Source of the DNA: Natrinema thermotolerans DSM 11552
GTDB taxonomy: Archaea > Halobacteriota > Halobacteria > Halobacteriales > Natrialbaceae
DNA: 64,000 bases
NCBI GenBank assembly: GCA_000337115.1
Contig: AOIR01000059.1
Span: 173,653 to 237,652, forward strand
Direction: 5' to 3'
Shown here: positions 1-64,000 of the stretch, one piece after another
Position numbering within the stretch: the stretch's first letter is position 1
Layout of the letters: every line of letters starts with the position of its first letter
Program-made: the position numbers and the translations under genes
Notes under the pieces: generated by a model
Told to the model about the DNA's origin: nothing
Seen by the model: the letters and a program-made list of their open reading frames with translations, nothing else
Database searches by the model: none

Positions 1-181
1 CCGCCGTCGCGAACAACTGCAACGACACCGTCACGGAGAGGATGATCACGCCAGCGATGTCCAGCAGGAACCCTTTGGCTCCCCGCCGGTCGCGGCGTTG
101 CCAGATCGTACTCAACAGGACGGTACAGACGACCGCCGCGGTGATATACGGGAGCGCTATCGGCGTGTATTCGTACGTCAT
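1..181 (-). CDS. N-terminus of a membrane sensor protein, probably histidine kinase (partial)
   Basis: The reverse strand from an ATG at 179-181 runs off the left edge after 60 codons. It opens MTYEYTPIALPYITAAVV, then a first membrane helix, an Arg-rich loop (WQRRDRRGAK) and a second hydrophobic stretch (residues about 40-60). This start, with an aromatic-TP pair, a helix and then a basic GA loop, resembles the 7TM N-terminal domain of many haloarchaeal histidine kinases. The catalytic half lies outside the window, so the family is inferred from pattern only. It could be another multi-pass membrane protein. Confidence 0.5.
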   Translation of the reverse strand, partial: MTYEYTPIALPYITAAVVCTVLLSTIWQRRDRRGAKGFLLDIAGVIILSVTVSLQLFATA

Positions 182-487
182 ATTTCGGTAGAGGGCCTGT
201 ATTGGTCAGTATCGTCTCCTCGAGGGGGCGACAGCTGTCGCGCGTTTCCGTCGGCCGGTTGACAGCGCTGGCCGTTCGGACTCGGGCATCCTCGCGATGT
301 ACCGGCCGAGAGCGGAAACGTAAAACACGGCGTTTTTCGTTTGACACCGAGTATCAACCGTCGAGTTGCATTAACGTTGTGGCAGTCGTGGAGTTGTACC
401 GGTCGCTCGCGGGGAGCCGGTCTCGACTGGCGTCCACCGTCGACGTCTCGGCGGGCACTCCCGGCCGCCATCCACTGCCGGACGGTG
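182..487. other. Intergenic stretch without a supported gene
   Basis: About 300 bp lie between the kinase-like start and the end of bluB. Open frames cross it on both strands, but none has haloarchaeal-like acidic composition or recognisable domains. It presumably holds the promoter of the kinase-like gene and the 3' flank of bluB. No repeat or structure stands out. Confidence 0.5.
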
Positions 488-1222
488 CTACCGTGGCTGT
501 GATTCGGAGCGAGAACGCGGCTCGTGGCCGCGATCGCTGTCAGTGCCACGCTCGCGAGCAGCGTTGGTCGCCCGATCCGGATCCCACTGGCCCTCGTGGA
601 CGAGCGTCTCCACGTCGAGTCGCTCGCGCCAGCCTTCCTGTTGAAGCACGGGTTCGTCGGGGAACCCGTCCTCGGGATAGCCCAGACAGAGATACGCGAT
701 CGGCTTGACGTGGGCCGGAATGTCGAGAACCTCCCGGACCTCGTGAGGGTAGAGGACGCTCACCCAGCCGACGCCGATCCCCTCCGCACGGGCGGCCAGC
801 CAGAGGTTCTGCACGGCGAGACAGGTCGAGTATACGTCGGTCCGCCGCATCGAACTTCGCCCCAACACGTGGGGCGCGCCCCGCGTCGGATCACAGGTCA
901 CGCAGACGTTGACCGGCGACTCGCGGATCCCCTCGAGTTTCAGGTCGGCGAACTCGCTTCGCCGCGGTTCCTCGTACCCCTCGCGGGCGGCCGCGATAGC
1001 GCGGTCGGCGATCTCGGCGATTTCGGCTTTCGTCTCCGTCTCACGGACGACGACGAGGTCCCATGGCTGGGAAAAACCGACGCTCGGGGCGTGATGGGCG
1101 GCCTCGAGGAGTCGCTCGAGGACGCCATCGGGAATCGGGTCGTCGCGGAATCGCCGGATATCCCGCCGTGTGAAGATCGCCTTGTACACTGCGTCCCGTT
1201 CCGCGTCGCTGAACGCAACCAT
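488..1222 (-). CDS. bluB: 5,6-dimethylbenzimidazole synthase (nitroreductase fold)
   Basis: BluB breaks down FMNH2 with oxygen to make 5,6-dimethylbenzimidazole, the lower ligand of cobalamin. The 244-aa protein shows the nitroreductase-like FMN site at its start (FTRRDIRRFRDDPIPD, residues about 17-32), the HHAPSVGFSQPW segment typical of BluB (about 42-54) and the C-terminal GIGVGWVSVLYPHEVR and YLCLGYPE motifs. The last ~30 residues are a polar tail. A TATA-like TTTATA (1248-1253) sits 28 nt from the ATG, so the transcript is probably leaderless. No other cobamide gene is adjacent. Another nitroreductase is possible but less likely. Confidence 0.87.
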   Translation of the reverse strand: MVAFSDAERDAVYKAIFTRRDIRRFRDDPIPDGVLERLLEAAHHAPSVGFSQPWDLVVVRETETKAEIAEIADRAIAAAREGYEEPRRSEFADLKLEGIRESPVNVCVTCDPTRGAPHVLGRSSMRRTDVYSTCLAVQNLWLAARAEGIGVGWVSVLYPHEVREVLDIPAHVKPIAYLCLGYPEDGFPDEPVLQQEGWRERLDVETLVHEGQWDPDRATNAARERGTDSDRGHEPRSRSESQPR

Positions 1223-1247
1223 TGTTTCACGAATGAAAGTTCGATTG

Positions 1248-1253
1248 TATAAA
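1248..1253 (-). promoter_or_regulatory. TATA-like box of bluB
   Basis: TTTATA on the reverse strand is centred 28 nt upstream of the bluB ATG. This is the spacing expected for an archaeal leaderless promoter. Confidence 0.55.
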
Positions 1254-1321
1254 GGCGCTGACTGCCCGTTACGTCATCGACTCGAGCGAGACGGGTCGGG
1301 ACCGTACCGTGGTCGGGTCCG

Positions 1322-2245
1322 TCACTCCGCCTCGGGTGCCTCGGCCGGGTCGACGACCTCGCCCGGTTCCGGATAGACGCCGACCTGATCGCAGCGGTCC
1401 GCCATGGGACAGGCGTCGGGGTCCTCGAGGCAGGCCGGCGTGCGCGCCCGGCAGTACTCGCGGCCGAACTGGATCGTCGCCGTATGTCCGAAGCCGCACT
1501 TGGCTGCGGGAACGTCGCGCTCGAGAACCTCGCGGACGGCCTCGTGGTCGGCGTCCGGCGGCGCGATCCCCATGCGTCGATAGATCCGGTGGACGTGGGT
1601 ATCGACGGGGAAGACGCCGCCTCGACCGCCGGCGAAAAGCAGGACGCAGTCGGCGGTCTTCGGCCCCACGCCACGGACGCCGAGCAGCGTCTCGCGGACC
1701 TCGGCCGGCGGCTCGTCCTTGACGAACGCGTCGAACGCCGCAGCGGAGCCGAACTCCTCGAGGACCCACTCGGCGGTGTCGATGATGGTCTCGGACTTCT
1801 GGTTGTACAGGCCCGCGCCGCTGATGGTCTCGGCGAGCGTCGACTGTTCGGCGGCCGCGAGCGATTCGGCGAGGTCGATGTCCTTGGCTCGCGGTTGTCC
1901 GCTCACGGCTTCGCCGTTCGCATTATCGAGGCCCTCACGTCGTTCGCGCCTCGCATCGCTCGCACTGTTTGCGTCGCGGTGCGACGCACCACCGTCGTAC
2001 CGGTCGATCAGCGCGTCGTGGGCCGGCTGACTGGCCTTGTCGCTCGTGTTCTGACTCAGGATCGTCCGGACGAGACAGGTGAAGGCGTCACGACCACCGT
2101 ACTCCTTCCGCCAGAACAGTTCGCCCAGCCGGTCGACGACCTCCTCGGCGCGGGTGTCGGCCGTCGCCGGATCGAACTCGGCGGTCCGTCCGCCACCGGC
2201 CGTCCCGCCGCTGATGTTGACCGCTGGCTCCGAATCGTCGCTCAT
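1322..2245 (-). CDS. nth: Endonuclease III-family DNA glycosylase/AP lyase
   Basis: This base-excision-repair glycosylase removes oxidised pyrimidines and nicks the AP site. It has the HhH motif with the catalytic Lys (LLGVRGVGPKTADC), the catalytic Asp (FPVDTHVHR) and a C-terminal four-Cys iron-sulfur loop (CRARTPAC, six residues, C, five residues, C; the spacer differs slightly from E. coli Nth). The ATG at 2245 (MSDDSEPAVN) is chosen; an in-frame ATG at 2272 is also possible. An odd low-complexity insertion of about 40 residues (DANSASDARRERREG..., encoded near 1886-2000) interrupts the helical core after SQPAHDALIDRYD. This is probably a halophile-specific surface loop or inserted repeat. 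Confidence 0.88.
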   Translation of the reverse strand: MSDDSEPAVNISGGTAGGGRTAEFDPATADTRAEEVVDRLGELFWRKEYGGRDAFTCLVRTILSQNTSDKASQPAHDALIDRYDGGASHRDANSASDARRERREGLDNANGEAVSGQPRAKDIDLAESLAAAEQSTLAETISGAGLYNQKSETIIDTAEWVLEEFGSAAAFDAFVKDEPPAEVRETLLGVRGVGPKTADCVLLFAGGRGGVFPVDTHVHRIYRRMGIAPPDADHEAVREVLERDVPAAKCGFGHTATIQFGREYCRARTPACLEDPDACPMADRCDQVGVYPEPGEVVDPAEAPEAE

Positions 2246-2320
2246 ACTGTCCCGTTTGGACTTCGACCCCAAAACCGCGGCGGACGGTCGGCGGACCGAC
2301 GGTTGTGGCCCGGGACTCGC

Positions 2321-2734
2321 CTACTCGACGGTGATCGTCACCGTCGCCTCGGCACCGTCGGAAAGCGCCGCCACGAGGTCGCGGTCGAACCCCTCGGCCG
2401 CGAACTCGGCACTGTTGACGATCGTCCGGTCGTCGACGTAGTCGCTCGTTCGCCCGACCGCGCTGCGTTCGTTCGTAAACTCGAGGTCGGGATCGCCCCG
2501 GCCGGTCACGGACGCCGTGTGGCCCCCGGCCTCGAGCGTGACGGTGATCGTCGCGTTGGAATCCTGACAAGCTGTGACGAAGTCGGGATCGAAGTCGGCC
2601 GGCGCGCGGTCGGCCTCGATCGCGAGGATGCAGTCGCCCGCGGGAGTGAGGTAGTCGTCGGTCGTCACCTCGAACGTGCTGGCGTGTTCGGCGGTGACGT
2701 TCTCGTGGCCGCGAGCGTGAATGACCTCTTCCAT
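2321..2734 (-). CDS. DUF371 family protein
   Basis: A 137-aa acidic protein of the archaeal DUF371 family, whose function is unknown. It begins MEEVIHARGHENVTAEHASTFEVT and carries the family pattern of beta strands around DYLTPAGDCILAIEADRAPADF and the central GRGDPDLEFTNERSAVGRTSDYVDDRTI segment. It ends in a Thr-Val-Thr-Ile strand. There are no membrane helices or signal peptide. It lies downstream of the small membrane protein and upstream of nth on the same strand, about 75 bp from nth, so co-transcription is plausible. Confidence 0.75.
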   Translation of the reverse strand: MEEVIHARGHENVTAEHASTFEVTTDDYLTPAGDCILAIEADRAPADFDPDFVTACQDSNATITVTLEAGGHTASVTGRGDPDLEFTNERSAVGRTSDYVDDRTIVNSAEFAAEGFDRDLVAALSDGAEATVTITVE

Positions 2735-2794
2735 GGACGGCGGTTCGTCGCCGCCGGGAAAACGGGATCGAATCGGGGTGAGGAAGCGGTGGTC

Positions 2795-3169
2795 TCACTC
2801 GCCGGTCGACGACCGATAGCCGTCGCGGAACTGCCGAACGACTGCCCCGATGGCGTTGCCCAGAACGACGAAAAGCAAGATTGCGACGACGCCACCGCTC
2901 AGTTCGGCGTTCGGTGAGCCCATCGCGATCCCGGCGATCACTGCGACCGCCCCGCCGGCGACGGCCAGCGCGGCCAGCCCGAGTTGGAGATCGGACCCGG
3001 TCCGGCGGGCTAACAGCGACTGCGGTAGGCCGACGCCGACGATCAAGTAAATCGCGATCCCGATCGGCGTGATCCCGAGCAGGGCCGGGCTCTCGGTGAT
3101 CGCGCTCGCGACGGCGGCACACAGCAGCGCCAAGGCGAAGCAGCCCCCGACGAGGAGAGCGTCTCTCAT
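2795..3169 (-). CDS. Small four-helix membrane protein, unrecognised
   Basis: A 124-aa protein made almost entirely of hydrophobic helices: residues about 5-25, 30-50, 62-85 and 92-112. Basic turns lie between them (LLARRTGSD) and a short polar tail (RQFRDGYRSSTGE) follows. No family motif is recognised. It is probably an integral membrane protein of the haloarchaeal cytoplasmic membrane. The downstream DUF371 gene starts 60 bp away on the same strand. Confidence 0.6.
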   Translation of the reverse strand: MRDALLVGGCFALALLCAAVASAITESPALLGITPIGIAIYLIVGVGLPQSLLARRTGSDLQLGLAALAVAGGAVAVIAGIAMGSPNAELSGGVVAILLFVVLGNAIGAVVRQFRDGYRSSTGE

Positions 3170-3232
3170 ACGTTCTGATCATTCCGCGGCGAAAATAGCT
3201 TTTTCGTCGGTCGTCGATGCGACGAGCCGTGG

Positions 3233-4576
3233 TCAGACGAGGCTCGCGCCGTCGAACTCGCCGCGGCTGTACTCGAGGTCCAGCAGGTCGAGGATCGTCG
3301 GCGTGATATCGAAGAGGTCGGCATCCTCGATCGTCGCGTCCGGCGAGTCGATGTACAGCGACGTGTCGTCGAAACTGTGCATCCCGTTGCGCGGGCCGGT
3401 GTCGAAGACCTCGCCCTCGCCTTTGAAGCCGGATTTGAGGTCGAAGCCGTTGTTCGGGATCGCGACCAGGTCCGGCGCGATGTCGTCGTGGTCGCCGCGG
3501 AAGGCCTCTTCTTTCTCGACGACGCGGTCGACTACCTTGTTCCCGTCGGGGCCCTCGAGCGCCTCGAGGTCGGCCTTGAGTTGATCGCGGACCGCGTCGT
3601 ACTCGTCTTCGGGGACGGCACCGCGGGGCTCGCGGCCCTCGAGGTTGATGTAGAACCGGCCCGGAATGAACGAGTAGGCCTTGGTATCGTCGGAGATGTC
3701 GCCCAGTTCCTCGGGGTCGTCCGTCCCGAAGGAGAGCCACCCCTCCTCCCGGAGCCACTCGTTGAAGTGGACCTCGTAGTCGAGACTGGTAAAGCCATGA
3801 TCGGAGGCGACGATCATCGTGACGTCGTCGGGCAGCGACTCCCGGAGCCGGCCGATGTAGTCGTCGACTTTCTTGTAGAATTCGATGAACTCGTCTTTGT
3901 ACTCGCCGTCGCGCTCGTAGTCTTTGAACAGGAAGTGGTTGACCCGGTCGGTCGTCATGAAGACGCCGAAGAACAGGTCCCAGTCGTCCTCCTCGATGTA
4001 GTGCTGGAAGGCCTCGTACTGGGCGTCGACGGTCGCGTGAGCGTCCTCGATGAACTCGGATTTGTCGTCCTGATGGCCGAGTTTCGGGTTGACGTCGATC
4101 CGGTAATCGAGCGTCTCGAGGTAGTCGCGGACGTCGTCGGGGTAGGCGGCCTTGTCGAGGCCGGGCGAGAGAAAGCCCGAGACCATCCGCTGGACGTCCC
4201 GCTGGGGCGGGAAGGTAACGGGGACGTTCATCACGGTGGCCTTACGGCCGTTCTCCTGGACGCGGTCCCAGACGCGGTCGGCCTGGACGTCACGTCCCAT
4301 CGGAACGTAGGTGTCGTAGGTGCCGTTTTCACGATCCTGGAAGCCGTAGACGCCGGTTTCGCCCGGGTTCATCCCGGTGGTCAGCGACGGCCAGCAGGCG
4401 CTTGACTCCGGCGGGACGATACTCGAAATCTCGCCGGCGGTTCCGTCCGCGGCGATCGCAGCGAAGTTGGGAAACAGTTCCTCGTTCTCCGAGAGGAGAC
4501 TATACGGTACGCCGTCGACCCCGATAAACGCGACCCGGGGGTCACCGTCGCCCCGTAATCGGTCGAACAGACCCAT
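3233..4576 (-). CDS. Alkaline-phosphatase-superfamily phosphodiesterase/nucleotide pyrophosphatase
   Basis: A 447-aa protein of the type I phosphodiesterase/nucleotide pyrophosphatase branch of the AlkP superfamily. Near the N-terminus, AFIGVDGVPYSLL supplies the first metal Asp. PPESSACWPSLTTGMNPGETGVYGF carries the Thr nucleophile region. VIVASDHGFTSLDYEVHFNEWL and MHSFDDTSLYI supply the Asp-His and His metal ligands. The ATG at 4576 (MGLFDRLRGD) is preferred over the upstream frame opening at 4687, whose extra residues are not conserved-looking. The substrate is unknown; related archaeal genes often act on nucleotide- or lipid-linked phosphodiesters. There is no signal peptide, so it is probably cytoplasmic. 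Confidence 0.82.
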   Translation of the reverse strand: MGLFDRLRGDGDPRVAFIGVDGVPYSLLSENEELFPNFAAIAADGTAGEISSIVPPESSACWPSLTTGMNPGETGVYGFQDRENGTYDTYVPMGRDVQADRVWDRVQENGRKATVMNVPVTFPPQRDVQRMVSGFLSPGLDKAAYPDDVRDYLETLDYRIDVNPKLGHQDDKSEFIEDAHATVDAQYEAFQHYIEEDDWDLFFGVFMTTDRVNHFLFKDYERDGEYKDEFIEFYKKVDDYIGRLRESLPDDVTMIVASDHGFTSLDYEVHFNEWLREEGWLSFGTDDPEELGDISDDTKAYSFIPGRFYINLEGREPRGAVPEDEYDAVRDQLKADLEALEGPDGNKVVDRVVEKEEAFRGDHDDIAPDLVAIPNNGFDLKSGFKGEGEVFDTGPRNGMHSFDDTSLYIDSPDATIEDADLFDITPTILDLLDLEYSRGEFDGASLV

Positions 4577-4721
4577 GGACGGACGTAGTTCGACCGCATA
4601 CAAGAAGGTTCGTTTCGAGACACTGTTTTCCGAACGGCCGAGGCACGAACCGGCGGTGCCCGTCGGGCGGGGACACGACGGTAGCACACGCAGCGTACCG
4701 ACGGGTCACGGACCGTCGTCC

Positions 4722-4856
4722 CTACTCGTCGGTCGCGCTCGAGTCGTCGGGATCGAAGTTGGCCGGGACGACCGTGAGATGGGCCATACCGGCTGCGGAC
4801 TCGTCCGCGTCGTCGGCCGACGATGACGTTCTCGGGGCGGAGTCGGATGCTGCCAT
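4722..4856 (-). CDS. 44-aa acidic small protein (core MAHLTVVPANFDPDD)
   Basis: A short frame with ATG at 4854-4856 and TAG at 4722-4724 gives a Ser/Asp-rich start followed by the compact core GMAHLTVVPANFDPDDSS. The composition is typically haloarchaeal (acidic, few Lys). The hydrophobic TVVPANF patch looks like a conserved small-protein motif rather than noise. No domain is recognised and no partner is adjacent: the AlkP-family gene is downstream and pyrophosphatase upstream, both on the same strand. An internal Met at residue 24 could be an alternative start. Function unknown. Confidence 0.5.
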   Translation of the reverse strand: MAASDSAPRTSSSADDADESAAGMAHLTVVPANFDPDDSSATDE

Positions 4857-4996
4857 ACAGGAACGACTACGGCGGGAACGGGGATAAAATTACCCATGCT
4901 CATAACGAATCAGCCGGTCGGCCACGGATAACTCTCGGGTATCCGTTCGCGGCAGCGAGAGAAAACGGGCGGAGCCGCGAGCGCGGCGGGTCCCGT

Positions 4997-5527
4997 TTAG
5001 AAGTTCTCGTCGTAGAGGTCCTGGGCGTGTTCGATCGCGTCGTAGGCGGCCTGCTTGTCCTCCCAGCCCTGCGTCTCGACTTCCTTGCCCTCCTCGAGGT
5101 TCTTGTAGGTCGCGAAGAACTCGTCGATCTCGTCGAGTTGCTGCTGCGGAATATCGTCGAGATCCTCGATGTGATCGTAGCGCGGGTCCTCCGAGGGGAC
5201 GGCGATGACCTTGTCGTCCTGTTCGCCGTCGTCGTCCATCTTCATCAGGGCGACCGGGCGGGCTTCGATGATACAGCCGGGGAACGTCTGGTCCTCGACG
5301 AGGACGAGGACGTCGAAGGGGTCCTCGTCGTCGTAGTACGACTGCGGGATGAAACCGTAGTCGCTCGGGTAGTGAACGTTGCTGTGGAGGACGCGATCGA
5401 GGACGACGCCCGGGACGTCCTTATCGTACTCGTACTTGTTTCGCTCGCCCTTGAGACACTCCACGACGGCGTAGATCTCTTCCGGCGGGTTCGGTCCGGT
5501 CTCGAGGTCTTCCCAGAGGTTGACCAT
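4997..5527 (-). CDS. ppa: Inorganic pyrophosphatase (family I, soluble)
   Basis: Hydrolyses pyrophosphate released by biosynthesis, including nucleic acid and aminoacyl-tRNA synthesis, in the cytoplasm. The 176-aa length matches family I. Visible motifs are the substrate-binding KGERNKYEYDKD and LDRVLHSNVHYPSDYGFIPQSYYDDEDPFDVLVLVED, which carries the metal-binding DxDPxD Asp cluster. KVIAVPSEDPRY and the C-terminal EIDEFFATYKNLEEGKEVETQGW helix follow. It stands alone and is divergent from the padR gene across a 204-bp gap. Confidence 0.95.
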   Translation of the reverse strand: MVNLWEDLETGPNPPEEIYAVVECLKGERNKYEYDKDVPGVVLDRVLHSNVHYPSDYGFIPQSYYDDEDPFDVLVLVEDQTFPGCIIEARPVALMKMDDDGEQDDKVIAVPSEDPRYDHIEDLDDIPQQQLDEIDEFFATYKNLEEGKEVETQGWEDKQAAYDAIEHAQDLYDENF

Positions 5528-5701
5528 GTACCGGAGGATCGACGGTCGATCAAAAAGTACTTTCGTAATCGAGTGTCACTAGTCAGTTGACGGTTGCCAG
5601 CTATGGAACAGACGACGAACGGGCCCGTTTCACCGGCGTCCGGCCGCATCGCGGCCGTACGGCCCATCCAACCCGCTGAAACGACGGAATGGTTGACAAG
5701 T

Positions 5702-5709
5702 CTTAAATA
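5702..5709 (+). promoter_or_regulatory. TATA box of the PadR-family gene
   Basis: CTTAAATA lies 27 nt (centre to ATG) before 5732, so transcription would start at or very near the start codon (leaderless). Confidence 0.6.
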
Positions 5710-5731
5710 GTCTGGTGACATTTACATAGCC

Positions 5732-6091
5732 ATGTCAGAGGCACAATCAATCACCGACGAGCAGAGTGTTGCGCGCGAACTCACAGCCTTCCAGAATAAC
5801 ATCCTCGTGATCCTCGCCAAGGAGCCGATGTACGGCCTGGCGATCAAACGCGAACTCGAGGACTACTACGGGACGGAGGTCAACCACGGTCGACTCTACC
5901 CCAACCTCGACGAACTGGTCGATCTGGGGCTGGTCGAAAAGAGCGAACTCGACAAGCGAACGAACCAGTACTCGCTGACCGACGACGGCTACGACGCCGT
6001 TCTCGACGGCATCCAGTGGACCCTCTCGAAGGTCGTCACGGGCGACGACCGCGCCGACGAGATCCGCGAGATCGTCGACGAGAGCTACTGA
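5732..6091 (+). CDS. PadR-family winged-helix transcriptional regulator
   Basis: A 119-aa regulator. After a 16-residue acidic lead come LTAFQNNILVILAKEPMYGLAIKRELEDYYGTEVNHGRLYPNLDELVDLGLVEK, the classic PadR winged helix with recognition helix around GRLYPNLDEL. A C-terminal dimerisation helix (ILDGIQWTLSKVV...) follows. Haloarchaeal PadR relatives of this size are widespread and their ligands are unknown. The promoter looks leaderless. The gene ends 7 bp inside the convergent rnhA-operon gene. Confidence 0.88.
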   Translation: MSEAQSITDEQSVARELTAFQNNILVILAKEPMYGLAIKRELEDYYGTEVNHGRLYPNLDELVDLGLVEKSELDKRTNQYSLTDDGYDAVLDGIQWTLSKVVTGDDRADEIREIVDESY

Positions 6092-6729
6092 GAGCCGACG
6101 GTCGGGGCCGATTCACCGGTGGCCTCGAAGACGAGTTCGATCGACTCCGCGATCACTTCCCGTTGTTTTTCCGACGGCCAGGCGTTCCTGACGAGGTACT
6201 CTTCCCGAAACTCCGCGAGTTCGTCGGCGGTCAGTGACGCGATCGGCTTCGCGTAGTGATTGCCCGCAAAGTCCGCCAGCAGCGCCGCGTTGTCCCCGTG
6301 AACGTCGCCGTGGGCTTCCCTGACCGCGGCGACGAGATCTCGGTTGCGCTCGTCGACGGCCGCCCAGTCGTCGGGGTCTTCGGTGCCCTCGAGCGGGATC
6401 TCGACGGCGCGGTCGATGTCCTCGATGCGGTCGGTCCTGATGACGCCGGCTTCGTCGTCGTGCCACTCCTCGGGGTGACAGACGAGGACATCGTCGCCGT
6501 CGTCGTCACGAATCCGCGACGTGAAGTCGTGGTTCTCGAGCAGTTCCTCGCGCCGCCGCTCGTAGGCCTCGATCTCGTTGTCGTCGACCGCGGTACGCTC
6601 GAGGCGGGTCAGTCGCTCGACTTCGTCGACGACGCCGCGCGGGAGGTCCCCGTCGGGTTCGTCGTCGGTGGCGTCTCCGTCCCGCTCGTCGGCCGCACCG
6701 TCGGCATCGATCGCGTTCGGATCGGTCAT
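6085..6729 (-). CDS. Haloarchaeal 'rnhA operon protein' (unknown function)
   Basis: A 214-aa acidic protein that is named in haloarchaea only for its position after rnhA. The N-terminal ~35 residues are disordered and Asp-rich. The rest is alpha/beta with VDEVERLTRLERTAVDDNEIEAYERRREELLENHDFTSRIR, a VCHPEEW segment and a C-terminal helical region (ELAEFREEYLVRNAWPSEKQREVIAESIELVFEAT). The ATG at 6729 (MTDPNAIDAD) is used; the longer frame reads through the repeat and is not conserved-looking. The stop overlaps padR by 7 bp. The spacing to rnhA (364 bp) is unusually large because a dispersed repeat sits between them. Confidence 0.7.
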   Translation of the reverse strand: MTDPNAIDADGAADERDGDATDDEPDGDLPRGVVDEVERLTRLERTAVDDNEIEAYERRREELLENHDFTSRIRDDDGDDVLVCHPEEWHDDEAGVIRTDRIEDIDRAVEIPLEGTEDPDDWAAVDERNRDLVAAVREAHGDVHGDNAALLADFAGNHYAKPIASLTADELAEFREEYLVRNAWPSEKQREVIAESIELVFEATGESAPTVGSQ

Positions 6730-6854
6730 AGGGGTGTGTATGGACGCGGGCGGGTTTCCGCTTGCCGATCCGTTTCGACGGTTCGTTCTGACCGATAGTC
6801 GATCGGTGGAACCGTATCCCGACGGAATTGCCGCGGCGAGAATTCGGGGGAAGC

Positions 6855-7053
6855 GTTCTGCTATCGTGGCAACAGGGAACGGCCACGCCCTCCCCAGCCG
6901 ATTTCTGCTCACGGGCGCGCAGCGCCCGTTCGCATGGTTCGCGGAACCTTCGGTTCCGCGCTAACGCTCGCGAAGCTCGCTCACTCATCCCTCGCACGAT
7001 GTCATCGATCCGCCCTCACTGGCGTTCGGACGGATCGACAGCGCGCGCCACCG
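6855..7053. repeat. Dispersed structured repeat, copy A (199 bp)
   Basis: It shares with copy B (33522-33661) the head GTTCTGCTAT, GTGGCAACAGGGA and GCCACGCCCTCCCCAGCCGATT, the middle block CTCACTCATCCCTCGC and the tail CAGCGCGCGCCACCG, in the same order. GTGGC and GCCAC in the head can pair. Copy A carries about 60 extra bp with two perfect 8-bp hairpins with 3-nt loops (6911-6929 and 6941-6959). No transposase or convincing ORF is present. It separates rnhA from its partner gene, so it probably inserted into an operon. Confidence 0.75.
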
Positions 7054-7093
7054 TAGATCGCCCGGTCGGGCCGATACGATGTATCGTGTGGAG

Positions 7094-7687
7094 TCAGGCC
7101 CGATCCAGCGCCTCGTTGACCAGCCCGTCCGCGCGGTCATTGACCTCGCGGGGGACGTACTCGAGGGTCCATTCGTCGAACGCTCGGAGCAACTCGTGGA
7201 CGGTAACGCGGTTCTCGCGGAGGTCGGGGTCGTTGGTGTCGTACTCCCCGCGGACCTGTTTAACGATGAGTTCGGAGTCGCCGCGGACGTGGACCTCGTC
7301 GTAGCCGTAGTCCCGGGCGGCTTCCAGTCCCGCGATCAGCGCCTCGTACTCGGCCTGATTGTTGGTGGCCGTTCCGATGGTCTCGCCGTCCTCGGCGACG
7401 ATGCCGTCGCCGGTGACGATCACCCAGCCGATCGCGGCCGGACCGGGGTTGCCCCGCGAGCCGCCGTCGAAGTAGACGTGAGCACGGCCCCCGCCCTCGC
7501 GGAGCAGTGCCTCGATTTCGCGGGGCTCTGCCCCCTGAATCACGACCTTGTCGTCGTACGCGACGGCGGTCGCGGAGCCGCGGCTCGCCCGCCAGCGTTC
7601 GTGGTCGGTGTTGCCCGACTCGACGGGTACCCCCGCTGCCTCGAGCCGTTCGCGAGCCGTTTCGACGTCGCACTCGATGACCGGCAT
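7094..7687 (-). CDS. rnhA: Ribonuclease HI, archaeal type with N-terminal extension
   Basis: Cleaves RNA in RNA-DNA hybrids, for example R-loops and replication primers. The 197-aa protein has a ~65-residue N-terminal domain (MPVIECDVETARERLEAAGVP...) followed by the RNase H fold. Its four acidic catalytic positions are visible: FDGGSRGNPG (Asp), NNQAEYEAL (Glu), VRGDSELIVKQV (Asp) and NDRADGLVNEALD (Asp). The ATG at 7685-7687 is chosen because the in-frame extension toward 8902 is only the antisense of the TFB gene. It is divergent from tfb and followed, after the repeat, by the rnhA operon protein. Confidence 0.92.
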   Translation of the reverse strand: MPVIECDVETARERLEAAGVPVESGNTDHERWRASRGSATAVAYDDKVVIQGAEPREIEALLREGGGRAHVYFDGGSRGNPGPAAIGWVIVTGDGIVAEDGETIGTATNNQAEYEALIAGLEAARDYGYDEVHVRGDSELIVKQVRGEYDTNDPDLRENRVTVHELLRAFDEWTLEYVPREVNDRADGLVNEALDRA

Positions 7688-7814
7688 TCGTCCCCGAGGT
7701 GGGGCAGAGCCGGATAAAGAGTTTCCGATTCCGAATGGTAAACCTCGACTCTCGACACCCGTATTGCCTGTTTTCGGGCGTTTTGGGTAGTCGGCCGAAA
7801 CGAGTGGCCAAAAG

Positions 7815-7822
7815 TTTATATA
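7815..7822 (+). promoter_or_regulatory. TATA box of the tfb gene
   Basis: TTTATATA is preceded by an A-rich stretch (AAAAG) resembling a BRE and is centred about 31 nt before the ATG at 7850. This predicts a leader of only a few nucleotides. A second AT-rich CTATAAAA (7838-7845) is too close to the start to be the main box. Confidence 0.6.
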
Positions 7823-7849
7823 TCGTCGTGATACTACTATAAAAGTGCG

Positions 7850-8812
7850 ATGACACGGTCCACCCGCCAGCGGGAGCGAACGCGCGAGACGGACGAGACC
7901 GAGGAACAAGAGGGGGTACGTGCCTGCCCCGAATGTGAATCGGATAATCTCGTTAAGGACTCCGACCGGGGTGAGCTCATCTGTGAAGACTGTGGGCTCG
8001 TCGTGGAGGAAGAACAGATCGATCCTGGCCCGGAGTGGCGGGCGTTCAATCACCAGGAACGACAGGAGAAGTCCCGCGTCGGTGCGCCGACGACCCAGAC
8101 GATGCACGACAAGGGACTGACGACGACCATCGACTGGAAGGACAAGGACGCCTACGGCCGCTCTATCTCCTCGAAGAAACGCAGTCAGATGCACCGCCTG
8201 CGCAAGTGGCAGGAACGCATCCGCACCAAAGACGCCGGCGAGCGGAATCTGCAGTTCGCGCTCAGCGAGATCGACCGGATGGCCTCGGCGCTCGGCGTCC
8301 CGCGGTCGGTTCGGGAGGTCGCGTCGGTGATCTATCGGCGCGCGCTCAAGGAAGACCTCATCCGCGGGCGCTCGATCGAGGGCGTCGCGACCTCGGCGCT
8401 GTATGCCGCCTGTCGAAAGGAGGGCATCCCGCGAAGCCTCGAGGAAATTTCGGAAGTCTCCCGCGTCGAACGCAAAGAGATCGGTCGCACGTATCGATAC
8501 ATCTCGCAGGAACTCGGCCTCGAGATGCGTCCCGTCGACCCGAAAAAATACGTCCCGCGCTTCTGTTCTGAACTCGAACTCTCCGAGGAAGTCCAGACCA
8601 AGGCCAACGAGATTATCGAGAAGACGGCCGAGGAAGGACTGCTCTCGGGCAAGTCGCCAACGGGGTACGCCGCGGCCGCGATCTACGCCGCCTCGCTGCT
8701 CTGTAACGAGAAAAAGACCCAGCGCGAGGTCGCCGACGTCGCGCAGGTGACCGAAGTGACGATCCGCAACCGGTATCAGGAACAGATCGAAGCGATGGGC
8801 ATTCACGGGTAG
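7850..8812 (+). CDS. tfb: Transcription initiation factor IIB
   Basis: TFB bridges TBP-bound promoter DNA and RNA polymerase. The 320-aa protein has a polar N-terminal tail, the zinc ribbon [24 protein letters not shown] (residues about 25-48), the B-finger/linker ([21 protein letters not shown]) and two cyclin-fold repeats (about 120-210 and 215-305). The recognition helix near the C-terminus ([21 protein letters not shown]) contacts the BRE. Haloarchaea carry several TFB paralogues, so which one this is cannot be settled here. It is divergent from rnhA, as commonly seen in haloarchaea. Confidence 0.96.
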
Positions 8813-8834
8813 GGGTTCGCCGTCTCCGATTCGC

Positions 8835-8840
8835 TTTTTT
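8835..8840 (+). terminator. T-rich terminator after tfb
   Basis: A run of six T lies 23 bp after the tfb stop. Archaeal RNA polymerase terminates at such U-rich tracts. Confidence 0.45.
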
Positions 8841-8980
8841 GGGTCACTCGCTCGACAGCAACCGGTCTGCCCGTGGTCACGAGACGCACGGATCGCGGGC
8901 ATCGGCCCGCCGGACCGAGCCGTCGCTCGAGTACGTATCGGGCAGGCCGAACGAGTCGTACGGCAGCGGCCGGCGATCGC

Positions 8981-9634
8981 CTAGTCGTCCTTGCCGACGC
9001 TGATGACCTGCAACAACGAGTAGACGGGGACGCCCGCGAGTTCCTCGAGGCCCTGTTTGTCCGCGAGGACGATACAGGCGAGGGGTGTGCCGCCCTCGGC
9101 GCGGATCGCTTCGATGGTCTCGCGCATGGTGGTCCCGCTGGTGATGGTGTCGTCGACGACGTAACACTCGCGGTCGCGGATCCCGGCGAAGTTCCGGGAG
9201 AAGGTCCCGCCGAGATCGTCGATGTCGCCTTCCTCCCACTGGTGTTTCGCGGGGGTGTAGGTCCCGAGATCGGTCTCGAGTTCCCGGGCGACCAGCGTCG
9301 CGATGGGGCCGCCGGCTTTCTCGATGCCGATCGTGAGATCGACGTCCTCGCCGTGTTTGGCGAGCATGTCGGCCATCGCTTCTGCGATGGCGCTCATGCG
9401 TTTGCTGTCCCGGCCGATCGCCGACCAGTCGACGTGGATGTCCTGTGGCCCGCTCGCCCCGTTGTCGGGCTGGGCCGTCTGCTGGTCGGCCGGCTGGGGC
9501 GTCGTCCCGCTGCGCTCGACGAGCCAGCTCGCGGTCTCCCGCGAGACGTTCAACTCGTCGGCGATCTCGCCCTTCGAGAGGCCACGAGCCGCGAGTTCGG
9601 CCGCGCTCTCGATCAGGTCGTCGACGTTTTTCAT
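8981..9634 (-). CDS. gfcR: Sugar-catabolism regulator GfcR (HTH plus phosphoribosyltransferase-like domain)
   Basis: A 217-aa protein with an N-terminal helix-turn-helix (AARGLSKGEIADELNVSRETASWLVERSG) fused to an orotate-phosphoribosyltransferase-like domain. The PRPP-binding loop is recognisable (CYVVDDTITSGTTMRETI). In Haloferax volcanii the homologue, earlier called PyrE-like, activates genes of glucose and fructose degradation. Here its ATG overlaps the stop of the glucose dehydrogenase gene by four bases (ATGA at 9631-9634), so the two are translationally coupled. This supports the regulatory role over pyrimidine synthesis. Confidence 0.9.
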   Translation of the reverse strand: MKNVDDLIESAAELAARGLSKGEIADELNVSRETASWLVERSGTTPQPADQQTAQPDNGASGPQDIHVDWSAIGRDSKRMSAIAEAMADMLAKHGEDVDLTIGIEKAGGPIATLVARELETDLGTYTPAKHQWEEGDIDDLGGTFSRNFAGIRDRECYVVDDTITSGTTMRETIEAIRAEGGTPLACIVLADKQGLEELAGVPVYSLLQVISVGKDD

Positions 9635-10755
9635 ATGGGCATAAATTCGACCGCCGTTTTTATAGTCGTATCGTCATCGGGGCCCACACCCGAACCGCCG
9701 TCGGTCGTCGCGGCGGGGGCCGTCGCCGATGGGAACGCTCGCTCGATCTCGTCGAGCCCGTAGATCCCGGTCACGATCGACTCGAGGAGCCAGTCGGGCA
9801 GCGCCGCGAGGGTATCGATGGCGGCCTCGAAGTGGCGGCGGTTGGAGTTGACGCTGCCGACGAGGGCCTTGTTCGAGAGGACGAGGTCGCGATGGAGGCG
9901 ACCGCCGTCGATTTCGAACGTCCAGTCGGTGGGAACGCCGAGCAGGGCGGCGACGCCGTTGGGTGCCAGCGCGTCGATCGACTCGAAGGCGTGTGTGGCG
10001 TGGCCGGTCGCCTCGTAGACGACGTCCATCGGCTCGTAGGCGGCGGCGACCTCGTCAACCGGCGTCTCGCGGGAGTCGACGTAGGTCGCGCCGAGTCGCT
10101 CGACGATATCGATCGTCGGGTGCGGGCGATCTTTGCGGCCGAGACAGTAGACCCGCTCGTAGCCGAGCGTCTCGGTGAACATTGCGGCGGTCAACAGCCC
10201 CAGCGCGCCGGTCCCCAACACGAGCGCCGACTCGGGCCGCCAGTCGAACGCCGACCGGGACGCACGAGCGTGTTCGATCGCCTTCTCGGTGATGCTGATC
10301 GGCTCGACGAGAAAGCCCCATGGCGCGAGTTCGTCGGGGATCGGGACGAGATACGCTGCCGGGCTCGTGACGTACTCGGCCATGAACCCGTGGGCCCCGA
10401 CGATGCCGCGTTCGACGTACTCCCCCTCGGGGGCCATGTCCGGGTCGCCGCGCTCGAAGTAGTCGTTGGTCTCGACGCCCGGCGGGGGCCGGCGGACCGT
10501 CGGCACGACGTACTGGCCCGCCTCGAGTCCGGTGCCGTTCGGGTCCTCGACGACGCCGACGGCCTCGTGACCGAGGACGAGCCGATCGTCACCGTCGGGG
10601 ACGCCGCCGTGCGTTCCCTCGATGACCTCGTAGTCGGTGCCATCGACGCCCACACGATGGATTCGGACGAGGGCCTCGCCAGGAGCCGGTTCGGGAACGG
10701 GTCGGGAAACGACGTCGGGGCCGCCCGCTCCGGGCTGAACTGCGATGGCTTTCAT
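9631..10755 (-). CDS. gdh: Glucose 1-dehydrogenase, zinc MDR family
   Basis: Oxidises glucose to gluconolactone, the first step of the haloarchaeal semi-phosphorylative Entner-Doudoroff pathway. The 374-aa medium-chain dehydrogenase has the N-terminal catalytic domain (VGVDGTDYEVIEGTHG, LVLGHEAVGVVED) and a Rossmann NADP site (ALVLGTGALGLLTAAMF). The family feature of only a few zinc ligands is visible (Asp in VGVDGTD, His-Glu in GHEA, Glu in FLVEPISI). It heads a two-gene unit with gfcR. The promoter carries a 12-bp AT palindrome. Confidence 0.92.
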   Translation of the reverse strand: MKAIAVQPGAGGPDVVSRPVPEPAPGEALVRIHRVGVDGTDYEVIEGTHGGVPDGDDRLVLGHEAVGVVEDPNGTGLEAGQYVVPTVRRPPPGVETNDYFERGDPDMAPEGEYVERGIVGAHGFMAEYVTSPAAYLVPIPDELAPWGFLVEPISITEKAIEHARASRSAFDWRPESALVLGTGALGLLTAAMFTETLGYERVYCLGRKDRPHPTIDIVERLGATYVDSRETPVDEVAAAYEPMDVVYEATGHATHAFESIDALAPNGVAALLGVPTDWTFEIDGGRLHRDLVLSNKALVGSVNSNRRHFEAAIDTLAALPDWLLESIVTGIYGLDEIERAFPSATAPAATTDGGSGVGPDDDTTIKTAVEFMPI

Positions 10756-10779
10756 GTGAACTCGATAGGGGCTGTGAGG

Positions 10780-10791
10780 ATAAATATTTAT
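10780..10791. promoter_or_regulatory. AT palindrome/TATA region of gdh-gfcR
   Basis: ATAAATATTTAT is a perfect 12-bp palindrome about 30 nt upstream of the gdh ATG (10755), so it contains or overlaps the TATA box. It could be only the box, or a regulator site overlapping it. Confidence 0.5.
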
Positions 10792-10913
10792 TCCTATCCG
10801 AGTAAACCACCATACTATCGGATGATCGAACGCTCACACGAACGAGTCCGAACCGTGTCTCGCACTGACCGATACCGGAAACGGTTATCCGCCTGCCCAT
10901 GCCTGTAAACCAC

Positions 10914-12212
10914 ATGGAACGGTACGATCTCGTCTACCGACTCTACGACGAGTACGACACGAAGACCCTCCGCGAGTACCAGGAGTTCGTCGACGTCTTC
11001 CCCGCCGTCGACTCCCGAGTCGCGTTGGAACACTGGCAGGAGGCGACCGAGGAACTCGAGGCCCGGAAAGACGAGATCCGGTCGGACTTCGCGGCCGGGG
11101 AGACCTTCGCCGAGATCGCCGCGCGGGCGACCCGCGATCAGGCCTTTACTGCCCTGGACCTCGAGACGAAGTACGGCCGGGCGGTCAACGTCCTCGTGTT
11201 GGACGTCGACGAGACGCTGCGGTCGGCCGGCGGCACGGACAACGAGATCCCCCGGGAGACGCTGCACCTCCTGACGGAGTTTCACGACGCCGGTGTCCCG
11301 ATCGTCATCTGTACGGGCCAGACCTTGGAGAACGTCAAGGGCTTCGCGATCCAGGGGCTGGGCAGCGAGATCGTCCATTCGGGGAACCTCTCGATCGTCT
11401 ACGAGGCCGGGACCGGTGTGTTCACGCCGGGCCACGGCGCGGCGACGAAACAGTTGCTCTACGAGGACCTAGACGAGACCATCCGCTCGGTCTTCGACGA
11501 CGTGCGGTCGCGGGTCCTGCCGGAAGCCCCGGAGGAACTCCGCCGGGGCTGTCACCTGCAGGGCAACGAGTTCAACGTCACGATGAAGCCCAACTACGAG
11601 ACCGGCTCGGCGGACGCCCGCGACACCATCGACGAGGCGCTGGTCTATCTCATCGACCTGCTCGCCGACGCCGTCGGACGGACCCTCGAGGGGGCGGCGA
11701 CCGACGCCGGCATCGATGCAGCGGGAGAAAGCGACGGGCTGACGCTGGACGGGCAGACCGTCGCCGCCTGGACCCGCGCGTTCTACGCAGCGCAGGACCC
11801 CGAGATCAGGAGCGTCCTCGAGAGCGAGGGGGCTTATCCCGACCTCAACGCTGACGCCGTGCCCGACTCCCTTGCGGCGGTCTTAGAGCGCATCGACGTC
11901 GCCTACTACGAGGCCGACGCGGCCGAGATCGGCAGTCTCGAGTTGAACAAGGTGATCGGCGTCGAGCGCGCGCTGGAGGTGCTTGGCGTCGACGACCCGT
12001 TCGCCTTGGTGATGGGCGACTCCAAGAGCGATCTGCGCGTGATGCAGTGGGTCGCTGACACCGACGCCGGCATCGCGGCCGCCCCCGAACACGCCTCGCG
12101 GGATACCTTGGAACACGTCCTCGAGACGGACGAACTCGTCTTCGATCGGGGGAAAAGCGTCGACGTCCTTCGGACGGTGTACGCGCTCAATCGGCTGGCC
12201 CGACTGGGCTGA
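10914..12212 (+). CDS. HAD-superfamily hydrolase, Cof-like
   Basis: A 432-aa protein. The N-terminal ~80 residues are helical and family-specific (MERYDLVYRLYDEYDTKTLREYQEFVDVF). The HAD core follows: motif I LVLDVDETLRS, motif II region IVICTGQTLENVKGF, motif III Lys in LELNKVIGVERALEVL, and motif IV ALVMGDSKSDLRVMQWV. A large cap insertion (about residues 180-330) separates them. It is probably a cytoplasmic sugar or nucleotide phosphatase; the substrate is unknown. The ATG at 10914 is preferred; another in-frame ATG at 10899 would add five residues. It lies divergent from gdh. Confidence 0.75.
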   Translation: MERYDLVYRLYDEYDTKTLREYQEFVDVFPAVDSRVALEHWQEATEELEARKDEIRSDFAAGETFAEIAARATRDQAFTALDLETKYGRAVNVLVLDVDETLRSAGGTDNEIPRETLHLLTEFHDAGVPIVICTGQTLENVKGFAIQGLGSEIVHSGNLSIVYEAGTGVFTPGHGAATKQLLYEDLDETIRSVFDDVRSRVLPEAPEELRRGCHLQGNEFNVTMKPNYETGSADARDTIDEALVYLIDLLADAVGRTLEGAATDAGIDAAGESDGLTLDGQTVAAWTRAFYAAQDPEIRSVLESEGAYPDLNADAVPDSLAAVLERIDVAYYEADAAEIGSLELNKVIGVERALEVLGVDDPFALVMGDSKSDLRVMQWVADTDAGIAAAPEHASRDTLEHVLETDELVFDRGKSVDVLRTVYALNRLARLG

Positions 12213-12508
12213 GCGAACAGTCGCGATCGCCGTTCCGCCACGTGGTTTTGACCGTCTCAACCGGTGACGTGCCGACTTAAACGGCCGGAATCGGAAGGGC
12301 CGCTCATCAAGCGTCCTGGAGTCCTCCGTTCTCCCAGCACGATCCGGTCGAGCGTGGTCGTCAGCGGCTGTCGGAGCCGTTCGACGCCGCGTCCCACGCC
12401 GCTGCGGATCGGCTGGATACGAATGAGACCACTCGAGTCACACTGCTCCCCTGACGGCGACAGCGGTCGCCGAACGGGTTCGACCGCACGTTCCGAGGTG
12501 ACCGTCCA
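12213..12508. other. Gap without a supported gene
   Basis: About 296 bp lie between the HAD gene and the Bat-type regulator. The open frame across it is basic and Ser/Arg-rich, unlike haloarchaeal proteins, so it is not called. No repeat was found. Confidence 0.5.
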
Positions 12509-13189
12509 ATGACGACGATCGCAGAACTCTCGCTTTCGACGGACGAGTTCGCACTCGCAGAGACGTTTCAGGAACTACCGGCCCTCGAGGTCCGCGTCGA
12601 AAGCGTCGTCGCGGAGGGGCCGACCCGGACCGTCCCGCTGGTCTGGTTTTCCGAGGTCGACCGCGAGACCCTCGAGGCGGCGCTCGAGGCCGACTCGACG
12701 GTCGACGACTACCGCCAACTCCTCGAGAACACCGCGGACGGCGACCTGTTCTACCGCGTCACGTACACGGAAGCGGTCGGGTCGGTCTGTTGCTGTGTGT
12801 ACGAACACGGCGGGACGGTTCTTGACGCCCGCGTCGCGGACGGGCAGTGGACCCTCCGATTGCTCTTTCCCCACCGCGAGGAACTGTCCGACGCCGTCTC
12901 CGGGATCGAGGCACAGGGCGTCCGGATCGACGTCAGGCGCATGGTCGAGGCCGGCACGGACGAGGACCTCGAGACGACGGCGGCCCTGACCGAACCCCAG
13001 CAGGAGGCCATCGCCGAGGCCTACCGGCAGGGCTACTACGACGTCCCCCGCGAGATCTCGCTCGAGGAGTTGGCGAACGAACTCGATATCTCCCATCAGG
13101 CGCTGTCCGAACGGCTCCGTCGGGCGAACCGCGTCCTCGCGGGGGAACAGCTCGACGAGCCCGCCGGCGAGGTGGCGACGCCGGACTGA
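12509..13189 (+). CDS. Bat/HTH-10-type transcriptional regulator
   Basis: A 226-aa member of the bacterio-opsin-activator-like family common in haloarchaea. The N-terminal ~150 residues form the sensory part (TTIAELSLSTDEFALAETFQELPALEVRVES..., with a VCCCVYEHGG strand). The C-terminus holds the HTH: LTEPQQEAIAEAYRQGYYDVPREISLEELANELDISHQALSERLRRANRVL. There is no PAS or GAF domain. The target genes are unknown. The KD(P)G-aldolase-like gene begins 95 bp downstream on the same strand. Confidence 0.85.
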   Translation: MTTIAELSLSTDEFALAETFQELPALEVRVESVVAEGPTRTVPLVWFSEVDRETLEAALEADSTVDDYRQLLENTADGDLFYRVTYTEAVGSVCCCVYEHGGTVLDARVADGQWTLRLLFPHREELSDAVSGIEAQGVRIDVRRMVEAGTDEDLETTAALTEPQQEAIAEAYRQGYYDVPREISLEELANELDISHQALSERLRRANRVLAGEQLDEPAGEVATPD

Positions 13190-13191
13190 AT

Positions 13192-13214
13192 CGCGTCGCG
13201 CCGTAAGCGACGCG
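13192..13214 (+). terminator. Hairpin after the Bat-type regulator
   Basis: CGCGTCGC and GCGACGCG form a perfect 8-bp stem with a 7-nt loop, beginning 2 bp after the stop codon. It may protect or end the transcript. Confidence 0.4.
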
Positions 13215-13245
13215 CCACCGCTGTTGACCACTGAACGCAGCGGAC

Positions 13246-13259
13246 GGCGCGCCTTTTTT
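13246..13259 (+). promoter_or_regulatory. GGCGCGCC palindrome followed by T6, before kdgA-like gene
   Basis: The T tract (13254-13259) directly follows an 8-bp GC palindrome, which looks like a terminator of the upstream regulator. The same T tract is centred 28 nt before the ATG at 13285, the TATA position, so it may instead or also act as the promoter element of the aldolase gene. Confidence 0.4.
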
Positions 13260-13284
13260 GCCCGTGCCGGGCGGACGATCGTCC

Positions 13285-14208
13285 ATGGCTCAGCACGACC
13301 CCGGCGCTGGGGATCCGCTGTCGCTTCGCGGCGTCGTCCCACCGACGGTCACCGCGTTCCGAGACGACGAGTCCGTCGACTACGAGCGGACGGCCGCACA
13401 CGCACGGTTCGTCGTCGATCGCGGTGCCCACGGCGTCTTTCCGCTCGGGACCAACGGCGAGTTCCCCCTCCTATCGGGGGCGGAACGCGACCGCGTGATC
13501 GAGGCGGTCGTCGACGAGGTCGGCGACGAGGTGCCGGTCATCGCCGGCGTCGGCGCGCCGAGTACCTACCGGACCGTCGCCCGCGCCGAACACGCCGAAT
13601 CGGTCGGCGCCGACGGGATCGTCGTCGTCACGCCCTACTACTATCCGCTCGACCACGAGGGTACGATCGAACACTACCGCCGGGTCGCCGCGGCCGTCGA
13701 CCTGCCGGTCTACGTCTACCACATCCCGAGCAAGACGGGCAACGAACTCTCCCTCGAGACGCTCGCTGCCCTCGCCGAGATCGACAACCTCGCGGGAGTC
13801 AAGGACTCGAGCAAGGACGTGCCGTGGCTCGCACAGGCGGCCGACGCCCACCCGGAGCTGACCTTCCTCGCGGGGTCGGACTCGCTGGTCTTTACCGGCC
13901 TCGCCGTGGGCTGTTCGGGCGCGGTCAGCGCCGTCGCCAACGTCTTCCCGGAACTGGTCGTCGACTGTTACGAGGCCTACGATGCCGGCGAACGCGAACG
14001 GGCCCGCGAGTTACAGAGCGATATCTTCGCGGTGCGAGACGCCCTCAAAACCGGCGATTCCTACATGTCCGGCGTCAAAACGGCGCTGCGCATGCGCGGG
14101 TTCGACGCCGGGCCGCTCCGGAGCCCGCTCCGACTCGCGGACGACGAGTCCGCCGCCGAGATGCGCGACCGGCTTCGCGACCTCGACGTTCCCCTCGAGG
14201 GGATGTAG
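13285..14208 (+). CDS. kdgA: DHDPS/NAL-family aldolase, probably 2-keto-3-deoxy-(6-phospho)gluconate aldolase
   Basis: A 307-aa (beta/alpha)8 Schiff-base aldolase. The GTNGEFPLLSGAERDRV loop matches the GTTGE motif, YVYHIPSKTGNELS carries the catalytic Tyr, and NLAGVKDSSKD carries the Schiff-base Lys. The family includes dihydrodipicolinate synthase. In haloarchaea, members lying near gdh/gfcR serve as the KD(P)G aldolase of the Entner-Doudoroff pathway, and that neighbourhood is present here, so this is the preferred call. The specificity is inferred. The ATG at 13285 is used; upstream TTG/GTG codons are less plausible. Confidence 0.78.
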   Translation: MAQHDPGAGDPLSLRGVVPPTVTAFRDDESVDYERTAAHARFVVDRGAHGVFPLGTNGEFPLLSGAERDRVIEAVVDEVGDEVPVIAGVGAPSTYRTVARAEHAESVGADGIVVVTPYYYPLDHEGTIEHYRRVAAAVDLPVYVYHIPSKTGNELSLETLAALAEIDNLAGVKDSSKDVPWLAQAADAHPELTFLAGSDSLVFTGLAVGCSGAVSAVANVFPELVVDCYEAYDAGERERARELQSDIFAVRDALKTGDSYMSGVKTALRMRGFDAGPLRSPLRLADDESAAEMRDRLRDLDVPLEGM

Positions 14209-14219
14209 GCCTCCTCGAG

Positions 14220-14990
14220 CTACGGGACTCCGTCGGCGAACAGGAACTCGCGGTCGTTCACTGCGTCCGCGCGCCCGCCCTTCCAGTCGAAGGGGTAGCC
14301 GCTTTTCGTTTCACCTGCGGGGAAGTCCTCGAGGTGACCGACTTCCGTGTTCAGGAGGAACTCGTCCTCGTAGAGTTTGAGGACGGCGTACACCGACTCG
14401 ATCGGCTCGTCGCGTTCGTTGGTGAACCCGGCCGTGTACCGAACTCCGGTCTCGTCGAAATAGCGATCGACGTTCGCGACCGTCATGCCACCGACGTCTA
14501 AATTGACCGGCTCCGCCGGCGTCTCGTCGACGACCTCGAGGTCGAAGCCCTCGACCGCGCCGGGATCCGTACCGTCGTAGTAGACCCGCGCTTTCCAGGT
14601 CTCCCCGGCAGCGATCGTCGCGATCTCGGTCGTATCGGTTCCGATCGTTCCGCCGCTCTCGTCGTACCAGGTACAGCGGACCGTCGCGGTCCCCGACGGC
14701 CCGCTCCCCTCGTTGTCGACGTACGCATCGACGTAAGCGTCCTCGATCTCCCAGCCGATGTCCTCCTGTTCTTTCGTCAATCGCCCGCTACCGCGAAGTC
14801 CGAGGTCCGACCCCTCGGTGAGCAGTTCAGTTCGTTCCCAGTCGGAACCGACCCCGTCGTCGCTACTGTTGCCGTTCCCCGACTCCCCGTCGCTCGAGTC
14901 GGTTCCGTCCGAACTACAGCCCGCGATCGTCGCCGAAAGCGCTACTCCCCCACCGAGTAACAGATCTCTCCGTTGCACAGTCGCTTTCAC
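14220..14990 (-). CDS. Tat-exported lipoprotein with FxLYD-like domains
   Basis: A 256-aa protein with a twin-arginine signal (KATVQRRDLLLGGGVALSATIAGC) ending in a lipobox Cys at about residue 25. A Ser/Gly/Asp-rich spacer typical of haloarchaeal surface lipoproteins follows. Two beta-rich repeats with the FxLYD pattern are visible: one around VDNEGSGPSGTATVRCTWYDESGG and one around GFTNERDEPIESVYAVLKLYEDEF. It is probably anchored outside the membrane in the S-layer space. Function unknown. It is convergent with the aldolase gene, with 11 bp between the stops. Confidence 0.78.
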   Translation of the reverse strand: MKATVQRRDLLLGGGVALSATIAGCSSDGTDSSDGESGNGNSSDDGVGSDWERTELLTEGSDLGLRGSGRLTKEQEDIGWEIEDAYVDAYVDNEGSGPSGTATVRCTWYDESGGTIGTDTTEIATIAAGETWKARVYYDGTDPGAVEGFDLEVVDETPAEPVNLDVGGMTVANVDRYFDETGVRYTAGFTNERDEPIESVYAVLKLYEDEFLLNTEVGHLEDFPAGETKSGYPFDWKGGRADAVNDREFLFADGVP

Positions 14991-15212
14991 CTTCCGAACA
15001 TATTTAATATTGTGACCGTTCTGACCCCGTTCATCCCGATCGTCGCGGGGCCTTTTACCACGGCCGTCGAACGGCCGCCATGGAACTCATCGCGGAACGG
15101 GAAGCGGTCCGCGAGACCCTGCCGGCCGCTCACGGCTCGGGACCGGGGTGACCGGCCGGCGAGTGCCGACCGCACCGAAGCTCCTATTCTCCTCTCGCCC
15201 GTACGGCCGTCC

Positions 15213-15752
15213 GTGAGCGAGTACGACGCCATCGTCTACGATCTGGACGGGACCCTCGTCGATCTCGTGGTCGACTGGGACGCCGTCGCCACCGACGTCC
15301 GTGAGGTGTACGACGGCGCGAACCGCGACCCCCCAGGTGAGGGGCTCTGGGCCATGCTCGAGGGCGCGGCCGAAGTCGGACTGCACGAGGAGGTTGAGTC
15401 GGCCATCGCGGCCCACGAACACGAGGGCGCGCGGGCCTCCGAGCGGCTCGCACGCGCCGACGATCTGCTCGACCGGTCGCTGCCCGCGGGTGTCTGCTCG
15501 TTGAACTGCGAGCGGGCCTGCCGGATCGCGCTCGAGGAACACGCCCTCTCGGCGGCGGTCGAGGCGGTCGTCGGTCGGGACACGGTCGGGACGTGGAAGC
15601 CGGATCCGGAGCCGTTGCTCGCGACGGCGCGCCGGCTCGAGGTCGAGCCGGGACGAGCGCTGTTCATCGGCGACTCTGAGCGCGATCTCCGGACCGCAGA
15701 ACGAGCGGGAATGGACTTCGAGTACGTCGGCGAGGGACCGTCGGGCGTCTGA
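15213..15752 (+). CDS. HAD-family hydrolase, phosphoglycolate-phosphatase-like
   Basis: A 179-aa protein read from a GTG start (VSEYDAIVYDLDGTLVDL). HAD motif I is DLDGTLVD, motif II lies in GVCSLNCERACRIAL, the Lys is in VGTWKPDPEPLL and motif IV is ALFIGDSERDLRTAERAG. The helical cap between motifs I and II is short. The 5' extension of the frame back to 14973 is not haloarchaeal-like, so GTG 15213 is preferred. Substrate unknown; it could be a general sugar-phosphate phosphatase. Confidence 0.75.
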   Translation: MSEYDAIVYDLDGTLVDLVVDWDAVATDVREVYDGANRDPPGEGLWAMLEGAAEVGLHEEVESAIAAHEHEGARASERLARADDLLDRSLPAGVCSLNCERACRIALEEHALSAAVEAVVGRDTVGTWKPDPEPLLATARRLEVEPGRALFIGDSERDLRTAERAGMDFEYVGEGPSGV

Positions 15753-15781
15753 GACCGACCGGCGGTGGCCGAATCTTCCGA

Positions 15782-16015
15782 TTACGTCTGCTTTCGCTTG
15801 GCGTAGGCAAAGACCACGAGCGACGTGACTAACCAAACGGGGGCCCCGACTCGGATCGCGAACTCGGCCCGGTCGGCCCACGACGGCAGGGTCACGGTCG
15901 TCGAGAGGGCGACGACGATCGGTGCGCCGACCAGGATGGTGGCGACGAACGTCGTCTGCATCACCCAGCCGTAGTCGACCCCGTCGGGCGAGGTCGTTTC
16001 GACGCGTTCTGGCAC
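15782..16015 (-). CDS. Small two-helix membrane protein (DUF5822-like)
   Basis: A 77-aa protein starting from GTG (cac at 16013-16015): MPERVETTSPDGVDYGWVMQTTFVATILVGAP. Two membrane helices (residues about 20-40 and 53-70) and a Lys/Arg tail (AYAKRKQT) follow. It resembles the haloarchaeal DUF5822 family, whose function is unknown; this match is from memory. CTTAAG at 16040-16045 lies 27 nt from the GTG, consistent with a leaderless transcript. Confidence 0.65.
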   Translation of the reverse strand: MPERVETTSPDGVDYGWVMQTTFVATILVGAPIVVALSTTVTLPSWADRAEFAIRVGAPVWLVTSLVVFAYAKRKQT

Positions 16016-16094
16016 GCGTGGGTATGGCGACCGGTCCCTCTTAAGCGCGCCGGGTCCGGCCGAGCGCGGCCGGAGAACAACGAGGTTTAATCGT

Positions 16095-16101
16095 GGGAGG
16101 T
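16095..16101 (+). promoter_or_regulatory. Shine-Dalgarno site deciding the panB start
   Basis: GGGAGGT is placed 6 nt before ATG 16108. This favours that start over the GTG at 16093 or the ATG at 16114. Confidence 0.6.
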
Positions 16102-16107
16102 CAAGCT

Positions 16108-16926
16108 ATGGGTATGCCTACCGTACGGGATGTCAGGTCGAAAGCGGGCGAGGAACCGATCACGATGTTGACGGCGTACGATGCGCCGACGGCTTCGATC
16201 GTCGACGAGGCCGGCGTCGACATCATTCTGGTCGGGGACAGCCTCGGAAACACGACGCTCGGCCACGAGACGACCCTGCCAGTGACCGTCGACGACATGG
16301 CTCGCCACACGGGCGCTGTCGCGCGGGCGACCGAGGACGCGTTGATCGTCGCCGACATGCCCTTCCTCTCGATCGGCGTCGACGAGGCGGCAAGCGTCGA
16401 GAACGCCGGCCGGATGCTCAAGGAAGAGGACGCTCACGCCGTCAAACTCGAGTGTGGTCCCCACACCGTCGATCTCACGAAAAAGCTGGTCCAGCTCGGG
16501 ATTCCAGTGATGGCACATCTCGGGCTGACTCCCCAGCACGTCAATCAGTACGGCGGCTATCCCCGGCAGGGAACCGACCAGGAGGCCGCAGCACGCATCC
16601 TCGAGCTGGCCGAGGCCCACGAGGACGCGGGTGCGTTCTCGCTGGTGCTGGAACACGTCCCCTCGAACCTCGCGGCGGAGGTCACCGACGCCATCGACAT
16701 CCCGACGATCGGGATCGGCGCCGGGCCGGACTGCGACGGACAGGTACTGGTCGTCGACGACGCCGTCGGGCTGAGCGAGTGGACTCCCTCGTTCTCGAAA
16801 CAGTTCGGGGACGTCCGCGGGGAGATGGAGTCGGCGATCGACGACTACGTCTCGGCCGTCGAATCGGGCGAGTTCCCCGCCGCGGAACACGGCCACGAGG
16901 AGAGCGATCTCGAGGAACTCTACTGA
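16108..16926 (+). CDS. panB: 3-methyl-2-oxobutanoate hydroxymethyltransferase
   Basis: Transfers a hydroxymethyl group from methylene-tetrahydropterin to ketoisovalerate, giving ketopantoate for CoA synthesis. The 272-aa TIM barrel shows MLTAYDAPTASIVDEAGVDIILVGDSLGN (metal Asp), GHETTLPVTVDDM (metal region), DMPFLSI, AVKLECG, MAHLGLTPQHVNQYGGYPRQG and IPTIGIGAGPDCDGQVLVVDD. It has a strong SD (16095-16101). The gene stands alone with no other pantothenate gene nearby. Confidence 0.96.
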   Translation: MGMPTVRDVRSKAGEEPITMLTAYDAPTASIVDEAGVDIILVGDSLGNTTLGHETTLPVTVDDMARHTGAVARATEDALIVADMPFLSIGVDEAASVENAGRMLKEEDAHAVKLECGPHTVDLTKKLVQLGIPVMAHLGLTPQHVNQYGGYPRQGTDQEAAARILELAEAHEDAGAFSLVLEHVPSNLAAEVTDAIDIPTIGIGAGPDCDGQVLVVDDAVGLSEWTPSFSKQFGDVRGEMESAIDDYVSAVESGEFPAAEHGHEESDLEELY

Positions 16927-17103
16927 CGGCTCCGTTCTCGGCTCGCGCGGCCGAGCCCGATCGGTCCGCTCGCAATCCCATGGGTCGCTCGACGGCAAAT
17001 ATATAAGGGTGATAATACCACATAGTATTGTACTCTCGGTTTAGGGCAGACAGTTATATGCCAGAACGGGGAAGACGCGGATAGACCGCGGAGGATCGGT
17101 ATC

Positions 17104-17304
17104 ATGTCCGAATCATCGAAACGCGCCACCGGCGAACGCGAGTCGGCTCGCGACCACGGATCGGAACTGCAACACGTCACCGTCGAACACGACGATATCG
17201 CAGTGTGTACGATGTTCCCACAGAATATCGACGAGGACGCGATATCGACGGCGTGGCTCACCGCCACGACCGACTCGTTCGTCGCGCTCGAGGACCGCCG
17301 TTAG
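17104..17304 (+). CDS. 66-aa haloarchaeal small protein (DUF7511-like)
   Basis: A charged N-terminal tail is followed by the compact core ELQHVTVEHDDIAVCTMFP, DEDAISTAWLTATTDSFVALEDRR. The pattern 'C-T-x-F-P ... W-x-T/A ... SFV-x-L-x-x-x-R' recurs in many small haloarchaeal proteins, recalled as DUF7511, of unknown function. Two AT-rich boxes lie upstream (AAATATATAA at 16997-17006 and TTATAT at 17054-17059). The second would give a ~20-nt leader. Confidence 0.7.
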   Translation: MSESSKRATGERESARDHGSELQHVTVEHDDIAVCTMFPQNIDEDAISTAWLTATTDSFVALEDRR

Positions 17305-17367
17305 CTCCCTCTCGCGGGACGGTCGCCGTTCTCCTCCGGTAGTACGGGTGGCTGTCGCCGCTCCCGA

Positions 17368-18144
17368 TCAGCCCTCGAGATCCGCGAGAAACGCCTCGAT
17401 GACCCTGTTGAACGCGTCCGGACGCTCGATCATCGCCAGATGCGCCGCATCCTCGATCTCGGCGAGCCGGCCTCCCTCGATCTCGTCGGCGAGGAACTCG
17501 TGGAACCACGGCGGCGTCAACTGGTCGTGTTCCCCATAGAGCGCGAGCGTCGGGACGGTGATCTCCTCGAGGCGGTCGCGGACGTCGAACTCGTGGGAGG
17601 TCAAGAAATCCCGTCGCGTGACCGCCTGTCCGGTGTCGGCCATCCGGTCCATCGATCGCTCGCGGACGGCCGGGTCGGGGTCGTGAAAGAGCCGGTCCGA
17701 GCCGTGCAGAAAGTCGATCGCCCGCTCGAAGTCCGATTGCAGCCACGTCAACAGGTCGTCGAGAACGCCCAGCCGCGCGCCCGTCCCGGTCAGAACGGCG
17801 GCGTCGGGATCGACGTGGCGCTCGAGGAGCAGTTGGAGGACGACCGCACCGCCGAGCGAATTCCCGACGAAGACCTCGGCCCCGGTCGCCTCGACGACGG
17901 CGAGGGCGTCGTCGGTGTAGGCCGACAACGTGCTGTAGCCGGCGCTGGCGTCGATATCGTCCGAGTCGCCGTGGCCGCTGAGGTCCATCGCGACGACGGG
18001 ACGGTGTTCCGCCAGCGCGTGCTGGCCCGTCCAGACGTCGCGCGATCCCCCGCTGCCGTGGACGAAACAGATCGGCGGTCCGTCGGCCCCTCGGTCGATA
18101 ACCTCGTACGCCGTCTCCCTGCCGTGATGTGTTACCGTTTCCAT
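17368..18144 (-). CDS. Alpha/beta-fold hydrolase
   Basis: A 258-aa serine hydrolase. The oxyanion region is CFVHGSGGSRDVW, the nucleophile elbow GNSLGG (residue about 98), the acid is the Asp in ALYGEHDQLTPP and the His is in IEDAAHLAMIERP. The order and spacing fit the alpha/beta-hydrolase catalytic triad, with a helical cap between. There is no signal peptide. The substrate cannot be inferred; esterase-, haloperoxidase- and MhpC-like enzymes all look like this. The ATG at 18144 (METVTHHGRET) is preferred to 18171. Confidence 0.85.
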   Translation of the reverse strand: METVTHHGRETAYEVIDRGADGPPICFVHGSGGSRDVWTGQHALAEHRPVVAMDLSGHGDSDDIDASAGYSTLSAYTDDALAVVEATGAEVFVGNSLGGAVVLQLLLERHVDPDAAVLTGTGARLGVLDDLLTWLQSDFERAIDFLHGSDRLFHDPDPAVRERSMDRMADTGQAVTRRDFLTSHEFDVRDRLEEITVPTLALYGEHDQLTPPWFHEFLADEIEGGRLAEIEDAAHLAMIERPDAFNRVIEAFLADLEG

Positions 18145-18342
18145 ACGCGAGGACACGAGGGGGACGGGCATAAAGACTCGAGGCGGTTCTCACCGGAGAA
18201 CGCCGGCACGAGGGATATCCCCGTTCGGGTCCAACGACCGCGTCCCGGGCCGGCGGCTGCCTCGCCGACCGGCACACCGTGAACTACGAACAACGATCTC
18301 TCTATCCACCCCGCCGCCTTCATGCGGTCTATCGGCAAAAGA

Positions 18343-18350
18343 TTTATATA
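18343..18350 (+). promoter_or_regulatory. TATA box of the small-protein/cdc48 unit
   Basis: TTTATATA, preceded by CAAAAGA (BRE-like), is centred about 35 nt before ATG 18382. This predicts a leader of roughly 8 nt. Confidence 0.6.
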
Positions 18351-18381
18351 CTAGCGACACTTACCTTGGGTTAGTTACAGC

Positions 18382-18630
18382 ATGACTCTCGACCAATTCA
18401 CCCGCGAAGAGGGGCAGTTAGCCCGTCGGTACGAGTACGACGACGCCACGGTCATGGCCGTCGACTTCGGGACCGACGTCGGGGACGTCTCGGTCGACGT
18501 CGTCGACGACACCGCCATCGTCGTCCTTGCGGACGACCAGTACGAGATCGAACTCCCGGCCGCTGCCGGGGACGCGCACACGTTTATGAAAAACGGCGTG
18601 CTCACTATCGAGTTAGAGGAGGAACGATGA
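18382..18630 (+). CDS. 82-aa protein coupled to cdc48 (DUF7127-like)
   Basis: A small acidic all-beta protein: [30 protein letters not shown], then alternating beta strands ([24 protein letters not shown]) and [14 protein letters not shown]. The end 'NGVLTIELE' recalls the last strand of the Hsp20/p23 alpha-crystallin fold. Its stop overlaps the cdc48 ATG (ATGA, 18627-18630), so the two are translationally coupled. I recall the family as DUF7127 and as commonly upstream of cdc48 in haloarchaea. A chaperone-like or adaptor role beside Cdc48 is an inference. Confidence 0.75.
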
Positions 18631-20891
18631 AGCTTACCGTCAAACCACTGAAACAGAAGGACGCCGGCCGCGGACTCGCCGCGATCGACCGGGTATCGAT
18701 GAACGAACTCGACCTCGAGAACGGTGACTACATCGTCATCTCGGGCAAGGGCGAGGGACAGGCCGTCGCTCGCGTCTGGCCGGGCTACCCGGAGGACGAG
18801 GGCCGGGGCATCGTCCGGATCGACGGCCGCCTGCGTCAGGAGGCCGACGTCGGGATCGACGACACGGTCGACATCGAACCCGCCGACGTCAAACCCGCGA
18901 AATCGGTCACGGTCGCGCTCCCGCAAAACCTGCGTATCCGGGGCGACATCGGGCCGCTCGTCCGCGACAAGCTCTCCGGACAGGCCGTCACCGAGGGCCA
19001 GACGGTGCCGTTCTCGCTCTCGTTCGGCCCGATGGCCAGCTCCGGCCAGTCGGTCCCGCTGAAGATCGCCAGCACCTCGCCGTCGGGCACCGTCGTCATC
19101 ACGGACTCGACCAGCATCGAAATCTCCGAGACGCCGGCCGAACAGGTTCAGTCCGGGGGCGGCGCGTCCGCCGAGGGCGTCCCGAACGTCACCTACGAGG
19201 ACATCGGCGGCTTGGACGACGAACTCGACCAGGTCCGCGAGATGATCGAGTTGCCGATGCGCCACCCCGAGCTGTTCCAACAGCTCGGCATCGAGCCGCC
19301 GAAGGGCGTCCTGCTGCACGGCCCGCCGGGCACCGGGAAGACGCTGATGGCCAAGGCCGTCGCCAACGAGATCGACGCCCACTTCGAGACCATCTCCGGG
19401 CCGGAGATCATGTCGAAGTACTACGGCGAGAGCGAGGAGAAGCTCCGCGAGGTCTTCGAGGAAGCCGAGGAGAACGCGCCCGCGATCGTCTTCATCGACG
19501 AACTCGACTCGATCGCGGCCAAGCGCGAGGACGCCGGCGGTGACGTCGAACGCCGCGTCGTCGCCCAGCTCCTCTCGCTGATGGACGGCCTCGAGGAACG
19601 AGGCCGGGTCACGGTCATCGCCGCGACCAACCGCATCGACGACATCGACCCCGCGCTCCGCCGGGGCGGTCGCTTCGACCGCGAGATCGAGATCGGCGTC
19701 CCCGACAAGGACGGCCGCAAGGAGATCCTGCAGGTCCACACCCGCGGGATGCCCCTGCAAGAGGGGATCGACCTCGACCGGTACGCCGAGAACACCCACG
19801 GCTTCGTCGGGGCCGACCTCGAGAGCCTGACCCGCGAGGGCGCGATGAACGCTCTCCGTCGCATCCGTCCCGACCTCGACTTAGAGGAGGACGAGATCGA
19901 CGCCGAAGTGCTGGAGACGCTCGAGGTCACCGAGGGCGACTTCAAGGAGGCTCTCAAGGGCATCCAGCCCTCCGCGATGCGGGAGGTCTTCGTCGAGGTC
20001 CCCGACGTCACGTGGAACGACGTCGGTGGCTTAGAAGACACCAAAGAGCGGCTCCGCGAGAACGTCCAGTGGCCGCTCGACTACCCCGAGGTGTTCGACG
20101 AGCTGGACATGCAGGCCGCCAAGGGTGTGCTGATGTACGGCCCGCCGGGCACCGGGAAGACCCTGCTCGCGAAGGCCGTCGCCAACGAGGCCCAGTCGAA
20201 CTTCATCTCGATCAAGGGCCCCGAGCTGCTGAACAAGTACGTCGGCGAGTCCGAGAAGGGCGTCCGCGAGGTCTTCGAGAAGGCGCGGTCGAACGCACCG
20301 ACCGTGATCTTCTTCGACGAGATCGACTCGATCGCGGGCCAGCGCGGCCGCCAGCAGGGCGACTCCGGCGTCGGCGAACGCGTCGTCAGTCAACTGCTCA
20401 CTGAGCTCGACGGCCTCGAGGAACTGGAAGACGTCGTCGTGATCGCGACGACCAACCGGCCCGACCTGATCGATTCGGCCCTGCTCCGTCCGGGACGCCT
20501 GGACCGCCACGTCCACGTGCCCGTCCCCGACGAGGGCGGCCGCCGGAAGATCTTCGAGGTCCACACCCGCGACAAGCCGCTGGCCGACGCGGTCGATCTC
20601 GACTGGCTCGCCGCGGAGACGGAGGGCTACGTGGGCGCCGACATCGAAGCGGTCACCCGCGAGGCCTCGATGGCCGCCAGCCGCGAGTTCATCAACTCGG
20701 TCGATCCCGAGGAGATGGCCGACACCGTCGGCAACGTCCGCATCAGCAAGGAACACTTCGAACACGCCCTCGAGGAGGTCAACCCGAGCGTGACCCCCGA
20801 AACCCGCGAGCAGTACGAGGAGATCGAAGAGCAGTTCGACACCGCCGAACCGGCTCAGGAAGAAGAGCAGCTCGGCCGCACCTTCCAGTAA
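18627..20891 (+). CDS. cdc48: Cdc48/p97 (VAT) AAA+ ATPase
   Basis: A 754-aa hexameric unfoldase that extracts and unfolds proteins for degradation by the proteasome. The N-terminal substrate/adaptor domain (residues 1-~185; double-psi barrel [20 protein letters not shown]) is followed by AAA domains D1 and D2. Both have Walker A GPPGTGKT (about 231 and 505), Walker B ([22 protein letters not shown]) and arginine-finger regions ([29 protein letters not shown]). The acidic C-terminal tail ends QLGRTFQ. It is coupled to the upstream 82-aa gene. Haloarchaea carry several paralogues. Confidence 0.96.
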
Positions 20892-20966
20892 GCGAACTGG
20901 GGTCCGTGGGCCGCCGACCGTTTCAATTTTTCAGGGCGACCCGAACGTCGAGCGACGGCACCGATC

Positions 20967-22238
20967 TCAGTCGTCGCCCGCGCTCGCGTCCGCCGCGTCG
21001 GGCGACCCGCTCGCGACTGGCGTCGGGCTGAACAGCAACCGCGCTGCGATCCCCGAACCGAGCAGCGCGATCGCCGCGAGGGTCACGAACAGCGCCGCCG
21101 TCGTCGCGTGATCGAGCAGGTAGCCGCCCAGTGCGATGCTGAGCGAGCCCAGTCCGAACATGCCGAGGTAGGTGTAGCCGTAGGAGAGGCCCCGCGCGTC
21201 CGGGGGCGTGTAGACGGCGACGGCCTCCTGGTAGAACGGCTCGATCGCGAACAGCGCGAACCCGAGGACGCCACAGTACAGCAGGATCGGGAGGAGACCC
21301 AGCCCCGAGACCGGCACGAACGCGACCGCGAGGACCGCGAGCCCGACGAAGACCACCGCCAGTCCGCGGGCGACGGGCACGCGACTTGTCAGCTTTCCGG
21401 CGACGTACTGGCCGGCCATCCCCGCGACCAGCAGGGCGACGTAGAAGTAGTCGCCAAGCGAGAGTTCCTCGAGGGCGGCCGGCGGGTCGATCCCCGCGAG
21501 CGCCGGCAGTCCGTTGAGCAGTTCCGGCAGGTAGGTGAGGACGCCCCGGTAGTAGAGACCGACGACGGTGACGACCGCGAAGACGAGCAGGAACGAGCCG
21601 GCAAACAGCGATCGGGAGGTGTCGACGAACTCGCTCGCGGCGAGCGACCCCGATTCCTCGCCGTCGTCCGCGACCGCCGCAGTCGGATCGAACCGGGCCC
21701 GCAGCCCGTAGAGGGTCGCGACCGCGCCGGGGATCGACAACACGACGGCGACGAGCCGCCAGTCCAGTACGAGTAACAGCGTCGCGGTCGCGAAGGGACC
21801 GAGCGCGATGCCGAGGTTGCCAGCGATGCCGTGCCAGGCGAAGACCGTCCCGCGGTCCTCGACGCCGGTGCTGATGAGCGCCAGCCCCGCGGGGTGGTAG
21901 ACGCTCGCGGTGACGCCCCAACAGACCAGCGCCGCAGCGATGCCGTAGATAGAGGTCGCGAGCGACAGCCCCACGAAGGAGACGCTCATCCCGACGAGGC
22001 AGGCCAGAACGAGCCGTTTCGGCCCGTAGCGATCGGCGAGCAGGCCGGCGGGCAACGCGCCGAGCCCGAACAGCGCGTAGCCGGCCGCGACCGCGATCCC
22101 GGCGACCGCGATGGAGATGTCGAACACCTCGAGCCAGACGACCAGAAAGATCGGGATCGCCAGTTCGAACCAGTGGACGGTCGCGTGGGCGAGCATGGCG
22201 AAGGCCGCGATCGAGCGGTCGTTGTCGTTGAGCGTCAT
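20967..22238 (-). CDS. MFS transporter
   Basis: A 423-aa integral membrane protein with about 12 helices in two halves around a central polar loop (ARFDPTAAVADDGEESGSLAASEFVDTS). The MFS loop signature after helix 2 is present (PAGLLADRYGPKRLVLACL). Helix 5 contains the Gly-rich GIAGNLGIALGPFATATLL. The C-terminus is an acidic Ala/Asp tail. The substrate cannot be told from sequence. It is convergent with cdc48 (75 bp between stops) and downstream of the peroxiredoxin on the same strand. Confidence 0.87.
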   Translation of the reverse strand: MTLNDNDRSIAAFAMLAHATVHWFELAIPIFLVVWLEVFDISIAVAGIAVAAGYALFGLGALPAGLLADRYGPKRLVLACLVGMSVSFVGLSLATSIYGIAAALVCWGVTASVYHPAGLALISTGVEDRGTVFAWHGIAGNLGIALGPFATATLLLVLDWRLVAVVLSIPGAVATLYGLRARFDPTAAVADDGEESGSLAASEFVDTSRSLFAGSFLLVFAVVTVVGLYYRGVLTYLPELLNGLPALAGIDPPAALEELSLGDYFYVALLVAGMAGQYVAGKLTSRVPVARGLAVVFVGLAVLAVAFVPVSGLGLLPILLYCGVLGFALFAIEPFYQEAVAVYTPPDARGLSYGYTYLGMFGLGSLSIALGGYLLDHATTAALFVTLAAIALLGSGIAARLLFSPTPVASGSPDAADASAGDD

Positions 22239-22343
22239 ATCGTCGAAGGGTTGATACCGGTCGGTTCACGCCCGGCTACTTCAGAACTTGGAAACGAACG
22301 GCGAGCGGTTCGTCGGGTGACGGGACGGCAAGCGCCGGCCCGG

Positions 22344-22823
22344 CTACGGTGTGGCTTCCGCCGACGTGTCGGCGAGGTCAGCGAGGATTTCCTCGGCGTG
22401 GCCCTCGGGAGTCACGTCCTCGTAGACCGCCTCGATGCGGCCGTCGGGGCCGACGACGTACGTGTTGCGGAAGACGCCGTCGAAGGTGTTCCCGAACATC
22501 CGTTTCTCGCCGTAGGAGTCGTACAGCGTCGCGACTTCGCCGAACTCGTCCGAGAGGAGGTCGAACCCGAAGTCGAACTCGTCGGCGAACGACTCGAGGT
22601 CGTCGACGGGGTCGTCGCTGATACCGATGACGCCGACGCCGCGGTCCTCGAAGCGCGCGAGCGCCTCGTCGAACCCGCGGGCCTCGAGCGTACAGCCCTC
22701 GGTGTTGGCGCGAGGATAGAAGTAGACGACGAGCCGCTGGCCGTCGAAATCGGACCGCGAGACGGTCTCGCCGTACTGATTTAGCAATTCGAACTCCGGT
22801 GCGTCGTCGCCGACGTCGAGCAT
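22344..22823 (-). CDS. bcp: Peroxiredoxin, Bcp/PrxQ type
   Basis: A 159-aa thioredoxin-fold peroxidase. VGDDAPEFELLNQYGETVSRSDFDGQRLVVYFYPRANTEGCTLEARGFDEAL contains the peroxidatic Cys in the P-x(3)-T-x(2)-C motif at about residue 44. The second Cys found four or five residues later in many Bcp proteins is replaced by Ala/Arg (CTLEARGF). No other Cys is present, so it should work as a 1-Cys enzyme recycled by an external thiol. It lies about 105 bp from the MFS gene. Confidence 0.9.
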   Translation of the reverse strand: MLDVGDDAPEFELLNQYGETVSRSDFDGQRLVVYFYPRANTEGCTLEARGFDEALARFEDRGVGVIGISDDPVDDLESFADEFDFGFDLLSDEFGEVATLYDSYGEKRMFGNTFDGVFRNTYVVGPDGRIEAVYEDVTPEGHAEEILADLADTSAEATP

Positions 22824-22954
22824 GGGTTCGAGTTAGCGGGGGTTACTGTAGGCGTTACGGTTTCACACGGTCAGTGCCGTGCCGGCCGATCGGTCCGTGA
22901 CGGTCAGCAAGGGATGGAAAGTCGGGCGAGCTGAAAACGGCCGGGCAGGGCCGG

Positions 22955-23902
22955 TCACTCGAGGCGTTCGGCCGCGCCGCGATCGACGAACGGGGCGGCG
23001 TTCTGTTCCGGGAGTTCGACCACGTCGTCGCTGCTCAGCGTGTACTCGCGACCGTCGACGCCGTAGATCGACCCGATGTCGTCGGTGATTCGGACGGTCG
23101 TCCGGTCCACGTCGCCGGCCGTCGCGCGCTCGTCGTCGGGGGTGGAATCGGCGGCCGCTCCGTCCGCACCGTCGCTCGGGGGTGACGGGTCGGGTTCGGG
23201 AGTGGCTTCCGAACCGGGCTCGCCGGACGGCTCCGGGGGAGTCGCCGTGTCCGGAGAACCGCCCACGTCAGCAGGGTCGTCGACCGCTGGTCCGTCGCGG
23301 CCCATGACGTCCGCGGGGGAGACGCCGCTCGAGTCGCCGTCGTCCGGACTGGACTCGATTCCGGCAGGCGGCTCCTCGGGCGGTGCCGGTGGGGCGTCGT
23401 CGTCGGGCTCGGGTGCCGGCTCGCTCGAGGGTGAACCGGGGCGTCCCGGATCTGCGTCGTTCGGGGCAGGTGTATCGTTCGACGGGACGGCGTCGCCGCC
23501 ACCGGTCGATTCCTCGACGCCCTCGAGAACGTCGAGGACGCGGCTCTTGTTCGATCCGATGCGGTCGACGAGGTCGTCGAACAGGTCCGCCTCCTCGGCG
23601 GTCAGTCCCTCGTCGTCGGCGGCCATGCCGGCCGCCGCGAGGCTGGCTTGCTTGACGAGTTTTCCCATCCGGCGCTCGTAGATCGCCTCGACCACGTCCT
23701 TGGCGGTCTCGATCTCGTCGGAGAGCCGACGGACCTCGGGCGAGGAGAAGGGGTCCTCGGACGCCTCGGCGGCCCGGTCGCGTTCGGCCTCCAGATCGGC
23801 GATGTACTCCCCGACCTCCTGGTAGAACGAGGGGCGCAGGTTCTGGAGGCTGTCCTTCTGGCGCTCCTTGCTCTGGACCGAGCGCAGTTCGTCCAAGTTC
23901 AT
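22955..23902 (-). CDS. GINS complex subunit (Gins15-type)
   Basis: GINS links MCM helicase, Cdc45/RecJ and primase at the replication fork. The 315-aa protein has the alpha-helical A domain at its N-terminus (MNLDELRSVQSKERQKDSLQNLRPSFYQEVGEYIADLEAERD... RMGKLVKQASLAA). A long low-complexity Pro/Asp/Ser linker (about 140-265) follows, then the small beta-rich B domain at the C-terminus (RTTVRITDDIGSIYGVDGREYTLSSDDVVELPEQNAAPFVDRGAAERL). That order is the Sld5/Psf1-like arrangement. The ATG overlaps the priS stop by four bases. Confidence 0.88.
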   Translation of the reverse strand: MNLDELRSVQSKERQKDSLQNLRPSFYQEVGEYIADLEAERDRAAEASEDPFSSPEVRRLSDEIETAKDVVEAIYERRMGKLVKQASLAAAGMAADDEGLTAEEADLFDDLVDRIGSNKSRVLDVLEGVEESTGGGDAVPSNDTPAPNDADPGRPGSPSSEPAPEPDDDAPPAPPEEPPAGIESSPDDGDSSGVSPADVMGRDGPAVDDPADVGGSPDTATPPEPSGEPGSEATPEPDPSPPSDGADGAAADSTPDDERATAGDVDRTTVRITDDIGSIYGVDGREYTLSSDDVVELPEQNAAPFVDRGAAERLE

Positions 23903-25074
23903 TCTTTCTCCTTCTCGGCGCGGCCGCGTGCCATCAGGAACACGGCGACGTACTCGGGTAGTGACTGGTCACCCTCCGCGACCGTAAAGGTATCTCCTCC
24001 GAGTTCGACCTCGCCGCCGTCGGTGACGTCGACGGTGATCTCGTGGCTCTCGAAGGTCTCGGGAACGGCGTCGACGAGGGGATCGAAGTCCGCGATCTCG
24101 TCGCGCTCGAGCCGGACAGTCTTCAGGCCACTGCCGCCGTGGAGGCTGCCCGGCAGTCGGATCAGCCGGTTCGTGTCCGTCGTCACGGGCTCGTCGATCG
24201 GTGCGTTGTCGCGCTCGACGGCCTCGTTCGCGAACCGCTCGGCCAACTGCGCGATCGCGGTGTGGACGGTCACGTTGCCCGCCTCGAGTCCCTCGCGGTT
24301 GTTGCGTGCGGCGTTCAGCGTCGCTTTGGCCTTCCCCTTGCCGATGCCGTCGAACGCCTGTAACCGCTCGAGGGCAGCCTCCTCCTCGAGTTCGAGCAAC
24401 TCGTCGACGAAGGCCATGAAGTGGGCGTGGATCCGCGCCCCCCAGCCCCCTTCGATCCGGAGGGTTCGACGCTCGGTCGGGGTCTTCCGTCCCAATCCAG
24501 CCACCGTCTCGGTCTCGATCAGTTCGTCGAACTCCAGCCCGATCCCCCGGACGTAGTCGACGATCTCGCGGCGGTGTTCCCGATCGAGGCCCAGGACGTT
24601 CTCGTCGCGGACGTGGACGTGATATCCCCGGCCGCCGGAAAAGACGATCTCGAGGTCCTCGAAGGCGAAGTCGGTCTCGAGGAAATCGAGCAGCCGAAGC
24701 AGGGCGTCCTTGCACTTGGACAACATCTCGGCGTAGCTGTCCTCGCCCAGCGTCACGCTGGGCAGGTGATCGGCGTCGAGGTCGAAGACGAGATCGGCCG
24801 ACTGCCAATCTTTCTCGTGCATCGAACTCGCGCCGGGGTCGCGAAAGCGCCCCGCCGAGAAGTAGACGTGGCGCGGGCGCTTCCGGACCAGAAACTCGGA
24901 GAGATCCCCCAACTCGAGCAGCGAACGGTGGCGGACCATCGTCGTGTCGGGGCCCTCCGTCCACGGGATGAAGCCCCACTCGCGCTCGTTGGCCGCGGGC
25001 GGCGGCGTGATCTCCGTCCGTCGGTAGTGGTCGCGAAATCGCCCGCGAAGATAGGCCCTCGTTCGCTCTTCCAT
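23899..25074 (-). CDS. priS: DNA primase small (catalytic) subunit
   Basis: Makes RNA/DNA primers with PriL. The 391-aa protein shows HVYFSAGRFRDPGA, the catalytic aspartates in ADLVFDLDADHLPSV, the nucleotide-binding EIVFSGGRGYHVHV and the TDTNRLIRLPGSLHGGSGLKT motif of archaeal/eukaryotic primases. A TATA-like box (25103-25108) is 31 nt from the ATG. priS-gins15 coupling through an ATGA overlap is a typical euryarchaeal replication operon. Confidence 0.96.
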   Translation of the reverse strand: MEERTRAYLRGRFRDHYRRTEITPPPAANEREWGFIPWTEGPDTTMVRHRSLLELGDLSEFLVRKRPRHVYFSAGRFRDPGASSMHEKDWQSADLVFDLDADHLPSVTLGEDSYAEMLSKCKDALLRLLDFLETDFAFEDLEIVFSGGRGYHVHVRDENVLGLDREHRREIVDYVRGIGLEFDELIETETVAGLGRKTPTERRTLRIEGGWGARIHAHFMAFVDELLELEEEAALERLQAFDGIGKGKAKATLNAARNNREGLEAGNVTVHTAIAQLAERFANEAVERDNAPIDEPVTTDTNRLIRLPGSLHGGSGLKTVRLERDEIADFDPLVDAVPETFESHEITVDVTDGGEVELGGDTFTVAEGDQSLPEYVAVFLMARGRAEKEKE

Positions 25075-25102
25075 ACGATTGGCCTACTCGGGGAGGGGCC
25101 GG

Positions 25103-25108
25103 TATAAT
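25103..25108 (-). promoter_or_regulatory. TATA box of priS-gins
   Basis: ATTATA (reverse strand) within CAATTATACCGG is centred 31 nt from the priS ATG. A near-identical element (TAATTATACCGG) precedes tmcA. Confidence 0.5.
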
Positions 25109-25192
25109 TGTATTGGACTGTCCGCGCGGCGGGCCGGGACGGGGCGGCTCGAGCGGCCCGCCGACGGCGGCGGTCACGGGCTCGAGCGGCGC

Positions 25193-25852
25193 TCAGTCGT
25201 CGCCGGGCCGAGTCGCGGGGCCGTCGACCGTGACGAAGCCATCGCCGCGGAGGATCCGTTCGACGCGGCCGTGCCAGTCCTCGGCGAAGGCCGCGCGTTC
25301 CTCGGCCGTCGCTTCGCCGTCGATCAGCGACTGGAGGTGGCGCGTACCCGGCCCGGCCTCCGGAATCGCCGTCGTGTCGTAGGTGACCTGGACGGTCTCG
25401 TGGGTGTCGGTGCGAGTGAACTCAAAGGCGACGCCGTCGGTGCCGATCGCCCCGAACCGGAGCAGGTCTTTCCGGCCGCCGTGGCCGCCGGCCAGCCCCG
25501 CGAAGCCGTCCTCGCCGGCGGCCCCGGTCACGTACGAGAGCAGCCGCGACGTGACGCCGTAGGCGGGGTCGTTCCGCGGGCCGCCCGCGAGAACTTCGAT
25601 CTCTCCCCGGACCGGGAGCGAGTCCGGGTACAGCGCCTCGAGGCCGTCCCGTGCCATTCGGTACGCTCCCGCCGCCGTGGGACAGGAGTGGCCCGCCGCC
25701 TTCACCACGTCCTCGTAGGTGATGACGATCGGGTCGCCCGGCTCGAGGACGGCCAGCGCCTCCGCGGCGGGGTCGCGCAGCCGAATCGGTTCGATATCGT
25801 CGTAGTCGACGGCCCAGTTCGTTCGGTCGGTGTCGTTGGTCGTCTCTGTCAT
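25193..25852 (-). CDS. FmdE-like metal-binding protein
   Basis: A 219-aa acidic protein with the segment YEDVVKAAGHSCPTAAGAYRMARDGLEALYP. The GH-x-CP-x(3)-GxRM pattern is the start of the FmdE domain first seen in formylmethanofuran dehydrogenase operons. Other conserved-looking parts are VLAGGPRNDPAYGVTSRLLSYVTGA and FGAIGTDGVAFEFTRTDT. Haloarchaea are not methanogens, so the role is probably in metal or cofactor handling, which is unproven. It lies 30 bp after the metal P-type ATPase gene on the same strand, so the two may be co-expressed. Confidence 0.68.
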   Translation of the reverse strand: MTETTNDTDRTNWAVDYDDIEPIRLRDPAAEALAVLEPGDPIVITYEDVVKAAGHSCPTAAGAYRMARDGLEALYPDSLPVRGEIEVLAGGPRNDPAYGVTSRLLSYVTGAAGEDGFAGLAGGHGGRKDLLRFGAIGTDGVAFEFTRTDTHETVQVTYDTTAIPEAGPGTRHLQSLIDGEATAEERAAFAEDWHGRVERILRGDGFVTVDGPATRPGDD

Positions 25853-25882
25853 TGTGGATTCGAAGGTCGTATCGGTCGGTAG

Positions 25883-27814
25883 TCAGTACCGCAGCAACCG
25901 CATCCCGTTCAGGATCACCAGCAACACGCTGGCGATGTGAAGCAGCATCCCGGCGGCCATGTGGACGGCCCCGGCGACGACGCCGGCCAGTAGCAGACCG
26001 ACCGTCGCGACGGCGATCGCAACGTTCTCCGAGACGTTCCGGCGGGTCGCCTTGCTGAGCCCAACGGCCTCGGGAACCCGCTCGAGGTCGTCGGCCAGCA
26101 GCGCCATGTCGGCCGTCTCGATGGCCGCATCGGTGCCCGCAGCGCCCATCGCGACCCCGACGTCGGCGGCCGCAAGCGAGGGCGCGTCGTTGATTCCGTC
26201 GCCGACCATCGCCACGACGTGGCCCTCGGCCCGAAGCGACTCGATGGCGTCTCGTTTTTCCTCGGGCAGCAGTTCGGCCCGGTAGTCCTCGATTCCGACC
26301 GCCTCGGCGACCGACCGCGCAGTACGGTCGTTGTCGCCGGTCAGCATTACCGTGCGGACACCGGCAGCTTCCAAGGTCGCCACGGCGTCGCTCGCTGCGG
26401 GTCGGAGTTCGTCCCGTATCGAAACGACGCCGACGACCTCGCTCTCGAGCGCGACGTAGACCGCCGTCTCGCCGGCCGCCTCGCGTTCGCGGGCATGAGC
26501 CGCGATCTCGGACGGGACCTCGAGGCCGCGGTCGGCGAGGAGCGCGCGGTTGCCGACCGCGATCGTCCGGCCGTCGTACTGGGCGACGACGCCCTTGCCC
26601 GCGACGACGTCGACGGCCTCGGGATCGGGGATCGCCGGCTCGTCGGGCTCGGGGCCGGCGGACTCTCCCGCGCGGTCGGTGACGACGCCGCCGTCGGTGG
26701 CGGTCTCGCGGGCGCTGGCGTCGCCCGCTCGAGCGGCCGCGAGGATCGCGTCCGCGAGGTGATGTTCGCTCTTCTTCTCGGCGATGGCCGCGGCGCGAAG
26801 CACGTCGTCATCGGCGACCCCGAATCCGTCGACGCTCGCGACGGCCGGCTCGCCCTTGGTCAGGGTGCCGGTCTTGTCGAACGCGACGCAGTCGATCTTC
26901 CCGGCGGTCTCGAGGTGTTCCCCGCCTTTCAGCAGGACGCCGGCCCGTGCCGCCGAGCCGATGGCGCTGACGATGCTGACCGGCGGCCCGATGACCAAGG
27001 CGCCGGGACAGCCGATGACAAGCAGCGTCAGCGACGTGACGGCGTTTCCGGTGATCGCGTACGTTCCGACCGCCAGCACGACGATCGCGGGCGTGTAGTA
27101 CCGCGCGAAACGCTCGATGATCGTCTCCGTCGGCGCTTGCGCTTCCTGTGCCTCCTCGACCCGGCGGATGATCCGCTCGAGGGTCGTGTCCCGGCCGGTG
27201 TCGGTCGCGACGACCTCGAGTGCCCCCGCCTGGTTGATCGTCCCGGCGTAGACTTCGTCGCCCGCGGACTTGCGAACGGGCGCGCTCTCGCCGGTCACGG
27301 GTGACTGATCGATCGCGCTCTCACCGTCGGTGACCTCGCCGTCGACGGGGACTTTCGCGCCGGGTTTGATCACGACGGTCTCGCCCGGTTCGACCTCGCG
27401 GGCGGGAACCTCGACAGTCTCGCCGTCGCGGCGGACGATCGCCGTATCGGGGGCCAACTCGAGCAACTCCTCGAGGGCCGACCGGGTCTTGGCCATCGTC
27501 CGAGCCTCGAGGTAGTTGCCGAGCGAGAACAGGAAGACGACAGCGGCGGCCTCCCAGTACTCGCCGATGGCGATCGCTCCGACCGCGGCCAGTGTGACGA
27601 GGGTGTTGATGCCGACGGTGCCGCTTCGAAGGGTGTAGAAGGCCTTCTTCGCGACATCGTAGCCGCCGACGGCCGCGGCGAGGATCATCAGTCCCGCGCT
27701 CAGCAGGGCCACGTCGTGGAGGGTCCCGACGGTCCAGCCGACCGAAAGCAACAGGCCGCTCGCCGCGACGACGATCGGTTGCCGGTGGGCGCGAACGTAT
27801 CGCTTGGCGTTCAC
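25883..27814 (-). CDS. Heavy-metal-translocating P1B-type ATPase without an N-terminal metal domain
   Basis: A 643-aa membrane pump. Six to eight helices are visible, with the actuator loop motif VTGESAPVRK (about residue 172), phosphorylation site DKTGTLTKGE (about 311), SEHHLADAI (usual form SEHP), HP/N-domain GTAVGNRALL-like VAVGNRALLAD, and hinge MVGDGINDAPSLAAADVGVAMG. The helix-6 metal site reads CPG (IGCPGALVIGPP, about 268) instead of the common CPC. It lacks an HMA domain, which is supplied by the separate gene 6 bp upstream. Zn, Cd or Co export is plausible; specificity is not proven. Confidence 0.9.
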   Translation of the reverse strand: MNAKRYVRAHRQPIVVAASGLLLSVGWTVGTLHDVALLSAGLMILAAAVGGYDVAKKAFYTLRSGTVGINTLVTLAAVGAIAIGEYWEAAAVVFLFSLGNYLEARTMAKTRSALEELLELAPDTAIVRRDGETVEVPAREVEPGETVVIKPGAKVPVDGEVTDGESAIDQSPVTGESAPVRKSAGDEVYAGTINQAGALEVVATDTGRDTTLERIIRRVEEAQEAQAPTETIIERFARYYTPAIVVLAVGTYAITGNAVTSLTLLVIGCPGALVIGPPVSIVSAIGSAARAGVLLKGGEHLETAGKIDCVAFDKTGTLTKGEPAVASVDGFGVADDDVLRAAAIAEKKSEHHLADAILAAARAGDASARETATDGGVVTDRAGESAGPEPDEPAIPDPEAVDVVAGKGVVAQYDGRTIAVGNRALLADRGLEVPSEIAAHAREREAAGETAVYVALESEVVGVVSIRDELRPAASDAVATLEAAGVRTVMLTGDNDRTARSVAEAVGIEDYRAELLPEEKRDAIESLRAEGHVVAMVGDGINDAPSLAAADVGVAMGAAGTDAAIETADMALLADDLERVPEAVGLSKATRRNVSENVAIAVATVGLLLAGVVAGAVHMAAGMLLHIASVLLVILNGMRLLRY

Positions 27815-27820
27815 GTTTCG

Positions 27821-28033
27821 TCACCGCACCCGGGGGGTGTACCCCTGTTTCGTGATGGTTCGCTCGAGGGCGTCCGTCTCGACGACACCGTCGTCGTACT
27901 CGATCTCGACGCGGCCGGTCGTGTAATGGACCTCGACGCGGTCGACGCCGTCGGTTTTCGACAGCGCCCGCTCGACGTTGCTCGCACAGGTCGGACAGTC
28001 GAAGTCGGTCACGCGGTATTCGATCTCGGACAT
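27821..28033 (-). CDS. Stand-alone HMA metallochaperone domain
   Basis: A 70-aa protein with the ferredoxin-like HMA fold: EYRVTDFDCPTCASNVERALSKTDGVDRVEVHYTTGRVEIEYDD. The metal site is D-C-P-T-C rather than the usual M-x-C-x-x-C, so both Cys are present with the spacing CxxC. The ATG at 28033 is preferred; an in-frame ATG at 28081 would add 16 unconvincing residues. It is first in the operon with the P1B ATPase, to which it presumably delivers metal. Confidence 0.85.
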   Translation of the reverse strand: MSEIEYRVTDFDCPTCASNVERALSKTDGVDRVEVHYTTGRVEIEYDDGVVETDALERTITKQGYTPRVR

Positions 28034-28077
28034 CGTTGCTCGAATGCGTGTCGGAGCCCCGTTCGTAAATACATCAC

Positions 28078-28091
28078 TCAAATGACTTGTT
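28078..28091. promoter_or_regulatory. Candidate ArsR operator at the HMA/ATPase promoter
   Basis: TCAAATGACTTGTT lies just upstream of a TATA-like GTATTTAC (reverse strand, about 28064-28071), 45-58 bp from the HMA start. The same word with small gaps occurs inside the inverted repeat at 28233-28257. This is inferred from sequence resemblance only. Confidence 0.45.
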
Positions 28092-28232
28092 TGGGCGCAC
28101 GGACGGGGGATTCCGCCGGTGAAACGACTCGTCTAGACGGCGGGCCGGTCTCGACCGACACACTGTGGGACGTCGCTTCTGCCGTACCGATCGCGGAGTA
28201 CTGTCTCGGTTCGGATCCGTCCGTCGACGAAT

Positions 28233-28257
28233 CATGCAACAATGTCATTTTTGAATG
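28233..28257. promoter_or_regulatory. Imperfect inverted repeat upstream of the ArsR gene (candidate operator)
   Basis: CATGCAACAATG, one T, then CATTTTTGAATG. The arms match at 10 of 12 positions. It sits 70 bp before the regulator's ATG in the divergent promoter region. SmtB/ArsR regulators typically bind such 12-x-12 AT-rich repeats. Confidence 0.45.
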
Positions 28258-28326
28258 CGGGTGCGCTCCCTCGAGGGCGTTCGGCTGAATCACTTTTACC
28301 GTTCGACGCCCAACCACGGCCACTCA

Positions 28327-28869
28327 ATGGCCGAATTCACGTCGGACGTGACGATCGAGGACATCGCGGTCCGGGACACGAACGTCTCGAGCGCCGTCGA
28401 CGAACCGCTGCGTGCGATGATCCTCGACATGCTGGCGGAACGGGCACGCTCCGTCGCGGAGATCCACGCGGCGCTGGGCGAGCGGGGATACGACCGGACG
28501 CCGAACACGGTACGCCACCACGTCAACGAACTCCGCGACGCCGGCCTCGTCGAGGTCGCCCGCCTCGAGGAACGTGGCGGCGCGACGACAAAGTACTACC
28601 GCGCGAATACGATCGTCCTCTCGTACGCGCTGCCCGACGACGCCGACGCGGCGGTCGCGGGGATGGCCGACGAGATCACCCCCGAGGTCGCCGCCCTCGT
28701 GGCGGAGTTACGCGAGGAGTACGGCGAGGAGATCGATCGAATCGTCGGGGAGATGGCCCCCTGCGAACACTGCCGCACACAGAAGTACGAGACCTACCTG
28801 CTGTCGACGGTCCTCCGCCGGGCGTTCGTCGCGGGAACCGTCAGGGACGGGCCGGCGGCTGACGGATAG
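28327..28869 (+). CDS. ArsR-type winged-helix regulator of the metal pump
   Basis: A 180-aa protein. The winged helix spans residues about 20-85 (VDEPLRAMILDMLAERARSVAEIHAALGERGYDRTPNTVRHHVNELRDAGLVEVARLEERGGATTKYYRA). A helical dimerisation part and a C-terminal APCEHCRTQKYETYL motif follow, a likely metal-sensing CxxC in place of the classic ELCVCD site. Because it is divergent from the HMA/P1B ATPase operon, it probably represses or activates that operon in response to metal. TATA-like ACTTTTAC (28292-28299) is about 31 nt before the ATG at 28327. The longer frame from 28255 is not preferred. Confidence 0.82.
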   Translation: MAEFTSDVTIEDIAVRDTNVSSAVDEPLRAMILDMLAERARSVAEIHAALGERGYDRTPNTVRHHVNELRDAGLVEVARLEERGGATTKYYRANTIVLSYALPDDADAAVAGMADEITPEVAALVAELREEYGEEIDRIVGEMAPCEHCRTQKYETYLLSTVLRRAFVAGTVRDGPAADG

Positions 28870-28896
28870 CGCGTCGACGGGCCGCAGAACCGGTCG

Positions 28897-29379
28897 TTAC
28901 CGCCGAATCAGATCCGAGATTTTGTCCGTGATCCCGACGTCCGCACCCAGTTTCAGGTAGTAGGCGTCGCCGCCGTCCTCGTAGTAGTCGTCGATCCGGC
29001 GCTTGATCTCGAAGCCCAGATGCTCGTAGAACTGGAGGGCGTTCTCGTTGCTCGTCCGGGCATGACACGTGATGGTATCGTGATCTTCGGCCACGCGGGC
29101 GACGAGTCGCTTCCCGATCCCCTCGCTGCGATAACGGGGTGCGACCGCGAGAAAGAGAATATAGCCGTCGCGTCGCACCGCCGCGAACCCGATCAACTCG
29201 TCGTCCCGGACGTAGCAGTGGACCTTCGACCGTCGGTACGCGTCGGTAAAGAAGTCGTAGCGCTGTTTGAGTACGCCCTCCTCGCGACGGATCTCCTCTT
29301 TGAGTTCCCAGGCGTCGTCGACGAAATCGTCGCTCCCCGGCGCGACGACGCGACTATCGATGTTGACGCTCACTATCAC
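28897..29379 (-). CDS. GNAT-family N-acetyltransferase
   Basis: A 160-aa GNAT enzyme. The acetyl-CoA loop LFLAVAPRYRSEGIGKRLVARV (R/Q-x-x-G-x-G/A) lies in the middle, and TSNENALQFYEHLGFEIKRRIDDYY follows as in RimI-like proteins. The start is GTG at 29379, or GTG at 29373. TATAAT (29399-29404, reverse reading ATTATA) is centred 22 and 28 nt from these, which favours 29373. The acceptor substrate is unknown. Confidence 0.83.
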   Translation of the reverse strand: MIVSVNIDSRVVAPGSDDFVDDAWELKEEIRREEGVLKQRYDFFTDAYRRSKVHCYVRDDELIGFAAVRRDGYILFLAVAPRYRSEGIGKRLVARVAEDHDTITCHARTSNENALQFYEHLGFEIKRRIDDYYEDGGDAYYLKLGADVGITDKISDLIRR

Positions 29380-29532
29380 AGTCTACCAGCCTGTCCACTA
29401 TAATTCCACCGGCAGTGCGGTCTCGGGAACGTCGGACGACGGGGTGTGGTACCTCCTCGACACGCCGTTGGTGGCGCCGTCCTCGAGGCCGAACCGACGG
29501 TCATACCACCCCCGTCCGCGAAGGGCCGCTAC

Positions 29533-29970
29533 ATGGGGTTCGAACTGCGCGATCACACGGCCGACGTCGCGGTCGCTGCGACCGGCGACTCCCTCGAGGC
29601 GGTCTTCGAAGCGACGGCCGACGGCCTCGCGGCCGCATCCTCCGACGACATCCCGCCCGAGACCGGCGAGCGGTTCTCCCTGACCGTGACCGCCGAGCGA
29701 CGCGAGGCGCTGTTGTTCGACTATCTCGGCGAACTGATCTACCTGCGGGACGTCCGCGCCGAGTTGCCCGTCGATAACCGAGTCGAGAGCATCGAAGCGA
29801 CCGGGGCCGAGAGCGACACCGACGCGACCGCGTGGTCCCTCGAGGCCAGCGCCCGTGGCGTCCCGCTCGGGGCGGTCGACGCCCGCGAGGTGAAGGCCGT
29901 GACCTACTCGGAGATGCGCCTCGAGTCGACTGCGGACGGTTGGGAGGCCTACGTCGTCTTCGACGTCTGA
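29533..29970 (+). CDS. Archease (RtcB cofactor)
   Basis: A 145-aa acidic protein: MGFELRDHTADVAVAATGDSLEAVFEATADGLAA, FSLTVTAERREALLFDYLGELIYLRDV and a C-terminal AVTYSEMRLESTADGWEAYVVFDV. These are the archease signature regions with the metal-binding DHTAD Asp/His. Archease activates the RNA ligase RtcB by promoting guanylylation and allowing multiple turnovers. It lies 194 bp upstream of rtcB on the same strand, which supports the call. The ATG at 29533 fits the family start; the upstream frame extension does not. Confidence 0.93.
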   Translation: MGFELRDHTADVAVAATGDSLEAVFEATADGLAAASSDDIPPETGERFSLTVTAERREALLFDYLGELIYLRDVRAELPVDNRVESIEATGAESDTDATAWSLEASARGVPLGAVDAREVKAVTYSEMRLESTADGWEAYVVFDV

Positions 29971-29971
29971 T

Positions 29972-30036
29972 ACGGTTTCCTGTGAGTCATTACCGGCGCA
30001 ACCGCCGCCCGGGCGGCGGTTGTGCCGGGAAACCGT
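29972..30036 (+). repeat. Long inverted repeat between archease and rtcB
   Basis: Inner arms 29993-30010 and 30011-30028 pair at 17 of 18 positions plus one G-U, with CCCGGG at the centre. Outer arms ACGGTTTC (29972-29979) and GAAACCGT (30029-30036) pair perfectly, leaving a 13-nt bulge on the 5' side. It begins 2 bp after the archease stop and may be a terminator, processing site or cruciform. Confidence 0.7.
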
Positions 30037-30164
30037 TACAGCAATCCGTCTGACCAGTGGCCGATCGATTCCGTCCGCGAACCGCCGTGATCGGACGGTG
30101 AGACGGACTCTCGAGGTCGCTGGCAAGACGAACATCTTTCATCGCCGGGGTCGGATGCTCGGGT

Positions 30165-31631
30165 ATGACTACCTACGACGCCGACGGCATCACGTTAGAG
30201 CGGGTCCGCGAGTACGTCTGGGAGATCCCACAGGAGGGGGACATGCGCGTTCCGGCGCGAGTGTTGGCCAGCGAGGCCCTGCTCGAGCAGATCGAGGACG
30301 ACAAGACCTTAGAGCAGATCAAAAACACGACTCACCTACCGGGGATCACCGACCACGCGATCTGTATGCCTGACGGACACCAGGGCTATGGCTTCCCCGT
30401 CGGCGGGGTGGGTGCACTCGATGCCGAAAACGGCTGTATTTCGCCGGGAGCGGTCGGCTACGACATCAATTGCGGCGTCCGGATGATGCGGACGAACCTC
30501 ACCTACGACGAAGTACAGGGCCGCGAGGAGGAACTCGTCGACTCCCTCTTCGCGAACGTCCCGTCGGGCCTGGGCGGCGGCGGCATCGTCGAGGCCGGCG
30601 TCGACACCGTCGAGGAGATCCTGGCCCGCGGCGTCGACTGGGCGCTCGAGAACGGCCACGCCGTCGAGGACGACTTACTGCACTGCGAGGACGAGGGCAT
30701 GCGCGAGGGTGCGGACCCCGACAAGGTGAGCCAGAAGGCCAAAGACCGCGGCAAGAACCAGATCGGCTCGCTGGGCTCGGGCAACCACTTCCTCGAGGTC
30801 CAGCGCGTGACCGACGTGTTCGACGGCGAGGTGGGCGAGGCCTACGGCCTCTCCGAGGACCAGATCGTCGTCCTCATCCACTGCGGGTCGCGCGGGTTGG
30901 GCCACCAGACCTGTAACGACTACCTGCGGAAGATCGAGCAGCAACACGAGGGACTGCTGAACCAGTTGCCGGATACCGAACTGGCGGCCGCCCCAGCCGG
31001 CTCGCAGTTGGCCGAGGACTACTACGCGGCGATGAACGCCGCGATCAACTTCGCGTGGGTCAACCGCCAGCTGATCATGCACCGCACGCGGCAGGTCTTC
31101 GAGCGCGTGTTCGATCGCTCCTGGGAAGAGATGGACATGCACCTGCTGTACGACGTGGCTCACAACATCGCGAAGAAAGAGACCCACACGGTCGGCGAGG
31201 ACGGCGAGGAACGCGAACTCTACGTCCACCGCAAGGGCGCGACGCGAGCGTTCCCCGCCGGTCACCCCGAGGTGCCGTCGGCCTACCGCGATGTCGGCCA
31301 GCCGGTGATCATCCCAGGCAGCATGGGCGCAGGCAGCTACGTCCTCCGGGGCGGCGAGAACTCGATGGACCTGACCTTCGGCTCGACCGCCCACGGCGCG
31401 GGTCGGCTGATGAGCCGCACCCAGGCCAAAGACGAGTTCTGGGGCGGCGACGTCCAGCAGGACCTCGAGGAGCAGGATCGGATCTACGTCAAGGCCCAGT
31501 CCGGCGCGACCGTCGCGGAGGAGGCCCCGGGCGTCTACAAGGACGTCGACGAGGTCGTCCGGGTCTCGGACGCGCTCGGGATCGGCGACAAAGTCGCGCG
31601 GACGTTCCCCGTCTGTAACATCAAGGGCTGA
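30165..31631 (+). CDS. rtcB: RNA-splicing ligase RtcB
   Basis: Joins 2',3'-cyclic phosphate and 5'-OH ends with GTP and Mn2+, sealing tRNA exons after intron removal. The 488-aa protein shows DGHQGYGFPVGGVGAL, GAVGYDINCGVRMM (Mn ligands Asp and Cys), GSLGSGNHFLEVQ, LIHCGSRGLGHQTCND, the guanylylated-His region PGSMGAGSYVLRG...STAHGAGRLMSR and the C-terminal VARTFPVCNIKG. All expected metal residues are visible. Archease lies just upstream, so together they form the ligation module. Confidence 0.97.
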   Translation: MTTYDADGITLERVREYVWEIPQEGDMRVPARVLASEALLEQIEDDKTLEQIKNTTHLPGITDHAICMPDGHQGYGFPVGGVGALDAENGCISPGAVGYDINCGVRMMRTNLTYDEVQGREEELVDSLFANVPSGLGGGGIVEAGVDTVEEILARGVDWALENGHAVEDDLLHCEDEGMREGADPDKVSQKAKDRGKNQIGSLGSGNHFLEVQRVTDVFDGEVGEAYGLSEDQIVVLIHCGSRGLGHQTCNDYLRKIEQQHEGLLNQLPDTELAAAPAGSQLAEDYYAAMNAAINFAWVNRQLIMHRTRQVFERVFDRSWEEMDMHLLYDVAHNIAKKETHTVGEDGEERELYVHRKGATRAFPAGHPEVPSAYRDVGQPVIIPGSMGAGSYVLRGGENSMDLTFGSTAHGAGRLMSRTQAKDEFWGGDVQQDLEEQDRIYVKAQSGATVAEEAPGVYKDVDEVVRVSDALGIGDKVARTFPVCNIKG

Positions 31632-31714
31632 TTGGGAACTGTCTGCTGCTTTTATAGACTCGTTCCGTGCTGCCCATCGGAAGAATAATGCGATTTTGCC
31701 ACGTAAACGCAGGT

Positions 31715-31960
31715 ATGCGGGTCAGTACGGACGACGGCTGTATCCGTCTTCCCGAATCGATCCGGGAAAAATTCGGGGACGAGTTCGAACTGATCGATCG
31801 CGGGGATCGACTCGTACTTGTTCCGGTCCCGGACGAGCCGCTCGAGGCCCTTCGCGACGAAGCGCGACGGAGCGAAAAAACGGCCGACGAACTCAAAGAG
31901 AGCGCGTTGGACGCGACCCTCGAGGAAGCGGGACGAACCGAACTCGAAGAAACGGACTGA
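31715..31960 (+). CDS. AbrB/SpoVT-like antitoxin-type protein
   Basis: An 81-aa protein. The swapped-hairpin start MRVSTDDGCIRLPESIREKFGDEFELIDRGDRLVLVPVPDEP matches the AbrB/VapB pattern. An acidic helical C-terminus (LRDEARRSEKTADELKESALDATLEEA) follows, as in antitoxins. No PIN or other toxin gene follows; the next gene is convergent and 16 bp away. An ATG at 31688 is an alternative. The TATA-like TTTATA (31651-31656) would give a TSS near 31680, which slightly favours the longer form. Confidence 0.65.
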   Translation: MRVSTDDGCIRLPESIREKFGDEFELIDRGDRLVLVPVPDEPLEALRDEARRSEKTADELKESALDATLEEAGRTELEETD

Positions 31961-31976
31961 CCGTCGCCGCTTGCGT

Positions 31977-32186
31977 TCACTTCAGTCGGTACGGATTGTC
32001 CTCGTCCTCGCCGTCGCCTTCGCTGTCGTATGGCTTTCGCGCGGTGATCGTCACCGTCGCCTCGGGGTCGTCCTCGTCGGCCCACGGGCTGTCGTAAGCC
32101 GAAATCTCGAGATCGGTCACGTCCCAGCCTTCGTCCTCGATGAGTTCGACCAGCCGTCGCTGGTCCTCGAGCATGTCCTCGTCCAT
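31977..32186 (-). CDS. 69-aa acidic small protein, unrecognised
   Basis: MDEDMLEDQRRLVELIEDEGWDVTDLEISAYDSPWADEDDPEATVTITARKPYDSEGD, ending NPYRLK. The pattern is helix, strand, loop, strand and a charged tail, with strongly halophilic composition. The stretch ATVTITARKP looks like a conserved strand. No family is recognised. It is convergent with the AbrB-like gene and divergent from moaA. Confidence 0.6.
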   Translation of the reverse strand: MDEDMLEDQRRLVELIEDEGWDVTDLEISAYDSPWADEDDPEATVTITARKPYDSEGDGEDEDNPYRLK

Positions 32187-32375
32187 GGGCCGCCGTTCGA
32201 GCGCGAGCGGCGTAGACCTTCCGCCGGTCGGCGCGTGAGTCGCGGGTCGCGAAATGTTCGTCTCTCGACACTGGCGTTGCAGCGAGCGGCGACCGGTCGG
32301 CGTCGCCGATCCTCGTAGCGGCTGACAGGGTTTGCGAACCGAAACCGGTTACGTCGGGTCGAAATTCCCGGCGCG

Positions 32376-32381
32376 TTTAAG
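32376..32381 (+). promoter_or_regulatory. TATA-like box of moaA
   Basis: TTTAAG is centred about 27 nt before the moaA ATG (32406), again indicating a leaderless mRNA. Confidence 0.55.
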
Positions 32382-32405
32382 CGGATCCGGCTGCAACTCG
32401 TTGGC

Positions 32406-33422
32406 ATGCTCACCGACGAGTTCGGGCGGGAGGTAACCGGGGTACGCGTCTCCCTCACCGACCGGTGTAATTTCGACTGTGTCTACTGTCACAACGAAGG
32501 GCTGGGGGACACTCGCGGGCCGATGGACCCACAGGACGACGAGATGTCGACCGACGACGTCGTCCGCTTTCTCGAGGTCGCCGCCGAGTTCGACGTCGAT
32601 GCGGTCAAATTCACCGGGGGAGAACCGATGTTGCGGCAGGACTTGGAGGAGATCATCGAACGCACGCCCGAGGGCATGGAGGTCTCGCTGACGACGAACG
32701 GCACCTTCCTTCCGGGGCGAGCCGAGGACCTCGTCGACGCCGGGTTAGAGCGGGTCAACGTCTCGCAGGACGCGCTCGATCCCGAGGACTTCGCCGCCGT
32801 GACGAAAAGCGGGGCGTACGAGAAGGTCCTCGAGGGGGTCGAGGCCGCGCTCGAGGCGGGGCTGGATCCGGTCAAACTCAACATGGTCGTCTTCGAACAC
32901 ACCGCGGGCTACGTCCCGGAAATGGTCGACCACGTCGCGGAAAACGACGGCCTCCAGCTCCAGTTGATCGAGTACATGCCGGAACTGACCGGCAAGCCCG
33001 AGTGGAACATCGACATCGAGCGGGTCCACGACTGGCTGGCCGAGCAGGCCGACGAGATCGAACACCGGGAGATGCACGACCGCAGGCGCTACTGGGTCAG
33101 CGACGGCTCGAGCGATGCGAACGATAGCAGGTCGAACGCCGAAGGTCGAGGGATGATCGAGATCGTCGACCCCGTCGAGAACCCCACCTTCTGTGCGAAC
33201 TGCCACCGCGTTCGGGTGACCCACGAGGGCTACCTGAAGGGGTGTCTCAACCGCAACGACGACCTCAAGACGATGGGCGAGATGACCAAACCCGAAATCC
33301 GGGACGCCTTCCGCGAGGTCGTCGCCAACCGGGTCCCCTACTACGGGGAGTACATGGTGCAAAACGACGACGGGGAGTGGGAGATCAACGAGAAGTACAT
33401 CGAGGAGTACGCCGGCGCATAA
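32406..33422 (+). CDS. moaA: GTP 3',8-cyclase (molybdenum cofactor synthesis)
   Basis: A radical-SAM enzyme turning GTP into 3',8-cyclo-GTP, first step of molybdopterin synthesis. The 338-aa protein has the N-terminal cluster motif CNFDCVYC after [37 protein letters not shown] and the C-terminal second cluster [20 protein letters not shown] low-complexity insert of about 15 residues ([18 protein letters not shown], near 33100-33150) lies between the domains, in a place where haloarchaeal MoaA varies. No other moa gene is adjacent. Confidence 0.95.
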
Positions 33423-33460
33423 ACGGGTTTCGAGGCGGAAGACGGGACTCGCGGACACCA

Positions 33461-33502
33461 CTGCTCGGTACGCGGTTTGGTGGCTGCTCGGTACGCGGTT
33501 TG
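33461..33502 (+). repeat. 19-bp direct repeat, period 23
   Basis: CTGCTCGGTACGCGGTTTG occurs at 33461-33479 and again at 33484-33502 with a 4-bp spacer. It lies 20 bp before repeat copy B and 38 bp after the moaA stop. Confidence 0.85.
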
Positions 33503-33521
33503 ACGGAGTACTCGAGGAGGT

Positions 33522-33661
33522 GTTCTGCTATTGTGGCAACAGGGAGTAGCCACGCCCTCCCCAGCCGATTCGTTCGTTCCCGTTGGTCACTCACTCATCC
33601 CTCGCGCAGTATCGACGGTCGCCCTCGCTAGCGCTCGGTCGACCCTCAGCGCGCGCCACCG
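33522..33661. repeat. Dispersed structured repeat, copy B (140 bp)
   Basis: Same head, middle and tail blocks as copy A at 6855-7053, in the same orientation on this strand, but without the ~60-bp hairpin cassette. The GTGGC/GCCAC pairing in the head is kept although the loop bases differ. It lies between moaA and the tRNA-Ser gene. The rest of the 33423-33926 gap holds only the direct repeat and the tRNA promoter. Confidence 0.75.
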
Positions 33662-33838
33662 CGTAGCGGGTGATTAGTCCAGTCGACGGACCGAAGGACA
33701 TGTGTCGCCCCCTCCCGATAGTCCGGGAAACAGAGCGCCGTATTTACGACGACTGGTCCTACTGTGGTCGGTTCTCTATCCGCTGCTCGGTCGATTCCGT
33801 GCGAGCGCATCGCATACGAACCGGCCGCCTTTCGTTGC

Positions 33839-33846
33839 CCTTAAGT
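33839..33846 (+). promoter_or_regulatory. TATA-like box upstream of tRNA-Ser/S13
   Basis: CCTTAAGT lies about 85 nt before the tRNA. It is the best AT-rich box in a GC-rich stretch. A short GGGG-AGCGAT-CCCC hairpin (33881-33894) follows in the presumed leader. Confidence 0.4.
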
Positions 33847-33926
33847 AGCAGACAGGGGTAGGTCCGGGTGCGATACGTGTAGGGGAGCGATCCCCGAGTC
33901 CGAGAGGGCGACGATAGACCGACGGT

Positions 33927-34009
33927 GTTGTGGTAGCCAAGCGGCCCAAGGCGCATGGTTGCTAACCATGTGGCGTCAAGCCTCCGGGGTTCGAATCCCC
34001 GCCACAACG
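33927..34009 (+). tRNA. tRNA-Ser (anticodon GCT)
   Basis: An 83-nt class II tRNA. The acceptor GTTGTGG (33927-33933) pairs with CCACAAC (34002-34008), with discriminator G34009. The anticodon arm is CATGG-TTGCTAA-CCATG with anticodon GCT. A long variable arm (about TGGCGTCAAGCCT) is present, and the T arm CGGGG-TTCGAAT-CCCCG is perfect. No intron and no encoded CCA. It lies 72 bp upstream of the S13 gene and may be co-transcribed with it. Confidence 0.95.
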
Positions 34010-34081
34010 TCGGAACTCAGCTGGCGTTTTCCCGCCAGTCGATTTGCAACGCACGCAGACTAGACACACATACACGACAAC

Positions 34082-34606
34082 ATGAGCGCGGAAGAACCTC
34101 AAGAGCAAGAAGACGACGAAGATCTCCGCTACTTCGTCCGCATCGGGCAAACCGACCTCGATGGGACGAAGTCCGTCGAGCGCTCGCTCACGGAGATGAA
34201 CGGGATCGGTCACCGGACCGCCCGGCTCATCGCCGAGGAAGCGGGCGTCGACCGAACGGATACGTTCGGTCGGCTCGACGAAGACGTGATCGACGAGGTC
34301 GTCGAACTCGTAGAGAACTACGCCGAGGAAGTCCCCGACTGGCTCAACAACCGTCAGGACGACTTCTACTCCGGCGAGACGACCCACGAGATCGGCAACG
34401 ACCTCCAGCTGACGCGTCAGCACGACATCAACCGGATGAAGATGATCGACTCCTACAAGGGCACGCGCCACAAGCGCGGCCAGAAGGTCCGCGGTCAGCG
34501 GACCAAGTCCACCGGCCGAACGGAGGGCACCATCGGAGTCAACGTCGAGGAGATCCGCGAGGAACAGGCCGAAGAGGCTGCCGAAGAAGAGGATGAGGGC
34601 GAATAA
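34082..34606 (+). CDS. rps13: 30S ribosomal protein S13
   Basis: A 174-aa small-subunit head protein. An acidic N-terminal tail ([50 protein letters not shown]) leads into the HhH-like core. The basic C-terminal tail includes [32 protein letters not shown], and a halophilic acidic end follows. First gene of the S13-S4-S11-rpoD unit; its stop overlaps the S4 start by one base (TAATG). Confidence 0.97.
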
Positions 34607-35127
34607 TGCCACTCGGCACTGACACCAAACAATACGAGACGCCGAACCACCCCTACCAGGGTGAACGCATCGCCAGCGAACACTCGCTGCTCGACCGCTA
34701 CGGCCTCAAGAACAAGGAAGAACTCTGGCGCGCCCAATCCGAGCTTCGCTCCTACCGGCGCGAGGCCCGGGAACTGCTCGGCCAGGCCCAGGGCGACGAG
34801 GTCGTCCAACGGCGCTCCGAGGAGTTCCTCGGTCGGCTCAAACGCGTCGGCATCCTCGACGAGGCCGACGAACTCGGCGACATCCTGTCGCTCGAGATCG
34901 AGGACATCCTCGAGCGCCGTCTCCAGACGGTCGTCTACCGCAAGGGGCTGGCGAACACGACCCAGCAGGCACGCCAGTACATCACCCACGGCCACATCGT
35001 GGTCGACGGGCAGCGTCACCGCGTCCCCTCCTACGTCGTCGACGTCGACGAGGAGGAGGTGGTGGCCTTCGAGGAGAACAGCCCGCTCGCGGACGAACTC
35101 CACCCCGAACGCGCGGAGGGCCAGTAA
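34606..35127 (+). CDS. rps4: 30S ribosomal protein S4
   Basis: A 173-aa primary rRNA-binding protein of the small subunit. [58 protein letters not shown] is the archaeal N-terminal domain. The S4 RNA-binding fold follows ([51 protein letters not shown]). S11 starts three bases after its stop codon. Confidence 0.97.
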
Positions 35128-35130
35128 ACC

Positions 35131-35520
35131 ATGAGTCAGGACGACGAAAAGTGGGGTATCGCCCACGTGCATGCATCGTTCAACAACACCGTCATGACCG
35201 TGACCGACCTCACGGGCGCGGAGACGATCGCCAAGTCCTCCGGTGGGACGGCGGTCAAGCAGAACCGCGACGAGGCGTCGCCGTACGCGGCCATGCAGAT
35301 GGCCGAGTCCGTCGCCGAGGAGGTCAAGGCCGCGGGCATCACCGGACTCCACGTGCGAGTCCGTGGCCCCGGTGGCAACCTCCAGAAGTCCCCCGGTCCC
35401 GGCGCGCAGGCGACGATCCGCGCGCTGGCCCGCTCGGGCATCGAGATCGGGCGCATCGAGGACGTCACGCCGATCCCACACGACGGATCGCGCGCTCCGA
35501 AAGGCAAGGGCGGCTACTAG
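35131..35520 (+). CDS. rps11: 30S ribosomal protein S11
   Basis: A 129-aa platform protein of the small subunit: [99 protein letters not shown]. Full family length, ending in the basic RAPKGKGGY tail. Confidence 0.97.
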
Positions 35521-35523
35521 ATC

Positions 35524-36273
35524 ATGACTGCTGAGTACGACGTCGAGTTCGTCGAACGCGAGGATCGTGAAGCGCGATTCCTCGTTCGCGGCGTGACACC
35601 CGGGTTCGCAAACGGCATCCGCCGAGCGATGATCGCCGACGTGCCGACGATGGCGATCGATACCGTCCGGTTCGTCGAGAACTCGTCGGTCATGTTCGAC
35701 GAGCAACTCGCCCTGCGAATGGGGCTCGTCCCGCTGACGACGCCGCCGGTCGGCGAGTTCGCCGAGGACGACACCGTCACGCTCTCGATCGACGTCGAAG
35801 GGCCGGACACCGCCTACTCCGGCGACCTCGTCTCCGAGGACGACCTCGTCCAACCCGCCGACGAGAACGTCCCGATCATCGATCTCAAGGACGGCCAGCG
35901 CCTCGAGGCCGAGGCCGACGCCGTCATCGACCGCGGGAAAGACCACGCCAAACACCAGGGCGGGGTCGCGGTCGGCTACCGACACCTCCAGCGCGTGGAG
36001 GTCGAGGGTGACCTACCGGAGTTCGAGGACGAAGAGCGCCGGATCATTCGCGGCGTCATCGAGGACGACGGCGAACTCGTGCCGACAAGCGAGTTCGATC
36101 ACGATCTCTCGAACCGATACCCGGGCAAGGAAGTCCGCGTCGAGGACGTGCCCGAAGCGTTCGTCTTCCACGTGGAGACGGACGGCTCCTTCAGCATCGA
36201 AGAGCTCGTGACTCGAGCAGCGGACACGCTCGAGGCACGCGCGACCGAACTCGAAGACGCAGTACAGCTATAG
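35524..36273 (+). CDS. rpoD: DNA-directed RNA polymerase subunit D
   Basis: The 249-aa archaeal Rpo3 is the homologue of bacterial alpha and eukaryotic Rpb3; with subunit L, N and P it builds the assembly platform. [67 protein letters not shown] is the dimerisation domain; an insertion domain and [33 protein letters not shown] follow. No Fe-S Cys cluster is visible in the insertion domain, as in other haloarchaea. It lies directly after S11. Confidence 0.96.
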
Positions 36274-36402
36274 ATATGAACCGACGCCCCCGACCCGAAC
36301 TGGTCGAGCCGCTCGCCGGTGCCGTCAGCCACGAGGCCGGCGATCGCTCGCCTACTGGAATCGAAAGGGGTTTGAAGGGGCGGCGGATACACGGAAGTGC
36401 GA

Positions 36403-36487
36403 GCAGGGATAGCCAAGTCAGGCCAACGGCGCAGCGTTCAGGGCGCTGTCTCGTAGGAGTCCGCAGGTTCAAATCCTGCTCCCTGCA
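36403..36487 (+). tRNA. tRNA-Leu (anticodon CAG)
   Basis: An 85-nt class II tRNA. Acceptor GCAGGGA (36403-36409) pairs with TCCCTGC (36480-36486), discriminator A36487. The anticodon arm is CAGCG-TTCAGGG-CGCTG with anticodon CAG at 36439-36441. A long variable arm and the perfect T arm GCAGG-TTCAAAT-CCTGC are present. No intron, CCA not encoded. It lies between rpoD and rpl18e, the position conserved in many euryarchaea. Confidence 0.95.
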
Positions 36488-36615
36488 TCCACTTCTTCAC
36501 CGCCGACCGACACCGATCAGCGACGATCGGCGCGTTGTCGGCCGGCAGCGAACCGATTCCACCATCGGCGAGACGCTTCCTCGCCTCGCCGAGACGACCG
36601 TATTTGGAGGATACA

Positions 36616-36969
36616 ATGAGTAGCAAAACCAATCCGAGGCTCAACGATCTCATCGCCGAGCTGAAGTCGACGTCCCGAGAGCGGGACGCCGACGTCTGGC
36701 GAGACGTCGCGGATCGACTCGAAAAGCCCCGGCGCACCCACGCTGAGGTAAACCTGGGCCGCATCGAGCGATACGCACGCGAAGAAGAGACTGTCGTCGT
36801 TCCCGGCAAGGTGCTGGGATCGGGCGCACTACAAAAGAACGTCACCGTCGCTGCAGTCGATTTCTCCTCGTCCGCCGAGACGAAGATCGACCAGGTCGGT
36901 GAATCCGTACCGCTCGAGCAAGCGCTCGAAGCAAACCCCGAAGGCTCCGACGTCCGGGTGATTCGATGA
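36616..36969 (+). CDS. rpl18e: 50S ribosomal protein L18e
   Basis: 117 aa: [91 protein letters not shown]. This is the archaeal/eukaryotic L18e, related to bacterial L15. The ATG at 36616 fits the family; the longer frame reads from the tRNA flank. Its stop overlaps the L13 start by four bases. Confidence 0.96.
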
Positions 36970-37415
36970 GTCTCGCAGAGTTCGACGCCGATACCGTCGT
37001 CGATGCCCGTGACTGCATCCTCGGTCGCGTCGCCAGCGAGGTCGCCCAGCGCGCGCTGGACGGCGAGAGCGTCGCGATCATCAACGCCGAGGACGCCGTC
37101 ATCACCGGCGACAAGGAAGACATCTTCGAGACGTACCGTACGCGACTCCAGATGGGCTCGGACAGCGGGCCCTACTACCCCCGCCGGCCGGACACGATCT
37201 TCAAGCGGTCCGTTCGCGGGATGTTGCCGTACAAGAAGCCCCGTGGTCGCGAAGCACTCGACAGCGTCCGTGTCTATGTCGGCAACCCCTACGAACACGA
37301 CGACGACCACGAGTCGACGGTTCTCGAGGGTACGTCGCTGGACCGTCTGTCGAACATCCGCTTCGTCCACCTGCACGAAGTGTCCGAACAGTTAGGTGCT
37401 AACGTCACATGGTAA
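36966..37415 (+). CDS. rpl13: 50S ribosomal protein L13
   Basis: 149 aa: [98 protein letters not shown]. It binds 23S rRNA early in large-subunit assembly. Overlaps L18e by 4 nt and S9 by 7 nt. Confidence 0.97.
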
Positions 37416-37807
37416 CCAACACGAGTGGCAAGAAAAAGACGGCCGTCGCTCGCGCCACGGTGCGCGAAGGCGAGGGTCGCGTTCGAATCAATTCCCAGCC
37501 GGTCGAGCTGGTCGAACCGGAGACATCCCGGCTCAAGATGCTCGAACCGTTCCGCATCGTCGGCGAGGACCTCCGCGGCGAGATGGACATCGACGTCGAC
37601 GTCGAGGGCGGCGGCATCAGCGGACAGGCAGACGCCGTCCGCACCGCCATCGCACGCGGGATCGTCCAGCACACCAACGACGCCGAACTCCGCGACGCGT
37701 TCATGGAGTTCGACCGCTCGCTGCTGGTCAACGACGTTCGCCAGTCCGAACCGAAAAAGTGGGGCGGCCCGGGCGCTCGGGCGCGCTACCAGAAGTCCTA
37801 CCGCTGA
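37409..37807 (+). CDS. rps9: 30S ribosomal protein S9
   Basis: 132 aa: [100 protein letters not shown]. The final Lys/Arg tail reaches the P-site tRNA in the ribosome. It starts inside the L13 gene. Confidence 0.97.
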
Positions 37808-37814
37808 GGTGATC
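37806..37814 (+). promoter_or_regulatory. Shine-Dalgarno of rpoN overlapping the S9 stop
   Basis: GAGGTGATC, fully complementary to the usual 16S tail, spans the S9 stop codon end and ends 5 nt before ATG 37820. This suggests re-initiation within the operon. Confidence 0.6.
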
Positions 37815-37819
37815 CAATC

Positions 37820-38014
37820 ATGATGGTACCGGTCCGGTGTTTCACCTGTGGTAACGTCGTCGGCGAACACTGGGAGGAGTTCGACGAGCGGGCCAACGAG
37901 GGCGACGAGGACCCCGAAAAGGTCCTCGACGAACTCGGTGTCGACCGCTACTGCTGTCGGCGCATGCTCGTCAGTCACGAGGATCTCGTCGACGTCGTCT
38001 CCCCGTACCAGTAA
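37820..38014 (+). CDS. rpoN: DNA-directed RNA polymerase subunit N
   Basis: The 64-aa Rpo10 (Rpb10 homologue). [21 protein letters not shown] and [23 protein letters not shown] supply the four zinc Cys (CxxC ... CC). Two adjacent ATG codons; either may be used. It lies three bases before rpoK. Confidence 0.97.
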
Positions 38015-38017
38015 CCC

Positions 38018-38200
38018 ATGCAACAACAACACAACCGCTACGAGAAGGCACGCATCCTCGGCGCGCGAGCGCTGCAGGTCTCCTACGGCGCGCCGGTGTT
38101 GATCGAGACGGAGCAGACCCAACCGATCCTCATCGCCGCCGAGGAGTACGACGCCGGCGTGTTGCCCTTTACCGTCAAGCGGGGGTACGACCGGAAATGA
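38018..38200 (+). CDS. rpoK: DNA-directed RNA polymerase subunit K
   Basis: The 60-aa Rpo6 (homologue of Rpb6 and bacterial omega): [59 protein letters not shown]. The conserved 'R-x-x-G-x-R-A-x-Q' helix clamps the largest subunit. The stop overlaps the enolase ATG (ATGA). Confidence 0.97.
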
Positions 38201-39402
38201 CGCTGATCACCGACGTTCGGCTGCGTCGCATCCTCGACTCGCGGGGCAACCCGACGGTCGAGGCCGACGTTCTGACCGAAAGCGGCGGCTTCGGCCGCGC
38301 CGCGGCACCCAGCGGTGCCAGTACCGGCGAGTACGAGGCCGTCGAACGGCCGCCCGGCGAAGCGATCGCCGCGGCACGGGAACACGCCGTTCCCCGACTG
38401 GTCGGCGAGGTCTACGCGGGCAACCAGCGCGATGTCGACGCCGCGCTCCATGCCGCCGACGGGACCGACGACTTCTCGGAGATCGGTGCCAACAGCGCGG
38501 TCGCGATCTCGATGGCCGCAGCCAAGGCCGGTGCCGACGTCCTCGGTGCCCCGCTGTTCCAACATCTGGGTGGGACGTTCCGCGGCGACAACTTCCCGAT
38601 CCCGCTCGGGAACGTCGTCGGCGGCGGCGAACACGCTGCCGACGCGACAGACATCCAGGAGTTCCTCGCCGCGCCCGTCGGCGCGCCGAGCGTCGCCGAC
38701 GCCGTCTTCGCCAACGCGGCCGTTCACGCCACCGTCGCCGATCTGCTCGAGGAGCGTGACATCGCCTGTGGCAAAGGCGACGAGGGCGCGTGGGCACCGT
38801 CGATCGACGACGGCGAGGCGTTCGAGATCGTCGCCGAGGCGGTCTCCCGTGTCCAGGACGAGGTCGGCTTCAACGTCGGCTTCGGCCTCGACGTCGCCGG
38901 CGCGGAGCTGTACGATGCCGATTCCGGCACCTACGAGTACAGCGACCGGAGCCGCGACACCGAGGAACAGATCGCCTACATCGCTGATCTGGTCGAGGAG
39001 TACGACCTCGTCTACGTCGAGGACCCGCTCGACGAGGACGACTACGACGCCTTCGCCGACCTCACCGACGAGGTCGGTGACCAGACGCTGATCTGTGGCG
39101 ACGATCTGTTCGTCACCAACACCGATCGGCTCGTCGAGGGCATCGATCGCGGCGCGGCAAACAGCATCCTGATCAAGCCGAACCAGATCGGGACGCTGTC
39201 CGACGCCGTCGACGCGATCGAACTCGCGAGACGGAACGGCTACGACTCGGTCGTCTCCCACCGGTCGGGCGAGACCGAAGACGCGACGATCGCACACCTC
39301 GCCGTCGCGACCGACGCTCCCTACATCAAGACGGGCGCGGTCGGCGGCGAGCGAACTGCCAAGCTCAACGAGCTCATTCGAATCGCAGACGACGCGACAT
39401 GA
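38197..39402 (+). CDS. eno: Enolase
   Basis: Converts 2-phosphoglycerate to phosphoenolpyruvate. The 401-aa enzyme has [31 protein letters not shown], the metal aspartate/glutamate residues in [25 protein letters not shown] and [10 protein letters not shown], the catalytic Lys in [11 protein letters not shown], and [18 protein letters not shown]. It is embedded between RNA polymerase and S2 genes, as in most euryarchaea. ATGA overlaps link it to both neighbours. Confidence 0.97.
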
Positions 39403-40202
39403 CAGAAAACGACGCAACCCAAGAAGGGCTCGACGCCGCCGAGGAGGACATCGACGAGGAGCCAGCCGAAGGGGCTGGCCCCGCCGCCGAGGAGGACGTC
39501 GAGCCAATAGACGAACAGCCCGCCGACGCCGAGGGAACGCCCGCGGCCGACGCCGACAACGCCGACGACGCCGAGGAAGACGCCGGACCGACCCTCGACG
39601 ACGACGTCATGTCCGACGAGGAGGCGGACCTGCTGATCCCCGTCGAGGACTACCTCGGCGCGGGGGTCCACATCGGGACCCAGCAAAAGACCGAGGACAT
39701 GGACCGGTTCATCCACCGCGTCCGGACCGACGGTCTCTACGTGCTGGACGTCTCGAAGACCGACGGCCGCATCCGTACGGCCGCGGACTTCCTCGCGAAC
39801 TACGACCCCGAACAGATCCTGGTCACCTCGAGTCGCCAGTACGGTCGCTTCCCGGCGGAGAAGTTCGCCGAGGCCGTCGGCGCTCGCGCCCGTACCGGCC
39901 GCTTCATCCCGGGCACACTGACCAACCCCAAGTACGACGGCTACATCGAGCCGGACGTGCTGGTCGTCACCGACCCGATCGGCGACGCCCAGGCCGTCAA
40001 GGAGGCCATCACGGTCGGTATCCCGGTCATCGCGATGTGTGACTCGAACAACCAGGTCAGCAACGTCGACCTGGTCGTCCCGACGAACAACAAGGGTCGC
40101 AAGGCCCTCTCGGTCGTCTACTGGCTGCTCGCCAACGAGGTTCTCGATCGACGCGGTGCCGAGCCGTCCTACTCGCTCGAGGACTTCGAAAGCGGCGTCT
40201 GA
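39399..40202 (+). CDS. rps2: 30S ribosomal protein S2 with long acidic N-terminus
   Basis: 267 aa. The first ~75 residues are almost only Glu, Asp, Ala and Pro ([18 protein letters not shown]...). The S2 core follows: [83 protein letters not shown] and [45 protein letters not shown]. The acidic extension is typical of haloarchaea, but long here. Last gene of the ribosomal/polymerase run. Confidence 0.96.
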
Positions 40203-40357
40203 TTCGGTCGATTTCGATACTGTTCGTTTTCCTACCGTTCGCCTCGATCAGCGGTCGCACTGGAGCGTTCGGGTCGGCGACCGCGGCGACCGATGCCTAA
40301 ATACTGGCGTGGAAACTCGCCACAAGGTTTAGTGGGCACGTCGCCGTGCCCGCGACC

Positions 40358-40774
40358 ATGTCCGAGCCAGTGTCCGGCGAGGCGGCCGCCGCCGTCGACC
40401 GATGGGATCGCATCTTCGAGATACTCGCCGCGGAGCCGCGCCGGCAGATCATCGACGCGCTATTGGACGCCCCGGCCGGCGAGTCGGTTCCATTACCGGA
40501 AGTCGCGACGAACCCGAACATCGACACGGATCTCGAGCGGGTACGGCTTCGGTTGCGACACCATCACCTCCCGCTGCTGGAGCGGGAACGGATCGTCGAA
40601 TGGGAACGGGAGCCGTTGCGTGCCTACCGCGGCTGTAATTTCGAGGACGCCGGATTCGTCCTACAGAGCCTGTACGCGAACGCGGGGGCGTTACCGAATC
40701 GGTTGGCCCTGGGCTGTCGAACGCTCGAACGCGAACGGCGGGGCGGGGATCGGGGGAGCGAACTCAGCGGCTAG
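40358..40774 (+). CDS. Small winged-helix-like protein, haloarchaeal
   Basis: A 138-aa protein: DRWDRIFEILAAEPRRQIIDALLDAPAGESVPLPEVATNP, then LERVRLRLRHHHLPLLERERIVEWEREPLRAYRGCNFEDAGFVLQSLY. The 'F-x-I-L-A-x-E-P-R-R-x-I-I-x-A-L-L' start followed by 'HHHLPLLE...I-x-W' is the DUF7344/ArsR-like winged helix seen in many haloarchaeal regulators. ATG 40358 is chosen over 40346. It is convergent with thiR (stops overlap by 4 bp). Target unknown. Confidence 0.68.
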   Translation: MSEPVSGEAAAAVDRWDRIFEILAAEPRRQIIDALLDAPAGESVPLPEVATNPNIDTDLERVRLRLRHHHLPLLERERIVEWEREPLRAYRGCNFEDAGFVLQSLYANAGALPNRLALGCRTLERERRGGDRGSELSG

Positions 40775-41715
40775 GCGGAACCGTCGGCCGCCGACGTGGA
40801 CCGGGCCGCGAGTAACTCCCCGACCAGTTCGGCAGCCTCGACGGCCGTTGCCCCGAAGACGTAGGTCACCGGTTCGATTCCGAACGCGCCCCGGTGGTAG
40901 GCGACGGCGGGGACGGCACCGCGGTCCGCGAACCGGTCGCCGAGATGCTCGCCGCGGTCCTCGTAGTCGGCATCGAACTCGAGGGGAGCGATCCCCCGCG
41001 ATCGGGCCGCAGCGAGCAGGCCGTCGTGGGTAGCGACGTTGATCGCCGCCCGGATATCGGGGTCGGTGTCGTTGGCGGCGAGGACGGCCGTTGCAACGTG
41101 TTTCGACGCGCCGAACTCGGGGTTCGCGGGGATCTCTATCCGGCCGCCCATGGCGTAGATCCGGCCGGGGATGGCGGCGACATCGGTCTCGTCGGTCGGG
41201 CCGGGAAGCGACATCCCGACGTTGGTCCCGACGTTCGGGACGGCATCAACCATCCCGGGGACCGAAGCGAGTGTCCGTGCCGCCGTCCGGACGTTCGCGA
41301 GGACGTCCCGCTCGGCGCGGACGTCGGGATCGAGGCCCCGGACACAGAGGTCACAGCCCAGTCCCCGTAACGCGGGCATCTCCTCCTCGTGGAGTTCACA
41401 GATCGGCCCGCGGTCCTCGAGGCTGCGGACGAGCGAGAGCAGTTCGGACAGGGCGTCGTAGCCGTCCATCTCACCGTCGGCGAGGCCGTCCGCGATCCGG
41501 TCGACGGTCGCAACCGTCTCGGGATCGTCGCGAAAGCGGCTGTCGCCGCCGCCCTCGCCGGCGACGTACGTGCTGACTGCGGCCTGCGTGACGCCGAGTT
41601 CGGCGGCGATCTCCCGCTGAGTCAGCCCGCGATCCGCGAGTCGGGCGGCCAGCATCGCCCGGACCGTCGGCAGGAACCGGTCGACGACGAGTTCGCTCGG
41701 CAAGACCAGCGACAT
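40771..41715 (-). CDS. thiR: Thiamine-responsive regulator (HTH fused to ThiN domain)
   Basis: 314 aa. The N-terminal HTH (LADRGLTQREIAAELGVTQAAVSTYVAGEG) is followed by a linker with a CELHEEE...GCDLCVRG Cys region. The C-terminal ThiN domain (ANVRTAARTLASVPGMVDAVPNVGTNVGMSLPGPTDETDVAAIPGRIYAMGGRI...) resembles thiamine-phosphate synthase. HTH-ThiN proteins act as thiamine-related repressors in haloarchaea. The enzyme domain here probably senses ligand rather than catalyses. ATG 41715 (MSLVLPSELVV) is preferred to 41817. It is divergent from mvk. Confidence 0.85.
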   Translation of the reverse strand: MSLVLPSELVVDRFLPTVRAMLAARLADRGLTQREIAAELGVTQAAVSTYVAGEGGGDSRFRDDPETVATVDRIADGLADGEMDGYDALSELLSLVRSLEDRGPICELHEEEMPALRGLGCDLCVRGLDPDVRAERDVLANVRTAARTLASVPGMVDAVPNVGTNVGMSLPGPTDETDVAAIPGRIYAMGGRIEIPANPEFGASKHVATAVLAANDTDPDIRAAINVATHDGLLAAARSRGIAPLEFDADYEDRGEHLGDRFADRGAVPAVAYHRGAFGIEPVTYVFGATAVEAAELVGELLAARSTSAADGSA

Positions 41716-41810
41716 ACGGGCGACCAGCGGACGCACCGACATAAGTCCGACTACAGCGCGGCGACAGCGACACAGACAGCTATTACTCCCCCTCGGACGA
41801 ACGGCCGGCC

Positions 41811-42797
41811 ATGACACTCTCGAGCGCTCCCGGCAAGGTGTACCTCTTCGGGGAGCATGCGGTGGTGTACGGCGAGCCCGCCGTCCCGTGTGCGATCGAG
41901 CGGCGGGCCCGCGTTGAGGTCCGGCAACGGGACGACGGGCGACTCCGGGTCAACGCGGAGGACCTGAGCCTGAACGGGTTCACCGTCGAGTACGGGGCGA
42001 CAGCCGACGCTCGCCCCGACGTGGACGTCCCCGAATCGCTGGTGACGGCGGCGACCCAGTACGTCGACGGTGCGATCGAACAGGTCCGCGAGGTCACCGG
42101 TGCGGAAGAGGCCGGCTTCGACGTGACCATCGAGAGCGACATCCCGCTCGGGGCGGGTCTGGGGTCCTCGGCGGCGGTCGTCGTCGCCGCCATCGACGCG
42201 GCCACTCGGGAACTCGGCGTCACCTTGGACCGCGACGAACTCGCCGAGCGAGCCTATCGAACGGAGTCACAGGTTCAGGACGGCCAGGCCTCCCGCGCCG
42301 ACACGTTCTGCTCGGCGACCGGCGGCGCGGTCCGGGTCGAGGGCGACGACTGCCGCTCGCTCGAGGCACCGGAACTCCCGATCGTGATCGGGTTCGACGG
42401 CGGCGCGGGCGAGACCGGCCAGCTGGTCGCGGGCGTCCGGGACCTCCGCGAGGAGTACGACTTCGCGGCCCACACGGTCGAAGCCATCGGCGACGTGGTT
42501 CGCAACGGCGAGGACGCCCTCGCCGACGGCGATGTCGAGGAGATCGGCCGGCTGATGGACTTCAACCACGGCCTGCTCTCCGCGCTGGGGGTCTCCTCAC
42601 GCTCGCTGGACACGATGGTCTGGGCGGCCCGCGACGCGGGCGCTCACGGGGCGAAGTTGACCGGTGCCGGCGGCGGGGGCTGTATCGTCGCGCTCGACCC
42701 CACCGAGGAGACCGAGACCGCACTCTCGTTCACACCGGGCTGTGAGGACGCCTTCCGCGCCGAACTGGCAGAAACCGGGGTGAAGCGGGTCGAATGA
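41811..42797 (+). CDS. mvk: Mevalonate kinase
   Basis: Phosphorylates mevalonate for archaeal isoprenoid lipids. The 328-aa GHMP kinase has SSAPGKVYLFGEHAVVYGEPAVPCAIERRA, the ATP loop DIPLGAGLGSSAAVVVAAIDA, RADTFCSATGG and C-terminal GAKLTGAGGGGCIVAL. The stop overlaps the ipk ATG (ATGA), so the two kinases are coupled. Confidence 0.96.
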   Translation: MTLSSAPGKVYLFGEHAVVYGEPAVPCAIERRARVEVRQRDDGRLRVNAEDLSLNGFTVEYGATADARPDVDVPESLVTAATQYVDGAIEQVREVTGAEEAGFDVTIESDIPLGAGLGSSAAVVVAAIDAATRELGVTLDRDELAERAYRTESQVQDGQASRADTFCSATGGAVRVEGDDCRSLEAPELPIVIGFDGGAGETGQLVAGVRDLREEYDFAAHTVEAIGDVVRNGEDALADGDVEEIGRLMDFNHGLLSALGVSSRSLDTMVWAARDAGAHGAKLTGAGGGGCIVALDPTEETETALSFTPGCEDAFRAELAETGVKRVE

Positions 42798-43528
42798 TCG
42801 TCCTGAAACTCGGCGGCAGCGTCATCACCGCAAAGGACCGGCCGGAGACCCTCGACGGCGACGCCCTGGCGCGGGCGGCGGACGCGATCGCCGCGCTCGA
42901 GGGCGATGAGGACCTCGTCATCGTCCACGGCGGCGGCAGTTTCGGCCACCACAACGCCAGCGAACACGGCGTCACCACGACGGCGGGGACCCGCGACGCG
43001 ACCGCGGCGCTCGATATTCACGGCGCCATGAAGACGCTCAATCAGTTCGTCCTCGGACGGCTGCTCGAGCGCGACGTCGAGGCGGTGCCGGTTCATCCCT
43101 TCTCGGCGGGCCACCGCGACGGCGAGGGCGAACTCGATCTGCCGACCGGGCAGGTCGAGACGATGCTCGCCGAGGGATTCGTTCCCGTCCTCCACGGCGA
43201 TATGATCGCCCACGCAGGCGAAGGCGCGACCGTCGTCAGCGGCGACGAACTGGTGGCGGCGTTGGCTCGAGCCCTCGAGGCCGATCGGATCGGGCTCTGT
43301 TCGACGGTGCCCGGCGTACTGGACGGCGAGGATGCGGTCATCGACCGGATCGACGACTTCGACGCCGTCGCCGACGTCCTGGGAGCCAGCGAGGCGACCG
43401 ACGTGACCGGCGGGATGGCCGGCAAGGTGCGGACGCTGCTCGGTCTCGAGGCCGAGGCGTCGATCTTCGGGCTCGAGGGCTTGGCGTCGTTCCTCGCGGG
43501 CGAGAACCCGGGGACGACGATCGACTGA
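42794..43528 (+). CDS. ipk: Isopentenyl phosphate kinase
   Basis: Completes the archaeal mevalonate pathway by turning isopentenyl phosphate into isopentenyl diphosphate. The 244-aa amino-acid-kinase fold has IVLKLGGSVITAKDRPETLD, the substrate His region VIVHGGGSFGHHNASEHGV, VLHGDMIAHAGEGATVVSGDELV and GVLDGEDAVIDRI...TDVTGGMAGKV. The catalytic His in GHHNAS distinguishes it from other family members. Confidence 0.96.
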   Translation: MIVLKLGGSVITAKDRPETLDGDALARAADAIAALEGDEDLVIVHGGGSFGHHNASEHGVTTTAGTRDATAALDIHGAMKTLNQFVLGRLLERDVEAVPVHPFSAGHRDGEGELDLPTGQVETMLAEGFVPVLHGDMIAHAGEGATVVSGDELVAALARALEADRIGLCSTVPGVLDGEDAVIDRIDDFDAVADVLGASEATDVTGGMAGKVRTLLGLEAEASIFGLEGLASFLAGENPGTTID

Positions 43529-43655
43529 GGTGGGTTGCTATTACTGGGTCCCGGCGCATCCGTGGTGCAGATCGTGGCCGTGTCGGGACTGACGGGAATC
43601 GGACGAACGCGAGAGCAGGGAGCGGGATCGACCGCACGGAGGCGAGCCGATCCGT

Positions 43656-45200
43656 TCAGCGGGTCCAGAACCCGCCGGTAAAGAGGATCAGTACCGGGAT
43701 GATCTCGAGGCGGCCGATCCACATCAGGAAGATCATCAGGAGTTTCGATGGGACCGGGAAATCCAGGTAGCTGCCGAACGGTCCGAGGTGGCCGAAGCCG
43801 GGGCCGATGTTCCCGATCGTCGCGAGGCTCGCGCTGAAGGCCTCGAGCGGGGAGAAGTTCGCGATCGCGCTGGCCCGACTGACGTCCAGCGCGATCAGCA
43901 GGGTCGCGCCGGCGAAGATGATGAGGTACATGAAGGTAAAGCCGAGGACGCCCCGGATGGCGTCCTCGTCGACGACGTTGCCGCCGAGCCGGATCGGACG
44001 GACGACCTCGGGGTGGGACGCGGTAAACAGCTCCCGCCGAAGGACTTTGAAGATGATCAGCCATCGGACGACCTTGACGCCGCCACCCGTCGAGCCGGCA
44101 CAGCCGCCCACGAGCATCGCGAACAGGAGGACGATCTTCCCCGTCGAACTCCAGTCGACGAAGTCACTGGTCGCGTACCCCGTCGAGGTCAACAGCGAGG
44201 AGATCTGGAAGGCGCTCTGGCGCAGCGAGTTCTCGAACACGCCTTCGGTCACGCCGCCGAGTTCCGCCAAGGCAGGCGCGGTGCCAACGTAGAGCATCCC
44301 GGCCAAGAGGGCAGTGAGTCCGGCGATCGCGGTGATGTAGGCGCGGAACTCGGAGTTGCGGACGAAGCGGTGGCCCTCCCCGCTGAAGACGTGCCAGAAC
44401 AGCGCGAAGTTGGTCCCGGCGATGATCATGAACGGCACGGCGGTCCACTGCACGGCCGCCGAGAAGGCCGCGACGCTATCGGCCTCCGGCGAGAACCCGC
44501 CGGTCGGGAGCGTCGTGAACCCGTGGGCGATGGCGTTGTACAGCCCCATGTTAGGTGCCGCTCCCGCGAGGTGCAAGCCGTAGAGAATAGCGATATAGAC
44601 GACGGTAAAGGCGAAGTAGACCAGCCAGAGGATACGGGCGGTCTCCGCGATCCGCGGCGTGAGTTTCTGTAGCTCGGGACCCGGAGCCTCCGACTCGACG
44701 AGCTGGGCACCGCTGACGGCGATTTCAGGGAGGATCGCGACCATCAACACGATGATCCCCATCCCGCCGAGCCACTGGGTGAGCTGTCGCCACATCATGA
44801 TCGCGTGGGAATGGCGCTCGAGGGAAATTTCGCCCAGGACGGTCGCTCCGGTCGTCGTGAACCCGGACATCGACTCGAAGAGGGCGTTGACGGGATGGGC
44901 AAGCGTCGACTCGGTCCCCCAGCCCGCGATCACGTACGGCACTGCCCCCACGACCGCGACGGCGAGCCACGAGATCGCGACGAACAGCATCGCCTCGCGG
45001 ATATCGAGGTCCGGTTCGGGGCTGAGCCGCTCGAGACCCTCGCCGACTGCGATCGTCAGCGCGATCGTCGCGACGAACGGGACGACTGGATCGCGATAGA
45101 TAAGCGCCACGACGAGCGGAAGGACCAGCGGCACGGAGAGATACTTGAGAACGGTTCCGACGAGCGCGACGCTGGCGCGCCAGTCAGTTCGGAGCCGCAT
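43656..45200 (-). CDS. TrkH-type potassium uptake protein (first copy)
   Basis: A 514-aa channel-like transporter with four M1-P-M2 repeats. The P-loops are visible in order: SMSGFTTTGATVLGE, HGFTTLPTGGFSPEAD, LLTSTGYATSDFVDW and LATIGNIGPGFGHLGP. Each has the selectivity Gly. The end GRLEIIPVLILFTGGFWTR is the family tail. K+ entry is driven by membrane potential and gated by a cytosolic TrkA. It is transcribed toward ipk, convergent with it. The best-matching TrkA partner is the long or short one in the same island. Confidence 0.95.
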   Translation of the reverse strand: MRLRTDWRASVALVGTVLKYLSVPLVLPLVVALIYRDPVVPFVATIALTIAVGEGLERLSPEPDLDIREAMLFVAISWLAVAVVGAVPYVIAGWGTESTLAHPVNALFESMSGFTTTGATVLGEISLERHSHAIMMWRQLTQWLGGMGIIVLMVAILPEIAVSGAQLVESEAPGPELQKLTPRIAETARILWLVYFAFTVVYIAILYGLHLAGAAPNMGLYNAIAHGFTTLPTGGFSPEADSVAAFSAAVQWTAVPFMIIAGTNFALFWHVFSGEGHRFVRNSEFRAYITAIAGLTALLAGMLYVGTAPALAELGGVTEGVFENSLRQSAFQISSLLTSTGYATSDFVDWSSTGKIVLLFAMLVGGCAGSTGGGVKVVRWLIIFKVLRRELFTASHPEVVRPIRLGGNVVDEDAIRGVLGFTFMYLIIFAGATLLIALDVSRASAIANFSPLEAFSASLATIGNIGPGFGHLGPFGSYLDFPVPSKLLMIFLMWIGRLEIIPVLILFTGGFWTR

Positions 45201-45371
45201 GGAACACCCCGCTCGCGGAAGTACATCTAGACACGGTAGTTATCGCATTTCGATTCGGTCCCATTAATCCATCGTAAGACGGTTTCCGCCCGTGACACCG
45301 TTGTGGCCGGCGAAAAAGCGCCTCGAAAATGGGCCTCGAAGGGGGAGTATCGATCTGTTTCGTGAATAGGA

Positions 45372-45379
45372 TTATATAC
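45372..45379 (+). promoter_or_regulatory. TATA box of the 81-aa membrane protein gene
   Basis: TTATATAC is centred 26 nt before ATG 45401, a leaderless arrangement. Confidence 0.55.
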
Positions 45380-45400
45380 TGACAGCGCGTAGATAGTACC

Positions 45401-45646
45401 ATGCACGTTCGATTCCCAAGCGTTCGCCACCCGCATACGTTCTACGACGTCTTTGGCGTCGTCGCCGCCGCGGTGGCGATCATGGCCCTCGTCCTTGCCG
45501 TCCGATACGGGGAGGTGATCCGACTCGAGATGGCCGTTTCCATCGCGGTCGTCTTCCTGTGGGCCGGTTGGGCGATCGAACGGATTCTGTCGGAAACCAC
45601 GGAGCGATCGAGACGGCAGCGCCAACGGGACTGGCCCTGGAAATGA
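45401..45646 (+). CDS. 81-aa two-helix membrane protein in the Trk island
   Basis: MHVRFPSVRHPHTFYDVFGVVAAAVAIMALVLAVRYGEVIRLEMAVSIAVVFLWAGWAIERILSET, then a basic tail (RSRRQRQRDWPWK). Two membrane helices span about residues 17-35 and 42-60. No family is recognised. The strong TATA box and lack of any other frame support it. It may be an accessory of the neighbouring TrkA/TrkH, by position only. Confidence 0.6.
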   Translation: MHVRFPSVRHPHTFYDVFGVVAAAVAIMALVLAVRYGEVIRLEMAVSIAVVFLWAGWAIERILSETTERSRRQRQRDWPWK

Positions 45647-45728
45647 TCCCGTCCCGGTAGCTCTCTCGACGGACTCGTACGGGATCGAGTTCCTCTCGTT
45701 CGGGGCGACCGGGACGGTCACCGAAGCG

Positions 45729-45737
45729 ATATATTTT
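45729..45737 (+). promoter_or_regulatory. TATA box of the short trkA gene
   Basis: ATATATTTT lies about 32 nt before ATG 45765, predicting a leader of about 6 nt. Confidence 0.5.
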
Positions 45738-45764
45738 CAATAGTCACGCAAGAACACCGACGCA

Positions 45765-46451
45765 ATGTATCTCGTCATCGTCGGTGCGGGCGATATCGGC
45801 CAACCTCTCATCGATATCGCGACGCGTTCGGGAAACGAAGTCGTCGTCATCGAGAACGACCCCGAACGTGCGGATCGGGCCGCCGGTGAGTACGACTGTC
45901 TGATCCTCGAGGACGATGCGACCGACCACAATGCCCTTCAGGACGCCGGCATCGAGCGGGCGGACGCCCTGATCAGTACGACCGACCGGGACGCGACCAA
46001 CATCATGGTCTGTCTGCTCGCCCAGGAACACGAGGTCCCCAACATCGTCTCGGTCGTTCACGATCCCGAACACATGAACGTGTTCCGCCAGATCGGCGTC
46101 AACACGATGGAGAATCCGCAGGAACTCATCGCCGAATACCTCTATCGGGCGGTCGCTCGCCCGGCGATCGTCGACTACATGCGGATCGGCGAGCAGGCGG
46201 AAGTGTTCGAGATAGAGGTGACGGAAAACGCGCCGATCGCCGGGAAGACCCTCATCGAGGCGGCTGACGGTGACCTCCTCTCCGAGGACGTCCTGGTCGT
46301 CGCGATCGAACGCGAGGGCGAGGATCCGCCGATCACGCCACGAGGGAATACGCGGATCGAGGCCGGGGACCTCCTGACGGTCTATTCGGCGTTCGGTGCG
46401 GAACCCGAACTCACGGACGTGTTCGGCCATCCCGAAGACCGAGTCCAATGA
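45765..46451 (+). CDS. TrkA-type potassium regulator, single RCK (short)
   Basis: 228 aa with one TrkA_N domain (YLVIVGAGDIGQPLIDIATRSGNEVVVIENDPERADRAA..., a GxGxxG NAD site) and one TrkA_C domain (VTENAPIAGKTLIEAADGDLLSEDVLVVAIEREGEDPPITPRGNTRIEAGDLLTVYSAF). It is half the size of classical TrkA and would form rings by oligomerising. It lies 127 bp upstream of the second trkH on the same strand, so it is probably that transporter's gate. Confidence 0.92.
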   Translation: MYLVIVGAGDIGQPLIDIATRSGNEVVVIENDPERADRAAGEYDCLILEDDATDHNALQDAGIERADALISTTDRDATNIMVCLLAQEHEVPNIVSVVHDPEHMNVFRQIGVNTMENPQELIAEYLYRAVARPAIVDYMRIGEQAEVFEIEVTENAPIAGKTLIEAADGDLLSEDVLVVAIEREGEDPPITPRGNTRIEAGDLLTVYSAFGAEPELTDVFGHPEDRVQ

Positions 46452-46578
46452 CGGTCGATCGACGTTTGGTCCGACCCGCCGCCGCTGGTACCGCACGGCC
46501 GTCTTCGGGAGCCCTGCCTCGAGCGGGGCGGCAAGCCCTCACCGTACCGGCGTCTCCGAAGCCGGTGGAGGGTGACGG

Positions 46579-48129
46579 ATGAAGGGGGCGGCACGGACCA
46601 TCGGACGGGACCTGGGCCGCATCTTTCAGGCGCTGGCCGGACTGCTGTTCGTTTCGATCCTCGTGCCGCTCATCTGGGGGGAGTACTACGCGATTCCGGC
46701 ACTGGTCGTCGCGGGACTGGTCCCCTTTGCCGTCGGCTACATCTTGACCTCGCGGTTCCGGGACGCGGCCCGGCCCGGCAAGCTCCACGGGATGATCATC
46801 GCCGCGCTGGGCTGGTTCTGTGTCGCGATCTTCGGTTCGCTGCCGTTCCTCCTCATCGCGTGGACGGTCGAACTCGCGCCGCCGATCCTCGGCGAGCCGT
46901 CCCAGACGTCGACGCTCGCGGCGTTTACGAACCCGATCAATGCCGTCTTCGAGAGCATGAGCGGCTTCACCGGGACCGGGCTGACGATGACCGACAACGA
47001 GGAGGTCCTGCCGCGGACGCTGCAGTGGTGGCGGTCGTTCATCGAGTGGATCGGCGGTGTGGGCGTGATCGTCCTCACGACGGCGATCCTCGCCCGGCCG
47101 GGGAGCGGCTCGCTGACCCTCTACGAAAGCGAAGCCCGCTCCGAGCGGATCCACCCGAGCATCGTCTCGACCGTGCAGACGATCTGGTGGATCTTCATCC
47201 TCTTTACGTTCGTCTCGATCCTGCTGCTGTGGGTCGTCGGAATGCCGCTCTGGGGGGCGATCAACCACGGCATGACGGGGCTGGCGACCGGCGGGTTCTC
47301 GATCACTGACAACTCGATCGCGACCTACGACAGCGTGGCCATCGACTTCGCGCTCCTCCCGATCATGCTGCTTGGCAGCATCGCGTTCCCCGTCCACTAT
47401 CTCATCCTGCAGGGTGACCTGCGGAACCTCTATTCGGACCTGCAGACCCGCTGGGTGTTCATCTACATGGGGATCGGGACGGTTCTGCTGACCGTGCTGG
47501 TGTACGTCAGTGACACGTACGACTCCCTGTTTACCGCGTTCCGGTACGGCTCGTTCCAGTTCGTCTCGGCGGCGACCTGTGCCGGCTTCCAGACCGCGAC
47601 CGACGCGACGAACGTCGCGCTGGGGCGCTGGTCGGCACAGGCCCAGCTCACCGTCGTGTTCGGGATGGTCGTCGGCGGCGCGGCGGGGTCGACGGTCGGC
47701 GGGATCAAGCTGATCCGAGCGCTCACCCTCCTGAAAGGGATCCGGTTCCGTATCGCGGACGTCTTCTACCCCGAGACGGCCGTCCGCCGACTGAAGATCA
47801 ACGGCCGCCGGCTCAACGAGCAGGAAATACGCCAGGAGTTCGAGGAAGCGGCGATCATCGCCGCGCTCTGGTTCCTCTTCCTCGGGCTCGGCACCTTCGC
47901 GCTTCTCATCATGCTCCCGCAGGGCGAGTACACCCTCGAGAACGTTATCTTCGAAGTGGCAAGCGCACAGGGGAACGTCGGCCTCTCGGCGGGGATCACC
48001 GGACCGGAATCGCTCCCGACGCTCGGCAAGGTCATGTTCCTCTTTAACATGTGGATCGGCCGCCTCGAGATCATTCCCGTGCTGGTGACGCTGCGGGCGG
48101 TCTTCGACCGCGGGGGGCTCTACCGATGA
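46579..48129 (+). CDS. TrkH-type potassium uptake protein (second copy)
   Basis: 516 aa with four P-loops: SMSGFTGTGLTMTD, HGMTGLATGGFSITD, AATCAGFQTATDATN and SAQGNVGLSAGITGP. Helix 1 region RIFQALAGLLFVSILVPLIWGEYYAIPALVVAG and the tail GRLEIIPVLVTLRAVFDRGGLYR are typical. The P-loops differ clearly from those of the first TrkH, so they are old paralogues rather than a recent duplication. Its stop overlaps the downstream 67-aa gene by 4 bp. Confidence 0.94.
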   Translation: MKGAARTIGRDLGRIFQALAGLLFVSILVPLIWGEYYAIPALVVAGLVPFAVGYILTSRFRDAARPGKLHGMIIAALGWFCVAIFGSLPFLLIAWTVELAPPILGEPSQTSTLAAFTNPINAVFESMSGFTGTGLTMTDNEEVLPRTLQWWRSFIEWIGGVGVIVLTTAILARPGSGSLTLYESEARSERIHPSIVSTVQTIWWIFILFTFVSILLLWVVGMPLWGAINHGMTGLATGGFSITDNSIATYDSVAIDFALLPIMLLGSIAFPVHYLILQGDLRNLYSDLQTRWVFIYMGIGTVLLTVLVYVSDTYDSLFTAFRYGSFQFVSAATCAGFQTATDATNVALGRWSAQAQLTVVFGMVVGGAAGSTVGGIKLIRALTLLKGIRFRIADVFYPETAVRRLKINGRRLNEQEIRQEFEEAAIIAALWFLFLGLGTFALLIMLPQGEYTLENVIFEVASAQGNVGLSAGITGPESLPTLGKVMFLFNMWIGRLEIIPVLVTLRAVFDRGGLYR

Positions 48130-48329
48130 CCGTCTCTGATATCCCGATCGTCGGCGACCTCCTCGAGTCGGGCGCGGAGGACCGGGTCTTCGATTCGCTC
48201 CTGCTTGCGGGGCCGGTCCTGATACTTGTCATCGCCTTCCTCGGCCGCTCGACCGTTACGGTCGGTCTCGCAGCGGCGTACGTTCTCTTCTTCGTCGCAT
48301 ACGTCCTTTATCTCGGTGTCCGTCGCTGA
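48126..48329 (+). CDS. 67-aa membrane protein coupled to trkH
   Basis: MTVSDIPIVGDLLESGAEDRVFDSLLLAGPVLILVIAFLGRSTVTVGLAAAYVLFFVAYVLYLGVRR. Two membrane helices (about residues 24-40 and 45-64) follow an amphipathic start. The ATG overlaps the trkH stop (ATGA), which means translational coupling and argues for a role with that transporter. No family is recognised. Confidence 0.7.
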   Translation: MTVSDIPIVGDLLESGAEDRVFDSLLLAGPVLILVIAFLGRSTVTVGLAAAYVLFFVAYVLYLGVRR

Positions 48330-48456
48330 CGGTTGGTGGTGGCCCGTCGCCTCGTCCTCGAGGCGACTGTCGAACCGGGATCGAGACGAGTGACAGTGCT
48401 TGGTCGACGAGAGCGGAGGCTGTGACGACGGAAACTGCGGAGAACGAGCGGCGGCG

Positions 48457-49788
48457 CTAGATCAGGTCGAGGACGTCGTCGAGGACCGTCGCGTCGACGA
48501 AGACGATGACGTGGTCGCCGGGCTCGATGATGGTCGACCCGCGGGGTGTGATGTGGTCGCCGGACCGCGAAATCGCGCCGATGACGACGCCGGGAGGGAG
48601 ATCGTCGGTCGCGTCGACGATTTCACGCCCGGCGAGGACGCTCTCCGGACCGATCTCGATCTCGATGACCTCGGCACGGTCGTGTTCGAGCATCGCGATC
48701 TTCTCGGTGTTGTCGGTCCGGGTAAACCGGATGATCTCTTCGGCGGTCTCCTCGCGGGGGTTGATCGCGACGTCGATCCCGACGGTCTCGAAGAGGTCGG
48801 CGTACTCGGGGTTCTCGATGATCGCGACGGTGCGGTCGACGCCGAGCCGGTCGGCAAGCAGGGAGACGAGCAGGTTCTTCTCGTCGCTGTCTAAGGCGGC
48901 GACGACGACGTCGGCCTCGCCGACGTGTTCGCGCGCGAGGAACTCGGAGTTGGTCGCGTCGCTTTCCATGACCATCGTGTTCGGCAGCGATTCGGCGATC
49001 TCGCGGGCCCGTTCGTGGTCCCGCTCGATCAGCCGCGGCCGGAACCCGTGGTCCTCGAACTCGCGGGCCGCCTGGTAACCGACCTCGCTGCCGCCGACGA
49101 TGACGACCTCCTCGGCGTCGTCCGGTTTGGTCGCGACCTCGTCGGCGAACTCGTTGATCGAGTCGGGACTACCGATGACGACGACCCGGTCGCCCGCCCG
49201 AATGTGTGTGTCACCCCGGGTTACGATCATCTCGTCGTCGCGGAAGATCGCCGCGAACGTCAGCGAGTCGTAACAGTCGGCCTCGCTGACGGTCAGGTCC
49301 ACGATCGGACTATCCGTCGGAATGTCGAACTCGGCCATCCGGACCAGTCCGCCGGCGAACGTGTCGACGTCGTGTGCGCTGGGCAGGCCGGAGATACGGA
49401 AGATCGCCCGCGCGGTCAACAGGTCCGTACAGACCATGAAATCGACGCCGAAGGCACCCTGCGATCCCTGCCACGTTTCCAGCAGCGTTCGGCGGCGCAC
49501 TCGAGCGACCGTGAAGACGTCCGTCGCGGCCTTGGCCGCGCCACAGACGACCGCGTTGGTCTCGTCGTTGTCGGTACAGGCGATGACCAGTTCCGCCCGC
49601 TCGAGGTCCGCCTCACGAAGGATCTCGAGGTCGGTCCCGTCGCCCCGAATCGTCAGCACGTCCAGCGAGTAGGTGAGTTCCTCGACGACGTTCGCGTCGC
49701 GGTCGATGACGACCACGTCGTGGCCGTCCTCGAGGTTCGCGGCGATCGAGCGCCCGACCTCGCCGGCACCGACGATGATTACGTACAC
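48457..49788 (-). CDS. trkA: TrkA-type potassium regulator, tandem RCK (long)
   Basis: 443 aa with two TrkA_N/TrkA_C units: YVIIVGAGEVGRSIAANLEDGHDVVVIDRD (residues 1-~30) with SEADCYDSLTFAAIFRDDEMIVTRGDTHIRAGDRVVVIG, then EVVIVGGSEVGYQAAREFEDHGFRPRLIERD (about 228) with VIEIEIGPESVLAGREIVDATDDLPPGVVIGAISR. Both NAD-binding Gly motifs are present. It is the classical cytosolic gate of TrkH. It is read toward the island centre, divergent from rnj. Confidence 0.94.
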   Translation of the reverse strand: MYVIIVGAGEVGRSIAANLEDGHDVVVIDRDANVVEELTYSLDVLTIRGDGTDLEILREADLERAELVIACTDNDETNAVVCGAAKAATDVFTVARVRRRTLLETWQGSQGAFGVDFMVCTDLLTARAIFRISGLPSAHDVDTFAGGLVRMAEFDIPTDSPIVDLTVSEADCYDSLTFAAIFRDDEMIVTRGDTHIRAGDRVVVIGSPDSINEFADEVATKPDDAEEVVIVGGSEVGYQAAREFEDHGFRPRLIERDHERAREIAESLPNTMVMESDATNSEFLAREHVGEADVVVAALDSDEKNLLVSLLADRLGVDRTVAIIENPEYADLFETVGIDVAINPREETAEEIIRFTRTDNTEKIAMLEHDRAEVIEIEIGPESVLAGREIVDATDDLPPGVVIGAISRSGDHITPRGSTIIEPGDHVIVFVDATVLDDVLDLI

Positions 49789-50145
49789 GACGATCCCTCC
49801 GAAAGCATGTATTGCCCACCGGTTTCGGCCGAATAGAGAAATGGATTACGGTGTCTCGAAACCCATGACAGCCCCCCGCGTTCCGCCCGGGCCGCCCCCA
49901 CGAGACGGTCGCTCCGGACGGCCAACCCACTGCGTTTTTAATGCCCGGGCGTGTAGGGGGGAGCAACGAAACCCGCGGGCAAGTGCGCTCGGTGGCTCAC
50001 GATGTCGTGAGCCGGACGGGGACGATCGTCCCCGCGAGCGCATAGCGGGATGGCCGACGCGCTGCAAGACGCCGGGGCCGTACGACTAGGCGTCCGCGGA
50101 CAGTTTCGATGAGAGTCCATCACGCGGCTTTCAGTGCTACGAACC
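49789..50145 (+). other. Structured leader region before RNase J
   Basis: 357 bp with no convincing gene. TTTTTAAT (about 49935-49942) is a likely promoter. Downstream lie two perfect palindromes: 49994-50013 (9-bp arms with a TG centre) and 50017-50034 (CGGGGACGATCGTCCCCG). A leader of about 180 nt could therefore fold strongly before the RNase J start. It could also encode a small RNA; nothing here matches 7S or RNase P RNA. Confidence 0.5.
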
Positions 50146-51492
50146 ATGGAAATCGAAATCGCAACCATTGGCGGCTACGAAGAAGTCGGACGGCAGATGA
50201 CTGCCGTCCGCGCCGGCGACGACGTCGTCATCTTCGACATGGGTCTGAACCTCTCGCAGGTCCTGATCCACGACAACGTCGAAACCGAGCGGATGCACAG
50301 TCTCGACCTGATCGATATGGGCGCAATCCCGGACGACCGGGTCATGAGCGACCTCGAGGGCGACGTCAAGGCCATCGTGCCGACCCACGGGCACCTCGAC
50401 CACATCGGTGCCATCTCGAAGCTGGCACACCGATACGACGCGCCGATCGTCGCGTCGCCGTTTACGATCGAGCTGGTCAAACAACAGATCGAGGGCGAAC
50501 AGAAGTTCGGCGTCGAGAACGACCTCGTCAAGATGGAGGCCGGCGAGACGATGTCGATCGGCGACCGCAACGAACTCGAGTTCGTCAACGTCACCCACTC
50601 GATCATCGACGCCATTAACCCGGTCCTTCACACGCCCGAGGGGGCGATCGTCTACGGGCTTGACAAGCGCATGGACCACACGCCTGTCATCGGCGACCCG
50701 ATCGACATGGAGCGGTTCCGCGAGATCGGTCGCGAGGGCAACGGCGTGCTGTGTTACATCGAGGACTGTACCAACGCCAGCAAGAAGGGACGGACCCCCT
50801 CCGAGAAGGTCGCCCGCGAACACCTCCGGGACGTCCTCTACAGTGTGGAAGATTACGACGGCGGCATCGTCGCGACGACGTTCTCGAGCCACATCGCCCG
50901 CGTCAAATCGCTGGTCGAGTTCGCCGACGACATCGGCCGGCAGCCGGTCCTGCTCGGGCGGTCGATGGAGAAGTATTCGGGCACTGCCGAACGGCTCGAC
51001 TTCATCGACTTCCCCTCGGATCTGGGAATGTTCGGCCACCGCAAATCCGTCGACCGGACGTTCAAGCGCATCATGAACGAAGGCAAGGAGAACTACTTGC
51101 CCATCGTCACCGGCCACCAGGGCGAGCCCCGCGCGATGCTCACCCGAATGGCCCGCGGCGAGACGCCCTACGAACTGGACGACGGCGACAAAGTCGTCTT
51201 CTCGGCACGGGTCATCCCGGAGCCGACCAACGAGGGCCAGCGCTACCAGGCCGAGAAGTTGCTCGGCATGCAGGGCGCACGCGTCTACGATGACATCCAC
51301 GTCTCTGGTCACCTCAACCAAGAGGGGCACTACGAGATGCTCGATGCGCTCCAACCGCAACACGTCATCCCCGCCCACCAGGACATGAGCGGCTTCTCCA
51401 GCTACGTCAATCTCTGTGAGAGCGAGGGCTACAAGATGGGCCGAGATCTTCACGTGACACGCAACGGGAACCTCATCCAGCTAGTCGACTGA
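50146..51492 (+). CDS. rnj: RNase J (beta-CASP metallo-beta-lactamase RNase)
   Basis: A 448-aa 5'-3' exonuclease/endonuclease of mRNA turnover. The metal motif [36 protein letters not shown] and beta-CASP parts [40 protein letters not shown] and VHVSGHL-like [31 protein letters not shown] are all visible. ATG 50146 ([18 protein letters not shown]) is the family start. One base separates it from the GGPP synthase stop-start junction, an archaeal arrangement. Confidence 0.95.
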
Positions 51493-51493
51493 T

Positions 51494-52546
51494 ATGACGA
51501 GCCCAGAGGCACGCGAAGAGGCGGTGCTCGAGGCGGTCCGGAAGCGCCGCGAGCAGGTCAACGACGCGATCCCCGAGGAGCTACCGATCAAGCGGCCCGA
51601 GCGGCTCTACGAAGCCTCCCGCTACTTGCTCGATGCGGGCGGCAAGCGACTCCGACCGACGGTGTTGCTGACGACCGCGGAGGCGCTGACCGACGTCGAT
51701 CCGCTGTCGGCGGACTACCGCTCGTTCGACCCCGTCGACGGGAGCGGGCCGGTCGATATGATGGCCGCCGCGGTCAGCGTCGAGGTCATCCAGTCGTTTA
51801 CCCTGATCCACGACGACATCATGGACGACGACGACCTCCGCCGTGGGGTGCCGGCCGTCCACAAGGAGTACGACCTCGAGACGGCGATCCTCGCCGGCGA
51901 CACGCTCTACTCGAAGGCCTTCGAGATCATGCTCGAGACGGGCGCGGAGTCGGATCGGATCGTCGACGCGCTCGACGTGCTGGCGACGACCTGTACGGAC
52001 ATCTGTGAGGGCCAGTCGCTGGATGTCACCTTCGAGGAACGGGCCGACGTTTCCCCCGACGAGTACCTCGAGATGGTCGAACAGAAGACGGCCGTGTTGT
52101 ACGCCGCGTCGGCGTGTCTCCCCGCGATCTTGCTCGGGGCCGACGACGAGACCATCGAGGAACTCTACGGCTACGGGCTCGACATCGGCCGCGCGTTCCA
52201 GATCCGGGACGACGTCCTCGATCTGACCGTCCCGAGCGAACAACTGGGCAAACAGCGCGGGAGCGACCTCGTCGAGAACAAACAGACCCTGATCACCGTC
52301 CACGCCCGCGAGCAGGGCGTCGACGTCGAGAACCTCGTCGATACCGACGACGTCGAGGCGGTCACGGAGGCCGAGATCGACGACGCCGTCGCCGAACTCG
52401 AGGCGTCGGGTTCGATCGCCTACGCCGACGAAACCGCGACCGATCTCGTCGAACGGGGCAAGCGCCGACTCGAGGTACTGCCGGACAACGAGGCCCGCGA
52501 CCTGCTCTGTGAGCTGGCGGATTACCTGATCGAACGCGGCTACTGA
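51494..52546 (+). CDS. idsA: Geranylgeranyl diphosphate synthase
   Basis: Builds the C20 chain of archaeal membrane lipids. The 350-aa polyprenyl synthase has YLLDAGGKRLRPTVLL, the first Asp-rich motif IHDDIMDDDDLRRGVPAVH, EGQSLDVTFEERADVSPDEYLEMVEQKTAVLYAASACLPAILLGA and the second Asp-rich motif AFQIRDDVLDLT. It starts one base after the rnj stop. Chain length (C15/C20) is inferred from the archaeal context. Confidence 0.94.
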   Translation: MTSPEAREEAVLEAVRKRREQVNDAIPEELPIKRPERLYEASRYLLDAGGKRLRPTVLLTTAEALTDVDPLSADYRSFDPVDGSGPVDMMAAAVSVEVIQSFTLIHDDIMDDDDLRRGVPAVHKEYDLETAILAGDTLYSKAFEIMLETGAESDRIVDALDVLATTCTDICEGQSLDVTFEERADVSPDEYLEMVEQKTAVLYAASACLPAILLGADDETIEELYGYGLDIGRAFQIRDDVLDLTVPSEQLGKQRGSDLVENKQTLITVHAREQGVDVENLVDTDDVEAVTEAEIDDAVAELEASGSIAYADETATDLVERGKRRLEVLPDNEARDLLCELADYLIERGY

Positions 52547-52652
52547 CCGTCGATCACGGCCCCTTCTGGCGGTCGGCACGGGCGACGCACCGCTCGAGAC
52601 GGCGTTCGATTTCGCCCGGATTCTGTTGCGAATACCCCACCGAGCGGTTGGT

Positions 52653-53069
52653 ATGACTGACGGCTCCACGGACGGAGCCGGCGGGCTCTCCCGACGCGAC
52701 CTACTCGGGACGGCAATGGCGGTCGGTGCGATCGCGACCGCCGACTGTCTCGACTCGGTCCTCGGGACCGCCGGCCCGAACGAAAACGAGATCGACCCCG
52801 TCGCGCCGAGCGAGCCCCGGGAGGGGACGCCCGGCGAGTTCTACACGCTCGTCGAGCGAACCGACGTTCCGGTCGCATCGCTCCGAGAAGACGAGGGGGA
52901 CCTCGAGACCGAGACGGGCTATCGTACCGATCTTTCTGTACGACCACAGGACGGGGATGGGTGCGCCGGTAGTGACTTCCCCGACCCGTCACGGGTAGCC
53001 GCCGTTGTGTGCGTCGGTTGCGGCCCGAATCGCGAGGGTTTTGGCCCGGGCGGAAGTACCGCCCGGTAA
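52653..53069 (+). pseudogene. Probable remnant of a Tat lipoprotein gene
   Basis: The start is good: GLSRRDLLGTAMAVGAIATADCLDSVLG has twin Arg and a lipobox-like Cys. A segment APSEPREGTPGEFYTLVERTDVPVASLREDEGDLE follows, as in a haloarchaeal family of small lipoproteins. After about residue 95 (near 52920) the frame turns into unlikely sequence (RPQDGDGCAGSDFPDP...). Another frame there reads VPIFLYDHRTGMGAPVV, which suggests a frameshift or fused remains. The stop overlaps the gltX start. It may be an intact but divergent gene. Confidence 0.45.
53046..53066 (+). promoter_or_regulatory. Perfect hairpin two bases before the gltX start codon
   Basis: CCGGGCGG-AAGTA-CCGCCCGG forms an 8-bp GC stem with a 5-nt loop, ending 2 nt before ATG 53069. 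It occupies the place of a ribosome-binding site, so it could limit initiation on leadered transcripts. Confidence 0.6.
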
Positions 53070-54811
53070 TGGACGACGACTTACGCGAACGCATCGAGCG
53101 CGAGGTCGAGAAGCACGCGCTGTTGAACGCCGTCAAACACGAGAGCGACGCCGACGTCGGTGCCATCATGGGGCCGCTGATGGGCGACAACCCCGACTTC
53201 CGCCAACACGGCGACGAGATTCCGGGCATCGCCGGCGGCGTCGTCGGCCGGGTCAACGACCTCGGCTACGACGAGAAACGCGAGCGCCTCGAGGAACTCG
53301 CGCCCGCGGAACTCGCCGAGATCGAGGCCGAGGAAGAAGAAGACGAACACGACCTCCCCGACCTCCCGAACGCGGACGACTACGACGAGATCCGGATGCG
53401 GTGTGCGCCCAACCCCAACGGCCCGTGGCACGTCGGCCACGCCCGGATGCCCGCCGTCATCGGCACCTACCGCGAGCGCTACGACGGCTGGTTCTGCGTG
53501 CGCTTCGACGACACCGACCCCGAGACCAAGCGGCCCGATCTCGAGGCCTACGACGCGATCCTCGAGGACCTCGAATATCTCGGCTTCGAGCCCGACGCGA
53601 CCTACAAGGCCAGCGATCGCCTCGAGACCTACTACGACCACGCCCGCGAGCTGATCGACCTCGGCGGGGCCTACACCTGCTCCTGCTCGGGCGAGGAATT
53701 CTCCGAGTTGAAAAACAGCGGCGAGGCCTGTCCCCACCGCGAGAAAGACGTCGAGACGGTCCGCGAGGAGTTCGCGGCCATGATCGACGGCGAGTACGAA
53801 AGCGGTGAGATGGTTCTCCGCGTGAAAACGGACATCGAACACAAGAACCCGGCACTGCGGGACTGGGTCGCCTTCCGGATGATCGATACGCCACACCCCC
53901 GCGAGGAAGCCAGCGAGTACCGCTGCTGGCCGATGCTCGACTTCCAGTCGGGGATCGACGATCACCTGCTCGGGATCTCCCACATCATCCGCGGAATCGA
54001 CCTGCAGGACTCCGCGAAGCGCCAACAGTTCGTCTACGACTACTTCGACTGGGAGTATCCGGAAGTCGTCCACTGGGGCCACGTCCAACTCGACGACTAC
54101 GAGGTGAAGATGAGTACCTCGACCATCTCGGAGCTGATCGAGCGAGGCGAACTCGACGGCTGGGACGACCCGCGAGCGCCGACGCTCAAGAGCCTGCGCC
54201 GGCGCGGCATTCGGGGCGAGGCCATCGTCGAGGCGATGGTGGGCCTCGGCACCTCGACCAGCGACGTCGATCTGGCGATGAGTTCGATCTACGCCGCCAA
54301 CCGCGACCTGATCGACGAGGAGACGGACCGCCGCTTCTTCGTCCGCGACGGCAATCAGGTCCCCCTCGCCGGTGACCCGCCCGCCGAGGCGAACCCGCCG
54401 CTCCACCCCAACCACGAGGAACGGGGCGTCCGAGAGATCCCCGTCGGCGACTCGGTCATGCTCGAGGCCGAGGACCTCCCCGAGCCGGACGCCGAGGACA
54501 CGCGACTCTGGCTGAAGGGACTGGGCGGGTTCGAACTCGAGGACGGCGCATTGCGGTACGCCACCGACGACCTCGACGTGGTCCGCGAGGAGGGCGTCGA
54601 CGTCGTCCACTGGGTGCCGGCCGACGGCCGCGTCCCCCTCCGCATGCGGACGATCGACGGCGACGTCACGGGCCACGCCGAGCCCGGCGTCGCCGACCTC
54701 GAGCCCGACGAACTGGTGCAGTTCGAGCGGGTCGGGTTCGCGCGGATCGATCGGCACGAAAGTGACGAGGAGGACGACGCGGAGACCGTCGCGTACTACA
54801 CACATCCCTGA
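53069..54811 (+). CDS. gltX: Glutamyl-tRNA synthetase (archaeal, non-discriminating type)
   Basis: 580 aa. A helical N-terminal extension is followed by RCAPNPNGPWHVGHARMPAVIGTYRERYDGWFCVRFDDTDPETKRP (HIGH-like HVGH near residue 122) and HQLDDYEVKMSTSTI-like VQLDDYEVKMSTSTISEL (KMSKS site about 348). The archaeal beta-barrel anticodon domain ends the protein. It charges tRNA-Glu and, in archaea lacking GlnRS, also tRNA-Gln for amidation. It follows idsA, the conserved order. ATG 53069 (MDDDLRERIEREV) is preferred. Confidence 0.95.
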   Translation: MDDDLRERIEREVEKHALLNAVKHESDADVGAIMGPLMGDNPDFRQHGDEIPGIAGGVVGRVNDLGYDEKRERLEELAPAELAEIEAEEEEDEHDLPDLPNADDYDEIRMRCAPNPNGPWHVGHARMPAVIGTYRERYDGWFCVRFDDTDPETKRPDLEAYDAILEDLEYLGFEPDATYKASDRLETYYDHARELIDLGGAYTCSCSGEEFSELKNSGEACPHREKDVETVREEFAAMIDGEYESGEMVLRVKTDIEHKNPALRDWVAFRMIDTPHPREEASEYRCWPMLDFQSGIDDHLLGISHIIRGIDLQDSAKRQQFVYDYFDWEYPEVVHWGHVQLDDYEVKMSTSTISELIERGELDGWDDPRAPTLKSLRRRGIRGEAIVEAMVGLGTSTSDVDLAMSSIYAANRDLIDEETDRRFFVRDGNQVPLAGDPPAEANPPLHPNHEERGVREIPVGDSVMLEAEDLPEPDAEDTRLWLKGLGGFELEDGALRYATDDLDVVREEGVDVVHWVPADGRVPLRMRTIDGDVTGHAEPGVADLEPDELVQFERVGFARIDRHESDEEDDAETVAYYTHP

Positions 54812-54866
54812 GGCCGTTCCGAGACGGGACGGCTCTCCGAGTCGGGGATTCCCACGCTCCTGCCGA

Positions 54867-55031
54867 TTACTCGAGCAGGTCGTCACCCCGATCCGGCAAC
54901 GGATCGGCGACGACGCCATCCTGCCGACCCAGCACGCGGGCGTGGGCGGCACAGACGTGCCGGTTCTCGTCCCACGGAACGTGTAACTCGACCGCCGCTT
55001 GGCGCTGACAGTCGGGTTCGGTACAGTCCAT
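54867..55031 (-). CDS. 54-aa Cys/His small protein
   Basis: MDCTEPDCQRQAAVELHVPWDENRHVCAAHARVLGRQDGVVADPLPDRGDDLLE. C-x4-C at the start and C-x2-H (CAAH) further on would make a compact zinc site. The pattern suggests a small haloarchaeal zinc-finger protein. Two consecutive ATG codons (55034 or 55031) can start it. It is convergent with gltX and downstream of DUF456. Function unknown. Confidence 0.65.
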   Translation of the reverse strand: MDCTEPDCQRQAAVELHVPWDENRHVCAAHARVLGRQDGVVADPLPDRGDDLLE

Positions 55032-55075
55032 CATTCTCCGTGAACGATACCCACGACTTCAGTGTTTCCCGCGGA

Positions 55076-55561
55076 TCACAGCAGGAAGACCGCGACGAGA
55101 AAGCCAAGCAAAATCGTGGCCGTCAACAGCACCTGGACCGCCGTCGACGCGAGGGTCCCGACCGTCGTGTAGACCGCCGACCGGGCGCTGCCCTCGAGTT
55201 CCTCGCCGCGGACGAACTCGAGGACGAAGACGGTCCCGAAGAGGCCGGCCAGCAGCCCGACCGGGCCGGTGACGAGCATGAGGACGATGCCGACGCCGGC
55301 GGCGACGGCGGTGGTCAGCCACGAGGCGCCACCGGCGCGGGCGGCGATCGACCCACCGAAGAACTCGATGAGTGCCGTGACGACGGCGATGACGGCCAGG
55401 ACGGCGAACGTGAGGACGCTGATCTCCGCGGTGCCGGACCCCCACCAGTAGACGCCGAGCCCCGCCAGCGAGAGGAGACCGCTGGGCACCATCGGGACGG
55501 CCGCGCCGACGATCGCACCGGCGAGCAACGCGACGGCGACGACGAGGACCACGTCGACCAT
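55076..55561 (-). CDS. DUF456 family membrane protein
   Basis: 161 aa with four to five hydrophobic helices. MVDVVLVVAVALLAGAIVGAAVPMVPSGLLSLAGLGVYWWGSG contains the family 'PxVPG/S-x-L' turn. ALIEFFGGSIAARAGGASWLTTAVAAGVGIVLMLVTGPVGLLAGLFGTVFVLEFVRG holds the Gly-rich second motif. Function unknown. ATG 55561 is used; the frame extension to 55645 overlaps the SDR promoter. Confidence 0.85.
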   Translation of the reverse strand: MVDVVLVVAVALLAGAIVGAAVPMVPSGLLSLAGLGVYWWGSGTAEISVLTFAVLAVIAVVTALIEFFGGSIAARAGGASWLTTAVAAGVGIVLMLVTGPVGLLAGLFGTVFVLEFVRGEELEGSARSAVYTTVGTLASTAVQVLLTATILLGFLVAVFLL

Positions 55562-55638
55562 ACTGACGGCGACGACGGACTGCGGCAAATGCCTACCGCC
55601 TTCAGTAGGGTTAGGTACGCGGCTCCGAACCTGTGGAT

Positions 55639-56379
55639 ATGACACAGCAACGCGGTGCGATCGTCGTCGGCGCGTCCTCGGGGATCGGCGAGGCGCTTTC
55701 CCGACGGCTGGCGGCCGACGGCTACGAGATCGGACTTGCGGCCCGGCGAACCGAACGGATGCGGCGGATCGGGAACGAACTACCGACCAAGTCCTACGTC
55801 GCGACGATGGACGTCACCGCAGTCGAGGACGCCAGACAGGGCTTTTTCGACCTCGCGGAGGCGATGCCGTCGGTCGATCTCGTCGTCCTCAGCGCCGGCG
55901 TCGCGACCGTCAATCGGGACCTCGAGTGGGAGCCCGAACGGCAGACGATCGACGTCAACGTCCGCGGGTTTACCGCGCTGGCGACGGCCGCGATGGAATA
56001 CTTCGAGTCGACGCCGGACCACGCCAGCGAGTCGGACGGCCACCTCGTGGGGATCTCGTCCGTGGCGGCCCACATCGGTAACGACGACGCGCCGGCGTAC
56101 AGCGCCTCCAAGGCCTACGTCTCGACGTATCTGGAAGGGCTTCGCTATCGGGAGGGCGATCGCGATACGGACGTGGCGATCACGACCATCGAGCCGGGGT
56201 TCGTCGACACCAAGCTGTCGCTGGGCGGCTTCTGGGAGTGTTCGCCCGAAACGGCGGCCGCACAGATCGCTCGAGCGATCGAGAAGAAGCGAACGCACGC
56301 CTACGTCACGCGGCGCTGGCGGGCCATCGCGTGGCTCGTTGATCTCCTTCCCGAGCGGCTGCGTCGACGGCTGTTTTGA
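55639..56379 (+). CDS. Short-chain dehydrogenase/reductase
   Basis: 246 aa. The cofactor motif AIVVGASSGIGEALSRRLAADG, the NVRGFTALATAAMEYF region, the Ser in VGISSVAAHIG and the catalytic YSASKAYVSTYLEGLR are all present, then EPGFVDTKLS. A basic C-terminal region with a hydrophobic patch (RWRAIAWLVDLLPERLRRRLF) may touch the membrane. The Arg after the Gly motif (ARRTERM) points to NADP. Substrate unknown. Divergent from DUF456 by 77 bp. Confidence 0.87.
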   Translation: MTQQRGAIVVGASSGIGEALSRRLAADGYEIGLAARRTERMRRIGNELPTKSYVATMDVTAVEDARQGFFDLAEAMPSVDLVVLSAGVATVNRDLEWEPERQTIDVNVRGFTALATAAMEYFESTPDHASESDGHLVGISSVAAHIGNDDAPAYSASKAYVSTYLEGLRYREGDRDTDVAITTIEPGFVDTKLSLGGFWECSPETAAAQIARAIEKKRTHAYVTRRWRAIAWLVDLLPERLRRRLF

Positions 56380-56458
56380 GGGTGCGTGCCGGGGACGGCG
56401 TCTCGGAGAGCGGAATCATGCCGGACATCTATACTGGGGGTTCCCGTTGGCAGGGACG

Positions 56459-56731
56459 ATGACGGATCAGACCGAGAGTGAGATCGTTCACCGGACGCTC
56501 GACCCCGACGGCGAGAACCCGACGGTACAGATCATCGAGGCGATCATGGACCTCGAGGGCGTCGATTCGACCGACCTCCCGACGATATACGACTGTGTGG
56601 ACGGGATGCTCGCCGAACTCTTTTCGAACCCGCCGGCACCGGAGGCCCAGATGGAGGTCGAGTTCAGTTATCACCGGTATCGGATCACCGTCGAACAGAA
56701 CGGGAAGGCGAAGTTCGTGAAAACGGGGTGA
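56459..56731 (+). CDS. HalOD1 domain protein
   Basis: 90 aa: MTDQTESEIVHRTLDPDGENPTVQIIEAIMDLEGVDSTDLPTIYDCVDGMLAELFSNPPAPEAQMEVEFSYHRYRITVEQNGKAKFVK. The 'V-x-x-I-x-x-A-x-x-x-L-E-x-x-D-x-x-x-L-x-P-L-Y/Y-D-x-V-D...L' pattern is the halobacterial output domain 1, found in sensor proteins and alone. It is thought to be part of signalling, with no known reaction. ATG 56459. Confidence 0.88.
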   Translation: MTDQTESEIVHRTLDPDGENPTVQIIEAIMDLEGVDSTDLPTIYDCVDGMLAELFSNPPAPEAQMEVEFSYHRYRITVEQNGKAKFVKTG

Positions 56732-56762
56732 GGGACGGCCCGCCGTTCGCGGTACTGCGGAC

Positions 56763-59027
56763 TCACTCGTCGGCGAACCGCTCCCGAACCGCGAGCGCCG
56801 CCGCGGTCCCGTAGCGATCGACCAGCGGACAGACGGCGTCGCCCAGCGCGCGCATACACTGGCCGGTCGAATGGAACTCGAGGCGGTCGGCAACGGACTC
56901 CCAGTCCCGGGCCTGCAGAACGCGCAGGACGAGCAGCCGCTCCTCGCGGGCGGTCAGGTCGACACCGTCGGGGTCGTCGGCGAGGTATCGAACGACGAGA
57001 TCGCGGAAGGGGCCGGGATCGACGTCGAACAGGCCCGGCCCGTAGGCGGCCCCGGCGACGACCCGCCACTCGTGATCGGACAACTCGAGCGGCGGCACGG
57101 CCTCGGCGTCGACGCTCCGGAGGACGGCACGGGCCACGTCGGGCTCGAGGTCGGCGAGCGAGTCCGAACAGCAGGCCCCGAATCGGCCGGCAAACCACTC
57201 GGCGTGGCGGTCGTGGAGCCGCCGGCCCGCGTCCGTCGTCGGCGCGAGCATGAGCGCGGAGTACTCGCCGCTCGAATCGTTGCGGGTCGTCGAGACATGG
57301 ACCGTCCGATAGCCGTTCGCCCGCCAGAACGCGAGCAGGCCGGGGGTCGCGCCGAAGCCGGTCCCGAGCCAGTCGATCGAATCCGTGCCGTCGCCGAACT
57401 CCTCGCGAACGCGCTCGAGCAATAGCGAGCCCAGCCCCCGCGAGCGGGCCGCGTGGTGGGTCGCGATGCGGACGACCCGCAGGCCCGCGGGCTCGCCGGC
57501 GGCCTCGTCGCGCACCTGACTGGTCAGTACGTCCGGCAGCATGTTACCCCGAATCCGGCCGCCCTCGTACATCATCGCGCGGCGCTCGGGCGACAGGTTC
57601 CCCTCCCGCGCGAGCAGGGCGACGCTGACGACGTGGCCGTCCCGTACCAACGCGCGGGCCTCGAGGTTGGGGGCGTCGAGCAGGCGCGCGAGGTCGTTGG
57701 GTTCGGTCCGGTAGTGTGCGAGGACGAGCAGGCCGAAGGCCTCTCGGAGCAGGCGCTCGTCCGCGAGGAGGGCGTCGGGCTCGAGCCGGCGGTACTCGAC
57801 CGAGTCGGAGTCGGCGTCGGCGACCAGCGGCTCGACCGGCGGCCGGGCGTCGAGCAGCAACGCGCGGAAAGCCCACACCTCGACGGGATCGCCCCCGGCG
57901 TACCGGATCGGCTCGACGAGCCGGCAGTCGGTCACCTCGTGGTCGCTCTCGGCCAGCCGGTCCCGGAACCGGACCGAGAAGCCCCGACCGGCTCCCTCGT
58001 AACCGTGGATCGTCGTCGCGAACGCGACCCGGTCCGCGGTCAGCAGCGACTCGAGGGTCGCAACGGGAAGCGCAGCGGCCTCGTCGACGAGGACGATATC
58101 GGCCGTTTCGGTCGTTTCCGCCGCGGCCGTCGGCTCGCGGAACCGGACCGAGCCGCCCGCGCTCGTCTCGATCCGGCGGGACTCGACCGTCGCGTCGTCG
58201 TCGAGCGTCCGGCAGAGTTCGCCCGCGCGATCGAACAGTTCCGCCGCGTTTCGTGCCGCTGGAGCGGTCACAAGGACGTCCTCGCCGGCGGTGGCGAACG
58301 CGCCCGCGGCGATCCCCGCCGCGCTGGACTTGCCCCGTCCTCGGTCGGCCTCGAGGACGACGGCCCGATCGGCCTCGGAGAGCGCCTCGAGGGCGGCGAC
58401 GGCGTCGGCCTGATCGCCCGTCAGGCAGGCCTCGTAGGCGGCCATCGGGAACCGTCGATCCGGCGGCGCGGGATCGGCCGTCGCCAGCCGCGGGGACGGG
58501 TGGGTCAGGCCGTCGGCCTCGATCCGTCCTGACTCGAGGTCGACGATGGCGATGCCGCGGTGCGCCCGTACGGTCTCGACGAGTCGTCGTCGGAAGCGGC
58601 CGGAGACATCGTCCAGTTCGAACGGCGGGACGGCAAGCGATTCGTCGAACCCGTCGCGGCGGTCCGGCCACGCCTCGAGCGGCGGCACGAGCAAGACGAG
58701 GAGGCCGCCGCCGTCGACCGCGCCGGCGACTTTCCCGACGGCGTTGGGCCGGAGTTCCGCGTGAGCGTCGACGGCGATCACCTCTCGCGTCGTTCCCAGC
58801 AATTCGCTCGCGTTGGCCTGGGGCAACTGTTCGCAGCGAAGTCGGTCGTCGGGCCCGACCAGCGTCGTCGCGGTAATCGGGACCGACAGGGTATCGAGGA
58901 CCGCCTCGAGACGATCGTACCCGCGCTCTCGATCTCCCGCAAGGACCAGCGCCCGCCGTTCGTTGGCGCGCTCGGCTTCTGCATGGAGTGTTCCTGCGAG
59001 CGTGACGACGTCCGCGTCCGCGTTCAT
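56763..59027 (-). CDS. tmcA: tRNA(Met) cytidine acetyltransferase
   Basis: 754 aa, acetylating cytidines in RNA (C34 of elongator tRNA-Met in bacteria; many RNA sites in some archaea) with ATP and acetyl-CoA. It has an N-terminal DUF1726 domain, a RecA-like helicase module (Walker A EADRGRGKSSAAGIAAGAF near 231, VLVDEAAALPVATLE), a GNAT domain (VRIATHHAARSRGLGSLLLERV near 529) and a C-terminal tRNA-binding region. A TATA-like TAATTATA is 27 nt from the ATG. Confidence 0.93.
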   Translation of the reverse strand: MNADADVVTLAGTLHAEAERANERRALVLAGDRERGYDRLEAVLDTLSVPITATTLVGPDDRLRCEQLPQANASELLGTTREVIAVDAHAELRPNAVGKVAGAVDGGGLLVLLVPPLEAWPDRRDGFDESLAVPPFELDDVSGRFRRRLVETVRAHRGIAIVDLESGRIEADGLTHPSPRLATADPAPPDRRFPMAAYEACLTGDQADAVAALEALSEADRAVVLEADRGRGKSSAAGIAAGAFATAGEDVLVTAPAARNAAELFDRAGELCRTLDDDATVESRRIETSAGGSVRFREPTAAAETTETADIVLVDEAAALPVATLESLLTADRVAFATTIHGYEGAGRGFSVRFRDRLAESDHEVTDCRLVEPIRYAGGDPVEVWAFRALLLDARPPVEPLVADADSDSVEYRRLEPDALLADERLLREAFGLLVLAHYRTEPNDLARLLDAPNLEARALVRDGHVVSVALLAREGNLSPERRAMMYEGGRIRGNMLPDVLTSQVRDEAAGEPAGLRVVRIATHHAARSRGLGSLLLERVREEFGDGTDSIDWLGTGFGATPGLLAFWRANGYRTVHVSTTRNDSSGEYSALMLAPTTDAGRRLHDRHAEWFAGRFGACCSDSLADLEPDVARAVLRSVDAEAVPPLELSDHEWRVVAGAAYGPGLFDVDPGPFRDLVVRYLADDPDGVDLTAREERLLVLRVLQARDWESVADRLEFHSTGQCMRALGDAVCPLVDRYGTAAALAVRERFADE

Positions 59028-59049
59028 ACGGCCGCTTCGTGTGTGCCGG

Positions 59050-59057
59050 TATAATTA
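59050..59057 (-). promoter_or_regulatory. TATA box of tmcA
   Basis: TAATTATA (reverse strand) is centred about 27 nt from the tmcA ATG, a leaderless promoter. Confidence 0.55.
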
Positions 59058-59275
59058 TTCACTCATGCGCGGACGCCGTCGTCGACGGTGCCCTCGACCA
59101 TCGCGACTCCGTGTCCCGGCTCGAGGATCGATTCGGCGACTTTCGCCGTCTCCGTCCGTCGAACCGCGTCCGATCGGGACGGCAATTTCCGGAAACTCAT
59201 AACCTGTTCATCATTTCCACGCTATGAGAACTGCTGTCCGATTTCAAGACCGGTCGTATCAATAATCTAAGTGTG

Positions 59276-59291
59276 GTTGTACATGTACGAC
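59276..59291. promoter_or_regulatory. Palindrome upstream of oleate hydratase (candidate operator)
   Basis: GTTGTACATGTACGAC matches its reverse complement at 7 of 8 pairs. It lies 68-83 bp before ATG 59359 in the ~330-bp gap between tmcA and the hydratase, 7 bp after an AATAATCTAA box. Confidence 0.5.
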
Positions 59292-59358
59292 AGGACGGAT
59301 TCACACTGGCCGTGCCGGCGAAACGGGACGTCGATCGGGAACACGGAGGGAAGATCAT

Positions 59359-60957
59359 ATGAGTAACGAACAACCCCAGCGACAGGACGGATCGGAACGG
59401 GAGGCGTACTTCGTCGGCGGGGGGATCGCATCCCTCGCCGGAGCCGCGTTCCTCGTCCGTGACAGCGAACTGCCGGGCGAGAACGTCCACGTCCTAGAGA
59501 AACTGGACGTGATGGGCGGGGCACTCGACGGAGCCGGCTCGCCCGAGGAGGGATACGTCATTCGGGGCGGCCGGATGCTCAACTTCCCGACGTACGAGTG
59601 TACGTGGGACCTGCTCGAGACGATTCCGTCGCTCGAGGACCGCGAACGGTCGATCAAGGACGTCATGGACGAGTTCAACGAGGAACACCAGACGTACGCC
59701 GTTGCCCGGTTGGTGGGTGACGAGCAGGAGGTCCTCGACGTCTCGTCGTACGGTCTCGAGATGGACCACCGCCTCTCCTTGCTCCAGTTGGTTCTGACGC
59801 CCGAGGAGCAACTCGGCGACACGCGGATCGAAGAGTGGTTTTCCGATTCCTTTTTCGAGACGACGTTCTGGTACATCTGGGCGACGACGTTTGCCTTCCA
59901 ACCCTGGCACAGCGTCGCGGAGATGCGCCGATACATGCACCGCTTCATGCACGAGTTCCCCCGGTTGAACACCATGGAGGGGATCCACCGGACCAAGTAC
60001 AACCAGTACGACTCGATGGTCCGACCGATTCGGCGGTGGCTGGAAGACCACGGCGTCGAGTTCCGAGGCGGCTGTGAAGTGACCGATATGGATATCGTGC
60101 CCGGTCGGGACGGCAAGACCGTCGAAACGATCCACTACGAGGCCGACGGTGTAGCCGAGACGATCGACGTCGAGCCGACGGATCTCGTCTTCGTGACCAA
60201 CGGCTCGATGACCGACGGCTCGGATCTCGGATCGATGACCGAAGCGCCCGACCTGAACACGACGGGGGCGTCCTTCGAACTGTGGAAGAACATCGCCGAG
60301 GACAACCCCGAGTTCGGGACGCCGTCGGCGTTTGCCGACCACGTCCAGGAGACGAAGTGGCCGTCTTACACCGTCACACTCGACGAGCCGGACCTGCTCG
60401 AACACATCGTCGAGGTCACGGGCGAAGCGCCTGGGAACGGATTGATCACCTTCACCGAGTCGAACTGGCTGATGTCCATCGTCGTCGCCGCCCAGCCCCA
60501 CTTCGCGAACCAGCCCGACGACGTGAAGATCTTCTGGGGATACGGCCTGTTCCCCGAAGAGGAGGGGAACTACGTCGAGAAGAAGATGGGGAACTGCACC
60601 GGCGAAGAGATCCTCGAGGAACTGTGCTACCACCTCGGCTATCTCGATGAACTCCCGTCGGTCCTCGAGGACGCGAACTGTATCCCCTGTAATATGCCGT
60701 TTATCACGAGTCACTTCATGCCGCGGACGCCCGGCGATCGGCCGGACGTCGTCCCACCGGGATCGAACAACCTCGCGTTCATCGGCCAGTTCGCGGAGCA
60801 ACCCCGGGACGTGGTGTTCACCGTCGAGTATTCGGTACGGTCCGCGATGACGGCCGTCTACGACCAACTCGACGTGGATCGGGACGTGCCACCGGTGAGT
60901 ACGCACCAGTACGAACCCGAGGTTCTCGTCGACGCCGCGAAAGCGGCGTTCAGATAG
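59359..60957 (+). CDS. Oleate hydratase
   Basis: An FAD-dependent enzyme that adds water to the cis-9 double bond of oleic acid to give 10-hydroxystearate. The 532-aa protein has AYFVGGGIASLAGAAFLVRDSELPGENVHVLEKLDVMGGALDGAG (residues 16-60), the family-typical GGRMLNFPTYECTWDLLETIPSLED, TTFAFQPWHSVAEMRRYMHRFMHEFPRL and the long C-terminal FITSHFMPRTPGDRPDVVPPGSNNLAFIGQFAEQP. There is a clear SD (GGAGGG, 59345-59350). Archaeal lipids lack oleate, so the substrate would be external. Possibly acquired from bacteria. Confidence 0.93.
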   Translation: MSNEQPQRQDGSEREAYFVGGGIASLAGAAFLVRDSELPGENVHVLEKLDVMGGALDGAGSPEEGYVIRGGRMLNFPTYECTWDLLETIPSLEDRERSIKDVMDEFNEEHQTYAVARLVGDEQEVLDVSSYGLEMDHRLSLLQLVLTPEEQLGDTRIEEWFSDSFFETTFWYIWATTFAFQPWHSVAEMRRYMHRFMHEFPRLNTMEGIHRTKYNQYDSMVRPIRRWLEDHGVEFRGGCEVTDMDIVPGRDGKTVETIHYEADGVAETIDVEPTDLVFVTNGSMTDGSDLGSMTEAPDLNTTGASFELWKNIAEDNPEFGTPSAFADHVQETKWPSYTVTLDEPDLLEHIVEVTGEAPGNGLITFTESNWLMSIVVAAQPHFANQPDDVKIFWGYGLFPEEEGNYVEKKMGNCTGEEILEELCYHLGYLDELPSVLEDANCIPCNMPFITSHFMPRTPGDRPDVVPPGSNNLAFIGQFAEQPRDVVFTVEYSVRSAMTAVYDQLDVDRDVPPVSTHQYEPEVLVDAAKAAFR

Positions 60958-61264
60958 CCCGATACCGGAGTACTCACCGGCGGTGTGGGAACCCACTGCC
61001 GGCCGGGAGAACACGACCGTTCGATTCTGTCATTTTTCGCACCCGATGGCGACCCGAACCGACCTCGTCCGTGCGGAGGTGTCTCACTTCGCCATCCGTT
61101 TGAACACGCTTTTAAGGGGGGCAACGCTATTCGAGTGTACACCCTACGCGGGGTTGATGATGCTCCTAGCTTCACAGGACTTCCGCCGGGATCGGCCCGG
61201 CACGGGTACCCAGTGCCCGGACGGCAGGGGAGCGCGAGCCCACGTGTAGGAGAGGTGAACAACC
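60958..61264 (+). other. Promoter and leader of the L7Ae operon
   Basis: About 307 bp without a gene. TTTTAAG (61110-61116) is the probable TATA box, giving a leader of about 125 nt. The leader holds TTGATGATG (61154-61162) and a hairpin (61197-61203 with 61213-61220). It ends with the strong SD AGGTGA (61253-61258), 6 nt before ATG 61265. Confidence 0.55.
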
Positions 61265-61627
61265 ATGTCAGTCTACGTCAACACCGACATCCCAGCCGAC
61301 CTCGCCGACGACGCCCTCGAGGCGCTCGAGGTCGCACGAGACACCGGACGCGTAAAGAAAGGAACGAACGAAACCACGAAGGCCATCGAGCGCGGCAACG
61401 CCGATCTGGTCTACGTCGCCGAAGACGTCTCCCCCGAGGAGATCGTCATGCACCTGCCCGACCTCGCCGAGGAGAAGGGCATCCCCGTCGTCTTCATCGA
61501 GACCCAGGACGACGTCGGCCACGCCGCCGGCCTCGAGGTCGGCTCGGCCGCTGCGGCGATCGTCGACGCCGGCGAGGCAGAAGACGACGTCGAGGACATC
61601 GCCGACAAGGTCGAGGACCTCGACTGA
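61265..61627 (+). CDS. rpl7ae: 50S ribosomal protein L7Ae
   Basis: A 120-aa protein that binds kink-turn RNAs in 23S rRNA, C/D and H/ACA guide RNAs and RNase [99 protein letters not shown] contains the K-turn-binding [12 protein letters not shown] and the LEVG loop. First gene of an operon with S28e, L24e and ndk. Confidence 0.97.
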
Positions 61628-61638
61628 GGTGACCAAAG

Positions 61639-61863
61639 ATGAGTGCTGAAGAGGAAGAAAGCGGCTCCACGCCCGCCGAGGTCATCGAGATCGTCGGCAA
61701 GACCGGCATGCACGGCGAAGCCATGCAGGTCAAATGCCGAATCAAGGAGGGCGAGAATCAGGGACGCATCATCACCCGTAACTGCCTCGGGCCGGTCCGC
61801 GAAGGGGACGTACTCCAGCTTCGCGAGACCGCCCGCGAGGCCGACTCCATCGGAGGACAATAA
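61639..61863 (+). CDS. rps28e: 30S ribosomal protein S28e
   Basis: 74 aa: [60 protein letters not shown]. An OB-fold small-subunit protein near the mRNA exit. It has a GAGGTGA SD across the L7Ae stop; its stop overlaps the L24e ATG by one base. Confidence 0.97.
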
Positions 61864-62213
61864 TGGTCGAGAAACGAACCTGCGACTACACGGGCGAAGA
61901 GATCGAACCCGGTACGGGCATCATGTACGTCAAAAACGACGGCTCCGTACTCCACTTCGTCGACTCCAAGGCGGAGAAAAACTACAAGCTCGGGCGCGAA
62001 CCCCGAGATCTGGAGTGGACCGAAGAGGGTCGTCGCGGCAAGGGTCCCACGCAGGACGAGACGCCTGCCGACGAGACCGACGAGGACGAGGACCTCGAGA
62101 CGGACGCCGACGACGAGGAAGACGCGCCCGCCGGTGACGACGCGGTCGACGAGACCGAGGAAGCGGAGGCCGACGAGGCCGAAGACGCCGAAACCGAGGC
62201 CGAGGAAGCATGA
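61863..62213 (+). CDS. rpl24e: 50S ribosomal protein L24e, zinc-less, with acidic tail
   Basis: 116 aa. The L24e domain ([59 protein letters not shown]) fills the first ~60 residues. Canonical L24e has four zinc Cys (CxxC ... CxxxC). Here only the first remains: CDYT replaces CxxC, and FVDSKAEKN replaces FCSSKCEKN. The C-terminal half is an Asp/Glu/Ala tail. It overlaps ndk by four bases. Confidence 0.94.
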
Positions 62214-62674
62214 GCGATCACGAGCGAACCTTCGTGATGGTCAAGCCCGACGCCTTCGCGCGCGGCCTCGTGGGCGAGGTCGTCTCCCGACTCGAGGACC
62301 GCGGGCTCAAGCTCGTCGGCATCAAAGTCGAGAACATGCCCCGCGAACGGGCTGAAGAACACTACGGTGAACACGAGGACAAGCCGTTCTACGACGACCT
62401 CGTGGACTTCATCACCTCGGGACCGGTCGTCCCGATGGTCTGGGAGGGCCAGGACGCGACCCGGCAGGTCCGCCAGATGATCGGCGAGACCGACCCGCTC
62501 GAGGCCGAACCCGGAACGATCCGGGGTGACTACGCGCTCGACCTCGGTCGAAACGTCGTTCACGCCGCCGACCACGAGGACGAGGGCGCAAACGTTCGCG
62601 AGATCGCGATCCACTTCGACGAGGACGAGCTGATCGACTACGATCAGCACGACGCCGAGTGGCTCTACGAGTAA
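62210..62674 (+). CDS. ndk: Nucleoside diphosphate kinase
   Basis: Balances NTP pools using ATP. The 154-aa family-length protein shows [114 protein letters not shown]. The phosphorylated His lies in NVVHAAD. Last gene of the L7Ae operon. Confidence 0.97.
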
Positions 62675-62759
62675 CGCATTCCGGACCGAACGGCGGCTTC
62701 ACCGCCGGTTTTGGCTGTCGCTAGTATTAGTTACGGCGAGCTGAGACGTTGTCACACAT

Positions 62760-62767
62760 ATATTTTC
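62760..62767 (+). promoter_or_regulatory. TATA box of the HTH gene
   Basis: TATATTTT is centred about 25 nt before the GTG at 62788 and about 88 nt before the ATG at 62851. Confidence 0.45.
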
Positions 62768-62787
62768 AGACAGACGTAAAGTCTAAT

Positions 62788-63258
62788 GTGGCGGCCGAAG
62801 TAGACGCCCGTGGTGGTTTCGAATGGGAACAGACGGTAGGTGGTTCGTGGATGCGTGAACGGGAGGGTGCATCGACCTTGCAGGCCGACGCGATGCCGTC
62901 GCTGGACCTCGTTTTCGATCTCCTCTCGAACAGACGACGGCGCTACGCGCTGTACTACCTCAATCAGCAATCCGATGGCGTCGCGACGATCACAGCTCTA
63001 GCACAGAACGTCGTCGCGTTCGAGCGGATCGCCGCCGAGGACGCCGACCGCGACTCGGCACGGTCGCCGCCCGACCGGGACGCGGACCCCGCCGACGAAC
63101 GGGAAACCGTTCGGGTGGAACTCCGACACGTCCACCTCCCGAAACTCGAGGATGCCGGTGTTCTCGAACACGACCGGCGAAGCGAGACGGTGCGGTACTG
63201 GGGACAGCCGTCGCTCGAGGAGTGGCTCGAGCATGCACATCACAAGGAGATGTCGTAG
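62788..63258 (+). CDS. DUF7344-type winged-helix protein
   Basis: 156 aa from GTG 62788. The core is SLDLVFDLLSNRRRRYALYYLNQQSDGVATITALAQNVVAFE, a charged loop, then VRVELRHVHLPKLEDAGVLEHDRRSETVRYWGQPSLEEWLEHAH. This is the haloarchaeal DUF7344 winged helix, likely DNA-binding. The start is uncertain: GTG 62788 fits the promoter (leaderless), ATG 62851 has weak SD-like sequence, and TTG 62749 is least likely. It is convergent with nothing and lies 285 bp before sodA. Confidence 0.75.
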   Translation: MAAEVDARGGFEWEQTVGGSWMREREGASTLQADAMPSLDLVFDLLSNRRRRYALYYLNQQSDGVATITALAQNVVAFERIAAEDADRDSARSPPDRDADPADERETVRVELRHVHLPKLEDAGVLEHDRRSETVRYWGQPSLEEWLEHAHHKEMS

Positions 63259-63335
63259 ACCGCCTGTCACGGACCGCGAACGCGGAGACGACGGTGAGCG
63301 GTCGGGTTGGGGTCGCTGATGTGGTTTGCTGTCCC

Positions 63336-63348
63336 GAGCCCTGGGCTC
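63336..63348. terminator. Short perfect inverted repeat
   Basis: GAGCCC-T-GGGCTC lies 78 bp after the HTH gene stop. The one-base loop is too tight for a good RNA hairpin, so it may instead be a protein site. Confidence 0.25.
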
Positions 63349-63496
63349 ACAGGCCAGTCGCGGTCCCACCGGCAATGACGGACCGGAGACGGTCTGAAAG
63401 GTTTAAGTCCGAGTCCGTAGTGGTTCCGGTGACGTATCGGGAAATCGCCAGCGGGAGCGGCGATACCTTATGAAGTGTGATATCGTCTCTCTCCTC

Positions 63497-63506
63497 AAAA
63501 CTTAAC
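63497..63506 (+). promoter_or_regulatory. Probable promoter box of sodA
   Basis: AAAACTTAAC lies about 41 nt before ATG 63543. With SD GAGGTG (63531-63536) 6 nt before the start, the mRNA would have a short leader. Upstream TTTAAG (about 63402-63407) is an alternative. Confidence 0.45.
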
Positions 63507-63542
63507 AGGCGAGAAACCGATACGATTCATGAGGTGTATACT

Positions 63543-64000
63543 ATGGCTGACCACGAACTTCCACCACTGCCGTACGATTACGACGCGCTCGAACCGGCAC
63601 TGTCCGAACAGGTACTGACCTGGCATCACGACACGCACCACCAGGGCTACGTCAACGGCCTCAATGCAGCCGAGGAAACCCTCGCCCAGAACCGCGAGGA
63701 GGGCGACTTCGGCTCGACGCCGGGCGCGCTCAGCGACGTCACCCACAACGGCTGTGGCCACTATCTCCACACGCTGTTCTGGGAGAACATGTCCCCCAAC
63801 GGCGGCGGCGAACCCGAGGGCGACCTCGCCGACCGCATCGAGGAGGACTTCGGCTCCTACGAGGGCTGGAAGGGCGAGTTCGAGGCCGCTGCCGGTGCCG
63901 CCGGTGGCTGGGCACTGCTGGTCTACGACCCGGTTGCGAAACAGCTTCGCAACGTCGCGGTCGACAAGCACGACCAGGGCGCACTCTGGGGCTCTCACCC
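63543..64000 (+). CDS. sodA: Superoxide dismutase, Fe/Mn family (partial)
   Basis: 152 codons are visible before the right edge. MADHELPPLPYDYDALEPALSEQVLTWHHDTHHQGYVNGLNAAEETL carries the first metal His (WHHDTHH). VTHNGCGHYLHTLFWENMSPNGGGEP holds the second His, and GGWALLVYDP...DQGALWGSHP is the start of the third metal region. The remaining metal Asp and His lie outside the window. It removes superoxide in the cytoplasm; haloarchaeal members are usually Mn-dependent. Confidence 0.95.
   Translation, partial: MADHELPPLPYDYDALEPALSEQVLTWHHDTHHQGYVNGLNAAEETLAQNREEGDFGSTPGALSDVTHNGCGHYLHTLFWENMSPNGGGEPEGDLADRIEEDFGSYEGWKGEFEAAAGAAGGWALLVYDPVAKQLRNVAVDKHDQGALWGSH

Follow-up and report, generated by a model that had tools for sequence, protein, structure and literature searches.

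The window analysed here, a stretch of 64,000 nucleotides from Natrinema thermotolerans DSM 11552, carries two copies of a dispersed repeat, both assigned to the minus strand, which share head, middle and tail blocks in identical order, as described in the initial annotation. With the conserved flanks included, copy A spans 6851–7054 and copy B spans 33518–33663. Copy A, delimited by a genome search with this copy and by its minus-strand RNA fold, belongs to a long subtype with a cassette, and copy B, delimited from sequence and fold, to a short subtype of ~130 nt. In copy A, the 3′ end of the minus strand, GATAGCAGAACGCTT (6851–6865), at which a pyrimidine tract begins, is a flank conserved in 34 and in 111 copies. 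The adjoining head hairpin, GTGGC...GCCAC (6866–6886, no strand assigned), is an alternative to a closing stem, in which the GTGGC of the minus-strand 5′ end can pair with the complement of 6866–6870. The G-rich conserved block, AATCGGCTGGGGAGGGCGTGGC on the minus strand (6882–6903), is nearly invariant in alignments and is found across the order. The extra cassette reported for copy A is indeed present, measures 66 nt (6904–6969) and contains two perfect 3-nt-loop hairpins at 6912–6928 and 6941–6959; seven or eight other copies share it, and orthologous copies gain or lose such cassettes at the same site. Alignment of the copies places the rest of the middle arm and the CTCATCCCTCGCACG block at 6970–6998, and compensatory-change analysis places the tail hairpin, with covarying stem, GA tandem and 4-nt apex, at 7005–7038 and, together with the fold, the minus-strand 5′ end ACGGTGGCGCGCGCTG at 7039–7054. 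The corresponding parts of copy B are the head hairpin (33533–33553, no strand assigned), the G-rich conserved block (33549–33570, from the alignment of copies), the middle hairpin with tandem GA mismatches between covarying pairs (33567–33599), the tail hairpin (33617–33644) and the minus-strand 5′ block CGCGGTGGCGCGCGCTG (33647–33663). The middle and tail hairpins of copy B were defined by compensatory changes and fold, its head hairpin and 5′ block from the sequence.

Read on the plus strand, the element starts with the complement of the pyrimidine tract and CTGCTATC, continues with the head hairpin, the block CCCTCCCCARCCGATT and a variable middle arm, and ends with the block CTCATCCCTCGCRC, a variable tail arm and GCGCGCGCCACCGCA. 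Across copies the unit length is 130–250 nt. On the minus strand the middle arm reads GAT-GA-GC-GA-NN-loop-NN-GA-GC-GA-ATC, that is, two-pair blocks alternating with tandem G·A mismatches, which turn into pyrimidine mismatches if the plus strand is read. The tail arm comprises a stem of 8–10 pairs, a GA tandem, two further pairs and a 4-nt apex. The predicted minus-strand fold would consist of a constant stem joining both ends, the tail arm, the middle arm and the G-rich conserved block, with optional hairpin cassettes going in at fixed points of this architecture. The conserved G tracts make a G-quadruplex in the element possible. At locus L248 of genome G134, what appears to be a tandem repetition of the element's 3′ end (AATAGCAGGACGCTTCAGTTCA) follows downstream.

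Compensatory stem changes, the mark of a structured RNA, were found against both shuffled and slid controls. Among 27 minus-strand copies, 18 of the 29 modelled pairs were altered on both sides; 95 cells had compensatory change compared with 30 in shuffles and 5–17 in slid controls, and none of the 500 shuffles scored as high. Selection for structure had been suggested earlier from the GTGGC/GCCAC pairing of the head. The suggestion holds for the middle and tail hairpins, which covary, and fails for the head stem, where compensatory change was looked for in every pair and none was seen. In this stem GTGG/CCAC is nearly constant and the fifth pair is often broken; since no pair shows compensatory change, the earlier observation that the loop varies and the pairing stays does not amount to covariation here, and the head hairpin was ruled out as a selected stem. 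Compensatory change was also sought, and none seen, in a hairpin of the G-rich block (GGGGAG with CUCCC of the head) that forms in one fold only, and an additional stem of CGCGC (5′ end) with GYGCG is plausible but finds no support in double changes. The minus-strand RNA of copy A folds at −102 kcal/mol (z −3.6 against shuffles), and the fold of copy B is unexceptional (z −0.9). As the same hairpins can form although their letters vary between copies, it is suggested that the fold itself is kept.

Compensatory change by itself is blind to strand, and strand-asymmetric signs were therefore sought. In the middle arm of 141 sequences, anchored without alignment, 22 G·U against 5 A·C were counted on the minus strand (binomial p 0.0015 if the events are independent, which they are not fully, because orthologous copies are among the sequences). 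The apices on this strand are mostly GNA and GNNA, a pyrimidine-rich stretch lies 3′ of it (T 26–57% at positions 6–13 versus 23% farther out), and its fold energy was lower than that of the plus strand in 60 of 60 copies. The excess of G·U over A·C, the conserved tandem GA mismatches and the 3′ pyrimidine tract point to the minus, G-rich strand as the one that folds, and not the plus strand as read originally; selection acts on a strand-specific fold. GNA and GNNA apices are stable in DNA too. The strand evidence applies to RNA and single-stranded DNA alike, since GNA triloops and GA tandems stabilise the latter also.

The expectation of further copies in this and related genomes was borne out by a genome search and by a pattern search across the order. 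With copy A as query, 74 matching pieces were obtained in its own genome, down to E = 1e-106, and the head-hairpin pattern gave 37 matches against 1 for the reversed-pattern control, well above what chance would give. Full-length copies that could be extracted number 36 to 37, and the total is about 37–40; the exact number is uncertain by a few because single N letters look like assembly joins at repeat copies. Such N letters, flanked by repeated element sequence, were seen at C32:71.9–72.2 kb, C55:161.4–161.7 kb and C64:102.1–102.5 kb. Of 293 genomes sampled across the order, 124 have the head motif (control near zero), from 0 to ~90 per genome with 100 in one congener, and model matches, with 11 candidates scored per genome, were found in 145 of the 293. 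The ends of the element vary from one family of the order to another. Pattern matches within the genus number 0–3 in nine species and 7–100 in the remaining ones; as these nine are essentially without copies, the family is dispensable. In three examined genomes of another genus, g41, a copy lies between two genes which we take, from their N-terminal sequences, to be thiolase-like and aspartate-aminotransferase-like.

The copies are biased towards sites between convergent genes, which hold 15 of 36 copies compared with ~12–15% of intergenic space (p = 1e-4; 33 of the 275 intergenic regions measuring 150 nt or more are convergent). Genes were called with a simple codon model of our own, checked against a few genes of the window. 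The tail-side neighbour reads toward the element in 22 of the 36 copies, stopping 11–93 nt from the tail, and is not oriented into it in the other 14. Judged from N-termini, the neighbours appear diverse, which argues against a gene-specific riboswitch. No common promoter upstream of the 5′ end was evident by eye. The distribution is also biased to the chromosome: in four Natrinema congeners with extra replicons, the copies among the matches listed were all on the main chromosome, and the listing was complete for G300 (91 of 91) and G302 (51 of 51). In G134, of another genus, some copies lie on a second contig. Inverted pairs are a further regular trait. All 16 close pairs listed in three genomes were head-to-head, where about one close pair in any orientation is expected by chance, and in two such pairs the interior is inverted between species.

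Locus comparisons between species agree with the earlier view that recent copying is not involved; the copies are old, vertically inherited and stable in position. At locus A the element is common to many congeners, and the clearest case of absence is G150, which lost the copy by deletion between TCGAC repeats (microhomology) with a tail scar left behind. At locus B, intact copies are present in the own genome and in G249 and a decayed copy in G179. In the compared blocks of G150, G249 and G179, all comparable sites are occupied in each. The conserved blocks evolve slowly: their identity between orthologues is 95.0%, biased somewhat upward as copies were found via their blocks, against 90.8% for nearby, mostly coding DNA and ~80% for adjacent intergenic DNA. 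Gene conversion between copies could contribute to the block identity. The cassettes turn over: at a given locus, one species has a cassette of 60–70 nt at the fixed site and another species lacks it. At the locus A orthologue of G302 (L131), ~1.1 kb including an acetyltransferase-like frame lies between head and tail of the element, and a second, weaker model match lies beside the interrupted element. The family would have spread by amplification in ancestors and would now persist mainly by descent.

Instead of RNA, the active form could be single-stranded DNA or a duplex bound by protein. Absence of a transposase within the repeat was confirmed, and the earlier idea of a non-autonomous element, in the sense of one that is mobile at present, is not supported: there were no empty sites in the compared blocks, no target duplications and no link to Y1 enzymes. 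A selfish non-autonomous element that a Y1 enzyme (IS200/IS605 or RAYT-like) would move in single-stranded form, with hairpins recognised in DNA and REPIN-like pairs, would account for one-strand folding with GNA triloops, for the inverted pairs and for copy numbers that differ widely between congeners. We regard it as quite unlikely, because the transposase is absent from G024, G047, G179, G299, G303 and G306, which hold 26–100 copies each, and is found in genomes almost without copies, G159 and G296 among them; close species show no empty sites in the blocks compared, the extra replicons of the four congeners lack the element, and a hypervariable stem would hardly serve for recognition. The lack of a PF01797 (Y1 transposase) match in several many-copy genomes of the genus speaks of present-day presence only. 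As copy number and the transposase do not go together in the genus, a Y1-driven element of the PATE or RAYT-linked REPIN type was rejected. A classical TIR-type MITE, moved in trans by a DDE transposase, is highly improbable: it would fit the partly complementary ends (TGC/GCA, GTGGC/GCCAC) and the numerous intergenic copies of 130–250 nt, but flanking direct repeats in 34 copies were no longer than in shuffled flanks, no filled-versus-empty pairs were found in the compared blocks of G150, G249 and G179, and the ends vary between families of the order. It was rejected for want of target duplications. A phage origin was set aside with no phage match and one viral contig by pattern, and a plasmid origin with three plasmid records, the best of them 987 kb long and bearing moaA and ribosomal protein genes. 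A separate element of ~80 nt with CTATAGTAGCC...GGCTACTATAG ends was observed in the spacer of an inverted pair in G249 (L215) and G179 (L224), at 89.4 and 19.2 kb of the joined blocks, and in L011 downstream of its plus-strand repeat copy; it looks like a recently moved MITE, as G150 is empty at the same place. The window also has adjacent inverted 39-nt arms at 29972–30049, 77% complementary with zero spacer.

An unlikely explanation is a BIME-like element of chromosomal DNA organisation or recombination, where a protein would bind the conserved blocks singly or as head-to-head pairs and act on supercoiling, folding or segregation. Confinement to the main chromosome in four congeners, positions conserved between species, inverted pairs with interiors inverted between species and neighbours diverse in kind all agree with it, but some congeners lack the family altogether, and the G·U bias and the pyrimidine tract suggest that one single strand is read.

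No Rfam family scored above the gathering cut-off at the copies or in loci of other lineages, and a copy of a known RNA family was dismissed, Rfam giving nothing reliable. No published description of the family was found in the open-access literature, subscription papers being outside the search. As in repeats of the BOX, ERIC and BIME kind, copies are many, non-coding and intergenic, with modular hairpins and an excess between convergent genes. ERIC/IRU elements are about 127 nt long and intergenic, with internal insertions at set points; compared by description, the haloarchaeal repeat resembles them in length, intergenic place and set-point insertions and differs in taxon. The IS605-derived PATE/MITE elements of haloarchaea are small, non-coding and hairpin-bearing, as is our repeat, which differs from them in that it does not co-occur with Y1, leaves no site of the compared blocks empty and, in the four genomes checked, lies on the chromosome only. 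The terms for such elements occur in PMC3119063. BOX of Streptococcus pneumoniae is modular, structured and intergenic, with ancient spread, slow current insertion and a convergent-gene excess (PMC3049150). The haloarchaeal repeat is likewise modular, structured, intergenic and convergent-biased with slow insertion, but it is archaeal, the compensatory changes of its stems belong to a single strand that can be identified and has tandem GA arms, and its cassettes are hairpins at several fixed sites. BOX is therefore the closest known kind in behaviour, an analogy which claims no family membership, no sequence relation being established. REP/BIME and REPINs are extragenic, palindromic and mosaic, in inverted pairs with units of 20–40 nt (PMC3116915); the haloarchaeal repeat shares these traits except that its units are 130–250 nt, no RAYT link was found and Y1 does not covary with copy number in the genus.

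The repeat belongs to an apparently undescribed family in the intergenic DNA of haloarchaeal chromosomes. It is probable that these modular, structured, interspersed repeats form a new family in archaea, one that works in the manner of BOX/ERIC/BIME and probably functions as a folded 3′-end RNA. The minus-strand RNA would most likely form a structured transcript end. The fold would act in RNA form, in most cases as the structured 3′ end of a transcript from a gene that stops 11–93 nt ahead of it, and would set the position of the transcript end or its stability. A small-RNA gene or a transcription-boundary element, both proposed earlier, may also describe the copies. More tentatively, the family may represent an undescribed structured-RNA class widespread in Halobacteria (145 of 293 genomes), with tens of chromosomal copies at transcript ends and a trans-acting reader, of which the single conserved copies in some genera are perhaps the original form.

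BOX, ERIC and BIME, known mainly from bacteria, influence how transcripts end and how chromosomes behave. A counterpart in haloarchaea that has strong compensatory change, reaches 100 copies in a genome and is lacking from the extra replicons checked would be a ready test system. Its apparently single-copy form in one genus, between the thiolase-like and aspartate-aminotransferase-like genes, would be a clean deletion target, and annotators could recognise intergenic DNA that is blank today.
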